Below, in pieces: positions 1 through 64,000 of a stretch of 64,000 nt of DNA (position 1 is the first letter of the stretch; each line of letters starts with the position of its first letter). The stretch is from the NCBI GenBank assembly GCA_021786295.1, contig JAJYNO010000029.1:1-64000 (forward strand). Reading direction: 5' to 3'. A model generated the notes under the pieces. It saw only the letters and a list, made by a program, of their open reading frames with translations, did no database searches and had not been told where the DNA came from. Made by a program: the position numbers and the translations under genes. The DNA comes from a bacterium (lineage in GTDB: Bacteria > Elusimicrobiota > Elusimicrobia > Elusimicrobiales > UBA9959).

Positions 1-1
1 C

Positions 2-121
2 GAGGTCGTGGCCGCGAAGGGCAAGAAGGAAGAGGAGGGCGCCGCCCCCGCAGCGGGTGCCAAGCCCGCCGCCGGAGCCGCCCCCGCCGCGGACAAGAAG
101 GCGGAAGCCCCCAAGAAGTAA
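2..121 (+). CDS. Ribosomal protein bL25 (Ctc/general stress form), C-terminal tail, partial
   Basis: The window opens inside a reading frame that ends with TAA at 119-121. The visible 39 residues are a low-complexity tail of Ala, Pro, Lys and Glu with no folded domain. Such tails are common at the C-terminus of the long Ctc form of ribosomal protein bL25, which binds 5S rRNA. The peptidyl-tRNA hydrolase gene follows at once, and rplY/ctc-pth is a widespread gene pair. The identification therefore rests on context plus tail composition. Another protein with an Ala/Lys/Pro-rich tail is possible. Confidence 0.55.
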   Translation, partial: EVVAAKGKKEEEGAAPAAGAKPAAGAAPAADKKAEAPKK

Positions 122-199
122 CGGGGCCGCCGTTCACGGGAGCAGAGGTTGGACTTTTAACGTTCGGCTTCTGCTCCCTGCTTTTTGCTTGGAGGAATC

Positions 200-799
200 T
201 TGGGGAAGGACCGCGTACAGCTCGCCGCCCTGCTGGGCAACCCGGGGACTGAATACGAACGCACCAGGCATAACATCGGCTTCATGCTGGCCGACCTGGC
301 CGCCTCGCGCCTGGCCCCCGGCGAGCGCTGGCGCGACTGGAAAGGCATCGGCCTCTACGTGGAGTTCGACAACGAAGGGGAGAAGGCCTTTCTGCTGAAG
401 CCGCAGACCTACATGAACCTCTCGGGCCAGGCCGTAGGCAGTCTCGGCGGCTTCTACAAGGTGCCGCCTTCGCGCATACTCGCGGCCTACGACGACCTGG
501 CGCTGCCGTTCGGCAAGCTGCGCCTGCGCAAGGACGGCTCGGCCGGCTCGCACAACGGCATGGCCTCGGTGGTTTCCGCGGTCGGCCCCTCGTGCCCGAG
601 ACTGCGCATGGGCATAGGCCCGCGCCCGGCCAGGATAGAGGGCAAGGATTTCGTGCTGGGGAGATTCTCGAAAGAGGAGGGCGAGCGGCTTCCGGACTTC
701 CTGTCCCGCGCCTGCGACGCGCTGGAGGCGGCGTTCAGGGACGGGGTGGAAAGCGCCATGAACCGCTACAATTATGACGGAGATAAGCCCGTACATTAA
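200..799 (+). CDS. pth: Peptidyl-tRNA hydrolase
   Basis: Cleaves the ester bond of peptidyl-tRNAs that fall off the ribosome, recycling tRNA in the cytosol. The family landmarks are present: the GNPG loop near the N-terminus (Asn), TRHNIGF with the catalytic His, KPQTYMNLSG, the AAYDDLALPFGKLRL segment with the catalytic Asp, and SHNG. About 199 residues, normal for the family. No ATG fits. TTG at 200 has GGAGGA at 191-196 just upstream, although the spacing is short; an in-frame TTG at 185 is the alternative. Follows the bL25-like gene. Its 3' end overlaps the next small ORF by 26 bases, suggesting translational coupling. Confidence 0.93.
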   Translation: MGKDRVQLAALLGNPGTEYERTRHNIGFMLADLAASRLAPGERWRDWKGIGLYVEFDNEGEKAFLLKPQTYMNLSGQAVGSLGGFYKVPPSRILAAYDDLALPFGKLRLRKDGSAGSHNGMASVVSAVGPSCPRLRMGIGPRPARIEGKDFVLGRFSKEEGERLPDFLSRACDALEAAFRDGVESAMNRYNYDGDKPVH

Positions 800-1004
800 G
801 CTGTTCTTCGGCCTGATCCTGGCCTTGCTGGGCCTCGGCTACATCTACAAGCCGGAGGCCATAGAGCGAATCAACCGCCTTATAAAAGAGACCTTCCTCA
901 ACGATTCTTACGTCGCGCTTCACCGCAGGCACTGGGGGTTCCTGCTGCTGCTCCTGGGCGGGCTGCTGATCTACATGGGCCTGGCCCGGCTCCGCGGCTG
1001 GTGA
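774..1004 (+). CDS. Small two-helix membrane protein, unknown function
   Basis: A 76-residue protein with two hydrophobic helices, roughly residues 7-24 and 54-72. They are separated by a charged loop of about 30 residues (YKPEAIERINRLIKE and following). The start ATG lies inside the end of pth and the frames differ, so the two are probably translated together. I do not recognise a family. The hairpin arrangement suggests an inner-membrane protein with both ends on the same side. A real gene is likely because of the operon-like overlap, the compact hydrophobic pattern and the lack of a competing frame. Confidence 0.6.
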   Translation: MTEISPYIKLFFGLILALLGLGYIYKPEAIERINRLIKETFLNDSYVALHRRHWGFLLLLLGGLLIYMGLARLRGW

Positions 1005-1040
1005 GCTAGTCCTTGTCCCTTTAATATCCTTCCGGCGCGC

Positions 1041-1062
1041 GCCTGGGTCTAAAGTCCCAGGC
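1041..1062. repeat. Short hairpin with GGTCTAAAG core
   Basis: A 7-bp stem (GCCTGGG / CCCAGGC) encloses TCTAAAGT. It lies upstream of a promoter and a small ORF. Similar short hairpins with a CTTTAG or GTCTAAAG core occur near 32505 and 37846, also ahead of small or secreted protein genes. There is no T-tract, so it is not a standard terminator. Confidence 0.45.
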
Positions 1063-1081
1063 GGGGCTGCGCTGAATGCCC

Positions 1082-1109
1082 TTGGCGTATTCTGGCCGTG
1101 TTGTATAAT
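1082..1109 (+). promoter_or_regulatory. Sigma-70-type promoter for small ORF at 1171
   Basis: A perfect TATAAT at 1104-1109 with TTGGCG at 1082-1087, spacing 16 bases. The start would fall near 1116, giving a leader of about 55 bases to the ATG at 1171. Confidence 0.6.
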
Positions 1110-1170
1110 ATTGGCGAGGGGAAGGTCTTGAAGATCTAAAAAGACGCCAGGTAGGCGGGGTGGGGGGGAT

Positions 1171-1338
1171 ATGACGTGGGAAGAGATCGGCAGAAAATAC
1201 GAACAGGATGCTAAGGCGGAGAGGCAGGACAGGAGGCTTCCTAAGCTGGAAAAGAACTGGGACGAGCTGTTGAGGTCCACGGACAAGCTTATCTGGCTTT
1301 TCTCGCTTTCCAACAGCAGGCCGAAGCCGAAGAGATAG
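1171..1338 (+). CDS. Small hypothetical protein, 55 residues
   Basis: ATG at 1171 to TAG at 1336-1338. The product is strongly charged (Lys/Arg/Glu rich) up to about residue 38. A short hydrophobic patch DKLIWLFSLS and a basic tail ending RPKPKR follow. A G-rich stretch just upstream can serve as ribosome binding site. Support for a real gene comes from its own good promoter at 1082-1109 and a strong intrinsic terminator starting 20 bases after the stop. No family recognised. It could be a small regulatory or membrane-peripheral protein. Confidence 0.5.
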   Translation: MTWEEIGRKYEQDAKAERQDRRLPKLEKNWDELLRSTDKLIWLFSLSNSRPKPKR

Positions 1339-1358
1339 TTCTTCCGTCCGAGGCAGGA

Positions 1359-1389
1359 CCCGGGTCCCTCCAGGGGCCCGGGCTTTTTT
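1359..1389 (+). terminator. Intrinsic terminator
   Basis: A 10-bp stem (1359-1368 with 1373-1382, one G-T wobble), loop TCCA, then six T at 1384-1389. It ends the transcript of the small ORF. The minus-strand gene's stop codon overlaps the T-tract. Confidence 0.85.
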
Positions 1390-1819
1390 ATCTCCCGAGT
1401 TCGGTTAACGTGACGTCCTGGTCCTTGCTTATGAAATAGGAGAGTTCGGGACGCGCGCCCTTCATGTCGCCGCTCTTAAAGTCCTCCAGCCTGCCGTCCC
1501 TGCTCAGCAGGGCCTCCAGCCGGACGTACCTGCCGAGCAGGTCGGGCATGATGAGGTCGGAGGGAGTGAGCCGGAACCTGGCCGGAAAGATAGGGTTTAT
1601 TATCTTGCTGACGGCCACGGGCATGCCATTGCCGTTCTTGGCGATCACGAAGAGCATCGCGTTGGGGCCCGGCAGGTCCTGCAGCAGGTCCCCGGAGACC
1701 ATGACCGTGCCAGAAACCTTGAAGAAGTATTTCAGAGCGGCCTGGTAGCCAAGCTGCCAGGCTAGGAAGCCGGCCGCGGTCAGCAGCGCCGGCCAGAGGT
1801 ATCGTTTCTTCAGCCGCAT
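1388..1819 (-). CDS. Membrane-anchored CcmI/CycH C-terminal-like domain protein
   Basis: 143 residues: a basic start, one N-terminal membrane anchor (about residues 8-25), then a domain of about 105 residues facing the periplasm. The segment GTVMVSGDLLQDL...LFVIAKN...PVAVSKI...FPARFRLTPSDLIMP...VRLEALLSRDG matches the pattern of the C-terminal domain of the cytochrome c maturation protein CcmI/CycH, and of free-standing versions. In CcmI this domain helps present apocytochrome. No other ccm gene is visible, and the usual TPR part is absent, so a role in cytochrome c assembly is only possible. It ends against the convergent small ORF. Confidence 0.6.
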   Translation of the reverse strand: MRLKKRYLWPALLTAAGFLAWQLGYQAALKYFFKVSGTVMVSGDLLQDLPGPNAMLFVIAKNGNGMPVAVSKIINPIFPARFRLTPSDLIMPDLLGRYVRLEALLSRDGRLEDFKSGDMKGARPELSYFISKDQDVTLTELGR

Positions 1820-1859
1820 CGGAAAATTCTACAAAAATACCGCCGCGCGCGGCCGCGGG

Positions 1860-3428
1860 TCAGGCGGGGAGCCGGTCAAGCGCGGTCGCGGGGTCCCACC
1901 AGAGCTCCTGTTCTAAGGCCTTCGCGAACTCCGGGTATTTCACGGAGAGATCGGCAATAGAGACGGGGAGCTTTATCGATTGTTTGATGGGATTTTCAAA
2001 AAGATCAGCCAGGCGGCCGTCCGCCCGTGAGCCGTCGGCCTCTATAAGCACCTCCACCAGGGGCTTGGTAAAAGCCCCTTCGTGGGTCCTCAGCACGCGC
2101 ACTATCTCGCCCTGCGAGAGTTCGGCCAGGGAGCCCGGGGGGTAGATGGAAAGCGCCTGGATCAGGGCCTTGAGTATATCGGGCCGGAATCCTTTTTGCG
2201 GTTTCTCTATCAGCTGGCGGAAAACTTCGTACGGATGCATCGCCTTGCGCCAGGGCCTCGGGTGGGTGAGGGCCTCGTAAACGTCGGCGACGCCTATTAT
2301 CTGCGCCAGCGGCTCTATCCCGGCGGCCTTGAGGCCCGAGGGATAGCCTTTGCCGTCCGTTCTCTCGTGAACCTGCCCGATTATCTTCTTGGCTTTCTCC
2401 CTGAAGTCCGGCTCCATCCACGGAAGCCCTTCCACTAAGGAGACGCTCTCTTCCACGTGAAGCGAAAGCCGGGAGAATTCCCTGTCGGTCAGCTGCCTGT
2501 CCTTGGCGTAAAGCTCCCTGAACCTCGGCATCCCGATGTCGTGGAACAGGGCGCAGAAAGAAAGCAGCTCCAGATCTCTTTCCGTCAATGCCAGCCTGCG
2601 GCCCATCGCGAGGCTGAGGATGAGTACGTTGGCCGTGTGCGCGTATATATAGTCGTCGCGGGTGGAGAAAGTCGCGCAGTTGAGAAGCAGGGGATCGGTC
2701 CGCAGCGTTCCCGCGGCGAGGCGGCAGGCCTCGGCCGCCTTCCCGCCGGCCTCGGGAAGCCCTCGGCTGGGGGCCAGCAGTTCCCTGGAGATATCTATCA
2801 GAGCTGAGTACGTCCTCAGGGCTTCCGAACGCAGGGCGCGCAGTTGTTCCGCGTTTTCCAGCGGGCCGGCCGCGGCTGCCGGTCCGCGCTGGACTGCCTG
2901 GCGCTCCCGCGGCGTCCCCGCCACGGGTTTAACCGCGGCAGGCGGAGATGTCCTCGGGGCGGCTTCGGTCCGAGCTTCGGCTTCCCCGTCCTTCCCGGCG
3001 CCTTCCTGAGCGGCGTCGGGGGCGTGGAGGGGCCGCGGGGCGTCATTCACCGCTGGCGGCTCCGGTTCCGCCTCCCGGGCCTTGTCCAGCTCCGCGGGTC
3101 CCCCGGCAGGCGTTCCCGTTCCCTGCCTGCCGGCGCCCGCTTCGTCCTGCCCGGAAAGCTCTTCCAGCGTGTTCAGGAAAGCCAGGAAAACGGAGCAGGG
3201 CATGGTCTCGGAGTAGTTCTTCTCCGTCCCCACCAGGTCCGCGTAAGGCCTGCTCTCTTCGCCCCGGACCCGGGCGAGGAGGCTCAGAACACCCTTCTTC
3301 CAGGAAGCGTATTCCGCAGTATGCCGCTTGGAGTACCTGTACCAGGCGTAATAACCTTCGCTCTGGAAATCCTTTCTCAAGACCTCCGCTTCCTGAAGGA
3401 GGCCGTTTATGTTCGCGTTATTTTTCAT
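1860..3428 (-). CDS. HD-GYP domain protein, probable c-di-GMP phosphodiesterase
   Basis: 522 residues. Residues 1-90 are a helical region and 95-190 a Pro/Ala/Glu-rich linker. An HD-GYP domain runs from about 200 to 400. It carries H264, the HD pair 296-297 in LFHDIGMP, H324, and HERTDGKGYPSGL with GYP at 361-363. HD-GYP proteins hydrolyse cyclic di-GMP and so tune attachment and polysaccharide production. The usual Lys after HDIG is Met here, so activity needs testing. The C-terminal 110 residues show no domain I recognise. No receiver or PAS domain is visible. It is divergent from the coiled-coil/polysaccharide region, which fits a regulatory link (inference). Confidence 0.8.
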   Translation of the reverse strand: MKNNANINGLLQEAEVLRKDFQSEGYYAWYRYSKRHTAEYASWKKGVLSLLARVRGEESRPYADLVGTEKNYSETMPCSVFLAFLNTLEELSGQDEAGAGRQGTGTPAGGPAELDKAREAEPEPPAVNDAPRPLHAPDAAQEGAGKDGEAEARTEAAPRTSPPAAVKPVAGTPRERQAVQRGPAAAAGPLENAEQLRALRSEALRTYSALIDISRELLAPSRGLPEAGGKAAEACRLAAGTLRTDPLLLNCATFSTRDDYIYAHTANVLILSLAMGRRLALTERDLELLSFCALFHDIGMPRFRELYAKDRQLTDREFSRLSLHVEESVSLVEGLPWMEPDFREKAKKIIGQVHERTDGKGYPSGLKAAGIEPLAQIIGVADVYEALTHPRPWRKAMHPYEVFRQLIEKPQKGFRPDILKALIQALSIYPPGSLAELSQGEIVRVLRTHEGAFTKPLVEVLIEADGSRADGRLADLFENPIKQSIKLPVSIADLSVKYPEFAKALEQELWWDPATALDRLPA

Positions 3429-3539
3429 CCGGAAGGCCTGGCCGAAGGACCCTGCTTACCAGACTATGATATCAAAAATACGCGGAAATGGCGCGGCCGC
3501 GGGACATATTCTGTTAATAATCATTTAACATTCCTTTTA

Positions 3540-3569
3540 TTGCCTAAAGGGGGGGGCGTGTATTAGACT
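3540..3569 (+). promoter_or_regulatory. Candidate promoter for the coiled-coil gene
   Basis: TTGCCT at 3540-3545 and TAGACT at 3564-3569, spacing 18. TTGCC-type -35 boxes also occur in two other convincing promoters of this window (near 45936 and 51253). A ribosome binding site AAGGAAG lies just before the ATG at 3598. Confidence 0.4.
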
Positions 3570-3597
3570 TGATATAGAGTCTGAAAAAGGAAGAACT

Positions 3598-6500
3598 ATG
3601 GCCAACGAATACGGCGAACTCGAACAGCTGGTTAACGATGTGACGAGCTTGGACACGGCCCGCATGACGCTGCGCTGGGCGCTGGAGCGGCTCAACACGA
3701 TCGAGAAGGAGAAGGCCGACCTGAAGAAGGGGCTGACGCTGGCCGAGGAGACCGCAAAGAAACTGCAGCTCAAGGAGGCCTCGCTGCAGGACGCCTACTC
3801 CTCCCGCAACAAGACTCTGGAGGAAAAAGAGGATTTCTACACCAAGCTCGAGGCCACGATGTCGCTCCTGGGCGAGGGCAAGCTGGACATACAGCAGCTC
3901 CTCAAGAAAGAGGCCAAACTGGATTCGCTGCGCAAGAGCCTGGAGACCGAGTACGAGGAGAAGTTCGCCGAGCTGGACCGCAGTCAGCGTTCGATCGTGG
4001 AGCGCTGGAACGCCCGCCTGCTGGACGTGGAGGGCCAGTACGCCGGCCGCCTGGCGGAGGCGCAGAAAAAATACGATTCTCTCCGCTCGGAGCTGGAAGC
4101 AGAGCACCAGACCCGCCTGACCGAGCTGCAGACCTCCTTCAAACGCAAGGAAAATGAGCTCTCCGAGCGCATCGCCTTCCTGGAGGGCGGCGCGCGCGAG
4201 TCGGCCGAGAGGACCGAGACCCGCCGCCGCGAGCTGGAGACCGAATACCTGAACAGGAAGCGCGAACTGGAGGAGAACTATCGTAAGGTGCGCGGCGCGC
4301 TGGAGGCGAACCTGGAGGAGAAGCTGCGCGCGATGGACTCCGACCACGCCGCGCAGATAAGTTCGCTCGAGGCCTCGTGGCAGACCGAGCGCTCCAGGCT
4401 GCTGGAGGAGCAGCGCGTGCGCGAGGCCCAGTTCATCGCCGCGCAGGCGCGCATAAAGGAGATAGAGAACGAACTGGCCGCGCAGCAGGAAAGGCATCAC
4501 AACGAGCTGCTCGGGCTGATCTCTGAAAAGGAGAACGCCTTCCGGGGACAGCTGGCCGAGCTGGAGAAGGAGAAGGCCGCCAAGGAGGCCCAGGTACGCG
4601 AACTCACCGAGTCCATTTCCAGGCGCGTCGCCGGCTGGGAGAAGGAAAGGGCCGAGTTGCAGGCCTCTTTCGACAGGCGCGCCTCCGAGCTTGACTCCGC
4701 GCTGAGAGAGCGGGAGACGGCTTTAGAGAAGGAGCACGCGGCCAGGAAAGAGGAATTGGCCCTGGCCGCGGAGAACCGCAGGAAAGAGCTGGAGGCCGAG
4801 CTGGAGGAGCGCCTGGCGGACGAGAGGCGCGGCATGGCCGCCGCCCGCGCCCGCCTGGAGGAGGACAAGGCCAGGCTCGAACTTTCCCTCGGAGCGGCGT
4901 CGGACAAGGTAAAGGACCTGGAAAAGACCCTGGCCGAGGCCAGGGAGGGCTGGCAGGGGGAGCTGCTGGAGCATATCAGCGCCTCCGAGGACGCCTTCCG
5001 CGGGAAGCTCGCCGCCATGGAGGCGGCCGCCAGGGAAGCGGAGGCCGGGCTGAAGGAGCGCGAAGCCGCCATGGAGCGCGGGTACGCCGCCAGGAAAGAG
5101 GAGCTGGCCCAGGCCGCCGCCGCAAGGCAGAGGGAGCTGGAGGCCGAGCTGGAGGAGCGCCTGGCGGACGAGAGGCGCGGCATGGCCGCCGTCCGCGCCC
5201 GCCTGGAGGAGGACAAGGCCAGGCTCGGCGATTCTCTGGCCGCCGCCTCGGAGAAGATAAAGGAACTGGAGAAGGCCATTTCCTCCGTCCGCGAGGAGGG
5301 CCGGCAGGAACTGCTGGCGCAGATAAGCGCCTCGGAGGAATCCTTCAGGCAGAAGCTGGCGGCTTTCGAAGCCGAGCGGCAGGCCTTCAATTCCGCTATT
5401 GAGAAAATGACGGCGGAACTGCGCCGCCGCGAGACCGCCTCGCTGGAGGGGAAGAAGGAACTGGAGGAGGAGTTTGCCCGCAGGGCTGCCCTTTACGAGG
5501 AGAAGCTCTCGGCTATGGCGGCAGAGGCTTCCCGCCGGGCGGAGGAGCACAGGGCTGAAATTTCCAGAGTCTCCTTTGAGGCCGGGAACAGGGCCGAGGA
5601 GCGCGTCGCCGCCGTAAAGGCGGAGTTCGAGGAACGGGCGGCCAGGATAAAAGAGGAGGCCGCCGCTTCGATAGAGGCTTTCCGGACGGCTTCCGGGAAC
5701 GCGCTGGCGGCAGAGCGCGCCAACTGGGCTTCGGAGCGCGGGGTCTTCGAGAAGAGCCTGGAGGAGATGACCGCCAAGTTCCGGGAATCCCAGGTGGAGA
5801 TAGTGAGCCTCAACGCCTCGCTGCGCCAGGCCGCCGAGGAGGCCGTGGCGCGCGAAGCCGCTCTTACTGTGGAGAAGGTGGAACTGAAAGCCTCGTTCGA
5901 AAAAGAGCTCTCGGCCCGGCTCCGGGAAGCCGTGCAGGCCCAGACGGCCTCGCTTGTGGAGGCCCTGGAGGCCATGAAAGAGGAACGGACCGCGCTGAGG
6001 GCGGCGCTGGAGAAGAAAGCGGGAGAGATAAGCGCGCTGAAAGAGGAATTCTCCCGCGCCAAGGCGGAACTGCGGGCCGGGCTGGAGGCGAAGCACGCCG
6101 CGGAGCTGGACGCCGGGAGGGCGGATTCCGAAAAAAGGATAGCCGCGCGAGAGGAAGCTCTGCGCGCGGAGTACCGCGCCGCGCGTGAGAGGCTGGAGGC
6201 CGAACTGCGGACCAAGAGCGAGGAGATAAGCGCGGAGGCCGCAGCTCGCGTGGAATTCGAAAGGAGCAACTGGGCCGCCGAACGCGCCAGGCTGGAGGAA
6301 CAGCTGGGGACCCTTTCCGGGGAGTTCGGAGCGGCCCAGAGGCGCATGGCCGCCATGACGGCCGAGAGAGAGGCCGAGAAGGCCGGGCAGGAGAAAGCGC
6401 ACGCCGCCAGGATAGAGGAACTGGAAAGGGCGTACGACGAAAAAATAGCCGGTCTGAGGAAGGCGCACGCAGCCGGGACCGAAGAGCTCAAAGCCGGCTT

Positions 6501-7728
6501 CGCGGCGAAACTGGCGGCCGCCGGCAGCGACTCGACTGTGGAGCTGGAGGCCGAGCGCCGCGTCTGGGCAGCCGAGAAGGAAAGGCTGCAGGGCTCCATC
6601 GCGGAGATCTCCTCCAGGCTGGAAAACTTTCAGAAGTCGGCCATGGAGCTATCCTCCGAGAACGCCTCGCTGCGCTCCAGGATAGTGGAGAGCGACAGCA
6701 GGATCAATTCCGCGGTGGTGGCCGCCAAGGCCGCCGCCGAGAAGGCGGCCGAGGAGCGCCTGGCCGCCGCCGTGGCGGCGGAGACCTCCGGGCTACGCAA
6801 GGTCCTGAACGATAAGGAGGCCGCTCACCGCGCGGAAGCAGCCGCGGCCGAAAGGGAGATAGCGGCCCTGAAGGGCAATATCGACGGTCTAAAACGCGAC
6901 GTCGCCGCCATGCACGCGCAGGTCTTCCGGGCCGAGAACGAGGGCATGGCCAAGAGCAAGGAACAGCAGGAATTCATGCTGAGGCTCAGGCAGGAGCATA
7001 TCATAGAGGTGCAGTCCGCGGCCAAGGCCGCCGCCGAATCGGTGAGGGCGGCAGCCGCCCGCGAACTGGAGGCCGCGCGGAAGGAGCTGGAAAAGAAGGA
7101 GCTGGAGCACGCCCGCGCGACGGAAGCGGCCGCCAAAGCGGCGGAGAAGGAAAGGCTCGAAAACTCCGTGCGCCTGGCGGCCGCCGAGGCCGCGGCCGAG
7201 GAGCGGGCCGCCGCGCTGGCGGGGGAGAACGAGCGGGCCGCCGCGAGGCTGGCGCAGGCCGAGGAGAAGATCCTCTCGCTGGAGGCCGCGCTGGCCGCGC
7301 AGAAGGAAGAGGGCGCGAAGTCCCTTGTGGAGAAGGCGGAGGCCCACGAAGCGGAAGTGCGCGCCATCCTGGCCGGCTTCCGGGAGAAGCAGACCGAGGG
7401 AGAGCGCGCCATGAAGGCGGAACTGGCGGGGGCTGCCGCGGATTACGAGAAGCGGATCTCCGAACTGGAGAAGCTGCTGCGCGCCAAGGAGGACAGCGTC
7501 AGGGGCGAGCGCGAGGCGCTGGCCGCCAAGCTCTCGGAGCTGTGGAAACTCGAGGCGGAGGTCTACGCCCGCGAGCGGCAGCTGCGCGACGAGAAGATAA
7601 GGTCGGAGCGCGACACGGAGGAGAAGCGCCAGGACATGGAGCGTGAATTCGGCAAGAAGAACGCGGAACTGGAGAGCCTCAGGACCGAACTGGCGCGCAC
7701 CATAGCCGCGTACAGGAGCGGCAGGTAG
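3598..7728 (+). CDS. Giant coiled-coil protein, 1376 residues
   Basis: Almost the whole chain is Glu/Ala/Lys/Arg-rich heptad sequence with hardly any Pro, Gly or Cys. It predicts one very long coiled coil, possibly over 150 nm if continuous. There is no signal peptide, membrane helix, Walker motif or zinc hook, so it is cytoplasmic and not an SMC/Rad50 ATPase. The first 90 residues are less repetitive and may be a binding head. A 116-residue unit is duplicated around residues 370-620. A second coiled-coil gene follows after about 20 bases, then a membrane coiled-coil protein and the polysaccharide export genes. Function unknown; a cytoskeletal or secretion scaffold is an inference. Codon use matches its neighbours. 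Confidence 0.8.
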   Translation: MANEYGELEQLVNDVTSLDTARMTLRWALERLNTIEKEKADLKKGLTLAEETAKKLQLKEASLQDAYSSRNKTLEEKEDFYTKLEATMSLLGEGKLDIQQLLKKEAKLDSLRKSLETEYEEKFAELDRSQRSIVERWNARLLDVEGQYAGRLAEAQKKYDSLRSELEAEHQTRLTELQTSFKRKENELSERIAFLEGGARESAERTETRRRELETEYLNRKRELEENYRKVRGALEANLEEKLRAMDSDHAAQISSLEASWQTERSRLLEEQRVREAQFIAAQARIKEIENELAAQQERHHNELLGLISEKENAFRGQLAELEKEKAAKEAQVRELTESISRRVAGWEKERAELQASFDRRASELDSALRERETALEKEHAARKEELALAAENRRKELEAELEERLADERRGMAAARARLEEDKARLELSLGAASDKVKDLEKTLAEAREGWQGELLEHISASEDAFRGKLAAMEAAAREAEAGLKEREAAMERGYAARKEELAQAAAARQRELEAELEERLADERRGMAAVRARLEEDKARLGDSLAAASEKIKELEKAISSVREEGRQELLAQISASEESFRQKLAAFEAERQAFNSAIEKMTAELRRRETASLEGKKELEEEFARRAALYEEKLSAMAAEASRRAEEHRAEISRVSFEAGNRAEERVAAVKAEFEERAARIKEEAAASIEAFRTASGNALAAERANWASERGVFEKSLEEMTAKFRESQVEIVSLNASLRQAAEEAVAREAALTVEKVELKASFEKELSARLREAVQAQTASLVEALEAMKEERTALRAALEKKAGEISALKEEFSRAKAELRAGLEAKHAAELDAGRADSEKRIAAREEALRAEYRAARERLEAELRTKSEEISAEAAARVEFERSNWAAERARLEEQLGTLSGEFGAAQRRMAAMTAEREAEKAGQEKAHAARIEELERAYDEKIAGLRKAHAAGTEELKAGFAAKLAAAGSDSTVELEAERRVWAAEKERLQGSIAEISSRLENFQKSAMELSSENASLRSRIVESDSRINSAVVAAKAAAEKAAEERLAAAVAAETSGLRKVLNDKEAAHRAEAAAAEREIAALKGNIDGLKRDVAAMHAQVFRAENEGMAKSKEQQEFMLRLRQEHIIEVQSAAKAAAESVRAAAARELEAARKELEKKELEHARATEAAAKAAEKERLENSVRLAAAEAAAEERAAALAGENERAAARLAQAEEKILSLEAALAAQKEEGAKSLVEKAEAHEAEVRAILAGFREKQTEGERAMKAELAGAAADYEKRISELEKLLRAKEDSVRGEREALAAKLSELWKLEAEVYARERQLRDEKIRSERDTEEKRQDMEREFGKKNAELESLRTELARTIAAYRSGR
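4786..5229 (+). repeat. 348-bp in-frame tandem duplication inside the coiled-coil gene
   Basis: A block at 4786-4881 recurs at 5134-5229 almost base for base (for example AEAELEERLADERRGMAA in protein, GCC changed to GTC shortly after). The offset is exactly 348 bases, or 116 codons. The flanking parts of the unit are also similar at protein level (EHISASEDAFR / AQISASEESFR). This is a recent internal duplication that lengthened the coil. Confidence 0.85.
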
Positions 7729-7748
7729 GCCGGCAAAAGGAAGTGGAT

Positions 7749-9587
7749 ATGGAAACTAGAAAAGAGGAACTTCTGAGGAGCCTGCCGGAAGAGATGCTGG
7801 CCAAACTGAAGGACCTGGCTGACCGGCTCTGGGCGGAGCGCAACGTGGTGGCCGTGCCGCTGGGCGCCCTCGTAGAGGAACTGGAGGCCGATGTAAAGGC
7901 TTCCGGCTCGGCCCTGACCGATTACGAGAACTATTATAAAGAGAAGATCGCCGCGCAGAAGCGGGAGTATACGGCCGCTAAAGAGCGCCTGGAGGCGGAG
8001 CTCTCCGGCCTCAGGACGCTGGTGTCTTCGCTGGAGGCCGCAGGCAGGAATAACGCGGCCCGGGTGAACGAGCTCAGGCTGGAGCTGGAACAGAGCGAAT
8101 CCCGCAGCCGGGAGAAGTACAGTAAGGACGAGGTCGGCATGCTGGAGAGCCAGATACTCTCCTTGAAGAAGGAGATCGGAGAGTTCCACAAAGTCAAGGA
8201 GCGCGACGACAGGCGCATAATGGAACTGGAAGGGCAGGTAGCCGTCAAAGCCGAAGAGGTGGAAAGACGCTACGTGGCCAGGATGGCGCAGCTCGAGAAG
8301 GAGAATTCGGAACTGCAGAAGCGCAATTCCGAGCTGGAGAGTTCCGTGCGCGAGGACGACGCCAGGATCAGGGAGCTGCGGGTGGCACTGGAGAAGAGCG
8401 AGCGCGCCGGCCGGGAGAAATACAGCAAGGAAGAGGTCTCGATGATAGAGCGGCAGGTGGAGCAGCTCAAGAAGGAACTGGGCGAGTTCCGGCTGCTGAA
8501 GGAGCAGGATAACAGGAGGATAATAGAACTAGAGGGACAGGTAGCCACCAAAGCCGGGGAAGTGGAGCGGCGCTACATCGCGGCCAACTCCCGTCTGGAA
8601 AAGGAGAACGAGGAACTCAAAGAACGGGCCTCTGAGCTGGAGAACTCCAGGCGCGAGGAGAATGCGAGGGCCGCGGAGGTCAAGGCGGCCCTGGAGCAGA
8701 AAGCCGCGGCCCTGAAGGAAGAGCAGCGCGCTTTGCATAAGCTCAGGGAGGAGGACTCCGGGCGCATAGCCGGGCTCGAGGCCGCCCTGGCCGAGAAGAC
8801 CGGACCCATAGAGAGCCGCTACGCCGGCCGGATCTCGATGCTGGAGAAGAAGAATTCGGAGCTTGCCGCGTACGCCGCGGACCTTGAGCGGGCGAAGGAG
8901 GATTCCGAAGAGAGGGCAGCCGGCCTTAAGAAGACGCTCGCTGTAAAGGAGCGGGAGCTCAGCGAGAGGTACCAGGAGAAGGACGTCAGGCAGTTGGAGG
9001 AGATCATAGCCTCGCTGCGGGAGGAAGTTTCTTCCCTTAAGGGTCAGAAACTGGAGGCGGAGCGCAAGGTGGCCGACATGGAGCGCTCCCTGGGAGAAAA
9101 GCAGGAGGAAATAGACAAGAAATACCTGGCCAGGATAGCCGCCCTTGATTCGCAGGCGGCCGAACTAAAGGGCGCTGTTTCCTCGCTGGAGACGGACAAC
9201 GGCGCTCTGGCGGCAAAACTGTCCGACATAAAAAAGACGGTGATAGCCAGGGACCGCGAACTGCTGGAATTGAAGACCCGGCTGTCCGACTCGGAGATGG
9301 AATACAACGAAAAACTCGCGGAAAGGAAGAAGGAACTGGAGATGGAGCGGTTGAGGCTGCAGCAGAAGCTGGAGGAGGAGGGCAGGAAGCTGCAGGCCGA
9401 TCACGCGCAGAAGCAGAGAACTCTCGAGGCCCGCAAGGCCGACCTCGAGGCGGATTTCAACGCGAAGAAACTGGAGTTGATCAGGACCTTCGACAAGGTA
9501 CGCGAGGAGATGGAGCTGCGCGAGAAGGTGCTGGCCGCCCGCGAGGACAAGCTCGGCCCTGGACAGGGAGGAGAAACAAAGATTTAA
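7749..9587 (+). CDS. Repeat-built coiled-coil protein, about 612 residues
   Basis: The N-terminal 55 residues (EELLRSLPEEMLAKLKDLADRL and following) look like a small helical head. The rest is coiled coil. About four degenerate repeats are visible. A 101-residue unit starts at KYSKDEVGMLESQILSLKKE and recurs as KYSKEEVSMIERQVEQLKKE 303 bases later; weaker copies contain ESRYAGRISMLEKKNSEL and DKKYLARIAALDSQAAEL. No signal peptide or membrane segment. ATG at 7749 is preferred because AGGAAG lies 6 bases before it; GTG at 7743 is also in frame. Its position between the giant coil and the membrane coil suggests one complex. Confidence 0.78.
   Translation: METRKEELLRSLPEEMLAKLKDLADRLWAERNVVAVPLGALVEELEADVKASGSALTDYENYYKEKIAAQKREYTAAKERLEAELSGLRTLVSSLEAAGRNNAARVNELRLELEQSESRSREKYSKDEVGMLESQILSLKKEIGEFHKVKERDDRRIMELEGQVAVKAEEVERRYVARMAQLEKENSELQKRNSELESSVREDDARIRELRVALEKSERAGREKYSKEEVSMIERQVEQLKKELGEFRLLKEQDNRRIIELEGQVATKAGEVERRYIAANSRLEKENEELKERASELENSRREENARAAEVKAALEQKAAALKEEQRALHKLREEDSGRIAGLEAALAEKTGPIESRYAGRISMLEKKNSELAAYAADLERAKEDSEERAAGLKKTLAVKERELSERYQEKDVRQLEEIIASLREEVSSLKGQKLEAERKVADMERSLGEKQEEIDKKYLARIAALDSQAAELKGAVSSLETDNGALAAKLSDIKKTVIARDRELLELKTRLSDSEMEYNEKLAERKKELEMERLRLQQKLEEEGRKLQADHAQKQRTLEARKADLEADFNAKKLELIRTFDKVREEMELREKVLAAREDKLGPGQGGETKI
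8118..9267 (+). repeat. About 101-residue degenerate tandem repeats in the coiled-coil gene
   Basis: Repeat starts are clear at 8118 and 8421 (303-base spacing). A further one is at 8970, with a shortened, diverged copy between. Each unit has the order YSKxEV, KKE(I/L)GEF, RRIxELEGQVA, VERRY, LEKENxEL. Confidence 0.7.
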
Positions 9588-9599
9588 TATTTAAGCAAT

Positions 9600-9614
9600 C
9601 CTCCCGGCGGGAGG
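9600..9614. other. Perfect small hairpin in the 85-base gap before the membrane coiled-coil gene
   Basis: CCTCCCG and CGGGAGG flank a single G, giving a tight stem. No T-run follows, so termination is doubtful. An A/T-rich stretch after it (TATATCCTAAACTTTAAA) could hold a -10 element. Otherwise the gap contains nothing recognisable. Confidence 0.3.
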
Positions 9615-9672
9615 TATATCCTAAACTTTAAACGCCGCGTACGACTGGAGGGCCTGGCGCGTATTCCGGATT

Positions 9673-10257
9673 ATGAGCGATAGCGAAGACCTTAAAAAGA
9701 TGCTCGAGAAGCTGAAGAGCGAGGTGGGGCCCCTTCCGGCCGCGCCCGAGCGCCCGTCGGCGCTTCGCCGGCCTGACGTCCCGGCGGCCAGGCCGCCCGT
9801 GCGCGAGGGGATCTACAGGCCGTACATACAGCAGGACATCTCCGACCGGCAGAAGGAGAGGACTTCCGTCTCCGCGTGGGCCGAGAACAGGGAAGCCATA
9901 CTCTTCGGCATGCTTTCGGCGCTGGCGGCTACGGTGGTGGGGGCGCTGCAGGGGATCCACTACCTGGTGCTGGCTGGGACCGTCGTTTTCTGCGTCTTCG
10001 CCCTGGTGGCCGCGGCCGCGCTGCTGCGGGTCTGCCTCGTCTCCCGGAGCCGCCCCTCGTCCGAGGCTGAGCACGTCCTGGCGGACCGCCTGGACGCGCT
10101 TTCCAGGCGGGTGGAGATGCTCAGCTCGAAAGCTGCGGCCGAGGGGCTTCCCTCCCGCGCTTCCGCGCAGGCGGGGGAGCCGGAGCTGGAGCGCAAGCTG
10201 GAGGAACTGCGCGTGGTGGTAAGGAGCCTCTCCAAGGCCATAGAGGGAGGCAAGTAG
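9673..10257 (+). CDS. Membrane protein with flanking coiled coils, 194 residues
   Basis: An N-terminal cytoplasmic segment of about 75 residues includes a short helix (SEDLKKMLEKLKSEV) and a Pro-rich stretch. Two close membrane helices follow at about residues 77-96 and 100-122, with a short turn between (GALQGIHY). The C-terminal part is coiled coil (DRLDALSRRVEMLSSK and ELERKLEELRVVVRSLSK). No family recognised. Both ends would be cytoplasmic, so it could anchor the two preceding coiled-coil proteins to the inner membrane next to the polysaccharide exporter (inference). No strong ribosome binding site before the ATG. Confidence 0.65.
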   Translation: MSDSEDLKKMLEKLKSEVGPLPAAPERPSALRRPDVPAARPPVREGIYRPYIQQDISDRQKERTSVSAWAENREAILFGMLSALAATVVGALQGIHYLVLAGTVVFCVFALVAAAALLRVCLVSRSRPSSEAEHVLADRLDALSRRVEMLSSKAAAEGLPSRASAQAGEPELERKLEELRVVVRSLSKAIEGGK

Positions 10258-10282
10258 GCGGCGCCGGGACTTCGATTTAGTA

Positions 10283-10288
10283 TATAAT
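10283..10288 (+). promoter_or_regulatory. -10 element before the polysaccharide export genes
   Basis: A perfect TATAAT in an A/T-rich island 15 bases before the ATG at 10303. No convincing -35. A start site near 10295 would leave a leader of under 10 bases. No Shine-Dalgarno sequence precedes the gene, so near-leaderless translation is possible. Confidence 0.5.
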
Positions 10289-10302
10289 TCTATATTACAG
10301 TT

Positions 10303-10998
10303 ATGAAGACTTTATCCTTATTCCTTTCCCTGCTCATGCTCTCGGCCCCTCTGCAGGTCTTCGCCCAGGAGGCCGCGCCCGCCCAGGGGCAGGACAAGGA
10401 GTATCCCATAACCGCGGGCGACGTCATCAGCATCAACGTGTTCCCCGCTCAGGAATTCTCCAGGGACGTCACCGTGCAGCCGGACGGCAGCATAGAGATC
10501 CCGCTGCTCGGCTCCATTACCGCGCAGGGCCTGAAGCCGAGCGAGCTCGAGAAGATCCTGACAGCCAAGTATTCCCGCTACGTCGCCAATCCGTCCATAA
10601 CGATCAGCGTGCGCAGGTTCTCCTTCAACAGGGTGGCGATAATAGGCCAGGCCCACGCAACCGGGTATTACGAATACCATGAGGGCATGCGCCTGCTGGA
10701 CCTGGTGGCCGAGGCGGGGGGGCTGCAGGATTACGCGCGCACCTCCGACGTGCGCATCTACCGCAAGCTCTCCGGCTCCGAAAGCAAGGCCCCCGAGGAG
10801 GTGCTGAGGGCCAACCTCGAGGACGTGCTGAACGGCGACCTGAACAAGAACGTCCCGCTGGCCAACGGCGACATAGTCTATATACCGCGCAAATCCTACA
10901 ACGCGGCCGGCAAATGGATAACCGACAACCTGGTGCCGTGGACCACGCTCTTCCTTTTCGCCCTGACCGCCGGCATAGTGGTGAACAAGAACAGGTGA
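10303..10998 (+). CDS. Wza-type polysaccharide export protein (OPX)
   Basis: 231 residues with a signal peptide (about 1-21, cut after VFA). A polysaccharide export domain follows (YPITAGDVISINVFPAQEFSRDVTVQPDGSIEIPLLGSI), then an SLBB-type segment (NRVAIIGQAHATGYYEYHEGMRLLDLVAEAGGL). A hydrophobic C-terminal helix sits at about 207-226. OPX proteins form the envelope channel through which capsule or exopolysaccharide leaves. The protein is shorter than E. coli Wza and ends in a membrane helix, as in several short OPX proteins. No lipobox is visible. One base separates it from the copolymerase/kinase gene. Confidence 0.9.
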   Translation: MKTLSLFLSLLMLSAPLQVFAQEAAPAQGQDKEYPITAGDVISINVFPAQEFSRDVTVQPDGSIEIPLLGSITAQGLKPSELEKILTAKYSRYVANPSITISVRRFSFNRVAIIGQAHATGYYEYHEGMRLLDLVAEAGGLQDYARTSDVRIYRKLSGSESKAPEEVLRANLEDVLNGDLNKNVPLANGDIVYIPRKSYNAAGKWITDNLVPWTTLFLFALTAGIVVNKNR

Positions 10999-10999
10999 T

Positions 11000-12856
11000 A
11001 TGCAGGCCGAACTGACGCTCTACGATTACTGGCGCATAATCAACCGCCGCAAGTGGGTGGCGCTGCTGATCTTCTCGGTCACCATCTTTTCCACGATGTT
11101 CTACACCCATCTGCAGCCGGTGGTTTACAGCAGCCACGCGCTCATAAACACCAAGCCTCCCGTCTCCTACACCAAGATGCCAGGGGGGGACCTGGTCGAT
11201 TACGATCCCTGGAGCGCCGTGGCCACGCAGATGCGGGTGATAGGTTCGGACGAGATCGCCTCTCGGGCCGCGGCCAGGCTGGGGATGCCTTCCGGGCTCG
11301 GCTCCGCAGAAAAGATAGCGGCCTCCTACAAGGTCGGCCGCCTCGAGGACTCCAACCTGATCACGCTGACCTCCTACAGCAGCAGCCCGCGCCGCGCCGC
11401 CGACATCCTTTCCGCCGTCATAGATTCCTACAAGGAGTACGACCTGGAGCAGAAGAGCATGCAGGCCAGGAAGACGCTGGACGACATCTCCAGCCGGCGC
11501 GACGACGTGTCGGGCAGCCTCCAGGCGCTAGAACAGAAAAAAGAGCGCTTCGTGCAGCAGAACCCCAGGACCGGCCTCGGCGACGTGCTGGCCAACGAGC
11601 TTTCAGACCTGGAGATGCGCAAGAAGTCGCTTCTGGACAAATACACCCCGAGCTACCCGGAGGTCGTGAACCTGCAGCAGCGCATAGACGTGGTGCAGCA
11701 GAAGCTGGAGCAGATCCCGGTCGCCGACATGGAGCTGGCTCGCATAAGCCGCGACCTGCGCATGCAGGAGGACCTTTACACCACGCTCAACAAGCAGTAC
11801 GAGGAGGCCAAGCTGGGCGTGGCCTCTATAGTCTCCTTCGTCAGCGTGGTCAATCCGCCGGAGCCCGAGCCCACCCCGGTCTCCCCGAACAGGGCGCTGA
11901 ACCTGATGGCGGGCTCGGTGCTGGGGCTGTTCCTCTCTGTGGTGGTGGTCTTCCTGCTGGAGAACCTCGACGTCTCGATCTCCACCATCGAGGATATCGA
12001 GGAGTTCCTGAAGCTGCCGGTGCTGGGGATCATCCCCAACATACTCAGCGAGAGACACCTGGACAACTGGCTCACGCAGGTGTTCAAGAAGGAGCGCTAT
12101 ACCGTCGACGCCTTCCGCAGCGCCCTGGTGGTCAACCGCCGCTACGCTTCCAGCGTGATAGAGTCCTACCATACGCTGCGCACCAATCTGATCTCCAACC
12201 TAAACACGAAGCAGAGCGTGTCCGTGGTCTTCAGCTCGGCCGGGGCCGCGGAGGGCAAGACCCTCACCTCGGTGAACTTCGCGCTGGCCAGCGCGCACTC
12301 CGGGCTCCGTACGCTGCTCGTGGACGCCGACCTCAGGCGGCCGGCCATAAACCAGATCTTCGGGACGCGCAAGGGCCCCGGGCTCAGCGACGTGCTGACC
12401 CGCAAGGCCGACTGGCGGGACGCCGTGCTGGAGAGCGCCGACTTCATAATGGGCGGCATAGACTACGACCAGATAATGCGCTTCCCGGGCATAGAGAACC
12501 TCAAGGTGCTGAACTGCGGCATGCAGCCCGATACCGTTATAGATATCCTGGATACCTCGGACTGGGGCGCCCTGATGGATGACCTCAGGAACGAGTTCGA
12601 TATGATAGTTTTCGACACGCCGCCGGTGCTGCTGTTCGCCGACGCGCTGATGGTGGCCAAGCACGCCTCCGACGGCGTCGTGCTGGTCTACAAGGCCGGC
12701 AAGATAGCCCGCGGCGCGCTCAAGCGCGCCAAGGAGCAGATCGCGGGCGTGAACTCGCGCATGATAGGCGTGGTGCTCAACGGGGTGCGCGCCTCCGAGA
12801 TGGGCCCCCAGTACGGCTATTACTACTACGACTACAAGAGCTACTCCCACCGCTGA
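11000..12856 (+). CDS. Wzc-like polysaccharide copolymerase fused to BY-kinase
   Basis: 618 residues. A Wzz-type chain-length domain lies between membrane helices at about 16-34 and 300-323, with a periplasmic coiled coil between. A C-terminal bacterial tyrosine kinase follows with Walker A AGAAEGKT (about 412-419), A' motif LLVDADLRRP and Walker B MIVFDTPPV. A Tyr-rich tail (YGYYYYDYKSY) is the usual autophosphorylation cluster. It controls chain length and export together with the OPX protein. Lys-Thr in the P-loop is kept, so the kinase should be active. Follows the OPX gene by one base. Confidence 0.93.
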   Translation: MQAELTLYDYWRIINRRKWVALLIFSVTIFSTMFYTHLQPVVYSSHALINTKPPVSYTKMPGGDLVDYDPWSAVATQMRVIGSDEIASRAAARLGMPSGLGSAEKIAASYKVGRLEDSNLITLTSYSSSPRRAADILSAVIDSYKEYDLEQKSMQARKTLDDISSRRDDVSGSLQALEQKKERFVQQNPRTGLGDVLANELSDLEMRKKSLLDKYTPSYPEVVNLQQRIDVVQQKLEQIPVADMELARISRDLRMQEDLYTTLNKQYEEAKLGVASIVSFVSVVNPPEPEPTPVSPNRALNLMAGSVLGLFLSVVVVFLLENLDVSISTIEDIEEFLKLPVLGIIPNILSERHLDNWLTQVFKKERYTVDAFRSALVVNRRYASSVIESYHTLRTNLISNLNTKQSVSVVFSSAGAAEGKTLTSVNFALASAHSGLRTLLVDADLRRPAINQIFGTRKGPGLSDVLTRKADWRDAVLESADFIMGGIDYDQIMRFPGIENLKVLNCGMQPDTVIDILDTSDWGALMDDLRNEFDMIVFDTPPVLLFADALMVAKHASDGVVLVYKAGKIARGALKRAKEQIAGVNSRMIGVVLNGVRASEMGPQYGYYYYDYKSYSHR

Positions 12857-12883
12857 CCCGCGGCCGGGGGGGCCCACCCGAGA

Positions 12884-14287
12884 ATGGCGATCACGATCAC
12901 GGTCCTGGCCCTTATAATCGCGGCCGCGCTGGGGCACATGGCGGCCTCCGGCGGCCAGGTCTACGTGGTGATGGGGCTGCTGGGGGTCATCGTCTCCATG
13001 TTCGCGTTCATGTCCCCGAAGGCCAGCATAACGCTGCTGGTCTTCTCCATGCTGCTGTCCCCCAAGATAGGTTTCGGGGCTGTCGGCGGCGGCCGCGAGG
13101 CGGTGCTGCGCTACGACGATATCCTGCTGGTAATAATCTTCTTCTCCTGGCTGGCGCGCACCGCGGTCTTCAAGACCAGGCCGTTCATAACTTCCACGCC
13201 GGCGCAGGCCCCGGTGCTGCTCTATACCGCGGCCGCGGTCCTCTCCACGGCCCTGGGCGTGATGCGCGGGAACGTAAGCGCCAAGGAATCCTTCTTCTAC
13301 GTGCTGAAATACGCCGAGTATTTCTTCCTCTACTTCATGACGGTGAACATCGTGGAGACGAGGGACGATGTCCGCCGCTACCTGCGCTACGGCCTGCTGG
13401 TGGCCATAGCGGTCACCTTCTACGCCTTCTATTATTACCACGGCGCCGGTCCGGACGCGCGCGCCACCGCGCCCTTCGAGGCCGTGCTGGGCAGCCGGGT
13501 TAACGCCTCGGAGCCGGCTTCGCTGGGCGGCTACTACCTGGTCATATTCGGCGCGCTTATGGCCTTCATGACGGAGTACTCCGGAAAGACGCTGTTCCTG
13601 CTGGCCGGGGCGCTGGCCTTCATGTTCCCGGCGTTCCTGCTGACCTTCTCGCGCTCCTCCTACATAGGCTTTACGCTGATGGTCCCGGCGCTGCTTCTGT
13701 TCACGAAGCGGCGCCGGCTGTCGATGTTCTGGTTCATACTGGCCGGCATGCTGGCCCTGCTGGCGATGCCGACGGTCATGGGAAAGGTGGCGGACCGCAT
13801 CACGATGACCTACAGGGGCGAGTACGCCACGGAGGTCTTCCGCGCCGGGCCCGTAGGCAATATACGGCTGGAGGATTCGGCGGCCGCGCGACTGCGTTCG
13901 CTGCAGCGTGTCTTCCTCGAGCAGCTGCCGGAACACCCGATCTTCGGCTGGGGCGTCACCGGCGTGGGCCTGTGCGACACCCAGTACGCGCTGGTCCTGG
14001 GCGAGACCGGCATCCTGGGCGGGCTGCTTTTCTTCTGGCTGCTCTACCGCCTTTTCTATACTGCCAGGAAGGTCTACCTGCTGTCCGATGACAGGACGGC
14101 GAGGGGATTGGCGCTGGGGTTCGCCGTTACTCTGGTGGGACTGCTCTTCCAGTCGGTCGGCGTCAACAGTTTCATCATCATCCGCATCATGGAGCCGTTC
14201 TGGTTCGTGGCGGCCCTGCTCAGCGTGGAGTACCTCAGGGTCGCCCCCGCCGTTCCCCGGACGGGAACTCCGCCTTCGGCGGAATAG
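12884..14287 (+). CDS. O-antigen ligase/polymerase family membrane protein
   Basis: 467 residues with about 11-12 membrane helices. A large loop around residues 310-350 ends in LPEHPIFGWGVTGVG, the usual Wzy/WaaL-family signature region. TFSRSSYIGF on the preceding helix is also typical. Such proteins polymerise glycan repeat units or ligate the finished glycan to a lipid or protein in the periplasm. Sequence alone cannot decide between polymerase and ligase. The cluster also has an ABC exporter, which usually makes a polymerase unnecessary, so ligation or a second glycan is worth considering. A G-rich ribosome binding site precedes the ATG. Confidence 0.85.
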   Translation: MAITITVLALIIAAALGHMAASGGQVYVVMGLLGVIVSMFAFMSPKASITLLVFSMLLSPKIGFGAVGGGREAVLRYDDILLVIIFFSWLARTAVFKTRPFITSTPAQAPVLLYTAAAVLSTALGVMRGNVSAKESFFYVLKYAEYFFLYFMTVNIVETRDDVRRYLRYGLLVAIAVTFYAFYYYHGAGPDARATAPFEAVLGSRVNASEPASLGGYYLVIFGALMAFMTEYSGKTLFLLAGALAFMFPAFLLTFSRSSYIGFTLMVPALLLFTKRRRLSMFWFILAGMLALLAMPTVMGKVADRITMTYRGEYATEVFRAGPVGNIRLEDSAAARLRSLQRVFLEQLPEHPIFGWGVTGVGLCDTQYALVLGETGILGGLLFFWLLYRLFYTARKVYLLSDDRTARGLALGFAVTLVGLLFQSVGVNSFIIIRIMEPFWFVAALLSVEYLRVAPAVPRTGTPPSAE

Positions 14288-14362
14288 CCGGAGGCCGGCC
14301 GCCGCGCCGCCGGGCCTGCGGGTAAATTATGTAATATTGAGCGTTGACGCGGCCGGTGCCCT

Positions 14363-15178
14363 ATGCGCATAGTGATAACGTCCAAGCATAAATTCACGCT
14401 TTCGGAGCTCGCCTCGCTGTGGCACTACCGCGAGCTAGGCTCTTTCCTGGTCAAGCGGGACATAAAGGTGCGCTACAAGCAGACGGCGCTGGGCGGGCTC
14501 TGGGCCATAATCCAGCCGTTCTTCACCATGGTCGTGTTCTCGCTGTTCTTCGGCAAGATGGCCAAGGTCCCGTCCGACGGCGTTCCTTACCCGGTCTTCG
14601 TCTACGCCGGGCTGCTGCCGTGGACGTATTTTTCCGGAGCGCTCACCGCCGCCAGCGAGAGCATGGTCGGCAACGCCAACCTCATCACCAAGGTCTATTT
14701 CCCGCGGGCCATAGTCCCGGCCGCGGCCGTCCTTTCCGGCCTGCTGGACTTCCTGGTGGCCTCCACCGTGCTGGCCGGGATGATGCTGTATTTTCATATC
14801 GGCCTGAACCCGCTCCTGCCACTGGTAATTCCGCTTACCGGGCTGACCGTCCTCTGCGCCGCCGGGGCGGGTTTCTGGCTCTCGGCTTTGAACGTCGAGT
14901 ACAGGGACATACGCTATACCATTCCGTTCGTGATCCAGCTCTGGCTTTTCTCCTCGCCGGTCATCTATCCGTCCAGCATCGTGCCGGCCAGGTACCAGTG
15001 GGCGCTGGCCCTGAACCCGATGGCCGGAGTCCTGAAGGCTTTCCGCGCCGCCGTGCTCGGCGGCCAGGCGCTGGACTGGCGGGCCCTGGGCATTTCTTCC
15101 GGCGTAATTCTGCTGCTGTTCGTCTCCGGCTTCCTGTATTTCAGGCGCATGGAGCGGACCTTCGCGGACGTGATCTGA
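14363..15178 (+). CDS. ABC-2 type polysaccharide export permease (Wzm-like)
   Basis: 271 residues with six membrane helices. The N-terminal segment LVKRDIKVRYKQTALGGLWAIIQP is the hallmark of Wzm/TagG/KpsM-type permeases. It moves a lipid-linked glycan across the inner membrane together with the ATPase encoded one base downstream. ALNVEYRDIRY between helices is also conserved in the family. The 75-base gap before it contains an A/T-rich stretch (TTATGTAATATTG) that could hold a promoter. Confidence 0.93.
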   Translation: MRIVITSKHKFTLSELASLWHYRELGSFLVKRDIKVRYKQTALGGLWAIIQPFFTMVVFSLFFGKMAKVPSDGVPYPVFVYAGLLPWTYFSGALTAASESMVGNANLITKVYFPRAIVPAAAVLSGLLDFLVASTVLAGMMLYFHIGLNPLLPLVIPLTGLTVLCAAGAGFWLSALNVEYRDIRYTIPFVIQLWLFSSPVIYPSSIVPARYQWALALNPMAGVLKAFRAAVLGGQALDWRALGISSGVILLLFVSGFLYFRRMERTFADVI

Positions 15179-15179
15179 T

Positions 15180-16423
<1,244 letters not shown>

Positions 16424-16433
<10 letters not shown>

Positions 16434-16452
16434 GCCCCGGGGCCTGGGCGCC
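16424..16452. other. Strong intercistronic stem-loop after the Wzt-like gene
   Basis: A perfect 14-bp palindrome (AGGCCCCGGGGCCT, 16432-16445) is nested inside paired GGCGCC hexamers (16424-16429 and 16447-16452). It contains the stop codon of the upstream gene and ends 4 bases before the next ATG, which lacks a Shine-Dalgarno sequence. There is no T-tract. It could lower downstream translation or protect the upstream mRNA. Confidence 0.6.
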
Positions 16453-16456
16453 GCTT

Positions 16457-17188
16457 ATGCCGATAACTCAGTCCTCCGACGAGAATATGCGCGGGAGCGT
16501 CCTGCGCTACCTTGAGGCCAGGAAGAAGGAGCGGCCCGGCTACAGCATTATAGACGTGGGAGGCGCGGCCAATCCCTGGTGCGACGCCCTCGTGGATGCG
16601 TACGTGGACATACGGCCCCTGAAGACGCAAAAGCTGCAGTTCAACGGCGACATCAATGAGCCTGCTGTATGGGAGAGAATCCCGGAACGCCGGTTCGATT
16701 TCTCAATCTGTACGCATACGCTAGAGGACATCCGCGACCCCGCCTTCGTCATACAAAAGCTGATGAGGATATCGCGGTCCGGATTCATCTCCATGCCTAA
16801 CAAGCACACCGAGATGTCCAATATAGAATCCGTATACTGGCTCGGATATTGCCACCACAGGTGGGTGTTCGCAATTAGCGGTTCCGGCGTTCTGAGGATA
16901 CTGGCCAAGCTGCCGCTCACCTCATATTTTTCCTCCGTGAACCGCGCGCCGCACATCCTGGCGGGGCTGAACTCTGGATTTTTGAATTCCATGCTGCGGA
17001 AGATGCGCAGAGCTCCGGTCGCCGGTGGCCTGGACTGGGTGGACCCGCGCAAGGTGCAGCCCGGCTACGAGCTCGGTTTTATCTGGGAAGGGTCCTTCCC
17101 CTATGAGTTCGTCAACGGGGATTTTGCGGGGGCGAACGTTTACGAGGCGGCTAAACTGTATACCGGCCAACTGGCCGCGGGGTTATAA
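16457..17188 (+). CDS. Methyltransferase-like protein of the glycan cluster
   Basis: 243 residues. YSIIDVGGAANPWCDALVDAYVDI resembles the SAM-binding motif I of class I methyltransferases, with D-V-G-G in place of the usual D-x-G-x-G. FDFSICTHTLEDIRDP resembles the motif II/III region. The C-terminal half (SMPNKHTEMSN...CHHRWVF) is distinctive and His-rich. It may modify a sugar or be a degenerate relative. The gene overlaps the next methyltransferase by one base (TAATG). Confidence 0.6.
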   Translation: MPITQSSDENMRGSVLRYLEARKKERPGYSIIDVGGAANPWCDALVDAYVDIRPLKTQKLQFNGDINEPAVWERIPERRFDFSICTHTLEDIRDPAFVIQKLMRISRSGFISMPNKHTEMSNIESVYWLGYCHHRWVFAISGSGVLRILAKLPLTSYFSSVNRAPHILAGLNSGFLNSMLRKMRRAPVAGGLDWVDPRKVQPGYELGFIWEGSFPYEFVNGDFAGANVYEAAKLYTGQLAAGL

Positions 17189-18057
17189 TGCCTCCCGGTC
17201 CAGGAATTACGCGTTTAAAGCCTTTCGACGAGGTCTCCCGCTCGGAGATAGAGGGGCTCGAGGCGGCCCTTTTGCGTTTTTACAGCGATCCTCCCGAGGC
17301 GTATCACGCCGAGGCCGCCGCGGCCAACGAGGACTGGTCCGGGCCCGGGTATGAGCTGCACCGCCGGATCGTCGCCGCGGCGGGGAAAGGCGCCAGGGTG
17401 CTGGATATAGGCTGCGGCCCCGCGTCCGCGGCCCGCTATTTCACGGCCGCCGGGTCCGCATATACCGGCCTCGACGTGCCTGGAAAGCGGCTTGAGGAGA
17501 ACAAGGCGGCATATCCTTCCTGCGGTTTTATAGCCGCGGACTGGAAAGACCTTCCCGGGATGGGGCTTCAGTTCGAAATGGCCGTCTCTTTCTTCGTGCT
17601 TGAGCACGTGGCCCGACCCAGGGAATTCCTGAAGGCGGCCGCCTCGGTCCTGGGGAAAGGCGGCAGACTGGCGGTGCTCTGCCCCGATTACCTGGGGCGC
17701 GGGAGCATGCCTTCGCTGCAATATTTCGGGCGCGGGGCGGGCGGTCTGCGCGCCAAGCTCGCCGGCCTGGCCCTGGCTGAAGCGGCATTCGCCGCCGTTG
17801 AGAAATACGTCCGCTATCCGCGGCTGCTGCGCCGGGCCAGGGCGGCGGCTGGTTCGGGGGGGGCCTGGCTGATCAACCTCCGCCCGGTATGCCTGGACGC
17901 CGGCGAGTGGCGCAGGGACTGGGACGCCGTCTACATGGCGGGCGAGGAGGAGGTCGCCGGCTGCATCGAAAGCCTGGGTTTCGAGGTGATCGAGACAGGC
18001 CGCCGCGTCGACGGTGGCCGGCACGGGCTTTGCTATGTCCTCGCGAAAAGAGCGTGA
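17188..18057 (+). CDS. Class I SAM-dependent methyltransferase
   Basis: 289 residues. Motif I is VLDIGCGPASAARYF, the acidic residue after strand 2 is in YTGLDVPG, and the post-motif FEMAVSFFVLEHVARPREFLKAA is the usual Methyltransf_11 pattern. The substrate cannot be told from sequence. Given the cluster it is probably a sugar or a lipid-linked glycan. Overlaps the previous gene's stop codon by one base, so both are probably translated together. The C-terminal 90 residues are an extra region likely to recognise the acceptor. Confidence 0.82.
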   Translation: MPPGPGITRLKPFDEVSRSEIEGLEAALLRFYSDPPEAYHAEAAAANEDWSGPGYELHRRIVAAAGKGARVLDIGCGPASAARYFTAAGSAYTGLDVPGKRLEENKAAYPSCGFIAADWKDLPGMGLQFEMAVSFFVLEHVARPREFLKAAASVLGKGGRLAVLCPDYLGRGSMPSLQYFGRGAGGLRAKLAGLALAEAAFAAVEKYVRYPRLLRRARAAAGSGGAWLINLRPVCLDAGEWRRDWDAVYMAGEEEVAGCIESLGFEVIETGRRVDGGRHGLCYVLAKRA

Positions 18058-18092
18058 CGGCGGGCGTCCCCGCCATGTGACGCGCTGAGCTC

Positions 18093-19184
18093 TTGAACAT
18101 GAAGATCATCCATCACTCCAACCAGCTGGGTATCGGCGGCACCGAGAAGTGCATGCAGTACCTGCTCGAATACCTGAAAGGCTCCGGGCACGAATGCTGG
18201 TGCATGTATAACAGGGAACGGACGGCCGTCCGGGGCTCTCAGAGGGAGGAGCTCCTGCGCGCCATGCTGGGACCGGAGAGGATGCTGGCCTATTCTTCGG
18301 AAGAGGAGTTCTTTTCACTCATAAGCGCCGTCCACCCGGATATTTTCCATGCGCACAGGAGCGGCAGCCCCGGCGAATTTCCCCTGGTCCCGAGACTGAA
18401 GGAGTACGCCGGGAAAATAGTCGAGACGAACGTCTTCGGCGGCCGGGACCCGGCGGAATTCATAGACCTGACGCTGTATGTCAACAAAGAGCTGTCCCGC
18501 TCCGGGCGCGGCCTCATGCGCCGAAGGGCGGTCCTTTATCCGCCGGTAAAACGGCCAGCGCATGGTCGGGACCTGAGAGAGCGCCTGGGGCTGGCTCCGT
18601 CCACTTTCGTACTTGGCCGTATAGGCCGGCCGGACGACAGGATCTTCGACCCGATATCTCTGAAGGCGCTTAAAATAATTGAGGATTCGGGGGCGCGGGA
18701 CATGATATATCTCGTGCAGTCCCCTCCCCCGGCCATGCGCCGGGCGGCCGCCGAGCTCGGCCTGGAGACCGTCCTTTTCCTGGACGCCCCGGTCGTTTCG
18801 GACGACGAGGTCTCGGAATTCTTCAATACCATAGACGTGCTGGCGCACGCGCGGCTCGACGGCGAAACCTTCGGGCTGAACATCGCGGAGGCCATGATCC
18901 ACGGCAAGCCGGTGGTCTCCCATCTGAGCCGCGCGGCCAACGGACACGCGCGGTTCGTCCGCCTCTGCGGCTACCTCGCCGGAACTGGCGACCACGAGGC
19001 TTATGCCGGCTACCTGAGGAAGCTTTATGGGGACCGGGCGCTCGCCGCGCGCCTGGGGGGGGCGGGAAGGCGCTTCGCCGAGGAGAACTTCCTGCTGGAG
19101 AAACTGGGCCCCAGGCTCGAAGCTTATTACGCGGACCTGTGGCGCCCCGTCCCGCTGCTCAGGAGATTGAGCTGGCTGCTCTGA
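18093..19184 (+). CDS. Glycosyltransferase, GT4-like (GT-B fold)
   Basis: 363 residues. N-terminal HHSNQLGIGGTEKCMQYLLEYL is the typical Gly-rich loop of GT4 enzymes. The C-terminal donor-binding half has ETFGLNIAEAMIHGKPVVSH, an E-x7-E type motif (E in GETFGLNIAEAM). It should transfer a sugar from a nucleotide donor to the growing lipid-linked glycan at the inner face of the membrane. ATG at 18099 (three bases after another Met-Asn pair) is an alternative start. Seven bases separate it from the next gene. Confidence 0.85.
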   Translation: MNMKIIHHSNQLGIGGTEKCMQYLLEYLKGSGHECWCMYNRERTAVRGSQREELLRAMLGPERMLAYSSEEEFFSLISAVHPDIFHAHRSGSPGEFPLVPRLKEYAGKIVETNVFGGRDPAEFIDLTLYVNKELSRSGRGLMRRRAVLYPPVKRPAHGRDLRERLGLAPSTFVLGRIGRPDDRIFDPISLKALKIIEDSGARDMIYLVQSPPPAMRRAAAELGLETVLFLDAPVVSDDEVSEFFNTIDVLAHARLDGETFGLNIAEAMIHGKPVVSHLSRAANGHARFVRLCGYLAGTGDHEAYAGYLRKLYGDRALAARLGGAGRRFAEENFLLEKLGPRLEAYYADLWRPVPLLRRLSWLL

Positions 19185-19190
19185 GGACAG

Positions 19191-20171
19191 GTGCCGGAGA
19201 TGGGATTGAAACAGCGCTTAAAGAACTTGCTCGCGCGGGCTTTGGCCGGGCTGATAGGCAGGCGATTTCGCGATTTCTTGTGCGACCCGCTCTATTTCGA
19301 AGTCTGGGAGAAGCGGGGGTTGCATATAACCCCCGTCCATTTTTATCAGCCGCTCCCGGACGCGCGGGAACTGTCCTCGTACGGCTGGGACAGGGTTTCC
19401 GCCATGCCCGGGCTGGACCTGCGGGAGAAGGGCCAGCTCGAGCTGCTGGACAGGCTTTCCCGGGCCTATAAAAGAGAATATTCCCGGTTCCCGCTGTCGG
19501 AGCGGCCCTCCGGGGGATTCTTCGTGGACAACGGGACTTTCGAGTCCGTGGATTGCGAGGTGTATTATTCTATCATCAGGCTCTACAAACCATCCCGCAT
19601 AGTCGAAGTAGGAGGCGGCAATTCAACGCTCTTGTCCGCTTCCGCTGCCCTGGCCAACAAAGCCGAGACCGGCGCGGCGCCAGAACTGACGCTGGTGGAG
19701 CCGTATCCGGGCAGGGCCGTCTCCGCGGGGATCCCGGGGCTTTCCCGGCTCCTGGCGGAGAAAGCGGAGTCTGTGCCTCTGGAGACGTTCACCGCCCTGG
19801 AAGGGAACGACATCCTTTTTATCGATTCCAGCCACGTCCTGAAGACCGGGGGGGACGTGCAGCGCCTGTATCTTGAAGTCCTGCCGAGGCTCGGCAATGG
19901 CGTGCTGGTCCACATCCACGATATTTTCTTCCCGTTCGACTATCCGCGGAACGTAGTGCTGGGCAGAAAGCGTTTCTGGACCGAGCAATATCTCGTCCAG
20001 GCTTTTCTGGCTTTCAACTCCGGGTTCGAGGTCCTCTGGAGCTCCAGCTTCATGCATCACAAGCACCCGGGGGAGCTGGAGGCGGCTTTCCCCTCTTATT
20101 CCAGGGCCTCGCGCCGCCCCGGCAGTCTGTGGCTGCGCAGGACTCCGCGGAACGGGAGGACGGAAGCATGA
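19191..20171 (+). CDS. SAM-binding methyltransferase-like protein
   Basis: 326 residues. RIVEVGGGNSTLLSASAAL is a class I SAM-binding motif of the Methyltransf_24 type. LTLVEPYP gives the acidic residue, and DILFIDSSHVLKTGGDV...GVLVHIHDIFFPFDYP matches the conserved D-S-H and HDIF segment. Members of this group modify sugars, often as O-methyltransferases. The chosen GTG start at 19191 has GAGGACAG before it; ATG at 19200 is the alternative. Overlaps the next gene by four bases (ATGA). Confidence 0.8.
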   Translation: MPEMGLKQRLKNLLARALAGLIGRRFRDFLCDPLYFEVWEKRGLHITPVHFYQPLPDARELSSYGWDRVSAMPGLDLREKGQLELLDRLSRAYKREYSRFPLSERPSGGFFVDNGTFESVDCEVYYSIIRLYKPSRIVEVGGGNSTLLSASAALANKAETGAAPELTLVEPYPGRAVSAGIPGLSRLLAEKAESVPLETFTALEGNDILFIDSSHVLKTGGDVQRLYLEVLPRLGNGVLVHIHDIFFPFDYPRNVVLGRKRFWTEQYLVQAFLAFNSGFEVLWSSSFMHHKHPGELEAAFPSYSRASRRPGSLWLRRTPRNGRTEA

Positions 20172-21172
20172 GATTCTCCGCATACATGTTCATCCGCAAC
20201 GGACTGCGGAGCGGATACACGTTCATGGAGGCCATAGAGAACGTGCTCCCTTTCGTGGACGAGTTCTTCATCTTGGAAGGGAACAGCGACGACGGCACCA
20301 AAGAGACCCTGTTCTCCCTGGCGGCGCTTGACCGCCGGATAAGGATAGAATCAAGAACTCCGGAGTACGTCCGGAAGCGTTCGCGCGGAGGCGATCTTCT
20401 CGGAAAAGCGTTCGAAGAGGCCCGCGAGGCCTGCCGCGGGGAATGGCTCGTGCAGGTGCAGGCGGATACGGTGTTCCACCCTGTGACCATGCTGGCCGCG
20501 CGCGACCTGCTGGGGCGCAAAGGAGAGGATTGGGGGTATGACGCCCTGGAAATAGTGCGTCACCAGTACCGCTGGAACTGGCAGGAGATGTACAGGGAGG
20601 ACCGCCTTGCTCTGATATTCCGGAAGGAGGGAAGCAGAGTGGTAGGGGACGGGATAAACCTGTCGGTGCCTGGGCGGATATCCAAAAGCCTCGTGCCGCT
20701 GTTCCGCAGATATCCCGCCGCGGATAACGCGTGGGTGTTCTTCGAGAATATCCTCGGAAAGGCCGGATCGTGCTCAGAAATATGGAGCGAGCTCTCCGGG
20801 GAAGTGCGGGAGGGCGATTCCTCCTGGTACAACAAAGCCACCGGCAGGAGCTTCAGGGAGGACATGGCCGTATACAGGACCGAAGGCCGGCCCCCGCCTT
20901 TCTGGTCGGGGCGGACGTCTCCTTACGCGGAGAAGCTGCCGCGGAACCTGCTGGCCCTTGTAGGAGAGCGGAAATACTCCGTCGCCGGCCGTTTCCTGTC
21001 CGGCGGCGGGCTGTACAGGCCTTCCGAAGCCGACATCTCCGCGCTGCGCTCCATAACCAGGGCGTATCATCTCCCCGGAGCCGCGCTGGCGCTGGCGCAG
21101 GACCTGCTTGGGCTTGCGTACCGCTTCTCTCCTGGCCGCGCCCGGTCCGGGAAGTCCCGCTCCAGGAAATAG
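20168..21172 (+). CDS. Glycosyltransferase, GT2-like (GT-A fold), divergent
   Basis: 334 residues from ATG 20168, which has GGAGGA upstream and overlaps the previous stop. RFSAYMFIRNGLRSGYTFMEAIENVLPFVDEFFILEGNSDDGTKE resembles the start of GT2 proteins acting on several residues away. EWLVQVQADTVFHP stands where the D-x-D metal motif is expected, as Q-A-D. The C-terminal 150 residues are diverged. Assigned as glycosyltransferase from fold pattern and context. The lack of a clear DxD makes the donor and activity uncertain. Confidence 0.65.
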   Translation: MRFSAYMFIRNGLRSGYTFMEAIENVLPFVDEFFILEGNSDDGTKETLFSLAALDRRIRIESRTPEYVRKRSRGGDLLGKAFEEAREACRGEWLVQVQADTVFHPVTMLAARDLLGRKGEDWGYDALEIVRHQYRWNWQEMYREDRLALIFRKEGSRVVGDGINLSVPGRISKSLVPLFRRYPAADNAWVFFENILGKAGSCSEIWSELSGEVREGDSSWYNKATGRSFREDMAVYRTEGRPPPFWSGRTSPYAEKLPRNLLALVGERKYSVAGRFLSGGGLYRPSEADISALRSITRAYHLPGAALALAQDLLGLAYRFSPGRARSGKSRSRK

Positions 21173-21220
21173 TATCATGCATATGCCGGGTAGGCCCGGA
21201 ACAGGGTCCGGTTCTTGCTT

Positions 21221-21988
21221 ATGAAGATCTCTGTGGTCATAAACACCCTCAACGAAGAGGAGAACATCGCCGGCTGCATCGGGTCGGTCAGGGGCTTCGC
21301 GGACGAGGTCGTGGTGGCGGACATGCACAGCTCCGACCGCACTGCCGCCATAGCCGCCGGTCTGGGGGCGGAGGTGCGCGCTATTCCGCGTTCCGCGTTC
21401 GTGGACCCCTCCCGGAACCTTGCCCTGTCGTTCGCCGCCGGCGACTGGATACTGGTGCTGGACGCGGACGAGCGCGCCACTCCGGAAGCGCTGGCGCGTC
21501 TGCGGGAGACAGCGGAGAAGGACCTGGCGGACGTGGTCGAGGCGCCGTTCGAGGTCTGGATGTTCGGGAGAAGGGTGCGCTACAGCGGCTGGCAGGATGT
21601 ACGCAAGAAGATCTTCTTTAAAAAAGGCTTTCTATATTATACGGCTACGGAGGTCCACGCGCAGCCGGAGTGGAAAGGCAGGCTGCTGAAATTGCCGGCG
21701 GAAGGCGGCCGGATAGTCCATTATAACTACAGGAGCATACGCCAGTTCGTCTCCAAACTCAACGATTATACTGACGGAGAGGCGGCCAAACTGCTGCGCG
21801 AGGGGCGCGGGAACACCCCGCTTAAAGGCGTCTATTGGGGCTTTCGCCACTTTCTGCACAGGTATATCTCGCGTTCCGGCTATCGCGACGGGTATCTGGG
21901 GCTGATGTTGAGCGCGGCCATGGGATTCTATTGGTTCGTCGCTTTTTGCAAGGCTTGGGAAGCGGGGCGGCGGGAGGAGGCGCAGTGA
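21221..21988 (+). CDS. Glycosyltransferase family 2, WaaE/KdtX-like
   Basis: About 255 residues. MKISVVINTLNEEENIAGCIGSVRGFADEVVVADMHSSDRT is typical of GT2 enzymes of the WaaE (LPS core beta-glucosyltransferase) type. WILVLDADERATPE holds the DxD motif, and the later YSGWQDVRKKIFFKKG region also fits. The C-terminus is hydrophobic (LGLMLSAAMGFYWFVAFCKAW) and may bind the membrane. A TTG at 21215 is in frame, but the ATG at 21221 gives the usual family start. The ribosome binding site is weak. Confidence 0.85.
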   Translation: MKISVVINTLNEEENIAGCIGSVRGFADEVVVADMHSSDRTAAIAAGLGAEVRAIPRSAFVDPSRNLALSFAAGDWILVLDADERATPEALARLRETAEKDLADVVEAPFEVWMFGRRVRYSGWQDVRKKIFFKKGFLYYTATEVHAQPEWKGRLLKLPAEGGRIVHYNYRSIRQFVSKLNDYTDGEAAKLLREGRGNTPLKGVYWGFRHFLHRYISRSGYRDGYLGLMLSAAMGFYWFVAFCKAWEAGRREEAQ

Positions 21989-22030
21989 GTCCCGGCCCTT
22001 TCTCCGTAACCGGGCGGCCGGATATCGCTC

Positions 22031-22954
22031 ATGACCGATACCGCTAAGATCTCGGCCGTTATACTTACCGTTGATGGCGGCAGGGCGCTTTTGGAGTGCC
22101 TGGGGTCGCTGAACGCCGTGGCGACCCCGGGGTTCGGGGTCATAGTCGCGCGTAACGGGGCGTACGACTCGGAGCTGGAGGCTGCGGTCAGGACCGCCTC
22201 GGGGCATGTGGAAGCCGTTCTCTTCAACGGGGATAATATCGGTTTCGCTTCCGGGTGCAACGCCGGTATAAGGAAGGCCCTGGAGGACGGCGCGGACTGG
22301 GTGCTGCTGCTCAACGACGATACGGCGGCGGCGCCGGATTTCCTGGAAAAGCTCTTGGCGGAGGCGGAAAAACGCCCAGAGGCCGGGATGCTGGGGCCGA
22401 GGATATTCTATTTCTCGGAGAAGGAGAAGATCTGGTTCTCCGGGGCGAAGTTCGACGGTGAGACCTGCGCCTTCGTCTTCCCAGGTGCGGACCGCGCCGA
22501 GGAAGAGTACGGGCACACGGAGCCCGAGGAGGCGGATTTCATCACCGGTTGCGCGCTGCTGGTGAAACGGGAGGTCGTCGAGAAGGTCGGGCCGCTGGAC
22601 GAGCGCTTCTTCCTCTACTGGGAGGATGCCGACTGGGGGCTGCGTGCCAGGGCGGCGGGCTACAAGTGCTTGGTGGCGCCAGCCGCGAAGATCTGGCATA
22701 AGGTGTCGGTCTCCTCCGGCGGCGCGGATTCCCCGCTGAAGGCCTATCACAAGACCTTCGGTCACCTGCTGTTCTGCGATATCCACGCGCCCGCCGTCAA
22801 GAAAAAGGTGCTGTACGGCTGCATGAAGGATATTGCCTGGCTGCTGCTGAGGTCCCGCGGGCAGGGGCGGTTCCGGAAAGCGTGGGCCTACGCGCTGGCG
22901 GTATTCGATCACTATACGCGAAAAAAGGCCCGCCCGAGGCCGCGGCTGCTGTAG
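22031..22954 (+). CDS. Glycosyltransferase family 2 (rhamnosyltransferase-like)
   Basis: 307 residues. KISAVILTVDGGRALLECLGSL, NGDNIGFASGCNAGI, WVLLLNDDT (metal-binding D-D-T) and DFITGCALLVKREVVEKVGPLDERFFLYWEDADWGLRAR are all conserved marks of the WbbL/RfbN-like GT2 group, which often adds rhamnose or galactose. The sugar cannot be fixed from sequence. Basic C-terminal tail. Stands 42 bases after the previous glycosyltransferase and 28 bases before the CDP-alcohol transferase gene. Confidence 0.9.
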   Translation: MTDTAKISAVILTVDGGRALLECLGSLNAVATPGFGVIVARNGAYDSELEAAVRTASGHVEAVLFNGDNIGFASGCNAGIRKALEDGADWVLLLNDDTAAAPDFLEKLLAEAEKRPEAGMLGPRIFYFSEKEKIWFSGAKFDGETCAFVFPGADRAEEEYGHTEPEEADFITGCALLVKREVVEKVGPLDERFFLYWEDADWGLRARAAGYKCLVAPAAKIWHKVSVSSGGADSPLKAYHKTFGHLLFCDIHAPAVKKKVLYGCMKDIAWLLLRSRGQGRFRKAWAYALAVFDHYTRKKARPRPRLL

Positions 22955-22982
22955 GGGCCCTGACATAAAGGGAACGAACGAT

Positions 22983-23786
22983 ATGGACAGAAAATATCCC
23001 ACTCTCGCGGAGATAAAAGCTTCGCACGCCCCCAAGGTGGAGTACGAGCGCTACCTGCTGGCCAGCCGCTTCGTCTTCAGGCCGCCCTCCTTCCCGGCCA
23101 TCTGGCTGCTGGTGAGGCTGGGCGTCAGCGGGGAACTGGCCTCCTGGCTCTCCGGGCTCTCGGCCATGCTGGGCTATATCTGCTTCCTGTGGCCGTCTCG
23201 CCCGCTGCTGTGGCAGGGGCTGGGCTTCCTGATGCTGTTCAACTTCTTCGACTGTCTCGACGGGGGCATAGCCAGGATAACGGACAGGCGCAACTCCTAC
23301 GGGCGCTTCCTGGACGAGGCGATGGGCTGGGCGGACATGCTGTTCTGGCTGATGCTGGGCGTCGCCGTCTGGCGGACGCCGTACCTGCGCCACGTCAGCG
23401 GCGCCTGGGGCCTGCTGCCCGGCCTCTGGCTCACCGTCGGGGCGCTGTGCTTCTTCCTGTCCGTCTACGCCGCCTATCTGGAGAGGACATTCGACCAGAC
23501 GCTGAGGGCCGGCTGGGAGAAATTGCAGGCGGCCCGCGGCGTGGCGCCGGCGGCTACTCCGGTGTCGGGCAAGGGTCGGCCCGAGGTGCTGGCGCGTTCG
23601 CTGGCGCACAACCTGCGCGTAAGGGAGACGCATTATCTGCTGCTGGTGCCCGCTTTCGCCTTCGGCTTGGCGGACATGTTCCTGGCCTTTATGTCCCTCT
23701 TCTATGCCGGTGTCGTTGCGATGCTGTTGGCCACTTATTGCCTGCGCGGCAGAAAGGTCAAGGCGGCCGAGCTGGCCTCTCGCTGA
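22983..23786 (+). CDS. CDP-alcohol phosphatidyltransferase family membrane protein, atypical
   Basis: 267 residues with about six hydrophobic helices. The family motif is present as D90-CL-D93-GGIAR...G-RFL-D111, which normally binds the CDP-linked donor and two metals. The expected fourth Asp (four residues after D111) is Gly115; an Asp occurs only at 118. That position is the proposed catalytic base in characterised members, so chemistry may differ. Family members transfer a phospho-alcohol to lipid or sugar acceptors. Within this cluster it may make a lipid anchor or a phosphodiester-linked substituent (inference). Confidence 0.75.
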   Translation: MDRKYPTLAEIKASHAPKVEYERYLLASRFVFRPPSFPAIWLLVRLGVSGELASWLSGLSAMLGYICFLWPSRPLLWQGLGFLMLFNFFDCLDGGIARITDRRNSYGRFLDEAMGWADMLFWLMLGVAVWRTPYLRHVSGAWGLLPGLWLTVGALCFFLSVYAAYLERTFDQTLRAGWEKLQAARGVAPAATPVSGKGRPEVLARSLAHNLRVRETHYLLLVPAFAFGLADMFLAFMSLFYAGVVAMLLATYCLRGRKVKAAELASR

Positions 23787-23816
23787 GGCGCGCGGCCGTG
23801 GCGGAGACCCTTCCCG

Positions 23817-24710
23817 ATGAAGATAAGCGCTTTGCTGACCACCTATAACAGGCGCGCGGCCGTGCTGCGCACCATAGAGGCGCTGCTGGCGCAGGACTAT
23901 CCGCTGGCTGAAATTACGCTTACCGTGCTGGACGACTGCGGCGCCGACGGCACAGCCCAGGAGCTGAGCGCGCGCCGCTGGGAGTTCCTGGCCCGCGGCC
24001 TGGCCGATCTTCGCGTGCTGCGCAACGCGACGAACATGGGCATCTCCTACAACCGCGGGCTGCTGGCCCGTTCCGCCGGCAGCGCCGAGTACCTGCTTTA
24101 TCTCGACGACGACGTCTATTTGGAGAAAGGCACGGTGCGCGCGCTGCTGGCCTGCCTGGAGGCTCATCCCGGCTGCGGCATGGCCGGCCCGAGGCTGGTC
24201 TACGCCTCCGACCCGGGGAGGACGGCCCACTGCGCCAATTTCGTCGGGAAATGGGGCGGACGATACTCGGAGCTGGATGCGGACGTCGAGACGGAGTGCG
24301 ACTGGCTCAACTCCAGCTGTTTCCTGGTGCGCGCGTCCGCGGCGGCCGGCGTAAGGCATTCCGCCGATTTCTATACGTCGCACGAGGAAGTGGACTACTG
24401 CCTTCAGCTGGGGAGGGCCGGCTGGAAACTGCGCTACTGTCCTTCCGTTAAGGCCCTGCACGATATCCAGCCTCTGGGCGGCGGGCGCCGCGACAGACTT
24501 TATTACCTGTACCGCAACAAGCTGCTGGTCTTCAGGCGCAACTTCCCCCCGCTGAGGAGGCTGACCGCCACCGCGGTGACGGTTTTCCTGGGGCTTCCGC
24601 TGTATATTCTGGAGTCTCTGCGCCGGAACCGGGGCGTCAACCTGAAGGAGCTGCGCCTTATATTCAAGGCGATATTTGACGGTCTTGCCGGACGCTACGG
24701 CAAGCGCTGA
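23817..24710 (+). CDS. Glycosyltransferase family 2
   Basis: 297 residues. KISALLTTYNRRAAVLRTIEALLAQDYP, NMGISYNRGLL, EYLLYLDDDVYLEKG (DxD) and CDWLNSSCFLVRASAAAGV are GT2 signatures. YTSHEEVDYCLQLGRAGWKLRYCPS supplies the acidic acceptor-side motif. A hydrophobic segment near residues 250-270 suggests membrane contact. The last 16 bases overlap the end of the convergent glycosyltransferase gene on the other strand, and no terminator is visible there. Confidence 0.9.
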   Translation: MKISALLTTYNRRAAVLRTIEALLAQDYPLAEITLTVLDDCGADGTAQELSARRWEFLARGLADLRVLRNATNMGISYNRGLLARSAGSAEYLLYLDDDVYLEKGTVRALLACLEAHPGCGMAGPRLVYASDPGRTAHCANFVGKWGGRYSELDADVETECDWLNSSCFLVRASAAAGVRHSADFYTSHEEVDYCLQLGRAGWKLRYCPSVKALHDIQPLGGGRRDRLYYLYRNKLLVFRRNFPPLRRLTATAVTVFLGLPLYILESLRRNRGVNLKELRLIFKAIFDGLAGRYGKR

Positions 24711-25933
24711 GGGTCTTCCCGCAGCAGGGCCGCGCTGGCGGCCACGTATTCCTTCAGCGTTTCGCGTATATCGAAGGACTTTTCGGCTTTGTGCCTGGCC
24801 CCTTTTGAAAGGCGGGCGCGAAGCTCGCTGTTGTTCAAGAGTTCCGCCAGCTTCCGGGTAATGGCCGGCAGGTCGCCCGGCTCGGTGAAGAATCCGCCCT
24901 TTCCCTCATCCATAGCTGATGGGGTGCCGCCTATGCTGGATGCCAGCATGGGCAGGCCGCAGGCGGCGGCTTCCAGCATGACAAGGGAAATACCTTCCAT
25001 GCGCAGCGTGGGGTTTAGGAAGATGTCGGCGGCGTTGTAGATAGCGGGCATTTCGGCGTTGTTCTTCTTGCCGCAGAAAACCGCCCGCCGGGAAAGCCCG
25101 AGTCTCCCGCTCAAAGCAAGCAGCTCATGCAGCTGCGGACCGTCGCCGGCCACCACAAGCCTGGTCTGCGGCAGGCCTGCGGCGGCTCCGGCGAAAGCCC
25201 GCAGGCCCAGGTGCACTCCTTTCTGCTTGTGCAGCACGCCGGCCATCAGCACAACTGTGTCGCTTTCTTTAAGCCCCAGCGCGGCGCGCCCCGAGCGCCG
25301 TAGTTCCAGGTCCGGCCGGAAAAGGGCGGTATCTATCCCGTTGAGTATGGTGATGGTCTTATCCCGGCACACGGGGAACTCCTGCCTCATCGCGGCGGCG
25401 CTCTCGCGGCTCACGCCGACGAGCAGGTCCGAGTCCCTGGCCATGGCCTTGAACCAGGGCCGGTAATAGAACAGGGCCTGCGCCGCGTAGCGCGTAAGGA
25501 AATAAAGCAGTTCTCCCGGGCTTGAGACGCGGTTGAAGTTGCTGGCCACCTCGCCTCTGAAGCCCATGCCGTTAACCACGGAGATCACCGGGCGCCGTTG
25601 CCGGCGCGGCAGCGCCGCGTAGGAGAGGCCGGAGAAATTCTCGGCCCAGACAACGTCTATTTTCTTCTCCGCGCAAAGGGCCGAAGTGAACGCGGCGCTC
25701 CCGCGCCACCAGGCGGCCAGGTCGCCGCGCGACATCCTGTGGCTGGTGCCCGGCAGGTAAAATACCCGGCAGCCGTCCCTGGTCTCTTCTTTCAGCCCGG
25801 AGGGATGCGCGGCGGTGACGACAAAAACCTCGTGCCCCTGCCGCGCGGCTTCGGCGGCCAGCGCTTCGGCGTGCACTTCCGTGCCGCCCATCTGGTGGAC
25901 GGTGGTGGAGGTGGTCATCAGGCAGGCGCGCAT
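24695..25933 (-). CDS. Glycosyltransferase family 4
   Basis: 412 residues. HQMGGTEVHAEALAAEAARQGHEV is the GT4 N-terminal Gly loop. VVLMAGVLHKQKGVHLGLRAF and LFLNPTLRMEGISLVMLEAAACGLPMLAS (E-x7-E) mark the donor-binding domain. It is the only minus-strand gene inside the polysaccharide cluster. It starts back to back with the next GT4 gene across an A/T-rich promoter region, so the two may be expressed divergently. Start ATG chosen at the first Met, leaving a normal family N-terminus. Confidence 0.9.
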   Translation of the reverse strand: MRACLMTTSTTVHQMGGTEVHAEALAAEAARQGHEVFVVTAAHPSGLKEETRDGCRVFYLPGTSHRMSRGDLAAWWRGSAAFTSALCAEKKIDVVWAENFSGLSYAALPRRQRRPVISVVNGMGFRGEVASNFNRVSSPGELLYFLTRYAAQALFYYRPWFKAMARDSDLLVGVSRESAAAMRQEFPVCRDKTITILNGIDTALFRPDLELRRSGRAALGLKESDTVVLMAGVLHKQKGVHLGLRAFAGAAAGLPQTRLVVAGDGPQLHELLALSGRLGLSRRAVFCGKKNNAEMPAIYNAADIFLNPTLRMEGISLVMLEAAACGLPMLASSIGGTPSAMDEGKGGFFTEPGDLPAITRKLAELLNNSELRARLSKGARHKAEKSFDIRETLKEYVAASAALLREDPQRLP

Positions 25934-25984
25934 TGGATGATTTTACAACCTTTGCGGCAAAAGAGACCAGCGGGCGTCCCGTCC

Positions 25985-26013
25985 ATACTTCCGGAACGCA
26001 TAATATATATAAT
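25985..26013 (+). promoter_or_regulatory. Candidate divergent promoter between two GT4 genes
   Basis: TATAAT at 26008-26013 lies in an alternating A/T stretch (26001-26013), 43 bases before ATG 26056. ATACTT at 25985 is a poor -35 at 17 bases. The A/T stretch is nearly symmetric, so a -10 for the minus-strand gene may use the same bases. Confidence 0.45.
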
Positions 26014-26055
26014 GGAACGACCGGCGCGCTGCGCCTGCAGCGGGTAAGAGAGAGC

Positions 26056-27192
26056 ATGGCTGATATGGACCGCAGGCTTAAGATACTTTATGTCATAGAG
26101 AACTCCTGCTACGGGGGCGGGGAGAGGACCTTCTCCATGCTGCTCCGCGGCCTGCCGAAGGAGAAGTTCGGGTTGTACTGCGCCTCGCTGCCGTCCGGCA
26201 GGTTCTACGAGGAGACCAAAGACCGCTGCCGCTTCCTGCCGCTGGACCTTGCGCGGCGCTTCAGGCCGGGGAATATCCCGCTGCTCCGGCGCCTGATAGC
26301 CGAGAACGGCATAGACATCGTCCACAGCCAGGGGGCCCGCGCTGACTTCTACTCGGCGCTGGCGGCCTCCAGGACCGGCGCGAAGGCCGCGGCCACCGTG
26401 GCCATGCCGGTGGAGGGCTTCGACGTCAATTTTTTCAAAAAGCGCGCCTACGCGGCTCTGGCGGCGCTGGCCGCTCGCAGGACGGCCGCGGCCATAACCG
26501 TCACTAAAGAGCTGAAGGCTCGCCTGGAAGGCAGGTATCCCCGCGTCGAGCTCATCCCGAACCCCGTCGACCTTTCGATGTTCGACCCCCGGAACTTCGA
26601 CGCGACCCCCGTCATGGACCGCTTCGGCCTGAAAGGGAAGCTGGTGCTGGGCGCGCTGGGCCGGCTGGAGTGGCAGAAGGGCTATCCGTTCCTGCTGTCC
26701 GCGCTGAAGCTGCTGCTGGAGCGCAACCCGGGGCTCAAGGAAAAACTGGTCTGCCTGATAGCCGGCGCCGGCAGCCTTGAGGCCAGGCTTAGGGAACTGG
26801 CGGCAGCGGAAGGCGTCCTCCCCAACGTGGTCTTTTGCGGGGAGGTGGCGGAGGCCAGGGACTTCCTCGGCGCGCTGGACATCTTCGTCATGCCTTCGCT
26901 GCTGGAGGGGCAGCCTCTGGCGCTGCTGGAGGCGATGGCCATGGAGCGGCCGATAGTCGCCTCGGACATCCCCGGGATAAGCGGCACCGTGACCTCCGGC
27001 GGCACAGCGCTGCTCGTGACCCCGGGCGACGCGCAGGCCCTCGCCGAAGGCCTTTTGAGGCTGATAGCCGACAGGCCTTTCGCCCTGAGGCTCGGGCGCG
27101 CCGCCGGGGCCGCGGCCGGGAAGTCCGGTCTTCCCGCCTATCTTTCCGCCCATGAGCGGTTCTATCAGCGGCTGGCCGCGGGGGCGCGCTGA
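26056..27192 (+). CDS. Glycosyltransferase family 4
   Basis: 378 residues from ATG 26056. RLKILYVIENSCYGGGERTFSMLLRGL is the GT4 Gly-rich loop. LGALGRLEWQKGYPFLLSAL and FVMPSLLEGQPLALLEAMAMERPIVASDIPGI carry the donor-binding motifs (E-x7-E). An upstream in-frame ATG at 25933 would run into the divergent gene's start and past the promoter, so it is rejected. GAGAG precedes the chosen start. One base overlaps the next gene (TGATG), implying coupled translation with the AsnB-GT4 fusion. Confidence 0.9.
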   Translation: MADMDRRLKILYVIENSCYGGGERTFSMLLRGLPKEKFGLYCASLPSGRFYEETKDRCRFLPLDLARRFRPGNIPLLRRLIAENGIDIVHSQGARADFYSALAASRTGAKAAATVAMPVEGFDVNFFKKRAYAALAALAARRTAAAITVTKELKARLEGRYPRVELIPNPVDLSMFDPRNFDATPVMDRFGLKGKLVLGALGRLEWQKGYPFLLSALKLLLERNPGLKEKLVCLIAGAGSLEARLRELAAAEGVLPNVVFCGEVAEARDFLGALDIFVMPSLLEGQPLALLEAMAMERPIVASDIPGISGTVTSGGTALLVTPGDAQALAEGLLRLIADRPFALRLGRAAGAAAGKSGLPAYLSAHERFYQRLAAGAR

Positions 27193-30100
27193 TGTGCGGG
27201 ATCTGCGGCTTCGCCGGGCTCAGGAACGACGCGCTGCTGCGAGCTATGGCCGCGCGGCTGGAGCACCGCGGTCCGGACGAGGACGGCTTCTTCGCCGAGG
27301 CGGACCGCGTGGCGCTGGGCATGCGGCGGCTCAGGGTGATAGACCTCTCCACTGGCTCGCAGCCGGTCTTCAGCGAGGACCGCTCCGTCGCCGTGGTCTT
27401 CAACGGCGAGATCTACAATTTCAGGGAGCTGCGGGCGGAGCTGGAGGCCAAGGGCCACAGGTTCCGCACCAGCACCGATACCGAGGTGCTGGTCCACCTC
27501 TACGAGGAGCGAGGCGAGGAGTTCCCCAAGTACCTGCGCGGGATGTTCGCGTTCGCGCTATGGGACGTCAAAGAGCGCAAGCTGATGCTGGCGCGCGACC
27601 AGTTCGGCGTCAAGCCGCTGTTCTACGCGCAGGCCGGCGGGAAGCTTTTTTTCGCCTCCGAGATAAAATCCCTCCTCCTGGCGGAGGAGATCTCCGGCGG
27701 GCTGGACCCTGCCGCGCTGGACGCCTACTTCGCGCGGCTCTACATCCCCGCGCCGCTGACCGCGTACAAGGGGATAAAGAAGCTCGAGCCGGCCTTTACC
27801 CTGGTCCTGAAGGACGGGCGGGCGAAGCTGTCCAGGTACTGGGAGCCGCCGCGCGGCGTCCCGGCCCTTTCGGAAAGGGACTGCCTTGAGGGCGTCGACG
27901 ACCTGCTGGGCGGGAGCGTAAAGGAACAGCTGGTCTCCGACGTGCCGCTGGGCCTGCTGCTCTCCGGCGGCATGGATTCCTCCACGCTGCTTTATTACAT
28001 GAGCAGGTACGGTCCCGGTCCGGTCCGCACCTTTACGGTGGGCTACTCCGGCAAGGACGCGGCTTTCAGCGAGACGGCGCAAGCCAGGCTGCTGGCGGAG
28101 CATTTCGGCTCCGCGCACGAGGAGACCATCATTTCCCCGGACCCGCGCGCGGTGATGGAGAAGCTGGCGGCGCAGTTCGACGAACCTTTTGCGGACGCCT
28201 CGGCCATCCCCACCTACCTGGTAACTCGCGAGGCCAGGAAGAGGGTGACGGTGGCGCTGACCGGCGTGGGAGGCGACGAGCTTTTCGGCGGCTACCCGCG
28301 CCACCTCGGCGCGCGCCTGCTGCCCTTCTACCTGTCCCTGCCGCGGGCGCTGCGCGCCGCGCTGGGGGACGCCGCCCGCCTGCTGCCGGAGTCGGCGGGG
28401 CCGCGGAACCTGCCGGGGCGGCTGAAGCGTTTCCTCGACGGGACTCGCGGCGATTTCAGGGAAGCCTACGAGCGCTGGATCAGCTATTTGACCGAAGGCG
28501 AGCGGCGCGCGCTGTTCGAGGGGGGGCGCCTGGCCGGCCTGCCTCCTTCCGACGCGCTGTTCCCCGGGGCGCTGGCCGGCCCGGATGATATCTACCCCTA
28601 CGAGCTCAGGAACTATCTCTCCGACGACCTGTTGTGCCTTGCCGACCGCGCCTCCATGGCCAACTCGCTGGAGCTGCGCGTGCCCTTCCTGGACGTGCGC
28701 CTGGCCGAGTTCATGGCGGGCGCGCCGCTTTCGCTCAGGACGAGGGGCTTCCGCCTGAAGCACCTGCTGAAGAAACTGATGGCGGACCGTCTGCCTGCGG
28801 AGATAACCTGCGGCGCCAAACGCGGCTTCCAGGTGCCTCTGGCCCGCTGGTACGGCGAAGAGCTGAATGGATTCGCGAGGGAGATCCTGAGTTCGGGAAA
28901 GCTCGTCAAGGAAGGGTACCTTTCCCGGGAATTCCTCGGCGGACTTCTTGCCGAGCATGAAAGCGGCCGCCGCAACCTGAACGACCAGATCCACGCCGCC
29001 GTGATGTTCGAACTCTGGCTTGGCGTCAACGGCAAGCGCGCGGCAGCGCCGCCCAGGGACGGCATACGCGCCGGCGGAGAGTCGCTTACCATAGTCACCG
29101 CCACAGACATAATACAGAGCGACGACGAGGGCGGCTCCGGGCGTGTGGCCTGGGAGACGTCAAAACAACTGGCAGCGCTCGGCCACAGGGTAATAGTCGT
29201 GACCAGGGGCGCCGCCGGCGCGAAGGACCGCGCGGCGCAGGAAGGCCTGGAGGTCTACCGCTACCGCGGCAGCCCGCTCCGCTTCGCCTCTGCCGCCAGG
29301 GACATACTGAGGCGTTTCGGCAAGGTGGACGCGCTGTACCTGCATCACCCGTACACCGGCCTGCTGGCCCAGCTCAACTTCCGCGGGGTCCCCTCCGCCT
29401 ATGTCTTCCACTCGCCGTGGGCCGAGGAGTACGCCATAAGGGCCAGGGCCAGGGGTCTGGGGGCGCTGCGCCGCGGCCCCGGCCTGCTGGCCAGGAGGCT
29501 GATGGAGCGCCGCGCGATAGCAAAGAGCGGGGCGGTGCTGGCAGCCAGCGTTTTCATGGCGGAACGGCTGAAGGCGGCGCACGGCCTGGCCGCCCGGGTG
29601 CTGCCGCTGGGCGTGGATACCGGGAAGTTCGCCCCCGCGGCGGACAGGGCGGAAGTCCGGCGCGGTCTCGGGATAGATGAGAGCGGATTCCTGGTCTTCA
29701 CGGTGCGCAACCTGGAGCCCCGCATGGGGCTTGAGAACCTGGTGGAAGCCGCGGCGGACGCAGCCAGGACCGTGCCGGGGACACGCGTGATCATAGGCGG
29801 GAGAGGTTCATTGAGAGCGAAGCTGGAGGGGCTGATAGGCTCTTCCGGGCTTTCGGGGACCGTGCGGCTGGCCGGCTATATACCTGAAGAGGAGCTGCCG
29901 CTCTATTACCAGGCCGCGGACCTCTTCGTGCTGCCGACCAGGGAACTGGAGGGCTTCGGCCTCGTCACGCTTGAGGCGCTGGCCTGCGGCACGCCGGTGC
30001 TGGCCACGCCGGTGGCGGCCAATGTGGAGGTGCTTGGCGGCTTCGACGGGTCCCTCCTGCTGAAGGGGTACGGGCCGGCTGAGATAGCGGCCGGCATAAC

Positions 30101-30239
30101 GGCTTTTGCCGCGCTGCCGGAAGCACGGAAGGAGGCCCTGCGCGCCAGGTGCCGCTCTTTCGTAGAGGAGAACTACTCCTGGAAGAAGTACGCCTCCGGA
30201 ACGGAAAAGGTGCTGTATGAAGTCCTGCGGCGGAACTGA
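27192..30239 (+). CDS. Asparagine synthetase B - glycosyltransferase GT4 fusion
   Basis: 1015 residues in one uninterrupted frame. Residues 1 to about 612 are a complete glutamine-dependent asparagine synthetase: Cys2 nucleophile (MCGICGFAG), RGPDEDG, FNGEIYN, PP-loop LLSGGMDSST (258-264), VGGDELFGGYPR, and RASMANSLELRVPFLD. After an Ala/Pro/Gly linker (about 613-630), residues 631-1015 are a GT4 glycosyltransferase with FTVRNLEPRMGLENL and ELEGFGLVTLEALACGTPVLAT (E-x7-E). The first part makes an amide from an acid using glutamine ammonia, and the second transfers a sugar. In glycan clusters AsnB relatives often amidate uronic acids. Coupling both steps is an inference. Confidence 0.88.
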   Translation: MCGICGFAGLRNDALLRAMAARLEHRGPDEDGFFAEADRVALGMRRLRVIDLSTGSQPVFSEDRSVAVVFNGEIYNFRELRAELEAKGHRFRTSTDTEVLVHLYEERGEEFPKYLRGMFAFALWDVKERKLMLARDQFGVKPLFYAQAGGKLFFASEIKSLLLAEEISGGLDPAALDAYFARLYIPAPLTAYKGIKKLEPAFTLVLKDGRAKLSRYWEPPRGVPALSERDCLEGVDDLLGGSVKEQLVSDVPLGLLLSGGMDSSTLLYYMSRYGPGPVRTFTVGYSGKDAAFSETAQARLLAEHFGSAHEETIISPDPRAVMEKLAAQFDEPFADASAIPTYLVTREARKRVTVALTGVGGDELFGGYPRHLGARLLPFYLSLPRALRAALGDAARLLPESAGPRNLPGRLKRFLDGTRGDFREAYERWISYLTEGERRALFEGGRLAGLPPSDALFPGALAGPDDIYPYELRNYLSDDLLCLADRASMANSLELRVPFLDVRLAEFMAGAPLSLRTRGFRLKHLLKKLMADRLPAEITCGAKRGFQVPLARWYGEELNGFAREILSSGKLVKEGYLSREFLGGLLAEHESGRRNLNDQIHAAVMFELWLGVNGKRAAAPPRDGIRAGGESLTIVTATDIIQSDDEGGSGRVAWETSKQLAALGHRVIVVTRGAAGAKDRAAQEGLEVYRYRGSPLRFASAARDILRRFGKVDALYLHHPYTGLLAQLNFRGVPSAYVFHSPWAEEYAIRARARGLGALRRGPGLLARRLMERRAIAKSGAVLAASVFMAERLKAAHGLAARVLPLGVDTGKFAPAADRAEVRRGLGIDESGFLVFTVRNLEPRMGLENLVEAAADAARTVPGTRVIIGGRGSLRAKLEGLIGSSGLSGTVRLAGYIPEEELPLYYQAADLFVLPTRELEGFGLVTLEALACGTPVLATPVAANVEVLGGFDGSLLLKGYGPAEIAAGITAFAALPEARKEALRARCRSFVEENYSWKKYASGTEKVLYEVLRRN

Positions 30240-31056
30240 GCCCTGCCCGGTCTGCGGCTCGTCAGGCCGCGGCTGGCTGCCCGGCCTGCTGAAATGCCGG
30301 GCCTGCGGTCTGGTCTTCAGGACGGAGAAATATTTCGGCGGGCCGGGCTATCGGGGCGAGCAGCGGGACGCCGTATACGTTTACGCCAAGGAGGCCCTTT
30401 TCGCCTCGGCCCTGGACTATATCGGGGCCGCGCTGGCTGGGCCGGGCCGCCTGCTGGACGTCGGCTGCGCCGGCGGGGAACTGCTGAGGGCGGCCGCCGC
30501 GCGCGGCTGGAAGGGGGAGGGCGTTGAACTTGACCCGGGGCTGGCCGACCGGGCCTCGGCCTCGGGCTTCCCGGTCTTCCGCCGGCCGGTCGAGAGGGCC
30601 GGCCTGGGCGGGAACTCGTACGACGCCGCCACCGCGTTCGAGGTTTTCAGCCAGATGGGGGACCCGGCCGCAGCGGCGGGAGAACTGTACCGCCTCCTGA
30701 GGCCGTCGGGACTGCTGTACGTGAGGGAGTTCAATTCGGTCTTCCATATGCCGCTTTGCCGGCTGGAGGCTTCCGGTCTTCTCCGGCCGCTCGGCGTCAG
30801 GCCTTCCGTGCTCCATAATTTCAATTTCGGCCCCGGCAGCCTGCGCGTCATGCTGGAGAAGGCCGGGTTCAGGGAGATAAAGTTCCGCAACTCCCCGCCC
30901 ACGGCCGGAGACCCCTACCGCAGCGGCGGCCGGCTGGGGGGAGTTCTAACCGCCCGCCTTAAAGTTCTATACTATTGGCTGGCGCAGGCGCTATGGGCGG
31001 TCTCTTTCGGCCGCGTTCTGGCCGGGTCAGCGCTGATCGTCACCGCACGCAAATGA
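30217..31056 (+). CDS. SAM methyltransferase with N-terminal zinc ribbon
   Basis: 279 residues. An N-terminal C-x2-C ... C-x2-C ribbon (CPVCGSSG...LKCRACGLVF) precedes a class I SAM fold with motif I LLDVGCAGGELL, an acidic residue in GVELDPG and YDAATAFEVFSQMGDP. This domain order is common in methyltransferases of sugar and lipopolysaccharide clusters. Starts 23 bases inside the fusion gene's end. The C-terminus has a hydrophobic stretch (LKVLYYWLAQALWAVSFGRVL). Confidence 0.83.
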   Translation: MKSCGGTEPCPVCGSSGRGWLPGLLKCRACGLVFRTEKYFGGPGYRGEQRDAVYVYAKEALFASALDYIGAALAGPGRLLDVGCAGGELLRAAAARGWKGEGVELDPGLADRASASGFPVFRRPVERAGLGGNSYDAATAFEVFSQMGDPAAAAGELYRLLRPSGLLYVREFNSVFHMPLCRLEASGLLRPLGVRPSVLHNFNFGPGSLRVMLEKAGFREIKFRNSPPTAGDPYRSGGRLGGVLTARLKVLYYWLAQALWAVSFGRVLAGSALIVTARK

Positions 31057-31727
31057 AAGCGGCTATACACCAACTGCAGTACTGGCCGGGGCTGCGCTTC
31101 TTCGCGAAGATGCGTGCCGCCGGGCTGTTCATCTACCTCGACGACGTGCAGTTCGAGAAGCGCGAGTTCCAGAACCGCAACCGCATACGCACGCCGCGCG
31201 GCTGGCAGTACCTGACTGCGCCGGTCGTGTCGAAGGGGCGCTTCTCGCAGAAGATAAACGAGGTGGAGCTGGACAATTCCGCTGACTGGAGGGCGGACCA
31301 TCTGCAGGCGATAAAGCTGAACTACGCCAGGGCCCCGTTCTTCAGGGAGCACCTGCCGGCGCTGGAGGCGCTGTACTCGCGCGACTACCGCCTGCTGGCC
31401 GACCTGGCCATAGCCACCATGGACCTGCTGAAGGAAGGTCTAGGGATAAAGACGCCGGTGAAGTTCTCTTCGGAGTACGCGGTGGAGGAACTCTCCAGCG
31501 CGCGCCTGGCGAGGCTCTGCGTCAAGGCCGGAGCCGACGAGTACCTGTCCGGGGCCGGGGCGAAGGCCTATCTGGACCCCAACGTGTTCAGCTACGCCGG
31601 GATAGGGCTCTCGTGGCAGCATTTCGAGCCGCGCCATTATCCTCAGGCTTTCCCCGGCTTCGAACCGGATATGTCCGCGCTGGACCTGCTGCTGAATTGC
31701 GGCCCGCGATCCTCGGAGTGGTTATAA
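31053..31727 (+). CDS. WbqC family protein
   Basis: 224 residues from ATG 31053, which overlaps the previous stop as ATGA. KAAIHQLQYWPGLRFFAKMRAAGLFIYLDDVQFEKREFQNRNRIRTP is the conserved WbqC N-terminus, and the segments LTAPV and DEYLSGAGAKAYLD also match. The family occurs in O-antigen and other glycan clusters, often beside aminotransferases and methyltransferases. Its exact reaction is not something I can state. An upstream in-frame ATG at 30975 lies inside the methyltransferase and is not needed. Confidence 0.85.
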   Translation: MKAAIHQLQYWPGLRFFAKMRAAGLFIYLDDVQFEKREFQNRNRIRTPRGWQYLTAPVVSKGRFSQKINEVELDNSADWRADHLQAIKLNYARAPFFREHLPALEALYSRDYRLLADLAIATMDLLKEGLGIKTPVKFSSEYAVEELSSARLARLCVKAGADEYLSGAGAKAYLDPNVFSYAGIGLSWQHFEPRHYPQAFPGFEPDMSALDLLLNCGPRSSEWL

Positions 31728-31728
31728 A

Positions 31729-32445
31729 ATGAACACATACATAGCTCAAGCGGTGGCGGAGATGGACAAGGTCAACGTGTCGCGCCTGGAGCATCCCGGC
31801 TCCTGGGCGCTGGACCCGGCCTCCTGCCGTTTCCTCGCCGCCTTCGCCCGGGCGCTGGGGGCGAGGCGCGTGCTGGAGTTCGGTTCCGGCTTCTCGACGC
31901 TGATGCTGGCCAGGGAAACAGAAAAGATAGAAGACAATTTCCTGCTTTCGGTGGACGATTCAGCCAAGTACTCGGCCCTGGCCAAAGAAGCCTTCGAGAC
32001 CTCTGAATGCGGGGCTAAAGTGGAGTTCCGCGTGGCGCCTCTGCGGCCGCGCCTCTACGGCACCCGTCTGCTGCTGTCCTATTCCCTGCCGAAGGGCCTG
32101 CTGGAGGCCCTCGGTCCGTTCGACCTGGTCCTGATAGACGCGCCGCACCACGATCTCGGACGCGAGTCGGTCTTCTACGACGCCTTTCCGGCTGTGGCCC
32201 CGGGCGGTTACGTCGTGCTGGACGACGCCAACAGGACCGACATGGAAAAAACCTACGTGCGGTCCTGGCAGGCGGCCTACGGCGGCGCGATGGACCCGAT
32301 ACTGCTGGAAGGTATAGGCAACGGCCTCTGCGTTATAGAGAAGGTCGAGAGCGCCAGGCCCGCCTATCCGAGGGCCGGTTCGCTGCAGCTGGCCGCCAAA
32401 ACGCTGCGCAACTACGCCCGCTTCCTCTCCCGCTCCCAGGCCTGA
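31729..32445 (+). CDS. Class I SAM methyltransferase-like protein
   Basis: 238 residues. RRVLEFGSGFSTLMLARE is SAM motif I, FLLSVDDSAKY provides the acidic residue, and FDLVLIDAPHHDLGRESVFYDAFPAVAPGGYVVLDDANR matches the Methyltransf_24-like pattern. Last gene of the polysaccharide cluster; its ATG follows the WbqC stop after one base (TAAAATG). After it comes a 295-base stretch with a small ORF and a REP-like repeat, and the strand changes. Confidence 0.8.
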   Translation: MNTYIAQAVAEMDKVNVSRLEHPGSWALDPASCRFLAAFARALGARRVLEFGSGFSTLMLARETEKIEDNFLLSVDDSAKYSALAKEAFETSECGAKVEFRVAPLRPRLYGTRLLLSYSLPKGLLEALGPFDLVLIDAPHHDLGRESVFYDAFPAVAPGGYVVLDDANRTDMEKTYVRSWQAAYGGAMDPILLEGIGNGLCVIEKVESARPAYPRAGSLQLAAKTLRNYARFLSRSQA

Positions 32446-32504
32446 CGTGTCCGCCGGGCCTGTTCGTCCCCTACGGAACCTTGGGCCTTTTTCCCCCTAA
32501 TACC

Positions 32505-32518
32505 GGGCCTTTAGGCCC
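32505..32518. repeat. Short palindromic hairpin, GGGCCT-TT-AGGCCC
   Basis: A perfect 6-bp inverted repeat with TT centre, about 50 bases before the small ORF at 32554. A related partial motif (TTGGGCCTTTTTCCCCC) precedes it. Belongs with the hairpins at 1041 and 37846. Confidence 0.45.
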
Positions 32519-32553
32519 TTATGCCCCAGTCCCGCTTAGTGTAGACTTTATGT

Positions 32554-32688
32554 ATGGAAAGGAATAAACGGGGCGCTTCTATGATCCGCAAGACATTCAT
32601 CTACGAGCTCAAGCTCCTCAACTCCATCCTCTTCTTCTCTTTGGCCATGTTCCTGGCCTGCTACGCCGACCTCTCCCGCCTCCGGTAA
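32554..32688 (+). CDS. Small membrane protein, 44 residues
   Basis: ATG at 32554 (or in-frame ATG 32581) to TAA at 32686. A basic start (MERNKRGASMIRK) is followed by one hydrophobic helix (LLNSILFFSLAMFLACYA). A possible -10 TAGACT lies at 32542-32547. AAAGGAAT lies within the start region rather than upstream, so the ribosome binding site is unclear. No family recognised. The stop is directly followed by the left arm of the REP-like repeat. Confidence 0.35.
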   Translation: MERNKRGASMIRKTFIYELKLLNSILFFSLAMFLACYADLSRLR

Positions 32689-32692
32689 AAGT

Positions 32693-32789
32693 AAAAGGGG
32701 ACAGGCTGCTTTTTCGCCCGCTTCGTCCTTCGAATTCCGCTTATCCCGCGGATGTTTTTTGAGAATAAAAAAGTAGCCTGTCCCCTTTT
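32693..32789. repeat. REP-like inverted repeat (15-bp perfect arms)
   Basis: AAAAGGGGACAGGCT at 32693-32707 is repeated inverted at 32775-32789 (AGCCTGTCCCCTTTT). With one mismatch the match continues inward into a T-run, giving arms of about 22 bp. The 67-base middle holds the stop codon of thiE. Such GGGGACAGGCT palindromes resemble REP/BIME elements moved by IS200-like (RAYT) transposases. No transposase is present here. Confidence 0.7.
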
Positions 32790-33424
32790 CTTATCCCTTT
32801 TCTTATCTCGGAGATGGCTTCTTTTGCCGTGGATTTTATGTCGGGGGCGGCCGTCAGTTCGGTCACCATGGCTATACAGCTGGCGCCGCGGGCCAGCACC
32901 TCCGGCAGGTTGCGCAGCTTTATCCCGCCTATCGCGACGAACGGGACCTTCACGTTCTTCACCGCGTAGTCCAGGTATTCCAGTCCCACCGCAGGACAGA
33001 CGTCCTTCTTTGTCCTGGTGGCGTAGATGGGGCCCACGCCTATGTAGTCGGCGCCGCCGCGCTCGGCCGCCAGCGCCTGCTCCGGGCAGTGAGTGGAGAC
33101 GCCGATGACGGCCGCCGGGCCGAGCACCTCGCGCGCGGCCGCCAGCGGCAGGTCGTCCTGGCCGATATGCGCGCCGTCGGCCTTGACCGCCAGCGCTATA
33201 TCGACGTCGTCGTTGACGATGAAGAGGCAGCCTCGCTCTTTCGTCAGGCGCCGCAGGGCCACGCATTCGGCGTACTTCAGCCGCTTGGCCTTGTTCTTCT
33301 CGCGGTATTGCAGTATCCTGGCTCCGCCGGCCAGCATGGCCTCAGCCGTTTCGATTACGGAGCGCCCGAGAGAGTGCTCCTCGCTGGTCAGGCAGTAGAG
33401 CTGTCCTCGGAAATCAGCTTTCAT
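32741..33424 (-). CDS. thiE: Thiamine-phosphate synthase
   Basis: Joins HMP-PP and the thiazole phosphate carboxylate to form thiamin phosphate, the last joining step. 227 residues, TIM barrel. LQYREKN, FIVNDDVDIALAVKADGAHIGQDDLP, IGVSTH, GADYIGVGPIYATRTK and VAIGGI are the family's phosphate and pyrimidine binding motifs. AGGAGG precedes the ATG. The last 20 residues (KGIRKGDRLLFYSQKTSAG) are encoded by the REP-like repeat and are not family sequence, so the repeat has replaced the original 3' end. Last gene of the thi operon, 8 bases after thiH. Confidence 0.92.
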   Translation of the reverse strand: MKADFRGQLYCLTSEEHSLGRSVIETAEAMLAGGARILQYREKNKAKRLKYAECVALRRLTKERGCLFIVNDDVDIALAVKADGAHIGQDDLPLAAAREVLGPAAVIGVSTHCPEQALAAERGGADYIGVGPIYATRTKKDVCPAVGLEYLDYAVKNVKVPFVAIGGIKLRNLPEVLARGASCIAMVTELTAAPDIKSTAKEAISEIRKGIRKGDRLLFYSQKTSAG

Positions 33425-33432
33425 AGGTCCTC

Positions 33433-34533
33433 CTATAATCTCTGCCAGTCCTTCATGACCGGGTGGAAGCCGCGCCCGCGTATCATGGCCTTTACCTCTT
33501 CCACGCCGCTGGCGTCGGCCACGCTGAACTGGCCCGGGCTCTTCTCCGCCGCGGCGTAGCCGCCCACGCCGGTGCGGGAGCCGGCCGACATCCGCGTGAC
33601 GCCCAGGCCTATCAGGTTGCGGCGCAGTTCGGCGGGCTCGCGCGTGGAGACGGTGATGCCGGCCCGCGGCAGGAACAGGCGCAGGGCCGCCATGGCCTGC
33701 ACCAGGTCGCGGTCGCTCACGCAGGCGCCGGGGGCGAAGCCTGCGCCCTGGGGGCGGAGGCGCGGCAGCGAGACGCTTATCTCAGCCGCCGGGCAGGCAC
33801 GCTGCAGATAGTCGGCGTGCAGCCCGGCGAAGAAGACCTCCCGCCTGAAGTCGGCCAGCCCCAGCAGCGCCCCCACGCCGACCGCGCGCATGCCGGCGCG
33901 GCAGGCCCTCTCGGGCGCGTCCAGCCTGTAGCGGAAGTCGCGTTTGGGCCCCGCGCGGTGCAGCCGGGCGTAGAGCGCCTCGTCGTAGGTCTCCTGGTAG
34001 AGCGTCAGGCCGTCGGCGCCGGCCCGCACGAGCTCACCGTACTCCGCCGCCTCCAGCGGGTACACCTCGACGGAGACAGAGCCGAAGCGCTCCTTCAGTA
34101 TCCCGGCGCAGGCTCCGATGTACTCTACCGGGGTCTGCACCCGCGATTCGCCGGTGAGCAGGAGCACGTGCCTGATGCCGGAGGCCGCCAGCGCCCGCCC
34201 CTCCTCCTCCACCTCCGAGTAAGAAAGTTTGCGGCGCGCCATCGCGGCGGAGCGCCTGAAGCCGCAGTAGACGCACTCGTTCTCGCAGTAGTTGCCCAGG
34301 TAGAGAGGCGCGTAGAGCGAGACGGTGCGGCCGAAGTGCCTGGCCGTCAGTTCGCCGGCCCGGCGGGCCATAGCCTCCAGGCTCGGGACGGCGGCGGGCG
34401 AGAGCAGCGCGCGGAAGCCGGCCTCGTCCGGGCTCTCCACGTCGAGCGCGCGAAGGACGTCGGCTTCCGAGGAGGAGGCGATAAGCTCCCCGGCGAGCCC
34501 GGAGCAAGCGCGCAGGACTTCGTGGAAGCTCAT
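33433..34533 (-). CDS. thiH: 2-iminoacetate synthase (tyrosine lyase)
   Basis: Radical SAM enzyme that splits tyrosine to 2-iminoacetate (dehydroglycine) and p-cresol for thiazole formation. 366 residues. The cluster motif CENECVYCGF (C-x3-C-x2-C) lies near residue 82. Typical segments are LLLTGES, YQETYDEALYARLHRAGPKRDFRYRLDAPERA, GVGALLGL and SVSLPRLRP. Starts within the end of thiG (4-base overlap). Using ThiH rather than the oxygen-dependent ThiO suggests function under low oxygen. Confidence 0.94.
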   Translation of the reverse strand: MSFHEVLRACSGLAGELIASSSEADVLRALDVESPDEAGFRALLSPAAVPSLEAMARRAGELTARHFGRTVSLYAPLYLGNYCENECVYCGFRRSAAMARRKLSYSEVEEEGRALAASGIRHVLLLTGESRVQTPVEYIGACAGILKERFGSVSVEVYPLEAAEYGELVRAGADGLTLYQETYDEALYARLHRAGPKRDFRYRLDAPERACRAGMRAVGVGALLGLADFRREVFFAGLHADYLQRACPAAEISVSLPRLRPQGAGFAPGACVSDRDLVQAMAALRLFLPRAGITVSTREPAELRRNLIGLGVTRMSAGSRTGVGGYAAAEKSPGQFSVADASGVEEVKAMIRGRGFHPVMKDWQRL

Positions 34534-35297
34534 CGCAGGAAGCCGGTCAGCGGGCTGCTGGCCTCGGCCAGCTCCCTGGCGGCGCCGGCGCCGGCCAGCC
34601 AGGCTTTCCTGCCCGCCTTCACCGCCAGCGCGAAGGCCTCCGCCATCCCTGACGGGTCCCCCGAGACGGCCACGGCGGTGTTTACCAGGACCGCCGCGGC
34701 GCCCAGCTCCATGGCCTCCGCCGCGTGGGACGGCCTGCCCAGACCGGCGTCCACCACCACCGGCAGGTCCAGCTCCGAGACCAGTACCTTTATCAGTTCC
34801 CGCGTGGTCACGCCCTTGTTGGTGCCTATCGGGGCGCCCAGCGGCATCAGCGAGGCCGCGCCGGCGTCCCGCAGGCGCCGCGCGTCCGCCAGGTCCGGGT
34901 TGAAGTACGGCATCACTACGAAGCCTTCCCGCGCCAGGACCTCTGTTGCCTTTATCGTCTCTAGGTTGTCCGGCAGCAGGTGGCGGTTGTCGGGGATGGC
35001 CTCTATCTTTATCCAGTCCCCGGCGCCGGCCGCGCGGGCGAGCCGCGCTATGCGCACCGCCTCCGCCGCGTTGCGCGCGCCGGAGGTGTTGGGCATCACG
35101 ATGCGGCCGGCCGGGATATGCGACAGGAGGTTCCCCGAGCCGGCCCCGGAGTCCACGCGGCGCAGGGCCACGGTGACGATGTGGGCGCCGGAGGCCTTTA
35201 TGGCCTCGGCCATGCTCCCGTCGGATGGGAATTTGCCGGTGCCCAGCATGAAGCGGCTGCGTATCTTCCTGCCGGCTATCTTGAAGACGTCTTCCAT
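34530..35297 (-). CDS. thiG: Thiazole synthase
   Basis: Forms the thiazole ring from deoxyxylulose phosphate, 2-iminoacetate and ThiS thiocarboxylate. 255 residues, TIM barrel. RSRFMLGTGKFPS, the catalytic Lys region in WIKIEAIPDNRHLLPDN, the DPVLA(R/K)-like FVVMPYFNPDLADARRL and PVVVDAGLGRPSHAAEAMELGA are conserved. GGAGG precedes the ATG. Starts one base after thiS and works with ThiS and ThiH encoded next to it. Confidence 0.94.
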   Translation of the reverse strand: MEDVFKIAGRKIRSRFMLGTGKFPSDGSMAEAIKASGAHIVTVALRRVDSGAGSGNLLSHIPAGRIVMPNTSGARNAAEAVRIARLARAAGAGDWIKIEAIPDNRHLLPDNLETIKATEVLAREGFVVMPYFNPDLADARRLRDAGAASLMPLGAPIGTNKGVTTRELIKVLVSELDLPVVVDAGLGRPSHAAEAMELGAAAVLVNTAVAVSGDPSGMAEAFALAVKAGRKAWLAGAGAARELAEASSPLTGFLR

Positions 35298-35298
35298 A

Positions 35299-35499
35299 TC
35301 AGCCTCCCGTGACGAAAGAGAACACTTCTACCGCGTCCCCGTTCCTAAGCGCGGTCCTCTTCCAGCCGGCCCGCGCCAGCACCTTCAGATTGAGCTCCAC
35401 CAGAGCGCTTTTCGGGTCCGCCTTCATGCCTCGCAGCAGGGCTGCCACTGTGGTCCCGTCCTTTATCTCGGCGTCCCTGCCGTTCAGTTTTATCCTCAT
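35299..35499 (-). CDS. thiS: Sulfur carrier protein ThiS
   Basis: 66-residue beta-grasp protein ending VTGG. The terminal Gly-Gly is adenylated and converted to a thiocarboxylate that supplies sulfur to ThiG. The N-terminal KLNGRDAEIKDGTTVAALL and NGDAVEVFSFVTGG are typical. Start overlaps the stop of thiD by four bases. No thiF-like activating enzyme is encoded in the window, so a partner must lie elsewhere or be shared with MoeB-type enzymes. Confidence 0.92.
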   Translation of the reverse strand: MRIKLNGRDAEIKDGTTVAALLRGMKADPKSALVELNLKVLARAGWKRTALRNGDAVEVFSFVTGG

Positions 35500-36284
35500 C
35501 TTCCCTCCCAGAAATGTTCCAGCGGCCCCGCGCCCTTTCCCAGACAGGGGGCGTTCCTGATAGCGCCCGTGACGTAGCGCTTGGCGCGGCGTACTGCCGC
35601 CGGGACGTCCAGCCCGAGGGCCAGTCCCGCGGCTATCGCGGCCGACAGCGTGCAGCCGGTGCCGTGCGTGTGGCCGGTGTCCGCGCGCGGAGAGCGCAGC
35701 GCGGAGAACGAACTGCCGTCGAACAGCAGGTCCTCGCAGACGGGGCCGTCCAGATGGCCGCCCTTTACCAGCACGAAAGCCGGGCCCAGCGCGCGTATGG
35801 CGCGCGCCGCCCTCCGCGCGCCGGAGGCGTTCCCCACCTTCAGCCCGGTGAGGCGTTCAGCCTCCGGAGCGTTAGGCGTCACTACGAGCGCCAGCGGCAG
35901 CAGCTCCTTCGTGAGCGCCGCCGCCGCGCGCGGTTCCAGCAGCGGGCTGCCGTCCTTGGCGCGCATCACCGGGTCCACCACCAGTTTCGTCACCCGGGCG
36001 GCGCGCAGCCGCCCGGCCACGGCGCGAACCACCGGCGCCGAGACCAGCATTCCGGTCTTTACGGCGTCCGCTCCTATGTCCGAGAGCCCCGCGTCCACCT
36101 GCCCCGCCACCACCGCCGGCGGCACGGCCAGCGCTCCGCGGAACCCCAGCGTGTTCTGCACCGTCACCGAGGTGACGGCGGAAAGGCCGTAGACGCCGAA
36201 GGCGGCGAAGGTCTTGAGGTCGGCCTGTATGCCGGCGCCGCCGCCCGGGTCCGAGCCCGCTATGGTCAGAGCGCGCGCTTTCAC
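35496..36284 (-). CDS. thiD: Hydroxymethylpyrimidine/phosphomethylpyrimidine kinase
   Basis: Phosphorylates HMP and HMP-P to HMP-PP for joining with thiazole. 262 residues from GTG at 36284, which overlaps the stop of thiC as GTGA. ALTIAGSDPGGGAGIQADLKTFAAFGVYGLSAVTSVTVQNT is the defining N-terminus, TGML the substrate region, and DTGHTHGTGCTLSAAIAAGLALG the anion hole. The in-frame ATG at 36365 would place 27 residues unlike the family inside thiC and is rejected. Confidence 0.93.
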   Translation of the reverse strand: MKARALTIAGSDPGGGAGIQADLKTFAAFGVYGLSAVTSVTVQNTLGFRGALAVPPAVVAGQVDAGLSDIGADAVKTGMLVSAPVVRAVAGRLRAARVTKLVVDPVMRAKDGSPLLEPRAAAALTKELLPLALVVTPNAPEAERLTGLKVGNASGARRAARAIRALGPAFVLVKGGHLDGPVCEDLLFDGSSFSALRSPRADTGHTHGTGCTLSAAIAAGLALGLDVPAAVRRAKRYVTGAIRNAPCLGKGAGPLEHFWEGR

Positions 36285-37573
36285 GCGGCCGCCTTGGCGG
36301 GGCGCGCCTTCGCTGTTTTGCCCAGTTCGCGAGAGGCGCGCATGGAGCAGAACTCCGGGCCGCACATGCCGCAGTAGTCCTTCCTGGCGTCGCCCTGATG
36401 GCAGCAGCGCGCGCGGTCGGGGTCGAGCGAGAGCGAGAACTGGCGCTCCCAGTTGAAGGCGTAGCGCGCGCGGGACATCTCGCGGTCGCGCTCCGCCGCT
36501 CCGGGAAGGCCGCGGGCTATGTCGGCAGCGTGGGCGGCTATCTTGGAGGCGACGATGCCCTGTCTCACGTCCTCCAGCTCAGGCAGGCCCAGGTGCTCCT
36601 TGGGCGTGACGTAGCAGAGGAACGAGGCGCCGTGCCAGGCGGCCAGCGCCCCGCCTATGGCCGCGTTGATATGGTCGTAGCCCGCCGCCACGTCGGTCAC
36701 CAGCGGGCCGAGCACGTAGAACGGCGCGCCGTGGCAGACGCGCCCAGCGCGCTCCATGTTCATGGCCACCTGGTCGAGAGGCACGTGGCCGGGACCCTCC
36801 ACCATCACCTGTACTCCGGCCGCGCGGGAGCGCTGCACCAGTTCTCCCAGCGTGTCCAGTTCCGCGAACTGGGCCGCGTCGCCAGCGTCGGCGAGCGACC
36901 CGGGCCGCAGGCCGTCGCCCAGACTGAAGGTGACGTCGTACCTGCGGAAGATGGCGCAGAGTTCTTCGAAGCGCTCGTAGAGCGGGTTCTGTGCGCCGTT
37001 CGTCTCCATCCAGCGCGCCATGGCCGCGCCGCCGCGGGATACTATGCCGGTGGTGCGCCCCTTCACCAGCGGCAGGTGCTCCTTCAGCAGGCCCGCGTGC
37101 ACGGTCATGAAGTCCACGCCGGCCTCTGCCTGTTCCGCTATGACCTCCAGCAGCAGGGAGGGGGTAAGCCCCTTTATGCCGCCTGCGCGCTTGAGCGCTT
37201 CGTAGACGGGTACCGTGCCCACCGGCATGGGGCTGTTCTTAATTATCTCTTTCCTTATAGAAGGCAGGTCGCCGCCGGTGGACAGGTCCATCACGGCGTC
37301 AGCGCCCAGGCGCGCGGCCAGCCCCAGTTTGAGCAGCTCGTCCTTAAGGCCGGAACGCCCCTCGGAGGTGCCCAGATTCACGTTTATCTTGCATGTGAAC
37401 GCCCTGCCGATGGCGGCTGGGAACAGGTTCTTGTGATTGATATTGGCCGGCACCACGGCGCGGCCCGCGGCCGTCTCCTTCAGCAGCAGGCCGGCCTCGG
37501 CCTTCTCTCTCGCGGCGGCTTTAACGACCTCGGGCGTCAGTACGCCCTTGCGGGCTGATTCCAGTTGTGTCAT
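36281..37573 (-). CDS. thiC: Phosphomethylpyrimidine synthase
   Basis: Radical SAM enzyme that rearranges aminoimidazole ribotide to HMP phosphate. 430 residues, the short form common outside proteobacteria. VNLGTSEGR, DLSTGGDLPSIRKEI, VHAGL, EGPGHVPLDQV and DVAAGYDHINAAIGGALAAWHGASFLCYVTPKEHLGLP are family segments. The C-terminal CGMCGPEFCSM (C-x2-C-x4-C) binds the 4Fe-4S cluster. First gene of the operon, controlled by a TPP riboswitch. Its ribosome binding site AAGGA and ATG lie in a hairpin (37568-37601). Confidence 0.95.
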   Translation of the reverse strand: MTQLESARKGVLTPEVVKAAAREKAEAGLLLKETAAGRAVVPANINHKNLFPAAIGRAFTCKINVNLGTSEGRSGLKDELLKLGLAARLGADAVMDLSTGGDLPSIRKEIIKNSPMPVGTVPVYEALKRAGGIKGLTPSLLLEVIAEQAEAGVDFMTVHAGLLKEHLPLVKGRTTGIVSRGGAAMARWMETNGAQNPLYERFEELCAIFRRYDVTFSLGDGLRPGSLADAGDAAQFAELDTLGELVQRSRAAGVQVMVEGPGHVPLDQVAMNMERAGRVCHGAPFYVLGPLVTDVAAGYDHINAAIGGALAAWHGASFLCYVTPKEHLGLPELEDVRQGIVASKIAAHAADIARGLPGAAERDREMSRARYAFNWERQFSLSLDPDRARCCHQGDARKDYCGMCGPEFCSMRASRELGKTAKARPAKAAA

Positions 37574-37601
37574 GTTTTCCTTTTTGGAAGGAAAAATGAC
37601 A
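37568..37601 (-). promoter_or_regulatory. Hairpin sequestering the thiC ribosome binding site and start codon
   Basis: Arms at 37568-37582 and 37588-37601 pair over 14 positions with one bulged base. On the transcript one arm contains AAGGAAAAC-ATG-ACA, that is the Shine-Dalgarno sequence and the thiC start codon, so this stem would block initiation unless opened. Confidence 0.65.
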
Positions 37602-37603
37602 TG

Positions 37604-37623
37604 AAAAAGCCGGCCGCGCGGCT
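37604..37623 (-). terminator. Candidate terminator of the thiC leader
   Basis: On the minus strand a 5-bp stem (AGCCG / CGGCT) with a six-base GC-rich loop is followed directly by TTTTT. It lies between the TPP aptamer and the thiC start. It may be the ligand-controlled terminator. Confidence 0.55.
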
Positions 37624-37655
37624 GCGGTCGGCGACAGGCGATAAGACCCTTTCAT

Positions 37656-37748
37656 TTTCCCTCCGCCGGTATTACCCGGATCAAGTTTTAAGGGTCTTCC
37701 GGCAACACCGGAACTCTCAGCCTGGTCGCTACCAAGCTCCCCGCGTCC
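37656..37748 (-). ncRNA. TPP riboswitch (THI element)
   Basis: Read on the minus strand, the aptamer shows the conserved pieces in order: GCGGGGAGC, the pyrimidine-binding CTGAGA, a P3 stem with a TTCCGG / CCGGAA pair, GACCCTT, and the pyrophosphate arm ACTTGATCCGGGTAATACCGGCGGAGGGAA. The last closes the first helix. It lies about 80 bases before thiC. The bases AAGACCCTT inside the aptamer are exactly complementary to AAGGGTCTT just downstream (37643-37651), a likely switching helix. TPP binding should reduce expression of the thi operon. Confidence 0.95.
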
Positions 37749-37966
37749 CCGGTCCCGGGGACATGTATATGCTAGCAAATAATCGGGCTGGACTTCCGCA
37801 AAGCGGCGGAAAGGGCCGTCTATGGGCCGGCTGCCGGAAATCGAGTAGGTCTAAAGACCTATATGAATATGGGCCTTTTGGGTCTTGCAGTTTAGCCCAT
37901 TTGGGCTAAACTTGATTTAAGTCATATTGACGCCGCTCAAGCGGCGGTCGAAGTTCGGAGGTTAGC
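37749..37966. other. Intergenic leader with stacked hairpins between thi operon and nuclease gene
   Basis: No gene is seen. Three inverted repeats lie on the side of the nuclease gene: TAGGTCT-AA-AGACCTA at 37846-37861, a perfect 9-bp stem GTTTAGCCC-ATTT-GGGCTAAAC at 37890-37911, and CGCCGC-TCAA-GCGGCG at about 37931-37946. GGAGG at 37957-37961 is the ribosome binding site for GTG 37967. A thi operon promoter should also lie in this stretch, but no clear boxes are visible. Confidence 0.55.
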
Positions 37967-38587
37967 GTGAAAAAACTCAAGGTCTTCCTGCTGGTGCTTT
38001 TCTCGGTCTCCCTCTCAGGCGCAGTTTCAGCCGCCCCCTCGGCTTTCCAGACGCTTCTGAATGAAGCCGCCCCCGGTCAGTCCGCCGGTTCCGCCGGCGC
38101 GGCCCCTGTCGTACCTAGCCCGCTCAGGACGTTCGCCGTCTCCAGGGCCGCCCAGCCCGATTGGTCGGTGACCCCCGGCGCTCTGTGCACCCCGGACGAT
38201 CCCAACTTCAAGGAATACCGCTATCCCGAGCACATAGCCTACTGCAACCGGAACGTGACCAAGCAGATGAAGCTGGACGTCGCCGCCAAGTACGGCGTGC
38301 CCCAGTCCGACTGGCCTAACTACGAGTTCGACCACCTGCTGCCGCTCTGCATAGGCGGCAACAGCTCCGAGAACAACCTCTGGCCGGAGCCGCACGGGGC
38401 CACCGAGAGCGACGGCAAGGACAAGCTGGAGTTCCAGCTGTACAAGGAGATCTCCGCCGGTTCCATAACCCAGTCGGACGCGGTCAAGCAGATCTACGCC
38501 TGGTTCGGGCGCTATGTCCAGAGGCATCCTGAGCTGCCGGCCAAGCTGAAGACGCAGCTGCTGAAGATGACCGACAACGCGCGGTAA
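37967..38587 (+). CDS. Secreted HNH-type nuclease-like protein
   Basis: 206 residues with a signal peptide (about 1-22, ending VSAA). A low-complexity spacer to about 60 is followed by a domain with YEFDHLLPLCIGGNSSENNLWPEP (120-142). This is the beta-beta-alpha-metal/HNH pattern D-H ... N ... N, with H123 as general base and the Asn near 136. Cys74, Cys93 and Cys128 may form disulfides or bind metal. Likely a periplasmic or extracellular DNase for nutrient use or competition (inference). GTG start supported by GGAGG. A strong terminator follows. Confidence 0.75.
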   Translation: MKKLKVFLLVLFSVSLSGAVSAAPSAFQTLLNEAAPGQSAGSAGAAPVVPSPLRTFAVSRAAQPDWSVTPGALCTPDDPNFKEYRYPEHIAYCNRNVTKQMKLDVAAKYGVPQSDWPNYEFDHLLPLCIGGNSSENNLWPEPHGATESDGKDKLEFQLYKEISAGSITQSDAVKQIYAWFGRYVQRHPELPAKLKTQLLKMTDNAR

Positions 38588-38602
38588 TTCCTGATCCGGC
38601 TC

Positions 38603-38643
38603 AAAAAGAAGAACGCCCCGTGTTTGCGGGGCGTTCTTCTTTG
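38603..38643. terminator. Strong bidirectional terminator
   Basis: A 16-bp perfect stem (38605-38620 with 38627-38642) ends in A-rich and T-rich flanks on the two sides. It lies between convergent genes and can stop transcription from both. Confidence 0.9.
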
Positions 38644-38654
38644 CCGGCCCTTCT

Positions 38655-39890
38655 TCAGTCCGCGGCTTTGACGCCGGCGGGGAGGGGGACGCCCGGCAGG
38701 GCCTGGGCCCTGAGACCGAAGGCGTGCATCACGGCGTCGGCGCTCTGCGCTATTATGCCGGTGTTCTGCGGCTGCGGGACCGGAAGGGGAGGCATATCGA
38801 CAGGCGCCGGGGCGTTCTGGGTGTCCGGCACGGTGGAGGCGAACTGCTCCGCGGGGGTCAGCGGCCAGCCCCAGCCGGTTTCCTGGTCGTCCGGGGTGGG
38901 GTTCAGGCCGGCTGCCTCGTAGGCGTACTCGGCGAAACCGACGCAGTCGAAATACTCGGGCCCCTTCTGCTGGAAATGGGAGTTGCTGTAGTGATGCCCC
39001 AGCTTGGCTATGGCCGCCTTTATTACCAGTTCGCGCTGGGCCGGGGTGGGGCGCACCTTGCTGACGCGGTTGCCGAAGAAGGGATAGCTGTCCTCGTGGG
39101 TGAAATCCCTGAACGAATATATCCTGCGGACGCCGCCGTACGGCTTGAAATTGTCAGGCACGCAGTCGTAGATCACCACCTCTATCCGGCCGTCCCTTAT
39201 CTCCGTCCCCCCGTAGAGCCCGACGTGGCCGATCGCCAGGTCGCCGATCCAGTCCTGCGGAATGCCGGTGAGGCCGCCGGTGTAAATGATGTCGGCCTTC
39301 TGCATGCCGTCGAAGGAGAGCCTGGGGGCGGGGGCGCGGAGGCCGTCCTCGGCCAGCATCTCGTAGGCCGCGGCGCGAACCTCGTTGCTCTCGCGGGCCG
39401 AGCCGGCCACCCGGTACAGGAAGGCCGCGGTCAGAGGGGAGCGGGTCTTGCCGGCCCCTATCACGAGGTTTATCTTTATGGTCTGGTCGGAGGCTTTGAA
39501 GAAGCGGAGCAGGCGGGCCATGATCCGGGGGCTGCCGATCTCGCCCAGGGCCCATATGGAGTTGATGGCCTTCAGGCGCGCGCGGAGGTTGTCCTCATAG
39601 GCGCCGTAGCTGCGATAGCCGGAGGCGTAGAGATAGGATTCGACGTTGCCGAGCAGGATACCGGCGGAGGCGGCGTCCCCGGCCCTGCCGGCGGCGCGGA
39701 TGGCGCAGTCCTGCACGCGGGGGTCCGGGTCGTTCAGCAGGTCGGTCAGGCCGCGAGCGGACCTTTGGGCGGCCATATAGGAGCAGGGGTCGTCCGGCGC
39801 GCCCGCTCCAGGCGCGGCCAGAGCGCCTGCGGGAAAGGATATGGAAAGCATTGCCGCCGCGAAAGATAGGTTCCTGAGAGCGTTCCGCAT
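38655..39890 (-). CDS. Secreted HEAT-repeat protein with permuted NlpC/P60 (YiiX-like) domain
   Basis: 411 residues from ATG 39890, which has AAGGAGG before it. Signal peptide about 1-26. Residues 45-185 form HEAT-like helical repeats (DPDPRVQDCAIRAAGRAG, AINSIWALGEIGSPRIMARLL). Residues 195-330 look like a circularly permuted NlpC/P60 domain: KADIIYTGG, then IGHVGLYGG with H222, and only later FDCVGFAEYAYEAAG with C316. In permuted members His precedes Cys, as here. The family cleaves peptide or amide/ester bonds in envelope polymers or lipids. The tail is Pro-rich. The target is unknown. Confidence 0.72.
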   Translation of the reverse strand: MRNALRNLSFAAAMLSISFPAGALAAPGAGAPDDPCSYMAAQRSARGLTDLLNDPDPRVQDCAIRAAGRAGDAASAGILLGNVESYLYASGYRSYGAYEDNLRARLKAINSIWALGEIGSPRIMARLLRFFKASDQTIKINLVIGAGKTRSPLTAAFLYRVAGSARESNEVRAAAYEMLAEDGLRAPAPRLSFDGMQKADIIYTGGLTGIPQDWIGDLAIGHVGLYGGTEIRDGRIEVVIYDCVPDNFKPYGGVRRIYSFRDFTHEDSYPFFGNRVSKVRPTPAQRELVIKAAIAKLGHHYSNSHFQQKGPEYFDCVGFAEYAYEAAGLNPTPDDQETGWGWPLTPAEQFASTVPDTQNAPAPVDMPPLPVPQPQNTGIIAQSADAVMHAFGLRAQALPGVPLPAGVKAAD

Positions 39891-39916
39891 TAATTCGCCT
39901 CCTTGCTCGCCTCTAT

Positions 39917-39944
39917 AGTTTAACAGAGGAGGGGAATACGACAA
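39917..39944 (-). promoter_or_regulatory. Promoter for the HEAT/NlpC-P60 gene
   Basis: On the minus strand TTGTCG (39939-39944) and TAAACT (39917-39922) are spaced by 16 bases, ending 26 bases before the ATG at 39890. Confidence 0.45.
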
Positions 39945-39977
39945 GTTCCCGCGGTCCCAGGAGGGAGGAGTTAAATA

Positions 39978-40004
39978 GCCCGGCCCGTGGTGGGCCCTTA
40001 GGGC
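39978..40004 (-). other. Stem-loop after the phosphoesterase gene
   Basis: GCCC (39978-39981) and GGGC (40001-40004) enclose a GGCCC / GGGCC stem (39982-39986 with 39992-39996). It ends 3 bases past the stop codon of the minus-strand phosphoesterase. On the minus strand no T-run follows, so it is at best a weak terminator. Confidence 0.3.
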
Positions 40005-40007
40005 AGG

Positions 40008-41120
40008 TCAGCCGGCCTTGAGCGTGATCAGCGGGATCTCGGAAGGGGCCAGCCAGCGCAGCGGCGGCCCCCAGGTGCCGGCTCCGGAGGTGACGTAGAA
40101 AGCGCTGCCGCCTATGCGGTACAGGCCGTAGAAATGGCGGTAGAACAGCCAGGTGAAGATATGGAAGGGGAAGATCTGTCCCCTGTGGGTGTGGCCGGAG
40201 AGCACCAGGTAGTCCCCGGCCGAGGCGATCGCGCGATAGAAGACCGGCTGGTGCGAGAGCAGCACCGTGAACTTCCCGTCCTTGTACCTCCTCAGCACGG
40301 CCTCCACGTCCGCCCGGGTCATATGCGCGGTGTGTATGTCGCCTAGGCCTATGACGCGCAGGGGGCCCGCGTCGGCCGCGGAGTCCTTGAGGAGCTTTAT
40401 CCCTATGTGCGCGTAGCAGTCCCCGGCCCTGCCGAGGCCGTAATAGTATTCGTGGTTGCCCAGCGCGCCGTAGACGCCCAGCCTGCTCTTTATGCGGCCG
40501 GCTATGTCCTTGAGCCTTTCGCCGCAGGTAACGCCGGGGTCCACCAGGTCCCCGGTGAACACCACCAGGTCCGGCTTAGCCGCGTTTATCTCGTCGATGA
40601 TGGCCGCGAGCTTCCGCACCTTCCACTCGGCGTCCAGGTGCATGTCCGAGATCTGCGCTATCTTCAGGCCTTCCAGTTCCGGAGGCAGGCCTTTGAACGC
40701 GACGGAGACCTGTCTCAGGGGCGGCACGCGCAGCGCGCTGTAGAGGCTCCAGGCTATTATGGCCGACAGTACCGCCAGCGTGCCGGCCGCGAAAGGCAGC
40801 GGACGGAACCAGCCGGCGCGCCTCAGCAGCAGGGCCAGCAGGTCGGAACAGAAGAAGACGAACGCGGCTATCAGGATGACGCCCATCCACACGTAGATGG
40901 CCGTGTAGAGAGGCTCCAGCAGATGGTCGCCCAGCTGGCGCCTGAGGAACATGGCGAAAGGCGCCAGCAGGGCCGCGGCCAGGAAGGCCGCCTTCAGCCA
41001 CTGCGCCGCCGGGCCGGCCAGAGAGAAACTGCGCACCAGCCAGCGCGCGGCGTAGAGGTGTATGCCTATATAGGAGGCCAGCAGGACTAGGAAGACCGGC
41101 AAGAAGTGGTATGTTTTCAT
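40008..41120 (-). CDS. Membrane-anchored metallophosphoesterase (YkuE-like)
   Basis: 370 residues. Four membrane helices lie in the first 145 residues, then a calcineurin-like phosphoesterase domain. KIAQISDMHLD, VVFTGDLVDPG, GALGNHEYYYG, VLLSHQP and LSGHTHRGQ supply the two-metal site (D-x-H, G-D-x2-D, G-N-H-E, G-H-T-H). Relatives act on lipid or nucleotide phosphodiesters, for example UDP-diacylglucosamine hydrolase types, but the substrate is open. ATG 41120 starts the first helix; ATG 41141 adds seven residues. Divergent from the DUF2914 gene. Confidence 0.85.
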   Translation of the reverse strand: MKTYHFLPVFLVLLASYIGIHLYAARWLVRSFSLAGPAAQWLKAAFLAAALLAPFAMFLRRQLGDHLLEPLYTAIYVWMGVILIAAFVFFCSDLLALLLRRAGWFRPLPFAAGTLAVLSAIIAWSLYSALRVPPLRQVSVAFKGLPPELEGLKIAQISDMHLDAEWKVRKLAAIIDEINAAKPDLVVFTGDLVDPGVTCGERLKDIAGRIKSRLGVYGALGNHEYYYGLGRAGDCYAHIGIKLLKDSAADAGPLRVIGLGDIHTAHMTRADVEAVLRRYKDGKFTVLLSHQPVFYRAIASAGDYLVLSGHTHRGQIFPFHIFTWLFYRHFYGLYRIGGSAFYVTSGAGTWGPPLRWLAPSEIPLITLKAG

Positions 41121-41228
41121 TGTTTGGACCGCCGCCCTCAATTATATGAATTAGCGGGGAGGGCCGGCAGGCGCGTATTTTATAGAATAGACCGTGGCGA
41201 AACCCGGGAGCGCGCCCGGACGACGACC

Positions 41229-42335
41229 ATGAACGAGTTCCGGTTTAAAGCCAGCGCCTTCCTGGAGCGACTGAAGGCCTTCTACCTCTCGCACGAGCCA
41301 GCCTGCTCGGCAGGCTTCTTCGCCGCCGGCTTCCTGTTCGACGTGACGGCCGTCGGCCGGATAGACAGGCTGCACAATATAATCCACCAGGCCGTCTATC
41401 TCGCCCTGTCGGCCTTCTTCACCGGGCTGGAGCTGAGCGAGCGCTTCGGGCGTTTCTCGCCGCCGGAGAGGCTCAGGGGGGCCTGGCGCTACCACGAGGG
41501 CGCCACGCACTTCATGCTGGGCACGCTGCTCAACATCTACACGTTCTTCTATTTCAAGAGCGCCTCTGCGGGCGTCTCGTTCCTGTTCCTGCTGGGCCTG
41601 CTTGGGCTGCTGCTGCTCAACGAGCTGAGGCCATTCGAGAATTACGGGACGCTGCTGCGCATGAGCCTGTTCAGTCTCTGCCTGCTGTCCTACTTCACCT
41701 ACCTGGTGCCGCTGCTGGCCGGACGGCTGGGGACGCTGCCTTTCCTGGGGTCGATAGCCGCCTCCGCGGTCTGCGCCGCCGGGCTGACGTGGTGGCTGTA
41801 TTCGCGCCTGCCGGAGCGGCGCTCCGCCGTACGCAGGACCTTCGTCTATCCCTTCGCCTCGGTCGCGGTCCTCTTTTCGGCCCTCTATTTCGCGAAGGCC
41901 ATCCCTCCCGTGCCGCTGTCCCTTTCTGAGATAGGCGTCTACCACCGGGTGGAGCGGCGCGGGGACAGCTTCGAGCTCTTCTCGACGCGGCCGCGCTGGG
42001 AGTTCTGGCAGCGCGGTGACCAGACCTTCCTGGCGCGGCCCGGGGACGCGGTCTACTGCTGGGTGCAGGTTTTCGCGCCGGTGGACTTCCGGGACCGCCT
42101 TTCGGTGCGCTGGCAGCCGCTGTCCGGAGGCGGGGCCGCCGACGTCATCCCGCTGTCCGTGACCGGCGGGCGCGGCTCCGGCTGGCGCGGCTACACCGTC
42201 AAGGCTAACTACACCCCCGGGCCGTGGCGGGTAGAAGTCGTCACCTCGGACGGGCGCGAGCTGGGCCGTATAGACTTCAGGATAGTGCCCGACCGCACGA
42301 CCGGGCCGAGGAAAGAAAGGGTACTGCTGCGCTGA
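41229..42335 (+). CDS. DUF2914 domain membrane protein
   Basis: 368 residues from ATG 41229. Seven or so membrane helices fill residues 25-225. A C-terminal soluble domain of about 130 residues then carries YHRVERRG...VYCWVQVFAPVDFRDRLSVRW and WRGYTVKANYTPGPWRVEVVTSDGRELGRIDF, the DUF2914 pattern. Function is not known. The domain looks like an immunoglobulin-type fold on the periplasmic side. An in-frame ATG at 41106 would begin inside the divergent gene's start and is not preferred. A broken transporter gene follows after 17 bases. Confidence 0.72.
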   Translation: MNEFRFKASAFLERLKAFYLSHEPACSAGFFAAGFLFDVTAVGRIDRLHNIIHQAVYLALSAFFTGLELSERFGRFSPPERLRGAWRYHEGATHFMLGTLLNIYTFFYFKSASAGVSFLFLLGLLGLLLLNELRPFENYGTLLRMSLFSLCLLSYFTYLVPLLAGRLGTLPFLGSIAASAVCAAGLTWWLYSRLPERRSAVRRTFVYPFASVAVLFSALYFAKAIPPVPLSLSEIGVYHRVERRGDSFELFSTRPRWEFWQRGDQTFLARPGDAVYCWVQVFAPVDFRDRLSVRWQPLSGGGAADVIPLSVTGGRGSGWRGYTVKANYTPGPWRVEVVTSDGRELGRIDFRIVPDRTTGPRKERVLLR

Positions 42336-42352
42336 GGCGCGCCCGGACCGAT

Positions 42353-42790
42353 ATGAAAGCGGAAATAACGCCGTTGAAGGCCGTCTGGCTGGCGGCAGGC
42401 CTGAACGCCTTTTCCCCTATAGCGGGCTTTCTGGCGGCCGGGCGCATAGCGCCGCCGCTTTTCGCGCTGGGCTTCGCGATGCCGGTGGCCGCCTTCTAGC
42501 CCACCCTGGAGCTGCTGGGCCTGGTGCTGGCCGCGGGCCTGGCGCTGACCGCCCTCAACAACGTTCTCTGGTACAAGGCCATCTTCAACATGGACCTCTC
42601 CAAGGCCACCGCGATAGTGCTTTCCTATCCGGCGCTGACGATGCTGCTGTCGCAGCTCTTCGGCATAGCGCGCGTACGGCCCTGCCAGCTGGCCGGCATG
42701 GCGCTGGCCATGGCGGGGGCCTGCTGGGTCACGCTGCTGGTGAAGCGGCAGAACGCCGCGCCCGCCGGGGAGGCCGGCGGCGGGACCTGA
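42353..42790 (+). pseudogene. EamA/DMT-family transporter remnant with in-frame TAG
   Basis: ATG at 42353 opens KAEITPLKAVWLAAGLNAFSPIAGFLAAGR, a typical start of an EamA helix pair, but TAG at 42497-42499 stops it after 48 codons. The same frame continues with ELLGLVLAAGLALTALNNVLWYKAIFNMDLSKATAIVLSYPALTML...VRPCQLAGMALAMAGACWVTLLVKR, the later helices of the same domain. The loop between helices 2 and 3 is shorter than usual, so a small deletion may accompany the stop. Drug/metabolite transporters normally have 10 helices or two 5-helix subunits. A sequencing error at the TAG would restore a 145-residue protein. Confidence 0.65.
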
Positions 42791-42803
42791 CGTCGGCCGG
42801 GAC

Positions 42804-42844
42804 AAAAAGCGGCCGGCCTGCCGCGGTCTGGCGGCGGGCCGGCG
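42804..42844 (-). terminator. Terminator of the ornithine carbamoyltransferase gene
   Basis: On the minus strand a long GC-rich stem with a few mismatches (GCCGGCC paired with GGCCGGC at its base) is followed by TTTTTG at 42804-42808. It begins about 20 bases after the stop codon. Confidence 0.7.
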
Positions 42845-42863
42845 CGTTCCGGGGGCGCTGGCT

Positions 42864-43868
42864 TCAGGCTCCGAGGGTGGCCACCATGACGGCCTTGATG
42901 GTGTGCATGCGGTTCTCCGCCTGGTCGAACGCGATGCAGGCGGGGGATTCGAACACGTCCTCGGTCACCTCGATGCCGTTGGTCAGGCCGAACTGCTCGC
43001 TGACCTGCTTGCCCACCTTGGTGTCGGCGTTGTGGAAGGCCGGCAGGCAGTGCATGAACTTCACGTTCCTGTTGCCGCTCTTCTTCATCAGCGCCGGGGT
43101 GACCTGGTAGGGCTTAAGCAGCTTTATGCGCTCGGCCCACACTTCCTTGGCCTCGCCCATGCTGACCCACACGTCGGTGTGGATGAAGTCCGCGCCCTTC
43201 ACGGCCTGCGCCGCGTTGGCGGTCACGGTCACGCGCGCGCCGGAGGTCCTGGCTATCTCCTTGCACTTCTCCACCAGCTCCGGCTCCGGCTGCAGGCCCT
43301 TGGGCGCGCCTATGCGCACGTCCATGCCGAGGATGCTGCCGATCACCAGCAGCGAGCGGCCCATGTTGAAGCGGGCGTCGCCGACGTAGGCGTAGGCGAT
43401 CTTCTCGAGGGGCTTCGCGCAGTGCTCCATCATCGTGAGCACGTCGGCGAGCATCTGCGTGGGGTGCCACTGGTTGGTGAGGCCGTTCCACACCGGCACG
43501 CCGGCGTACCTGGCCAGCTCCTCCACGATCTCTTGGCCGAAGCCGCGGTACTCGATGCCGTCGTACATGCGCCCGAGCACGCGGGCCGTGTCCTTGACGG
43601 TCTCCTTGTGGCCCATCTGGGAGCCGGTCGGCTCCAGGTAGGTCACGTGCGCGCCCTGGTCGTGCGCGGCCACCTCGAACGCGCAGCGGGTGCGCGTGGA
43701 GGTCTTTTCGAAGATCAGGGCTATGTTCTTGCCCTTGAGCTTCTGCTGCTCGGTGCCGGCGTACTTGGCGGCCTTGAGGTCCGCCGAGAGCTTCAGCAGG
43801 AACGTCAGCTCCTCCCTGGTGAAGTCCAGCTCCTTGAGGAAATGCCTGTTGCGAAGGTTGAATCCCAT
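42864..43868 (-). CDS. argF: Ornithine carbamoyltransferase
   Basis: Makes citrulline from ornithine and carbamoyl phosphate (arginine synthesis), or runs in reverse in the arginine deiminase pathway. 334 residues, as in E. coli ArgF/ArgI. Carbamoyl phosphate loop [22 protein letters not shown], then [18 protein letters not shown], and ornithine loop [23 protein letters not shown] precedes the ATG. It stands alone, without arc or other arg genes, so anabolic or catabolic use cannot be settled; the E. coli-like length fits both. A GTTCCG-GA-CGGAAC palindrome (43881-43894) lies directly upstream of the ribosome binding site region. Confidence 0.93.
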
Positions 43869-43880
43869 TTCATTCTCCTT

Positions 43881-43894
43881 GTTCCGGACGGAAC
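43881..43894. promoter_or_regulatory. Palindrome in the argF leader
   Basis: A perfect 6-bp inverted repeat (GTTCCG and CGGAAC around GA) lies 13 bases before the argF start, just before AAGGAG. It may act as an operator or translation-affecting hairpin. It does not resemble the A/T-rich ARG box. Confidence 0.35.
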
Positions 43895-43988
43895 ATAAAG
43901 CGTGTAAGTCTTTTGACGGTGACAGACCGCCGTCCCGGATATTATACCCTTTTGAGGCGTTGACGGGCGCGCAGGCGGGCGGGGGAAC

Positions 43989-45431
43989 TCAGCCTTTTAT
44001 CACCGCCAGCGGGCGGAAGCGGGCCACGCGGCGGGCTATGCCGGCGCCGGCGACGACGCCGACCACGTTCTCGACGTCCTTGTAGGCCTCCGGCATCTCC
44101 TCGGAGAGCGTTTCGCGGCCGGAGCAGCGCACCCGGACGCCCTTGCCGGCCAGTTCGTCCGCTATGCGGCGGCCTCGGGCCCGGCGCACGGCCTCGCCGC
44201 GGCTCATCAACCGCCCGGCGCCGTGGCAGGAGGAGCCGAAGGTCTCGGCCATGGCCCTGCGGGTGCCGGCCAGCAGATAGGAGGCCCTGCCCATGTCGCC
44301 GGGGATGATGACCGGCTGGCCGTAGGGGGCGTACTCGGCAGGCAGTTCCGGGTGGCCTGGGCCGAAGGCGCGCGTGGCGCCCTTGCGGTGCACGACCAGC
44401 GCCAGTTTTTTCCCGCCGACCTCGTGTTCCTCCAGTTTGGCTATGTTGTGGGCCACGTCGTAGACCAGGCGCATGTCCAGCGCCTTCGCGCCCATGCCGA
44501 ACGCCTTCTCGAAGATCTCCCTGGTCAGGCCGGTCAGGGCCTGGCGGTTGGCCCAGGCGTAGTTGGCGGCCGCCTGCATGGCCCCGAAGTAGCGCTGGCC
44601 CTCCGTGCTGCGGAACGGGGCCGCCGCCAGCTGCGGGTCCGCCAAGGCTATGCCGTAGCGCGCCGCGGCCGCGCGCATGACCTCTACGAAGTCGGTGCAG
44701 ACCTGGTGGCCGAAGCCGCGGGAGCCGGTGTGCAGCATCACGGTGAGCTGGCCCCTGAAGAGCCCGAAGGCGCGCGCGGCGTCCTCGTCGTAGACGTCGG
44801 TGACCTCCTGCACCTCCAGGAAATGGTTGCCGGAGCCCAGCGTACCCAGCTGGCCGCGGCCGCGCTCCATGGCGCGGGCGCTAACGGCGTCCGGGTCGGC
44901 GCCCGGCATGGCGCCGCCTGACTCGATGGCCCCCAGGTCCTCCGGCCTGCCCAGGCCGTTCTTCACGGCCCAGGCCGCGCCCCCGGTCAGCGGCGCCTCC
45001 TGTTCCCGGCGATCCACCCTTATCCCGCCGCCGGCGCCGACGCCAGCGGGGATGCCCGCGTAGAGCCTGTGCGAAAGGTCCTCCAGCCGCTTCGCGGCGG
45101 TCCCGGCCTCGAGCGAGGTGGCGATCAGGCGCACCCCGCAGTTGATGTCGTAGCCTACCCCTCCCGGCGAGATGACGCCGTCGCGCGCGTCGAAGGCCGC
45201 CACTCCTCCTATCGGAAAACCGTAGCCGGAGTGTATATCCGGCATGGCCAGCGCGGCCCCGACCAGGCCGGGCAGCGTGGCGGTGTTGGCCGCCTGCTCC
45301 AGCGCCGGGTCCTCCAGGTCCTTCTCTATCGCCGCGTCGGCGTAGATGACGGCGGGGCCGTTCATCCCCGGCTTGTAGGAGGGGGGGATGCGCAGTCTGA
45401 ACTCGTCGAGACGCTCTATGCGGCCGTTCAT
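43989..45431 (-). CDS. rtcB: RNA-splicing ligase RtcB
   Basis: Joins RNA ends carrying 2',3'-cyclic phosphate or 3'-phosphate to 5'-OH, using GTP and Mn. 480 residues, normal length. MPDIHSGYGFPIGGVAAF, GGVGYDINCGVRL with the metal-binding Cys, GSGNHFLEVQEV, VMLHTGSRGFGHQVC, HRKGATRAFGPGHP and PGDMGRASYLL contain the metal ligands and the guanylylated His region near the C-terminus (SCHGAGRLMSR). The start overlaps the archease stop by four bases (ATGA), so activator and ligase are made together. Probable role in RNA repair. Confidence 0.95.
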   Translation of the reverse strand: MNGRIERLDEFRLRIPPSYKPGMNGPAVIYADAAIEKDLEDPALEQAANTATLPGLVGAALAMPDIHSGYGFPIGGVAAFDARDGVISPGGVGYDINCGVRLIATSLEAGTAAKRLEDLSHRLYAGIPAGVGAGGGIRVDRREQEAPLTGGAAWAVKNGLGRPEDLGAIESGGAMPGADPDAVSARAMERGRGQLGTLGSGNHFLEVQEVTDVYDEDAARAFGLFRGQLTVMLHTGSRGFGHQVCTDFVEVMRAAAARYGIALADPQLAAAPFRSTEGQRYFGAMQAAANYAWANRQALTGLTREIFEKAFGMGAKALDMRLVYDVAHNIAKLEEHEVGGKKLALVVHRKGATRAFGPGHPELPAEYAPYGQPVIIPGDMGRASYLLAGTRRAMAETFGSSCHGAGRLMSRGEAVRRARGRRIADELAGKGVRVRCSGRETLSEEMPEAYKDVENVVGVVAGAGIARRVARFRPLAVIKG

Positions 45432-45847
45432 AGGTCCAGCGTGACCTCCGCGCGCCAGAGACCGTCCCGGCGCTCCAGCTTCAGGCCGTGGTAGGTGGCC
45501 GCTTTCACGAGCATGCCGTCCCGCCGTAGTCCTGGGACCGCGGTCTCCCCTGGCAGCTCCGCTTCTAGGCGGCAGGCGTTCCCAGTCAGCGAGACGAACC
45601 CTTCAAGGCCGGCCGGCAGGAAACCCTGCGTGTCCAGCAGGAACACCAGCTCGTTCAGGAAATTAACCAGCAGAGACTCTCCGTCGGAGGCGGACAGCGA
45701 AACGCGGCGCCTCTCCAGCGGCCTGACCTCCGCGCCGCCCCGGCTCAGGGAGCTGAAGCCGAGCGCCAGCTCGCGGAAAAGTCCTTCGGCGCTGTCGGCG
45801 CCGGCCTTCAGCGTGGCGTCCCCTGATTCGGCTGAAATTTCCAGCAA
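45428..45847 (-). CDS. Archease (RtcB activator)
   Basis: 139 residues. SLLVNFLNELVFLLDTQGFLP and MLVKAATYHGLKLERRDGLWRAEVTLDL are the defining central and C-terminal archease motifs, including the acidic residue near the C-terminus used for metal transfer. Archease speeds RtcB guanylylation and broadens its nucleotide use. No ATG is available; TTG at 45847 has GGAGGAGA upstream. The N-terminal HTAD-type motif is weak (ISAESGDATL). First gene of the archease-rtcB operon behind a very good promoter. Confidence 0.88.
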   Translation of the reverse strand: MLEISAESGDATLKAGADSAEGLFRELALGFSSLSRGGAEVRPLERRRVSLSASDGESLLVNFLNELVFLLDTQGFLPAGLEGFVSLTGNACRLEAELPGETAVPGLRRDGMLVKAATYHGLKLERRDGLWRAEVTLDL

Positions 45848-45912
45848 TGGCTCTCCTCCGGCCGGAAAGAAAAAGCGGCGGAAGACGCCCTTTCTCCGGT
45901 CCTTCTGCGGAG

Positions 45913-45941
45913 AATATATAAATAATCTTCGGCCGTGGCAA
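45913..45941 (-). promoter_or_regulatory. Promoter of the archease-rtcB operon
   Basis: On the minus strand TTGCCA (45936-45941) and TATATT (45913-45918) are separated by exactly 17 bases. This is a close match to a housekeeping promoter, about 65 bases before the archease start. It sits just past the fumarase stop codon. Confidence 0.7.
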
Positions 45942-45951
45942 CAGCCGCCGG

Positions 45952-47568
45952 TCAGGAGCGCCGGAAGAAGTCCCCGCCCTTGTCGTCCACCAGCACGAAG
46001 ACGGGGAAATCCTCCACGTCTACCGACCAGACGGCCTCCATGCCCAGTTCCGGGTAGTCCAACTGCTCCACTCTCTTTATGTGGCGCTGCCCCAGCAGCG
46101 CGGCCGGACCGCCTGGGGAGCCCAGGTAGAAGCCGCCGTGCTTCCTGCAGGCGTCGGTAACGGCCTGCGAGCGGTTCCCCTTGGCTATCATGACCAGCGA
46201 GGCGCCGTTGGCCTGCAGCAGGTCCACGTAGGAGTCCATGCGGCCGGCCGTGGTCGGGCCGAAGGAGCCGGAAGGCCTGCCTTTGGGGGTCTTGGCCGGC
46301 CCGGCGTAGTAGACAGGATGCTTCAGCAGATAGTCCGGCAGCGGCTTTCCGGCGTCCAGCAGCTCCTTGAACTTCGCGTGCGCGATGTCGCGCGCGACCA
46401 CGATGCGGCCGTTGAGCGACAGACGGGTCCCGACCGGGTATTTCGAGAGCTGCGCGGTTATCTCCCGCATGGGCCTGTTAAGGTCCACGCTCTCGCAGCT
46501 GGCGCAGGAGGAGTACTTGGCGCGGACCTCCTTCGGTATCAGGTCCCCCGGCCTGCGGTCGAGCTCCTCCAGCCAGAGGCCGTCGCGGTCTATGCGGGCC
46601 AGGATATTGCGGTCGGCCGAGCAGGAGACGCCGAGGCCTATCGGCAGCGAGGCGCCGTGGCGGGGCAGGCGCACGACCCGCACGTCGTGCGCGAAGTACT
46701 TGCCGCCGAACTGCGCGCCGAAGCCGACGCTCCGAGAGGCCTTCAGCAGCTCCGCCTCCATGGCCTTGTCCCGGAAGGCGCGGCCGTCTTCGCCGGGGCC
46801 GTCCGGCAGGCCGTCCAGGTAGCCGGTGCTGGCCAGCTTTACGGTCTTCAGGCACATCTCGGCGGAAGTGCCGCCTATGACGAAGGCGATGTGGTACGGC
46901 GGGCAGGCCGCCGTGCCGAGCGTCTTCATCTTCTCGATCAGGAACGGCTTGAGCGCCGCCGGCGTGAGCAGCGCGCGGGTCTCCTGGTAGAAGAAGGTCT
47001 TGTTGGCGCAGCCGCCGCCCTTCGCCACGAAGAGGAAGTCGTACGTCATGCCGGGCCTGGAGTATATGTCTATCTGCCCCGGCAGGTTGTCTCCGGAGTT
47101 CCTCTCGCGGTACATGTCCAGCGGCAGGTTCTGCGAGTAGCGCAGGTTCTCGCCGGTGTAGGTCTGCCAGACGCCGCGCGAGAGGGCTTCGGCGTCGTCG
47201 GAGCGGGTCCAGACCTGCTCGCCCTTTTTGGCCACTATGGTCGCGGTGCCGGTGTCCTGGCAGAAAGGCAGCTCGAAGTCCGCGGAGATGACCGCGTTCT
47301 CCAGCATGCACCAGGCCACGAACCTGTCGTTGTCGGAGGCCTCCGGGTCCGAGAAGATGGCGGCCACCTGCTCGTTGTGGGCGCGGCGCAGCAGGAACGA
47401 GACGTCGCGCATCGCCTCGCGCGCCAGCGCGGTCAGCGCCTCGGGCGTCACCTCCAGTATCTCCCGCCCGCCGTCCCGGGAGACCGCCACCCCTTCCCTT
47501 GAGAACAGCCTGAACTTCGCCTTGCTCTTCTCCAACTGGAACATCTCCGTATATTTGAACTCTGGCAT
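45952..47568 (-). CDS. Class I fumarate hydratase (4Fe-4S)
   Basis: Interconverts fumarate and malate. 538 residues, the single-chain FumA/FumB form. [17 protein letters not shown] holds the first cluster Cys, [14 protein letters not shown] and [21 protein letters not shown] others, and [38 protein letters not shown] is the beta-domain active-site signature. The cluster makes it oxygen-sensitive. It lies downstream of the Sdh/Frd operon on the same strand, separated by 219 bases with a large inverted repeat. Confidence 0.94.
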
Positions 47569-47666
47569 ACCTTGTTTTCTTCCTTAATTTTTATTTTTGG
47601 CGGTTTGGGAGGAGGGACGAAGCGGGGGGGAGTTAAGCAAAACCCCCTCGGAGGGAACGGGCGGCG

Positions 47667-47779
47667 CAGGGGGCGGAACGAAAAACCGTGCCGGAGGCCC
47701 GAGCTTGCATAGCGCGAGGGCCGAGGCGCGGAAGGGCGAGCACGGTGTGCGAGACCCTGGTTTTTCGCGCCGCCCCCTG
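47667..47779. repeat. 113-base imperfect inverted repeat between sdh/frd iron-sulfur and fumarase genes
   Basis: Outer arms of 21 bases (47667-47687 and 47759-47779) match at 19 positions and each contains a GAAAAACC / GGTTTTTC block. Inside, CCGTGC (47687-47692 region) can pair with GCACGG (about 47740), and GGCCC with GGGCC further in. The fold would be a long cruciform or RNA stem. No ORF fits. The rest of the 219-base gap has a small GC hairpin (CCCTCCGAGGGGG on the minus strand) and nothing else. Confidence 0.65.
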
Positions 47780-47787
47780 TGACGCCG

Positions 47788-48555
47788 CTAACGTTTAGAG
47801 AACAGGTTCGCCAGCAGGAACTCGCGGTTCATGCGGGCGATGTTGGAGACCTTTATCTCCTTCGGACACACCGCCTCGCACTCGTACTCGTTCGTGCAGT
47901 TGCCGAAGCCCTCCTTGTCCATGGCCTGCACCATGTTCAGCGCGCGCGCCGCGCGCTCCGGCGCGCCCTGCGGCAGCAGCGCCAGCTGCGAGATCTTGGC
48001 CCCGGTAAAGAGCATCGCGGCCCCGTTGGGGCAGGCCGCCACGCAGGCCCCGCAGCCGATGCAGGCCGCGGCGTCCATGGCAGCCTCCGCCCTGTCCCTG
48101 TCCACCGGCACCGAGTTCGCGTCTGGGGCCGCGCCGGCGTTGGCGGAGACGAAGCCGCCGGCCTGCATGATCCGGTCCAGCGCGGAGCGGTCCACCACGA
48201 GGTCCTTTATCGCCGGGAAGGACTTGGAGCGCCACGGCTCCACGGTTATCACGTCTCCGTCCTTGAACCTGCGCATGTGGAGCTGGCAGACGGTGGAATG
48301 CTCGTCCGGGCCGTGCACGTCCCCGTTGATCACGAGGCCGCAGCAGCCGCAGATGCCCTCGCGGCAGTCGCTCTCCACCGCTATCGGCTCCTCCCCTTTT
48401 TTGATCAGGTCGTCGTTCAGGACGTCCAGCATCTCCAGGAAGGACATGTCCGGGGAGATGTCCCCGACCTTGTAGGAGACCATCTTGCCCGGCTCCCCCG
48501 GCCCGGCCTGGCGCCAGACCCTGACGGTGACGTTGAAGTGTTTGTTCTGTTTCAT
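47788..48555 (-). CDS. Succinate dehydrogenase/fumarate reductase iron-sulfur subunit
   Basis: 255 residues. Carries electrons between the flavin subunit and the membrane quinone site. 2Fe-2S ligands are in [15 protein letters not shown] and STVCQLH; the C-terminal clusters are in [15 protein letters not shown] and [11 protein letters not shown]. The spacing fits one 4Fe-4S and one 3Fe-4S cluster. GGAG precedes the ATG. It follows the flavoprotein gene by 14 bases. The stop is 8 bases from the large inverted repeat. Confidence 0.93.
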
Positions 48556-48569
48556 GGTAGGCTCCGGCG

Positions 48570-50483
<1,914 letters not shown>

Positions 50484-50501
50484 CGTTCCTCCGGGGTTCC
50501 G

Positions 50502-51185
50502 TTATCTGATGATGATGACCTGGAAGCCGGCTTCGGCCGCCTTGAGGTCCATGTTGAACAGGAAATACAGCGAAATAAGGGCGAAGCCCAGCATGGCCAG
50601 CGCCACCAGCCAGCCCCCCGCCTTTATCAGCGGGGTATACTTCGGGTGGCTGACCCCCAGCGTCTGGAAGGCGCTCTGCATGCCGTGGCTGAGGTGCAGG
50701 GCCAGCGCGGCGGAGCCGGCCACGTAGATGGAGGTGAAGACCGGGCTGCGGAAGGCCCCGGTCACCATCTGGTAGAAGCCCATCGAGTGGTCCACGAAGC
50801 GGAAGGTCAGCATGTGGTAGACCAGGTAGACGAGGATGGCCGCCGCCGTGTAGAGCATGGTGGCCGACCCTATCGTGCGCCCTCCCTGCCAGCGGCGGGC
50901 CTCGTAGCCCCGCGGGGCGTTCAAAAAGTCCTCCACGCGCACCCAGACGCCGGCGGTTATATGCACGAGGAAGAGCAGCAGCAGGCCGAGCTCCAGCAGC
51001 GGGGTTATCGGGTTGGAGAGCAGGAACTCCACCCAGCCGTTGTAGGCGGTCTCTCCCTTGAGCAGCAGCAGATTCTCGCCCAGGTGTATCAGCATGAAGG
51101 CGCCAAGCAGCAGGCCGGTGACGGCCATGAGCGACTTGCGGCCGAGGGAGGTGGTGATAAGTCTCTTTAGAAAAGTAGTGTCCAT
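50502..51185 (-). CDS. Succinate dehydrogenase/fumarate reductase cytochrome b subunit (b558 type)
   Basis: 227 residues with five membrane helices, the single-subunit di-heme anchor. Heme-ligand His candidates are in AFMLIHLGENLLLL, LLLFLVHITAGVWVR, VYLVYHMLTFRFVDH and ALALHLSHGMQSAFQTLG. GRKSLMAVTGLLLGAFML is the typical start. First gene of the three-gene operon; a promoter lies 45 bases upstream (51230-51258). It passes electrons between quinone and the iron-sulfur subunit. Confidence 0.92.
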   Translation of the reverse strand: MDTTFLKRLITTSLGRKSLMAVTGLLLGAFMLIHLGENLLLLKGETAYNGWVEFLLSNPITPLLELGLLLLFLVHITAGVWVRVEDFLNAPRGYEARRWQGGRTIGSATMLYTAAAILVYLVYHMLTFRFVDHSMGFYQMVTGAFRSPVFTSIYVAGSAALALHLSHGMQSAFQTLGVSHPKYTPLIKAGGWLVALAMLGFALISLYFLFNMDLKAAEAGFQVIIIR

Positions 51186-51229
51186 AAGCGGTATCAGAAG
51201 CTCCGGTCCTTTTTTGTGGGATTATTATT

Positions 51230-51258
51230 ATCTTAAAAAATTAATAGTGCCCAGGCAA
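51230..51258 (-). promoter_or_regulatory. Promoter of the sdh/frd operon
   Basis: On the minus strand TTGCCT (51253-51258) and TAAGAT (51230-51235) are spaced by 17 bases, about 45 bases before the cytochrome b ATG. The flanks are A/T-rich. Confidence 0.6.
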
Positions 51259-51303
51259 TAACGAACTGCTAATGCCGGTTATAAGCCGGGTTAATAACGT
51301 TCT

Positions 51304-51338
51304 CCGCTTGCAAAAGCGGCGGATAAATTTAATAGAAT
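51304..51338 (+). promoter_or_regulatory. Hairpin and candidate promoter for the NHL-repeat gene
   Basis: TTGCAA at 51308-51313 and TAGAAT at 51333-51338 (19-base spacing) are possible boxes. The -35 lies inside a perfect hairpin CCGCTT-GCAA-AAGCGG (51304-51319). The gene's ribosome binding site GGGGAGG lies just before ATG 51415. Confidence 0.4.
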
Positions 51339-51414
51339 AGGCGGGGGAACGGCGTCATGCTGGTGCGGCCTTTTTGCCGTTCCTGAGCAGCGTCGGTTAC
51401 GGGGAGGCAGTAAA

Positions 51415-54400
51415 ATGAAACGCGTTATCCTTTCGGCCGCTTTGCTGGCCATGGCTACCTTTTCCCAGGCTTACGAGAAGATAGAGTTCAGGGACATGGT
51501 GCAGAGCCCCGCCTTCATGAAGCCGTCGGCGGTGGCCGTCGCCAGCGGCACTTTCTTCGTGGCCGATTCCAAGGCCAACGCCGTCTTCGAGTTCGACGCT
51601 TCGGGCCGGCAGGTCGGGCGGATCTCGGGCGGCCTCGATTCGCCCTCCGCGCTGGCCTTCGGGAACGGCAGGCTCTACGTCGCCGACACCGGCAATTCGC
51701 GCGTGGCGGTATTCGACGCCTCCGGCAAGCCGCTGTGGACCTTCTCCGGGAAAGGGAGCGAGCCGGGACAGCTCAAGTCTCCGGAGGGCATAGCCTACGG
51801 GCCCGACGACCGAGTCTACGTCTCCGACACCGGCAATTCCCGCGTCGAGGTCTACAACTCCGACGGGATCTATCTCTATTCTTTTCCCGTATTGAAATCT
51901 GACGGCGTGACCCGTCTGGAGCCGGCCAAGATCTCCCTCAGCCGCTCCGGGGACGTGCTCGTCTCCGATCCCGGCAGCGACCTGCTGCAGCGCTACGACA
52001 GGACCGGCAAGCTGATCAAGGAATACGACATGCGCAACAGCGGGGCCGCGTTCAACAAGTACGGCTTCGTTTACGCCATAGACGCCAAGGAAGGCAAGGT
52101 CATAGAGCTCTCCGGGACAGGGGAAAGGCGGGGCACTTTCGGCACGCGCGGCCGCGGCAAGGCGGAATTCCTCGACCTGCGCGACATAGCCATAGACGGC
52201 GCCGGCACGCTCTACCTCTGCGACGCCGGTAATAAAAAGGTGGTCATGATCACGGTGGTGACCGCCTACAAGGGGCCCCGCCTGCCGGAAGCCACCACGC
52301 TGGCACGCTTCCTGGTGAAAGGGCCGGCCGCCGAGATCTCGGCGGACGCCGCCGCTTTCGCCGTCGCCCCCGGCGGGAAAATAGTGGCCTGGCTCGACAA
52401 GGACCGGGAACTCGACCTTTTCGAGGGCGGCGCCAAGCGAACGCTGGCGAAGGAAGGAAGGCTCCAGGGGCAGCTCCGCTCGCCGCGGGGGATCTTCGCC
52501 GGCCCGAAAGGGGACATCTACGTCGCCGACACCGGCAACGACCGCGTGGAGATCTTCAAGCCGGACGGCTCCTACGAGAACATGTTCGGCGAGAGCGGCT
52601 CCGGAGAGGGGCAGTTCCGCTCCCCTTCGGCGGTGGCGGTCAACTCGCTCGGCAACATCTACGTGGCGGACACCGGGAACAGGCGCGTCAAGGCCTTCAG
52701 CTCCGACGGTATGTTCCTCTTCGCGATGAACCAGCAGCTGGGCGGGGCCACGCTTGACAGGCCCGTTTCCGTGGTCTGCGACGAGGACAGGAACGTCTAT
52801 ATCCTCGACGAGGGACTGAAAGAGGTCATAGTCACCGACGCGATGGGCAAGTTCATAGGGCTCTGGGACGGTTCCGGCAGCCTGCAGGACCCGGTCTCGC
52901 TGGTCTACGACGGGAAAGGCTTCTTCTACGTGCTGGACAAAGGCTCCAGCAGCGTCAAGATCTTCGACCGCGGCGGCAAGCTGGTCGCCAGTTTCTTCGC
53001 CAGGGGGCGCGGCGGCCGCGAGCTCTGGGACCCGGCCCAGCTGGCCTTCTCCGGAGACCGGCTCTATATCTCCGACCCTGGCGCCCGGCGCGTGGCGGAC
53101 TTCGACGTCAGCTACCTGCCGCAGCAGCCCTCGGCCCTCTCCGCAAAGGTCGGCGAGAAGAGCGTCACTCTTTCCTGGAAGGGGGAGAGCAACGCCTGGA
53201 CCGACGGTTTCAAGGTCTTCCGCGCCGCAGGCGAGGGCGGGGAGAACGTTGAGATAGGCTCCTCCAGGGAACCCTCGTTCGAGGACAGGTCGCTGGTCCC
53301 GGGGACGACCTACTACTACTATGTCGCCGCCCTTTCGGTAAGCGGGGCGCAGGGGGAGCTGTCTGTCCCCGCGGAGGTCTATTACACGGGCCCCGAAACC
53401 CCGGCCCCGGCCGCCTCGCCGTCGGCCGATAACAAGAACGCGCCTCCGATGGAGATAGTCCCGGCGCATCTGGATTATATCTTCTCGGCCAACTACAAGT
53501 ACTACCAGAAGAACCCGGTCGGCGTTGTGACGGTGAAGAACAATACCGGCAGCGACTTCTCTAACGTCAAGCTGTCCTTCAACTTCAAGGATTTCATGGA
53601 CTTCCCGAGCGACACGGTGGTGCCGCTGGTCAAGGCCCGCGGCTCAGTTGACGTCCCGCTGCTGGCAACGCTGAACAACCGCATCCTCGGCATAACCGAG
53701 AACACTCCGATACAGTGCCAGCTGAAGCTGACCTATTATCAGGACGGCGAGGAGAAGACCTTTACCCTTACCCAGCCCGTCACGGTGCTCTCCAAGAACG
53801 CTATAGTGTGGGACGACGCCTCGCGCCTTGGCAACTTCATAACCGTCAACGACGGCCCGATCACCGCGTTCCGGACCTTCGCGCTGCTGCAGAAGAAGGA
53901 CTTCGCCAACGACTCCGGCGCTCTGAACGACAATCTGCTGACCGCCCTGCTCGACTGGGAGGCCCTGGGCGAGTACGGGCTTACCTATCTGGCAGACCCG
54001 GTCAGCCCGTTCGAGGTCGTGAAATCCAGCGCCGCCCTGCCGCTGGACACGGTGCAGTTCCCGCGCAACACCCTCACGCTCAAGAGCGGGGACTGCGACG
54101 ACCTGACCGCGCTCTTCGCCAGCGTCCTGGAGGCCTCCGGGCTGCACACGGCGCTGCTGGACTACCCTAGCCATATCGCGCTGATGTTCGACACCGGCGA
54201 GACCGACGCGGACAGGGTCGGCATCCCGGAGGAGTACCTGATCAAGCGAGACAATACGTGGTGGGTCGGCTTGGAGACGACCATGGTCGGCAAGAGCTTC
54301 TACGACGCGATAATGCACGAGGCCGACCTCTACAGGAAGATGAAGGACGAGGTCCGCGTAATAGACGTGCGCAAGGCGATGACCGAGTTCGAGCCGGTGA

Positions 54401-54882
54401 CGCTCCCGGAGGAAAGTTCCCCGATGAAGTTCTCCATGCCGGGCCTGCCTGACCGCGTCAGGAAGGCTATAGACGCGCTCGCCGCGCTCCGCTACGATCA
54501 CCTGAAGGAGTATTACGGCGGCATCCTGCGCTCGGCTCCCGACGACGCCGAGGCCAACATGTCGCTGGGCATAGTGCACGCCCAGTACAAGCATTACGAC
54601 GAGGCTGCGGCCTGCTTCAAGAAGGTGCTGGCGAAGGAACCGTTCAACGCCGGCGCGCTCAACGACCTCGGGAACCTGAGCTTCGAGGCCGGCAGATACG
54701 ACGAGGCCAGGGACTATTACTTCAAGGCCTCCAAGGCCGACCCGTTCGACGGGAACATCTGGCTAAACCTGGCCAGGGTCGCGGCCAAGCAGGGGAACAA
54801 GGACGACGTCAGGGCCTTCGCGGCCCGCGCAGCCAAGATAGAGCCGGGGCTGCAGACCCTGGCCGACAAACTTTCCAAGTGA
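51415..54882 (+). CDS. Secreted NHL-propeller / FN3 / transglutaminase-like / TPR protein
   Basis: 1155 residues with a signal peptide (about 1-19). Residues 30-570 hold about ten NHL repeats (LYVADTGNSRVAVFDASG, IYVADTGNDRVEIFKPDG), enough for two six-bladed propellers. Residues 572-662 are a fibronectin type III domain (SALSAKVGEKSVTLSWKG...TYYYYVAAL), and 680-800 an immunoglobulin-like segment. Residues 830-960 are a transglutaminase/papain-like domain with TLKSGDCDDLTALFASVLEASG (C894) and PSHIALMF (H920). TPR repeats run from about 1035 to 1150. Probably an envelope or surface organiser. A small secreted protein is encoded 12 bases downstream. Confidence 0.8.
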   Translation: MKRVILSAALLAMATFSQAYEKIEFRDMVQSPAFMKPSAVAVASGTFFVADSKANAVFEFDASGRQVGRISGGLDSPSALAFGNGRLYVADTGNSRVAVFDASGKPLWTFSGKGSEPGQLKSPEGIAYGPDDRVYVSDTGNSRVEVYNSDGIYLYSFPVLKSDGVTRLEPAKISLSRSGDVLVSDPGSDLLQRYDRTGKLIKEYDMRNSGAAFNKYGFVYAIDAKEGKVIELSGTGERRGTFGTRGRGKAEFLDLRDIAIDGAGTLYLCDAGNKKVVMITVVTAYKGPRLPEATTLARFLVKGPAAEISADAAAFAVAPGGKIVAWLDKDRELDLFEGGAKRTLAKEGRLQGQLRSPRGIFAGPKGDIYVADTGNDRVEIFKPDGSYENMFGESGSGEGQFRSPSAVAVNSLGNIYVADTGNRRVKAFSSDGMFLFAMNQQLGGATLDRPVSVVCDEDRNVYILDEGLKEVIVTDAMGKFIGLWDGSGSLQDPVSLVYDGKGFFYVLDKGSSSVKIFDRGGKLVASFFARGRGGRELWDPAQLAFSGDRLYISDPGARRVADFDVSYLPQQPSALSAKVGEKSVTLSWKGESNAWTDGFKVFRAAGEGGENVEIGSSREPSFEDRSLVPGTTYYYYVAALSVSGAQGELSVPAEVYYTGPETPAPAASPSADNKNAPPMEIVPAHLDYIFSANYKYYQKNPVGVVTVKNNTGSDFSNVKLSFNFKDFMDFPSDTVVPLVKARGSVDVPLLATLNNRILGITENTPIQCQLKLTYYQDGEEKTFTLTQPVTVLSKNAIVWDDASRLGNFITVNDGPITAFRTFALLQKKDFANDSGALNDNLLTALLDWEALGEYGLTYLADPVSPFEVVKSSAALPLDTVQFPRNTLTLKSGDCDDLTALFASVLEASGLHTALLDYPSHIALMFDTGETDADRVGIPEEYLIKRDNTWWVGLETTMVGKSFYDAIMHEADLYRKMKDEVRVIDVRKAMTEFEPVTLPEESSPMKFSMPGLPDRVRKAIDALAALRYDHLKEYYGGILRSAPDDAEANMSLGIVHAQYKHYDEAAACFKKVLAKEPFNAGALNDLGNLSFEAGRYDEARDYYFKASKADPFDGNIWLNLARVAAKQGNKDDVRAFAARAAKIEPGLQTLADKLSK

Positions 54883-54894
54883 GGGGGGAGGCAT

Positions 54895-55473
54895 ATGATG
54901 AAAAAAGCATTTATCGTGGCAGCGCTGTTCTTCGCCGCCGGAACGGCCGGGGCGGCCGAGGGAGGCTGGAAGACCTGGTACGTCAATATGCTGAGGGGCC
55001 TCAAGGCCAAAGTGGACGCGAGGCTGGAGTCCAAGACCCGCGTCTCGGCCGTGGCCGCGGTGCGCGGCGCCGACCAGAACGAGGACCCCTACGCGCTCTA
55101 CTGGAAGGGCGGCATCTCCGAGAAGGCGCAGAAGAAGCTGGACGATGAACGGAAGCAGCTGGCCTCCGCCGTGGAGCTGGTCGTGAACGGGGACCCCGCC
55201 GCCGGCCGCGACGCCCTGAACAAGTTCATAAAGGACAATCCCGACAGCTGTTTCGTGAAGGACGCCCAGGAGGCCCTGAAGAACCTTCCCCAGTCCGGCG
55301 CCGAGCCCCCCGCCGGGGCAGGTCAGGGCCCGGGTGCCGCCGAAAAGCCCGCCGCCTCGCCGGCGGCGGAACCGGCCGGCGGGGCTTCAGGGCCGAAGGA
55401 AGGGCAGCCCTCCGGGAAGCCCGCGGAACAGCAAGCGCAGGGGTCAGGCGCGGTCCCGGACTCCGGGAAATAG
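54895..55473 (+). CDS. Small secreted protein with Pro/Ala/Gly-rich tail
   Basis: 192 residues. Signal peptide about 1-21 (cut after AGA), then a helical domain to about 125 (KTWYVNMLRGLKAKVDARLESK, SEKAQKKLDDERKQLASAVELVVNGDPAAGRDALNKFIKDNPDSCFVKDAQEAL). The second half resembles a single TPR-type helix pair. The last 65 residues are Pro/Ala/Gly/Ser-rich and probably unstructured. It follows the large NHL protein by 12 bases and is ended by a terminator, so the two likely act together. No family recognised. Confidence 0.65.
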   Translation: MMKKAFIVAALFFAAGTAGAAEGGWKTWYVNMLRGLKAKVDARLESKTRVSAVAAVRGADQNEDPYALYWKGGISEKAQKKLDDERKQLASAVELVVNGDPAAGRDALNKFIKDNPDSCFVKDAQEALKNLPQSGAEPPAGAGQGPGAAEKPAASPAAEPAGGASGPKEGQPSGKPAEQQAQGSGAVPDSGK

Positions 55474-55488
55474 GTCCGGCCGGTCCTT

Positions 55489-55525
55489 AAAGAAGAACCC
55501 CGCTTCAGGCGGGGCTCTTCTTTTT
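55489..55525 (+). terminator. Intrinsic terminator
   Basis: A long stem (AGAAGAACCCCGC with GCGGGGCTCTTCT, one bulge) around a TTCA loop, then TTTTT at 55520-55525. It ends the NHL-protein operon. A-rich bases on the other side give it limited power for the convergent lipoprotein gene. Confidence 0.85.
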
Positions 55526-55531
55526 ACTGGC

Positions 55532-56380
55532 TCACCTGGAGGGCTGCGCCGCGTTCGCCGGCACGGCCCAGCTCCGGTCCGGCTGGTCGGGGATGATCTG
55601 CCCTGTATCCCCGGCCGGGGCCTTGTCCGAGGTCGTTCCCGGTATCCAGGTCCTGTCGGGCTGCATCGGCGGTGAGGGGACGGCCGGGGGCGGATTCCCC
55701 TGTTCCTTAGGCTCGGGGGGAAGGTCCTCCGCAGGGGCCCCGGCCGCCTTGAGTTTCTCGTACACGTCCGCCGCAGAGCGCAGCAGCATCCTCTTCAGGA
55801 GCGAACTCTCCCTGGCCCCGGGGGAGAAGAAAGGGTACAGGGGGGCCAGCAGGAGGTGGAACGTGGTCTTGTTGTGCGCTTCCTCGGCCACCCTCACCGG
55901 GCCGCCCGGCACCTCGAAATCCGCGGCCAGGTAATAATTTACGCGCAGCGAGGCGGGAAGTATGAAGATGAAACCGGTGTCCACCAGAAAGGAGCGGAAG
56001 AGGTCGCTGTAGGTCCAGCGGCCGAAGCTGGTCAGCTCCAGGCGCAGCGTGCCGCGCCCCCGCTCCCTGTCGTAAAGCCCGGACCTTTTGAAGATCTCCC
56101 TCGCCTTTTCGGCGAAAGCGTCCCCGTCCTCAGGCGGCACGGGCACCGGGACTATCCGCCTGGGATTGGAGATCGAGCCCTCGCCGATGTAGTCCTCCAT
56201 CGAGCGGTAGGGGAAGTTCTTCCAGGAGACCTCCAGCTTCGCGAACGGTTTTATCCCCTTGTCGGCGGCCATCTCCCTTGCCTCGCGCCTGTCCACCGCC
56301 AGGTCGCCGGAGTTGAAGGAGGCGCAGCCCCAGAGGAAGACGCTCAGCGCGAGCAGCAGCGCGGTTCTTGTGTGTTTCAT
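55532..56380 (-). CDS. Lipoprotein, unknown function
   Basis: 282 residues. N-terminal signal with lipobox LWGC (Cys19), so lipid-anchored, probably to the outer membrane. A domain of about 190 residues contains LEVSWKNFPYRSMEDYIGEG, FAEKAREIFKRSGLYDRERGRGTLRLELTSFGRWTY and a hydrophobic stretch (GFIFILPASLRVNYYLAADFEV). This resembles lipoproteins whose body is a beta-sheet/helix fold. The C-terminal 75 residues are Pro-rich. No family recognised. It starts 21 bases from the perfect inverted repeat at the head of the GNAT/Lux cassette, so it may be co-regulated divergently. Confidence 0.65.
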   Translation of the reverse strand: MKHTRTALLLALSVFLWGCASFNSGDLAVDRREAREMAADKGIKPFAKLEVSWKNFPYRSMEDYIGEGSISNPRRIVPVPVPPEDGDAFAEKAREIFKRSGLYDRERGRGTLRLELTSFGRWTYSDLFRSFLVDTGFIFILPASLRVNYYLAADFEVPGGPVRVAEEAHNKTTFHLLLAPLYPFFSPGARESSLLKRMLLRSAADVYEKLKAAGAPAEDLPPEPKEQGNPPPAVPSPPMQPDRTWIPGTTSDKAPAGDTGQIIPDQPDRSWAVPANAAQPSR

Positions 56381-56400
56381 CGTTTGCCCTTGTTGATGTC

Positions 56401-56418
56401 CGTCATTATTGAATGACG
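56401..56418. promoter_or_regulatory. Perfect inverted repeat, candidate operator
   Basis: CGTCATT and AATGACG flank ATTG, a perfect 7-bp dyad. It overlaps the -35 of the Lux-like cassette and lies 21 bases before the divergent lipoprotein gene, the right place for a repressor controlling both. Confidence 0.6.
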
Positions 56419-56437
56419 CCCGTTTTTACTATATTAT
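56409..56437 (+). promoter_or_regulatory. Promoter of the GNAT-LuxE-LuxC cassette
   Basis: TTGAAT at 56409-56414 and TATTAT at 56432-56437 with exactly 17 bases between. The start would fall near 56444, about 28 bases before ATG 56472. Confidence 0.7.
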
Positions 56438-56471
56438 ATTACAAACACCGAGCGGCGAAAGGGGGAGTATC

Positions 56472-57668
56472 ATGGCGGACAAGAAAATAGACAAGATAAT
56501 CAAAACGGAGGGGAGGCCGGACGTCCTGATAAGGCTGGCCAGGGTCTCGGACATGCGCCGCATACAGATGCTGTACGCCGAGGTCTACGGCAGCGGCTAC
56601 CCCATCCCCATCATCATCGACAAGGAGAAGATGCGCCGCGCGATCGAGGACGACGACTATTACTGGGTCGTCTCCGACTGCGGCGGCCGCATCGTCGGCA
56701 GCTTCGTCTTCGCCGTGGACCTGCGCTACCGCAACTCCAAGGCGTTCGGCGCCGTGGTCAGCCAGGACTACCGGAAGATGGACCTGGCCCACACGATGCT
56801 GAGGCTGGTCCTGGAAGATATCATGGAGAGGAAAAACCTCGTCGATATCATGTACGCGACGACCCGCACGGCCAACCACGCCCCGCAGAAGCTGTTCGAG
56901 AGCATGGGCTTCGTCAAGCTGGGGATTTTCCCCAACACGCACAAGGTGCAGGACAACGAGACGCATTGCCTGACGGCGCTGCTCACGGAGAAGGCGCTGC
57001 AGCGCCGCCGCCAGGTGCCGCAGATAATCCCGGAGATCGCGCCGTTCTACGGGATCGTGCGCAAGCAGATCAACCTCGAGGACCCCCGGATAGCCGACGT
57101 CGGGCGCGAGTACAGCGACCACAGCAGGAAGATCCCTCTGCTGAATTTCGAGGTCATCGACGCCCCCGAGTTCGTAAAGAACCGCTGGCACAAGACGGTG
57201 AGCAACAGCTTTTTCGAGCGCACCTTCATGCCGTTCCACGAGCCGAACCTGATCCTGATCACTCCGGACCAGGGCACCGAGGTCTATCTGACCTGCAGCC
57301 GGAAAGACAAGTACAGCGTGGTCGTCGGCGGCGTGACGAATGAGGATAACTTCGCGGTTGTGCTCGAGAGCGTCGCGCAGAAAGTCAGCCAGATGGACAT
57401 GGCCTACCTCGAGGTCATCATAGACGCCTATTCCCCGGAGGCCCAGCGCGACGCGATGGACGCCCGCTTCATCCCCAGCGCCTATTTCCCGTGCGCCAAG
57501 CGCATGGGGGAAAAGCGTTACGACTGCGTGGTCTTTTCCCGTACCTTCGAGATCCTGGACTTCCGCAACGTCAGTATCATCTCCCTGTACAAGGAGTTCC
57601 TGCGCGAGTACGTGAAACTCTGGCGCGAGAATTACATCGAGCTGGCCTTGGAGCCGGACCGGAAATAG
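56472..57668 (+). CDS. GNAT-family acetyltransferase with extra C-terminal domain
   Basis: 398 residues from ATG 56472, which has GGGGGAG upstream. Residues about 15-165 are a GNAT fold (VLIRLARVSDMRRIQMLYAEVY, GGRIVGSFVFAVDLRY, AVVSQDYRKMDLAHTMLRLVLED, and ANHAPQKLFESMGFVKLG). In the acetyl-CoA loop the usual Q/RxxGxG/A is altered to QDYRKMDLA. Residues 180-398 are a second domain with no name I can give (TFMPFHEPNLILITPDQ, VVVGGVTNEDNFAVVLESV). It may acylate a small molecule, peptide or protein. First gene of the cassette, 7 bases before the LuxE gene. Confidence 0.75.
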   Translation: MADKKIDKIIKTEGRPDVLIRLARVSDMRRIQMLYAEVYGSGYPIPIIIDKEKMRRAIEDDDYYWVVSDCGGRIVGSFVFAVDLRYRNSKAFGAVVSQDYRKMDLAHTMLRLVLEDIMERKNLVDIMYATTRTANHAPQKLFESMGFVKLGIFPNTHKVQDNETHCLTALLTEKALQRRRQVPQIIPEIAPFYGIVRKQINLEDPRIADVGREYSDHSRKIPLLNFEVIDAPEFVKNRWHKTVSNSFFERTFMPFHEPNLILITPDQGTEVYLTCSRKDKYSVVVGGVTNEDNFAVVLESVAQKVSQMDMAYLEVIIDAYSPEAQRDAMDARFIPSAYFPCAKRMGEKRYDCVVFSRTFEILDFRNVSIISLYKEFLREYVKLWRENYIELALEPDRK

Positions 57669-57675
57669 GAGTTAT

Positions 57676-58845
57676 ATGGCCGATTTTTCGACAGAAGACG
57701 GGCTTCCGCCCTGCCACCTGCCGTTGCGGGGGCGCTCCGCGGTGGACGCGTTGTTCGAGATCCCCCCGTTCGAGTATTCCCCGCGCGCCTCGCGCGCCTT
57801 CCTGGCCGCGATGCGGGCCGCGCTGGCCTTCCAGGGCTCGCGGGCTCCGGTGCTGCGGGGTCTCTACCGCGACGAAGGCTTCGCGCCCGCCTCCGTGCGT
57901 TCCGAGCGCGACGTGCCGCGCATCCCTTTCCTCTCCGTGGCCGCGCTGAAGGAGCGTGACCTGACCACGCTCCCGTTCTCCAGGATAGCGCTGGAGCTGA
58001 AGTCCAGCGGTACCACGGGACAGCGCAGCCGGACCCAGCTGGACAGGGGCTCCCTGCTGCGGGTGCGCAGGCTGATCTGGCGCGTTTTCGAGGGACTGGG
58101 CCTGACGGACCTGGAGCGGGCGCACGACTACATCTGTTTCACTTACGACCCGGGCGTGGCGAAGGACCTCGGCACCGCGTGGACCGACAAGCTGCTTACC
58201 GACTTCACGAAGAAGGGGGAGATCTTCTACACCTTCCGCTGGAGCCGCGAGCGGAAGGATTTCTACAACGACCTGGACGGCTCGGTGGGGGCCCTGCGCC
58301 GCATAGAGGAGCGTGGGACGCTCGCGCGCCTTATCGGCTTCCCCGCCTTCGCGCTGAAACTGACCGAGGAGTATAAAAAGCGCTACGGCCGCTACCCGCG
58401 CCTGAATCCTGGCAGCAGCGTGGTGACCGGCGGCGGCTGGAAGACGCTGGCCGACGAGGCCGTGGACAAGAAGGTGTACCGGAAGATACTGGCCGACAAT
58501 CTCGGCATACCCGTGGCCAACGTGCGGGACCTTTTCGGCATGGTGGAGCACGGGGTCCCGTACGTGGACTGCCGGCTCGGCAATTTCCACGTGCCGAACT
58601 ACGCGCGCGTCCTGGTCCGCCATCCAGGCACGCTCGAGCCCCTGGGCTTCGGGCGCCGGGGCCTGCTGCAGTTCATCACGCCGTATCTCACCAGCTATCC
58701 CTCCCTCTCGGTGCTGTCGTCCGACCTGGGCCTGGTGCGCCGGCGCTGCCGCTGCGGCCTTCCCGGCCCCGTGCTGGAGATACACGGCCGCGCCGGAGTC
58801 AAAAAACTCAAGGGCTGCGCGATAAGCGCTTCGACGATGCTATGA
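57676..58845 (+). CDS. LuxE-family acyl-protein synthetase
   Basis: 389 residues. In bioluminescent bacteria LuxE activates a fatty acid with ATP and carries it as a thioester for reduction by LuxC. LELKSSGTTGQRSRTQLD is the AMP-binding motif. PSSVVTGGGW-type NPGSSVVTGGGWKTL, DLFGMVEHGVPYVDC and the end CRCGLPGPVLEIHGRAGVKKLKGCAISAS match the family. The Cys near position 381, nine residues from the end, corresponds to the acyl-carrying Cys of LuxE. Overlaps the next gene by four bases (ATGA). No luciferase (luxAB) is present. Confidence 0.88.
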   Translation: MADFSTEDGLPPCHLPLRGRSAVDALFEIPPFEYSPRASRAFLAAMRAALAFQGSRAPVLRGLYRDEGFAPASVRSERDVPRIPFLSVAALKERDLTTLPFSRIALELKSSGTTGQRSRTQLDRGSLLRVRRLIWRVFEGLGLTDLERAHDYICFTYDPGVAKDLGTAWTDKLLTDFTKKGEIFYTFRWSRERKDFYNDLDGSVGALRRIEERGTLARLIGFPAFALKLTEEYKKRYGRYPRLNPGSSVVTGGGWKTLADEAVDKKVYRKILADNLGIPVANVRDLFGMVEHGVPYVDCRLGNFHVPNYARVLVRHPGTLEPLGFGRRGLLQFITPYLTSYPSLSVLSSDLGLVRRRCRCGLPGPVLEIHGRAGVKKLKGCAISASTML

Positions 58846-61484
58846 AAATACACAACACCTACCTGTTCGGCAAGTCGTGCGACAAGGCTTTCTGGACCCC
58901 CGCCGAGCTGGAGCGCATCGGGCGCCGGGCCCGCGCCGCCGCCGCCCGTATGCGCGCCGCACGCCGCGAATATATCGTGGATACGCTGGCCAGGGCGGCC
59001 GCGGCCTTCGCCCCGGGAGGAAAATACAGGGAGGCCGCTCTCTCCCATCTGAAGGAGAACGTGTCCTTCTCCGCCCCGGTCATAGCCAGGACGCTTGACG
59101 CCATGGGCGCTTTTCTGACGGCTGACGCCATGAACAAGCGGCTAGAGCTGGAGCTGTTCCTGCCGGCCGCCCTGGACGGCGCCGTGGAGCGTCCCGGCTA
59201 CGCCGGCCTGCTGCGCGCGTGGCCGCGCGGCGTGGCGCTGCACGTAGGGGCCGGCAACGTGTTCCTGGGGATACTCGACTCGCTGGTGCTTGGCCTGCTG
59301 ACGCGCAACGCCAACATCGTAAAGATCTCTTCTTCCGGCTCCAATTTCATCAGCCTGTTCATGCGGGCCCTGGAAGAGGCGGACCGCGAGGGGACGATCT
59401 CCGGCTCGGTCGCCGTGGTGGGCTGGAAAGGCGGCACGCAGGCGCTCGAGGAGGCCGCGATGAGGCACGCCGACACCGTCTTCGTCTGGGGCGGTTACGA
59501 CGCCGTCCAGGCCTACCGCAGGCTCGCGCCGCAGGGCGTCAGGGTGGAAGGCTTCGGGCCGAAGACCAGCGTCGGGGTCGCCTACGCCTCTTGCGTGGAC
59601 GCGAAGGGCATGCCCGCCGTGGCCCGCCGGGCCGCGCTCGACGCTTCGCTTTGGGACCAGGCCGCCTGTTCCTCGCTGCACACCCTTTATATCGTGGCGC
59701 CGCCGGCGCGCCACCGCGCGCTCGCGCGCGAGTTCATAGCCTGCGCCTCGGCCGAGTTCGGGCGGCTGGCGGCGGAGCTCCCGCCCGGCCGCCTGTCCGT
59801 GGACGAGATGGCCGAGGTCGGCAGGGCGCGCGGCCTGGCCGCGGCGGACCGGGCGCTTGGCGCCGCCGAGTTCGCTCCCTCCGCCCCGGGGGCCGGCTGG
59901 ACCGTCATCTGGGAGAAGGACCCGGTCTACCGGGTTTCGCCCCAGAACCGGGTGCTTTACGTGAAGACCGTGGAAAACATCGCCCAGGTGCGCGACTGCC
60001 TGCTCCCGCTGCGCGGCTACGTGCAGACGGTGGGGGTGGCCGGCGCCGCGGAGCGCTCCCGCACCCTGGAGGCGCTGGCGCCGGCCGGCATCGCGCGCGT
60101 GGCGCGCCTCGGCAGCATGCTCGCCGAGGAGACCGGTTCCCCGCACGACGGGATCTTTCCGATGATGTCCCTGGTGGACTGGCTGCCGGTAGAGGCCCTG
60201 CCGTCCGCCGCCGAACGCCTGTCCTCGGTGGTGGAGCTGGCGAGGGAGAAAAGCCCTTTCTACAGGCGGCATTTCCGCGGCGTGCCGCCGGTCTCTTCCG
60301 AGGCGGATTTTTTGCGCCTGCCTTTTTTGGACAAGGACCACATGCTGGCCAACACTCCCCCGGCCAGCTCCGCGCTGCTGACCGGCGGGCTGAGCCGCGG
60401 CATCTTCTTCGCCAGCGGCGGCTCTACTGGCCAGCCCAAGTACGTCTTCTACGGAAGGGAGGAGTTCGATTACGCCTGCAAGATGCTGGGCCGCGCCATG
60501 GAGGCGGGGGGGCTCGCCGCCGGCGACCGCGTCGCGAACCTGTTCATAGCGGGCAACCTGTGGTCGGGGTGGCTGATCGTGGAGGGCGCCCTCGCGAACA
60601 CCGGCGCCGTCTCCGTCCCCCTCGGCAGCTCCCTCCCGCTGGAGAGCATCGCGAAGTACCTGCAGGAGTTCGGGGTGACGGCTATCGTCGGGCTGCCCTC
60701 TTTCCTGCTGAAGCTGGCGGAATTCGTGAAGGCGGCCAGGGGCAAGTACAGGTTCCCGCTGAAGCACATTTTCTACGGCGGAGAATACGTCGGCGCTGAG
60801 ATGGTCAGGTTCTTCGAAGGCGTCTTCCCCGGGGTCAAGGTGAGCTCCGCCGCCTACGCCACGGCCGACGCGATGGTGGTCGGCTATCAGTGCCCGCGCT
60901 GCGTTTTCGGGCAGCACCACCTGTTCACCGAAAGCCATTACATCGAGTTCGTGTCGCAGGAGACCCTGAAGCCGGTGAAGCGCGGCGAGGTGGGCGAGAT
61001 GGTGGTCACCGCCCTGTTCAAGCGGCGCATGCCGCTGATCCGGTACCGGGTAGGCGACCTGGGCCGCTGGCTGACCAAGCCCTGCGCCTGCGGGCGTCCG
61101 GAGCCAGTCTTCGAGATACTCGGGCGCTGCGACGACCGCATCCACGTCGGCGGGGCCCACCTCTTCGTCAACGACATACAGGAAGCGGTAGGCCGGGTCC
61201 ATGACTTCAGCTTCAACTTCCAGGTCGTCATCGCCAAGAAGGGGCACAGGGATACGCTGACGATACGCGCGGAGGTGAAGGACGGGGCCGCGCTGGCGCG
61301 CGCCGGCGAGCTGGGGGACCTGCTGTGGAGGGAGATAATGCGGCACTGCGAGGACCTCTACGAGAGCGTGCGCATGGGCTGGCTGGACAAGCCGCGGATC
61401 GAGGTGCTGTCGCCCGGCGCCATAGAGCGCGTCGCCCGCACCGGCAAGATCCGCCGCGTGCTGGACCGGCGCCAAGGCCTCTGA
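58842..61484 (+). CDS. LuxC-like acyl reductase fused to PaaK/LuxE-like adenylating enzyme
   Basis: 880 residues in one frame. Residues 1 to about 445 are a LuxC-family acyl-CoA/acyl-protein reductase of the aldehyde dehydrogenase superfamily, with VALHVGAGNVFLGILDSLVLGLLTRNANIVKISS and active Cys276 in WDQAACSSLHTLYI. Residues about 452-880 are a PaaK-like AMP-forming ligase: FFASGGSTGQPKYVFY (525-536), FYGGEYVGAEMVRFF, CPRCVFGQHHLFTESHYIEFV, LIRYRVGDLGR, and the late hinge motif LGRCDDRIHVGGAHLFVND. One chain thus activates an acid and reduces an acyl group to aldehyde. Together with LuxE there are two activating enzymes for one reductase. Substrate unknown. Confidence 0.88.
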   Translation: MKIHNTYLFGKSCDKAFWTPAELERIGRRARAAAARMRAARREYIVDTLARAAAAFAPGGKYREAALSHLKENVSFSAPVIARTLDAMGAFLTADAMNKRLELELFLPAALDGAVERPGYAGLLRAWPRGVALHVGAGNVFLGILDSLVLGLLTRNANIVKISSSGSNFISLFMRALEEADREGTISGSVAVVGWKGGTQALEEAAMRHADTVFVWGGYDAVQAYRRLAPQGVRVEGFGPKTSVGVAYASCVDAKGMPAVARRAALDASLWDQAACSSLHTLYIVAPPARHRALAREFIACASAEFGRLAAELPPGRLSVDEMAEVGRARGLAAADRALGAAEFAPSAPGAGWTVIWEKDPVYRVSPQNRVLYVKTVENIAQVRDCLLPLRGYVQTVGVAGAAERSRTLEALAPAGIARVARLGSMLAEETGSPHDGIFPMMSLVDWLPVEALPSAAERLSSVVELAREKSPFYRRHFRGVPPVSSEADFLRLPFLDKDHMLANTPPASSALLTGGLSRGIFFASGGSTGQPKYVFYGREEFDYACKMLGRAMEAGGLAAGDRVANLFIAGNLWSGWLIVEGALANTGAVSVPLGSSLPLESIAKYLQEFGVTAIVGLPSFLLKLAEFVKAARGKYRFPLKHIFYGGEYVGAEMVRFFEGVFPGVKVSSAAYATADAMVVGYQCPRCVFGQHHLFTESHYIEFVSQETLKPVKRGEVGEMVVTALFKRRMPLIRYRVGDLGRWLTKPCACGRPEPVFEILGRCDDRIHVGGAHLFVNDIQEAVGRVHDFSFNFQVVIAKKGHRDTLTIRAEVKDGAALARAGELGDLLWREIMRHCEDLYESVRMGWLDKPRIEVLSPGAIERVARTGKIRRVLDRRQGL

Positions 61485-61509
61485 GCGTTCGCCGGCGGCG
61501 GACCATGCG

Positions 61510-63573
61510 ATGAAAGTCCCACGCGCCAGCCTTACCCTGCCAGGCCTGTTGAGAGCCTCGCTGCTCCTCCTGGCGGCGGCGCTGCTGTTCGTGCCGGCCG
61601 CCCTCCGCACCGGGATATATCTCAAGGTGGAGGTGGCGGCGGGCCTGGCCACCCTGCTGTCCGTGCTGTTCGTCCGCCCGTCCCGCTCTCCCGCCCTGAA
61701 CCTAGCCGTGGCCGGACTGCTGGCGGGCGATATCCTCAACACCCGCAGATACCTGCTCCCGGATTTTCCGGGTCCGCAGATGACGATAATGGCCGCGGCC
61801 TATCTGCTCTATACCCTGGCCGCTGCCTACCTGCTGCTGCGCGCGTATTACGACAGCGGACCGCGGGAAAGGACGGAGACCGGGGCGCTGCTGGGACTGT
61901 CCGTCTGTTTCGCCTTCCTGCAGCTGAAATACGTGTTCGTGCCGGCCTCCGCTCTCTACCGGTTCCCGTACTTCCTGAACGTGCTGGTCACGCTCCACAC
62001 CATGGCCGAATCGCTCGTTCTCGCGCTCGCGGTGCTGCTGGGGATGAGGGCGCGCTCGCGCTACTGGTTCTATCTGCTGAACGGGTTCACGCTGCTGCCG
62101 CTCGCCTCTTTCGCGTTCGGCTACGACATAGCCGCCGACAAGGGCGTGCCCTTCTCCGAGTACGGCTGGGTGCTCGGGCTGCTTTCCCTGCTGGCGGCCC
62201 AGACCTACGCCCAGGGCGAGGGGCCGCATTTCGCCAGCTGGAGCAGCGTCAGGGTGCGGCTCGTGTGGTTCGTTTCCTCCGTTTCGGCGTCGCTGCTGCT
62301 GCTGCTCTACCTGATGCAGGACCTCGTCGCCAAGGACGCCTTCCGCCTCACCTCCTCCCTCTTCTTCGTGCTTTACGGCGCCTGGCTGATCGCCAATCTC
62401 ATAGCCTTCAGGGTCTCGGAGGATATCAACGCTCTGCTCGAGGGGCTGGAGGGGCCTGGGCCGGCCGGCGGCGTAGGCTTCAGGCTGGTGGTTTCGGAGG
62501 CGGAGCTCTTCGCGGAGAGGCTGAAAGCCGCCTACGCCACGATAAAGTTGCAGTCGCAGCTGGCCGCGCTGGCGGAGGTGTCTGCGCAGGTGGCCCACGA
62601 CATACGCAGTCCTCTGGCCGCCCTGGATTCCGCCCTCAGGGACGTGCCGCAGCTCCCGGACGAGAAGCGCCTGCTGATACGCGGCGCCGCCGGCAGGATC
62701 CGCGATATAGCCGAGGACCTGCTTGAGAAGAACGGCGGCCGCAGACGGCCCGAACCCTGCAGGCTCGCGGAACTGATAAGGACGGTTGTGGCGGAGAAAC
62801 AGGCGCAGTTCCGGGGGCGCGGCGGGGTCGCAATCGTCTTCTCCGCCGGCCGGGACCAGGACGGCCTGCTGGCTGCGGCCGTTCCGGCTGACCTGGGCCG
62901 CGTCCTCTCGAATCTGATAAACAACGGCGTGGAGGCGCTGCGGGGCGGCGGCACGGTGACGGTGTCGCTTTCCGCGGAGGGGGAAGAGGCCGTCGTCGCC
63001 GTCGGCGATACCGGCAGGGGCATTCCGCCGGAGGTGCTGGCTTCGCTTGGCCGCAGAGGAAAGACCTACGGCAAGGAGGGAGGCTCCGGCCTCGGGCTGT
63101 ACCACGCCATGACCACCGTGGAGAGCTGGGGCGGCAGGCTTTCCATGGATTCCGAACAGGGAAAAGGCACCACCGTGACGCTGAGGCTCACGCGGGTGCA
63201 GGCGCCGCCGAGCGCCGCCGCTGGGCCCGGGAAAAGAACGGGGAAGTGCGGCGCCAGGGCCGTGCTGCTGGACGACGACGCCCTGGTCAGGCTAAACTGG
63301 GGGGTCTCCGCCCGGTCCGCCGGAGTGGAGCTGGCGACGTACGAGAACGGAGAAGAACTCCTCTCGGGCTCCTCGGAACTGCCGGCCGACACCGCGTTCT
63401 ATATAGACTCCGAGCTGGGGGGCGGCGAGTCCGGGGTGGAAGTCGCCGCCAAGCTGCGCGAGAAAGGCTTTTCCGATATCACCATGGCCACCGGTTCCGG
63501 GCCCGAGAACTTCGCCAGTCTTCCGTGGCTCAAGGTCGCCGGCAAAGAGCCTCCCTGGGAGAGCGCCGGCTGA
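61510..63573 (+). CDS. Hybrid sensor histidine kinase with multi-helix membrane sensor and C-terminal receiver
   Basis: 687 residues. About eight membrane helices fill residues 10-300. A dimerisation domain with SAQVAHDIRSPLAALDS (H363) follows, then a HATPase domain with N box NLINNGVEALRG, G1 VGDTGRGIPP and G2 GGSGLGLYHAM. Residues about 580-687 form a receiver: LLDDDALVRLNW, D633 in FYIDSELGG, the Thr in MATGSG and Lys in KVAGKEPPW. No cognate regulator is visible, so output may go to a histidine phosphotransferase elsewhere. It starts 25 bases after the LuxC-PaaK gene and is probably in the same operon. Confidence 0.88.
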   Translation: MKVPRASLTLPGLLRASLLLLAAALLFVPAALRTGIYLKVEVAAGLATLLSVLFVRPSRSPALNLAVAGLLAGDILNTRRYLLPDFPGPQMTIMAAAYLLYTLAAAYLLLRAYYDSGPRERTETGALLGLSVCFAFLQLKYVFVPASALYRFPYFLNVLVTLHTMAESLVLALAVLLGMRARSRYWFYLLNGFTLLPLASFAFGYDIAADKGVPFSEYGWVLGLLSLLAAQTYAQGEGPHFASWSSVRVRLVWFVSSVSASLLLLLYLMQDLVAKDAFRLTSSLFFVLYGAWLIANLIAFRVSEDINALLEGLEGPGPAGGVGFRLVVSEAELFAERLKAAYATIKLQSQLAALAEVSAQVAHDIRSPLAALDSALRDVPQLPDEKRLLIRGAAGRIRDIAEDLLEKNGGRRRPEPCRLAELIRTVVAEKQAQFRGRGGVAIVFSAGRDQDGLLAAAVPADLGRVLSNLINNGVEALRGGGTVTVSLSAEGEEAVVAVGDTGRGIPPEVLASLGRRGKTYGKEGGSGLGLYHAMTTVESWGGRLSMDSEQGKGTTVTLRLTRVQAPPSAAAGPGKRTGKCGARAVLLDDDALVRLNWGVSARSAGVELATYENGEELLSGSSELPADTAFYIDSELGGGESGVEVAAKLREKGFSDITMATGSGPENFASLPWLKVAGKEPPWESAG

Positions 63574-63648
63574 GCTCCGGCCTCCGCCGCGGTCCGTCCG
63601 ACGACCGTAGCCAGGCCGCGGCCGCCGGGTTTTTGCTATCATTCGTGG

Positions 63649-64000
63649 ATGAAACTTTCCCCGCGGCGGCTGCGCGCGCCGCTGGTCTTCCTGGCCGCGT
63701 TCGCGCTGCGGGCGGCGTTCCTGCTGCAGTGGCTGCGGCTGCCCTATCTCGGCGCTCTCAACTCCGATGCCTGGTCCTACGACAGGTGGGCCATGGCGAT
63801 AGCCCGCGGCGGCCTAGTCCGTTCAGCCGCCTTCTCGCAGTCGCCGCTCTATCCCTATCTTCTGGGGGGGGGTTACAGGCTCTTCGGGCATCATGTCGCG
63901 GGGGCGCTCTGGCTGCAGGTCCTGGCCGATTCGCTGACCTGCGTGCTGGCGATGAGGCTGGGCGAGCGCGCCTTCGGGGAGCGGGCGGGACTATGGACCG
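63649..64000 (+). CDS. GT39/ArnT-like membrane glycosyltransferase, N-terminal part
   Basis: ATG at 63649 and an open frame of 117 codons to the window edge. The first helix (RAPLVFLAAFALRAAFLLQWL) is followed by NSDAWSYDRWAMAIARGG, where the acidic residues match the catalytic first-loop Asp of the GT39/PMT-like family. SPLYPYLLGGGYRLFGHHVAGALWLQ and a second helix also fit. These enzymes use polyprenyl-phosphate sugars on the periplasmic side. TATCAT at 63637-63642 is a possible -10, which would make the mRNA nearly leaderless. The rest lies outside the window. Confidence 0.7.
   Translation, partial: MKLSPRRLRAPLVFLAAFALRAAFLLQWLRLPYLGALNSDAWSYDRWAMAIARGGLVRSAAFSQSPLYPYLLGGGYRLFGHHVAGALWLQVLADSLTCVLAMRLGERAFGERAGLWT

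Follow-up and report, generated by a model that had tools for sequence, protein, structure and literature searches.

A LuxE and LuxC–PaaK fusion cassette of Elusimicrobiota that looks like a small carboxylate-reducing pathway

Genes of the locus

Three adjacent genes of an Elusimicrobiota genome, encoding a two-part GNAT protein, the acyl-protein synthetase LuxE and a LuxC reductase fused to a PaaK-type AMP ligase, constitute a real cassette that is conserved as a unit in a bacterial family whose members are mostly uncultured; a fourth gene, for a histidine kinase, lies outside this core. Bacterial luminescence draws its fatty aldehyde from LuxC and LuxE, the role for which the two are known. 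In the present cassette, which is compact and has no luciferase, they make up the fixed core, the reductase being fused to a second ligase and partnered by the GNAT protein. Judged from its sequence, the trio looks like an apparently undescribed small pathway in which acids would be activated and one of them reduced to an aldehyde.

The window – the whole stretch of DNA analysed – comprises positions 1–64,000 of the forward strand of contig JAJYNO010000029.1 (GCA_021786295.1; lineage Elusimicrobiota, Elusimicrobiales, UBA9959). The relevant features are as follows.

56409..56437, + strand: promoter-like site TTGAAT-17-TATTAT (consensus scan, 9/12 match, which is not in itself evidence of function)
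56472..57668, + strand: two-part GNAT protein, 398 aa (Pfam Acetyltransf_1, 1.8e-07, aa 54–147)
57676..58845, + strand: LuxE, acyl-protein synthetase, 389 aa, with acyl-carrying Cys381 (Pfam LuxE, 5.2e-34)
58842..61484, + strand: LuxC–PaaK fusion, 880 aa (LuxC, aa 43–446, with Cys276; PaaK-type AMP ligase, aa 457–877, with Lys869)
61510..63573, + strand: membrane hybrid histidine kinase with receiver domain, 687 aa (HATPase_c, 1.4e-21)

All four open reading frames were found on the plus strand, in agreement with a preliminary description of four co-directional genes separated by 7, –4 and 25 bases. That description also placed the four genes behind one promoter; the sole basis for this is the 9/12 consensus match, which sits in the 91-bp gap between a divergent lipoprotein-like gene and the GNAT gene. 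By Pfam and gene clustering, no exporter or carrier protein immediately adjoins the minimal cassette in the window; its recurring neighbours by gene clustering are syntenic NHL, lipoprotein-like and M29 peptidase genes.

The acyl-carrying cysteines of LuxE and LuxC

The LuxC domain is recognised with an E-value of 1.4e-67 (Pfam LuxC). Cys276 of this half of the fusion and Cys381 of LuxE stand where they had been reported and align with the cysteines of chains A and E, respectively, of 7xc6, the LuxC–LuxE fatty acid reductase complex of luminous bacteria, to which both proteins are homologous over most of their length. Cys276 is kept in 62 of 62 other loci examined and Cys381 in all 60 other loci with a LuxE match. 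The invariance of both residues in the loci examined supports, at the level of sequence, the earlier suggestion that the chemistry is probably Lux-like activation and reduction; loss of the LuxC cysteine or of the ligase motifs in relatives was looked for in these loci and not found.

The cassette nevertheless differs from the luminescence system. Its LuxC bears a fused PaaK ligase, a two-part GNAT gene precedes LuxE, and the similarity is remote: against the NCBIfam long-chain fatty-acid models LuxE reaches 90.7 of 550 bits and the LuxC half 103.3 of 750 bits, both far under cut-off. The reported lack of luxA and luxB holds for the whole genome assembly (79% complete), in which no luciferase-family match (PF00296, E 0.001) was found; the same search was positive in 10 of 14 control genomes.

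The alignment with 7xc6, together with matches to the long-chain models (albeit far below cut-off), speaks for the main rival to the reading we develop below: the product of LuxE and LuxC would be a long-chain fatty aldehyde or alcohol destined for a membrane or ether-type lipid, with the PaaK half re-activating fatty acids to CoA and the GNAT acylating a head group. All 32 genomes of the genus give a match to the fusion, as a structural lipid would lead one to expect; a basic cell component and a secreted metabolite accommodate this equally well. However, gene clustering detected no lipid gene, carrier protein or thioesterase recurring beside the minimal cassette, the ligase is of PaaK type rather than a fatty-acid ligase, and related clusters contain MFS and extra GNAT genes. 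We consider a role in fatty-acid reduction rather unlikely.

The LuxC–PaaK fusion

The PaaK half lies in the same 880-aa frame as LuxC and matches both AMP-binding (PF00501, 2e-11) and AMP-binding_C_2 (PF14535, 4e-07); with these two domains and a catalytic lysine it qualifies as a PaaK-type AMP ligase. Arg734, Asp739 and Cys684/748/750 are kept in 62 of 62 other loci, and Lys869 in 59, the remaining three alignments ending before it. Its best solved relatives are phenylacetate-CoA ligases. Like PaaK-type enzymes of this kind (PDB 4r1l, 2y4o, 2y27) it is a whole ligase, with AMP-binding domain, C-terminal domain and Lys869; unlike them it is fused behind a LuxC reductase, and its score against the NCBIfam PaaK equivalog, which denotes phenylacetate specificity, is 143.6 bits, far below the cut-off of 646.3.

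In all 63 loci examined, among them the window and two near-identical Salmonella plasmids that are counted separately, a single stop-free tblastn piece crosses the LuxC/PaaK junction. The fusion is beyond chance and is a stable architecture, as had been proposed. Among all listed fusion matches, two, those of G104 and G124, each show one in-frame stop; the G124 locus gives a clean piece across the junction. The preliminary description had also raised the possibility that the fusion is the standard architecture of a characterised pathway. The first half of this stands: a long frame is usual for LuxC in the phylum, 81 of 89 LuxC matches from 340 Elusimicrobiota genomes lying in frames of at least 700 aa. 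As to the second, no characterised pathway with the fusion was found in searches of open-access papers. A paper that names both LuxC and PaaK employs luxC merely as a reporter.

Carboxylic acid reductase (CAR) combines adenylation, carrier and reductase domains in a single chain, and the single frame in all 63 loci invites comparison with it. By analogy, the PaaK half would load the LuxC of its own chain with an acid, aryl or otherwise, which would be reduced to an aldehyde, LuxE serving as a mere acyl carrier or second entry point; by name, the solved relatives of this ligase are mostly aryl-acid ligases, one exception being a 2-hydroxyisobutyryl-CoA synthetase. Yet a self-sufficient fusion would need no LuxE, and LuxE with its cysteine accompanies the fusion, directly upstream, in 59 of 63 loci, and is present in 79 of the 83 LuxC genomes among the 340 from Elusimicrobiota. 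Furthermore, no carrier domain was detected between the halves, and the reductase, in contrast to that of CAR, is LuxC-type and N-terminal. Such a CAR analogue seems to us improbable.

The two-part GNAT protein

The GNAT domain is N-terminal, and the C-terminal part has no Pfam match; profile comparison of the second part with the first found no sign of a repeat. At the position of the glycine of the CoA-binding loop the window protein has Asp104; glycine is present in 10 of 52 relatives. Acyl transfer by this protein is less than certain because the Pfam match is weak, the second part is unmatched and Asp104 replaces the loop glycine. AlphaFold models of the GNAT protein (pLDDT 41.8) and of the fusion (pLDDT 54.1) are poor and uninformative on domain contacts.

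Homologues of the GNAT protein occur in 80 of 393 genomes, a wider set than the 340 of the phylum searches, and all 80 belong to the class Elusimicrobia. Selenocysteine was considered for an in-frame TGA in four GNAT genes and rejected: in the three that were translated (G106, G107 and G108; the fourth is G110) the first stop is the ordinary gene end. Two further stops appear in the search, one TAG in G114 and one TAA in G081; the locus of the latter (L064) has only a partial GNAT match, with a stop.

Conservation of the cassette

That GNAT and LuxE are partners of the fusion is borne out by co-occurrence and gene order. Of 58 hand-picked Elusimicrobiota loci (window included), 38 have GNAT, LuxE and fusion in the same order and on one strand; over all 63 loci the three are collinear in 41. 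A contig scan with the window protein returned three loci, in Elusimicrobia or Elusimicrobiales only. Related clusters contain, besides MFS transporter genes, additional ligase (PaaK) and GNAT genes; by clustering, 11 of 17 Elusimicrobiota loci of the expanded or third form include MFS genes (Pfam checked in three). Expanded clusters also encode a protein of ~490 aa, the assignment of which is weak: HATPase_c_2 is matched in one of eight members (6.5e-4), GNAT in five of eight (best 0.0095), the best PDB match is 0.38, and its profile aligns with the window GNAT over 63 columns at a probability of 16.5.

Proposed function

Starting from genes, motifs, order and co-occurrence, which are read from the sequence, we infer the following enzyme steps and product. 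LuxE would use ATP to activate a carboxylic acid and hold it as a thioester on Cys381; the acyl group would pass to Cys276 of the LuxC half, where NAD(P)H would serve for its reduction to an aldehyde. This reduction step, drawn by analogy from LuxC and LuxE biochemistry, is quite probable, and the cassette is likely a module for carboxylate reduction that depends on ATP and NAD(P)H. Independently of LuxE, the PaaK half may serve as a second AMP ligase and convert another acyl group to acyl-AMP or acyl-CoA; with an activated acyl group as donor, the GNAT could acylate an amine. The most economical product would be a small N-acylated amino or peptidyl aldehyde, or its alcohol. For the amide step and the product class, suggested by gene content, our confidence is tentative; the explanation as a whole – a compact biosynthetic cassette with, plausibly, a small N-acylated amino or peptidyl aldehyde as product – is the one we favour, with somewhat less than even confidence.

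In the minimal form, GNAT, LuxE and fusion would be enough. In related clusters the extra PaaK and GNAT genes may extend or diversify the product, which an MFS pump may export; since these clusters carry MFS transporter genes and extra ligases, a structural lipid seems to us somewhat less likely than a small metabolite that is exported. The three genes are a small expressible set with which the product can be addressed.

Relatives on plasmids and the peptide aldehydes

Three Streptomyces/Streptantibioticus plasmid strains carry the arrangement PaaK–MFS–GNAT–LuxE–fusion. A GNAT homologue is present in four plasmid records (three strains), with LuxE and fusion alongside in all four and with the PaaK and MFS genes too in the three loci that were fetched. 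The plasmid operon of Streptomyces sp. NBC_00158 (L101), known by automatic annotation only, has homologous GNAT, LuxE and fusion genes in identical order, but has a separate PaaK gene and an MFS transporter gene as well, and shows 26.8–35.9% identity. On a Salmonella plasmid the order is LuxE–fusion–PaaK–GNAT, and no near match to this set was found in the E. coli genomes searched. The trio in Elusimicrobiota and Streptomyces, together with the Salmonella set, points to a widespread pathway, of which no description was found in the open-access literature. Five phage records match the PaaK half only, and a LuxE/LuxC pair on a Streptomyces europaeiscabiei plasmid adjoins YcaO and DUF692 genes.

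The Salmonella set spans 5,759 bases and follows a 121-aa fragment without a Pfam match that resembles, by eye, part of an MFS protein. This resembles the layout of leupABCD (CP011636, positions 315353–321183), four genes beside a transporter, about 5.8 kb (PMC8283571). The product, leupeptin (Ac-Leu-Leu-Arg-CHO), is an N-acyl peptide aldehyde, and an ATP-supported enzymatic reduction of the peptide acid is described for it (PMC7714073), which we count in favour of the N-acylated aldehyde reading. The likeness to the leup operon of Klebsiella and Photorhabdus lies in the four genes plus transporter in Klebsiella and in the class of product. We give little weight to the idea that the cassette is itself the leupeptin pathway of Gammaproteobacteria, moved between phyla; the comparison with leup covered the published primers. 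The leupA start primer translates to MKIAIHN, which fits none of the gene starts in the window or the Salmonella set, and an exact search for both leup primers in the two Salmonella loci (L098 and L103) was negative.

Small peptide aldehydes elsewhere are made by NRPSs with reductase domains or by a tRNA-dependent enzyme (PMC10548850). Aldehyde-ended small peptides are the product class proposed for the cassette, whereas no NRPS, carrier or tRNA-dependent domain was found in the four proteins (Pfam, NCBIfam). A bolder proposal, doubtful as it stands, is that the cassette leads to N-acylated peptide aldehydes, acting as protease inhibitors or signals, by a route with neither carrier proteins nor an NRPS: PaaK units would form amide bonds, GNATs would cap or condense, and LuxE/LuxC would end the chain as an aldehyde. 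The route would then belong to the core traits of a bacterial family that is recorded mainly in metagenomes, and its relatives would be those carried by plasmids of Streptomyces and Salmonella.

The hybrid histidine kinase

HisKA (0.038) and Response_reg (0.023) score below the Pfam cut-offs in the kinase. By its motifs, we take AHDIRSP from residue 362 to be the H-box, with receiver acidic and Asp motifs at 585 and 631 and a Lys motif at 677; there are about seven hydrophobic segments. Counting the kinase as part of the set is not supported in so far as it is not fixed: a homologue of its sensor part occurs in 16 of 59 family genomes and adjoins the cassette in five, in three arrangements, and in three of 58 Elusimicrobiota loci. 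Given these adjacencies we keep it as an optional neighbour, possibly a dedicated local regulator of the cassette.

Divergence of the fusion

The fusion in the window lineage is unusually diverged. At 546 positions invariant in 14 same-genus loci it has 84 private changes, against nine at most in any other locus; three flanking genes have 4/400, 0/81 and 0/171. This excess, and the 27 of the 84 changes that are unfavourable by BLOSUM62, would fit a cassette that is decaying or changed in function in this genome. We regard that as very unlikely: the frames are open, catalytic residues are retained and 40 of the 84 changes are BLOSUM62-positive. Moreover, 32 changes lead toward Gly, Ala, Arg or Pro and five away, a pattern expected of base drift to G+C, and the G+C content of the fusion is 69.0%, compared with 59.6–64.7% in nine congeners.

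A probable acid-reduction cassette with a fused reductase, and its conservation

The cassette is genuine and conserved, and represents a variant of the LuxE/LuxC acid-reduction type that apparently has yet to be described. Open reading frames, gaps and Pfam matches bear out the four genes, with the spacing and domains given in the preliminary description:

56472-57668, + strand, GNAT
57676-58845, + strand, LuxE
58842-61484, + strand, LuxC–PaaK fusion
61510-63573, + strand, kinase

LuxE (389 aa) matches chain E of the LuxC–LuxE complex in PDB 7xc6, its Cys381 aligning with the Cys of that chain. In the fusion (880 aa), the LuxC half matches chain A, whose Cys likewise aligns with Cys276, and the closest solved structures to the PaaK half are phenylacetate-CoA ligases. 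The kinase comprises a membrane part, an H-box, an ATPase and a receiver with key residues; HisKA and receiver fall below Pfam cut-offs. The window belongs to a 2.3 Mb genome in 37 contigs, in which it is contig C10; this genome is 79% complete and gave no luciferase-family match. The three named relatives of the window are Elusimicrobia or Elusimicrobiales MAGs. In titles, opening lines of abstracts and text passages from open-access papers, no description of the fusion or of the GNAT–LuxE–fusion trio was noticed.

With the fusion as query, matches (E of 1e-20 or better) were found in all 32 genomes of the genus and in 23 of 27 other genomes of the family; among these, the matches in G144, G127, G134 and G117 are fragments and that in G124 is of a divergent type. 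Pfam LuxC at 1e-20 detects 31 of the 32 genus genomes, G144 being missed. In a set of 340 genomes from the phylum, 83 have LuxC (89 matches). Open frames of at least 700 aa contain 81 of the 89 matches; the frames of the remaining eight measure 355-503 aa, and in one, from G117, the domain is matched in part.

Gene order was compared by tblastn in 63 loci: 58 from Elusimicrobiota, hand-picked from the fusion matches and including the window, and five from plasmids. The co-occurrence raised by the preliminary description was found: LuxE, present in 82 of the 340 genomes, accompanies LuxC in 79 of the 83 LuxC genomes, and GNAT stands directly before LuxE in 41 of the 63 loci (38 Elusimicrobiota, one of which, L064, has a partial match containing a stop, and three Streptomyces/Streptantibioticus). 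In 59 of the 63 the gene immediately upstream of the fusion, in the same orientation, is LuxE; L085 and L086 are without LuxE in the stretch and carry it on another contig of the same genomes. GNAT is downstream in 11 loci and in neither position in 11. It is upstream but further off in L044, L054, L065 and L088, and on the opposite strand in L081; no tblastn match to GNAT was found within the stretches of L074, L076, L079, L080 and the two Salmonella loci. A single stop-free tblastn piece crosses the LuxC/PaaK junction in every locus (63/63). At L065 (11073-13090) two genes, one DUF362/ferredoxin and one of phosphonate-binding type, separate LuxE from the fusion. Same-genus loci also share neighbors found at 51415-56380 of the window: an NHL/TPR protein (13/14 loci fetched), a small secreted-type protein (14/14), a divergent lipoprotein-like gene (14/14) and an M29 peptidase (10/14).

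The preliminary description had raised the loss of the LuxC Cys or of the ligase motifs in relatives; no such loss is seen among these loci. With the window's own copy excluded (counts on gene calls agree but include it), Cys276 of LuxC and ligase residues Arg734, Asp739, Cys684, Cys748 and Cys750 are each present in 62/62 loci, Asp765 in 60/62 and Lys869 in 59/62, the three remaining alignments stopping short of it. Cys381 is found in all 60 other loci with a LuxE match. Asp676, also 62/62, stands at a ligase motif where glutamate is usual.

Cassette forms and plasmid relatives

After loci had been labelled by neighborhood, 62 fusions were placed in a quick maximum-likelihood tree (LG+G4, SH-aLRT support only; long-branch warnings apply, and the longest row is that from Salmonella). 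One branch of the tree sets apart each label: 41 rows of the minimal form, GNAT–LuxE–fusion (support 99); 13 of an expanded form (support 100); four of a third form (support 98); and three of Streptomyces/Streptantibioticus (support 100). Expanded loci include a HATPase/GNAT-like protein of ~490 aa (9/13), an MFS-type gene (9/13; 2/4 in the third form) and, commonly, an upstream PaaK and downstream GNATs. Pfam confirms the MFS identity in three Elusimicrobiota and three Streptomyces/Streptantibioticus loci. The ~490-aa protein (L077:3438-4922 and relatives, 9 loci) is probably a GNAT fused with a histidine-kinase-like ATPase domain.

A homologue of the window GNAT occurs in four plasmid records, two from the same strain, and LuxE and the fusion adjoin in all four. 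Streptomyces sp. NBC_00158 has the order PaaK–MFS–GNAT–LuxE–fusion, with four-base overlaps or a gap of two; tblastn and Pfam give the same order in the other two Streptomyces/Streptantibioticus loci. The annotation of Salmonella plasmid CP054717 gives LuxE, fusion (802 aa), PaaK and GNAT (294 aa), and a second plasmid, CP053580, carries a 99.9% identical LuxE–fusion–PaaK stretch. Ahead of the Salmonella LuxE is a 121-aa gene that has no Pfam match and resembles a fragment of an MFS protein.

LuxE and LuxC also occur in other surroundings. On a Chloroflexota plasmid (L105:7863-10264, CP069395.1) they form a bare pair, LuxC being short and unfused by annotation. In Deinococcus sp. NW-56 (plasmid locus L107:3418-8806, NZ_CP026517.1) they accompany an acyl carrier protein, an SDR, an AMP-binding protein and an acetyltransferase, and a sugar transferase adjoins. 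Surroundings such as this sugar-transferase region with its acyl carrier protein, and publications on flagellin modification naming both LuxE and LuxC, show that the two genes work in several pathways. On a Streptomyces europaeiscabiei plasmid (L104:2019-10477, NZ_CP109155.1) LuxE and LuxC adjoin YcaO, DUF692 and MBL-fold genes, possibly a peptide-tailoring cluster with a carboxylate reductase.

A candidate product

In established LuxE/LuxC chemistry, acid and ATP give acyl-AMP, then acyl-Cys on LuxE, acyl-Cys on LuxC and, with NADPH, the aldehyde. On this basis the LuxE of the cassette would convert an acid, through acyl-AMP, to acyl-Cys; the acyl group would pass to the Cys of LuxC and be released as aldehyde by NADPH reduction. 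The second ligase fused to the reductase, the usual GNAT, and the extra ligases, GNATs and MFS genes of related clusters suggest that the acid would first be built by amide formation, and hence a product of the N-acylated amino or peptidyl aldehyde kind. Analogy supports such a product: leupeptin biosynthesis includes an ATP-supported enzymatic reduction of the peptide acid (PMC7714073), and the S. europaeiscabiei pair lies beside YcaO/DUF692. Against it we count the presence of the cassette throughout the genus and the weak GNAT assignment.

Divergence of the fusion in the window

Private changes were counted in 15 same-genus loci, the window being compared with the other 14 at positions invariant in those 14. 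The window fusion carries 84 at 546 positions (other loci: median 2, maximum 9), LuxE 18/275 (maximum 4) and GNAT 17/217 (maximum 11). Flanking genes, imperfect controls because more variable overall, show 4/400 (NHL-repeat protein), 0/81 (lipoprotein-like gene) and 0/171 (M29 peptidase) in 13, 13 and 10 loci. LuxC (42/275) and the ligase core (37/197) are affected; the ligase C-terminal domain is spared (2/66). Forty of the 84 changes are BLOSUM62-positive and 27 negative; 32 are to Gly, Ala, Arg or Pro and five away from these. G+C is 69.0% in the window fusion versus 59.6-64.7% in nine congeners (locus, 66.0% versus 59.3-63.3%). Relaxed constraint, base drift and substrate change are all possible causes.

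The kinase

The preliminary description is confirmed for genes, domains and spacing; its interpretation is supported in part, for Lux-like reduction chemistry and for GNAT and LuxE as partners of the fusion, but not for the kinase as a fixed member. Directly after the fusion it is found in the window only, among 58 Elusimicrobiota loci. Matches to its sensor part number 18, spread over 16 of the 59 family genomes, and in five genomes one adjoins the cassette: downstream on the same strand in the window; upstream on the same strand, 113 bases ahead of GNAT, in G147; and upstream and divergent in G118, G119 and G145. Chance adjacencies expected number 0.07 (by hand: 18 matches x ~10 kb in ~2.7 Mb), so the link looks real; on our reading the kinase is a regulator dedicated to the cassette but optional. 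The five adjacencies are non-independent events, because the fusion of G145, a same-genus genome (locus L090, contig C99), groups in the tree with g11, the genus of G119, whose divergent kinase it shares; this suggests that kinase and cassette were transferred as one.
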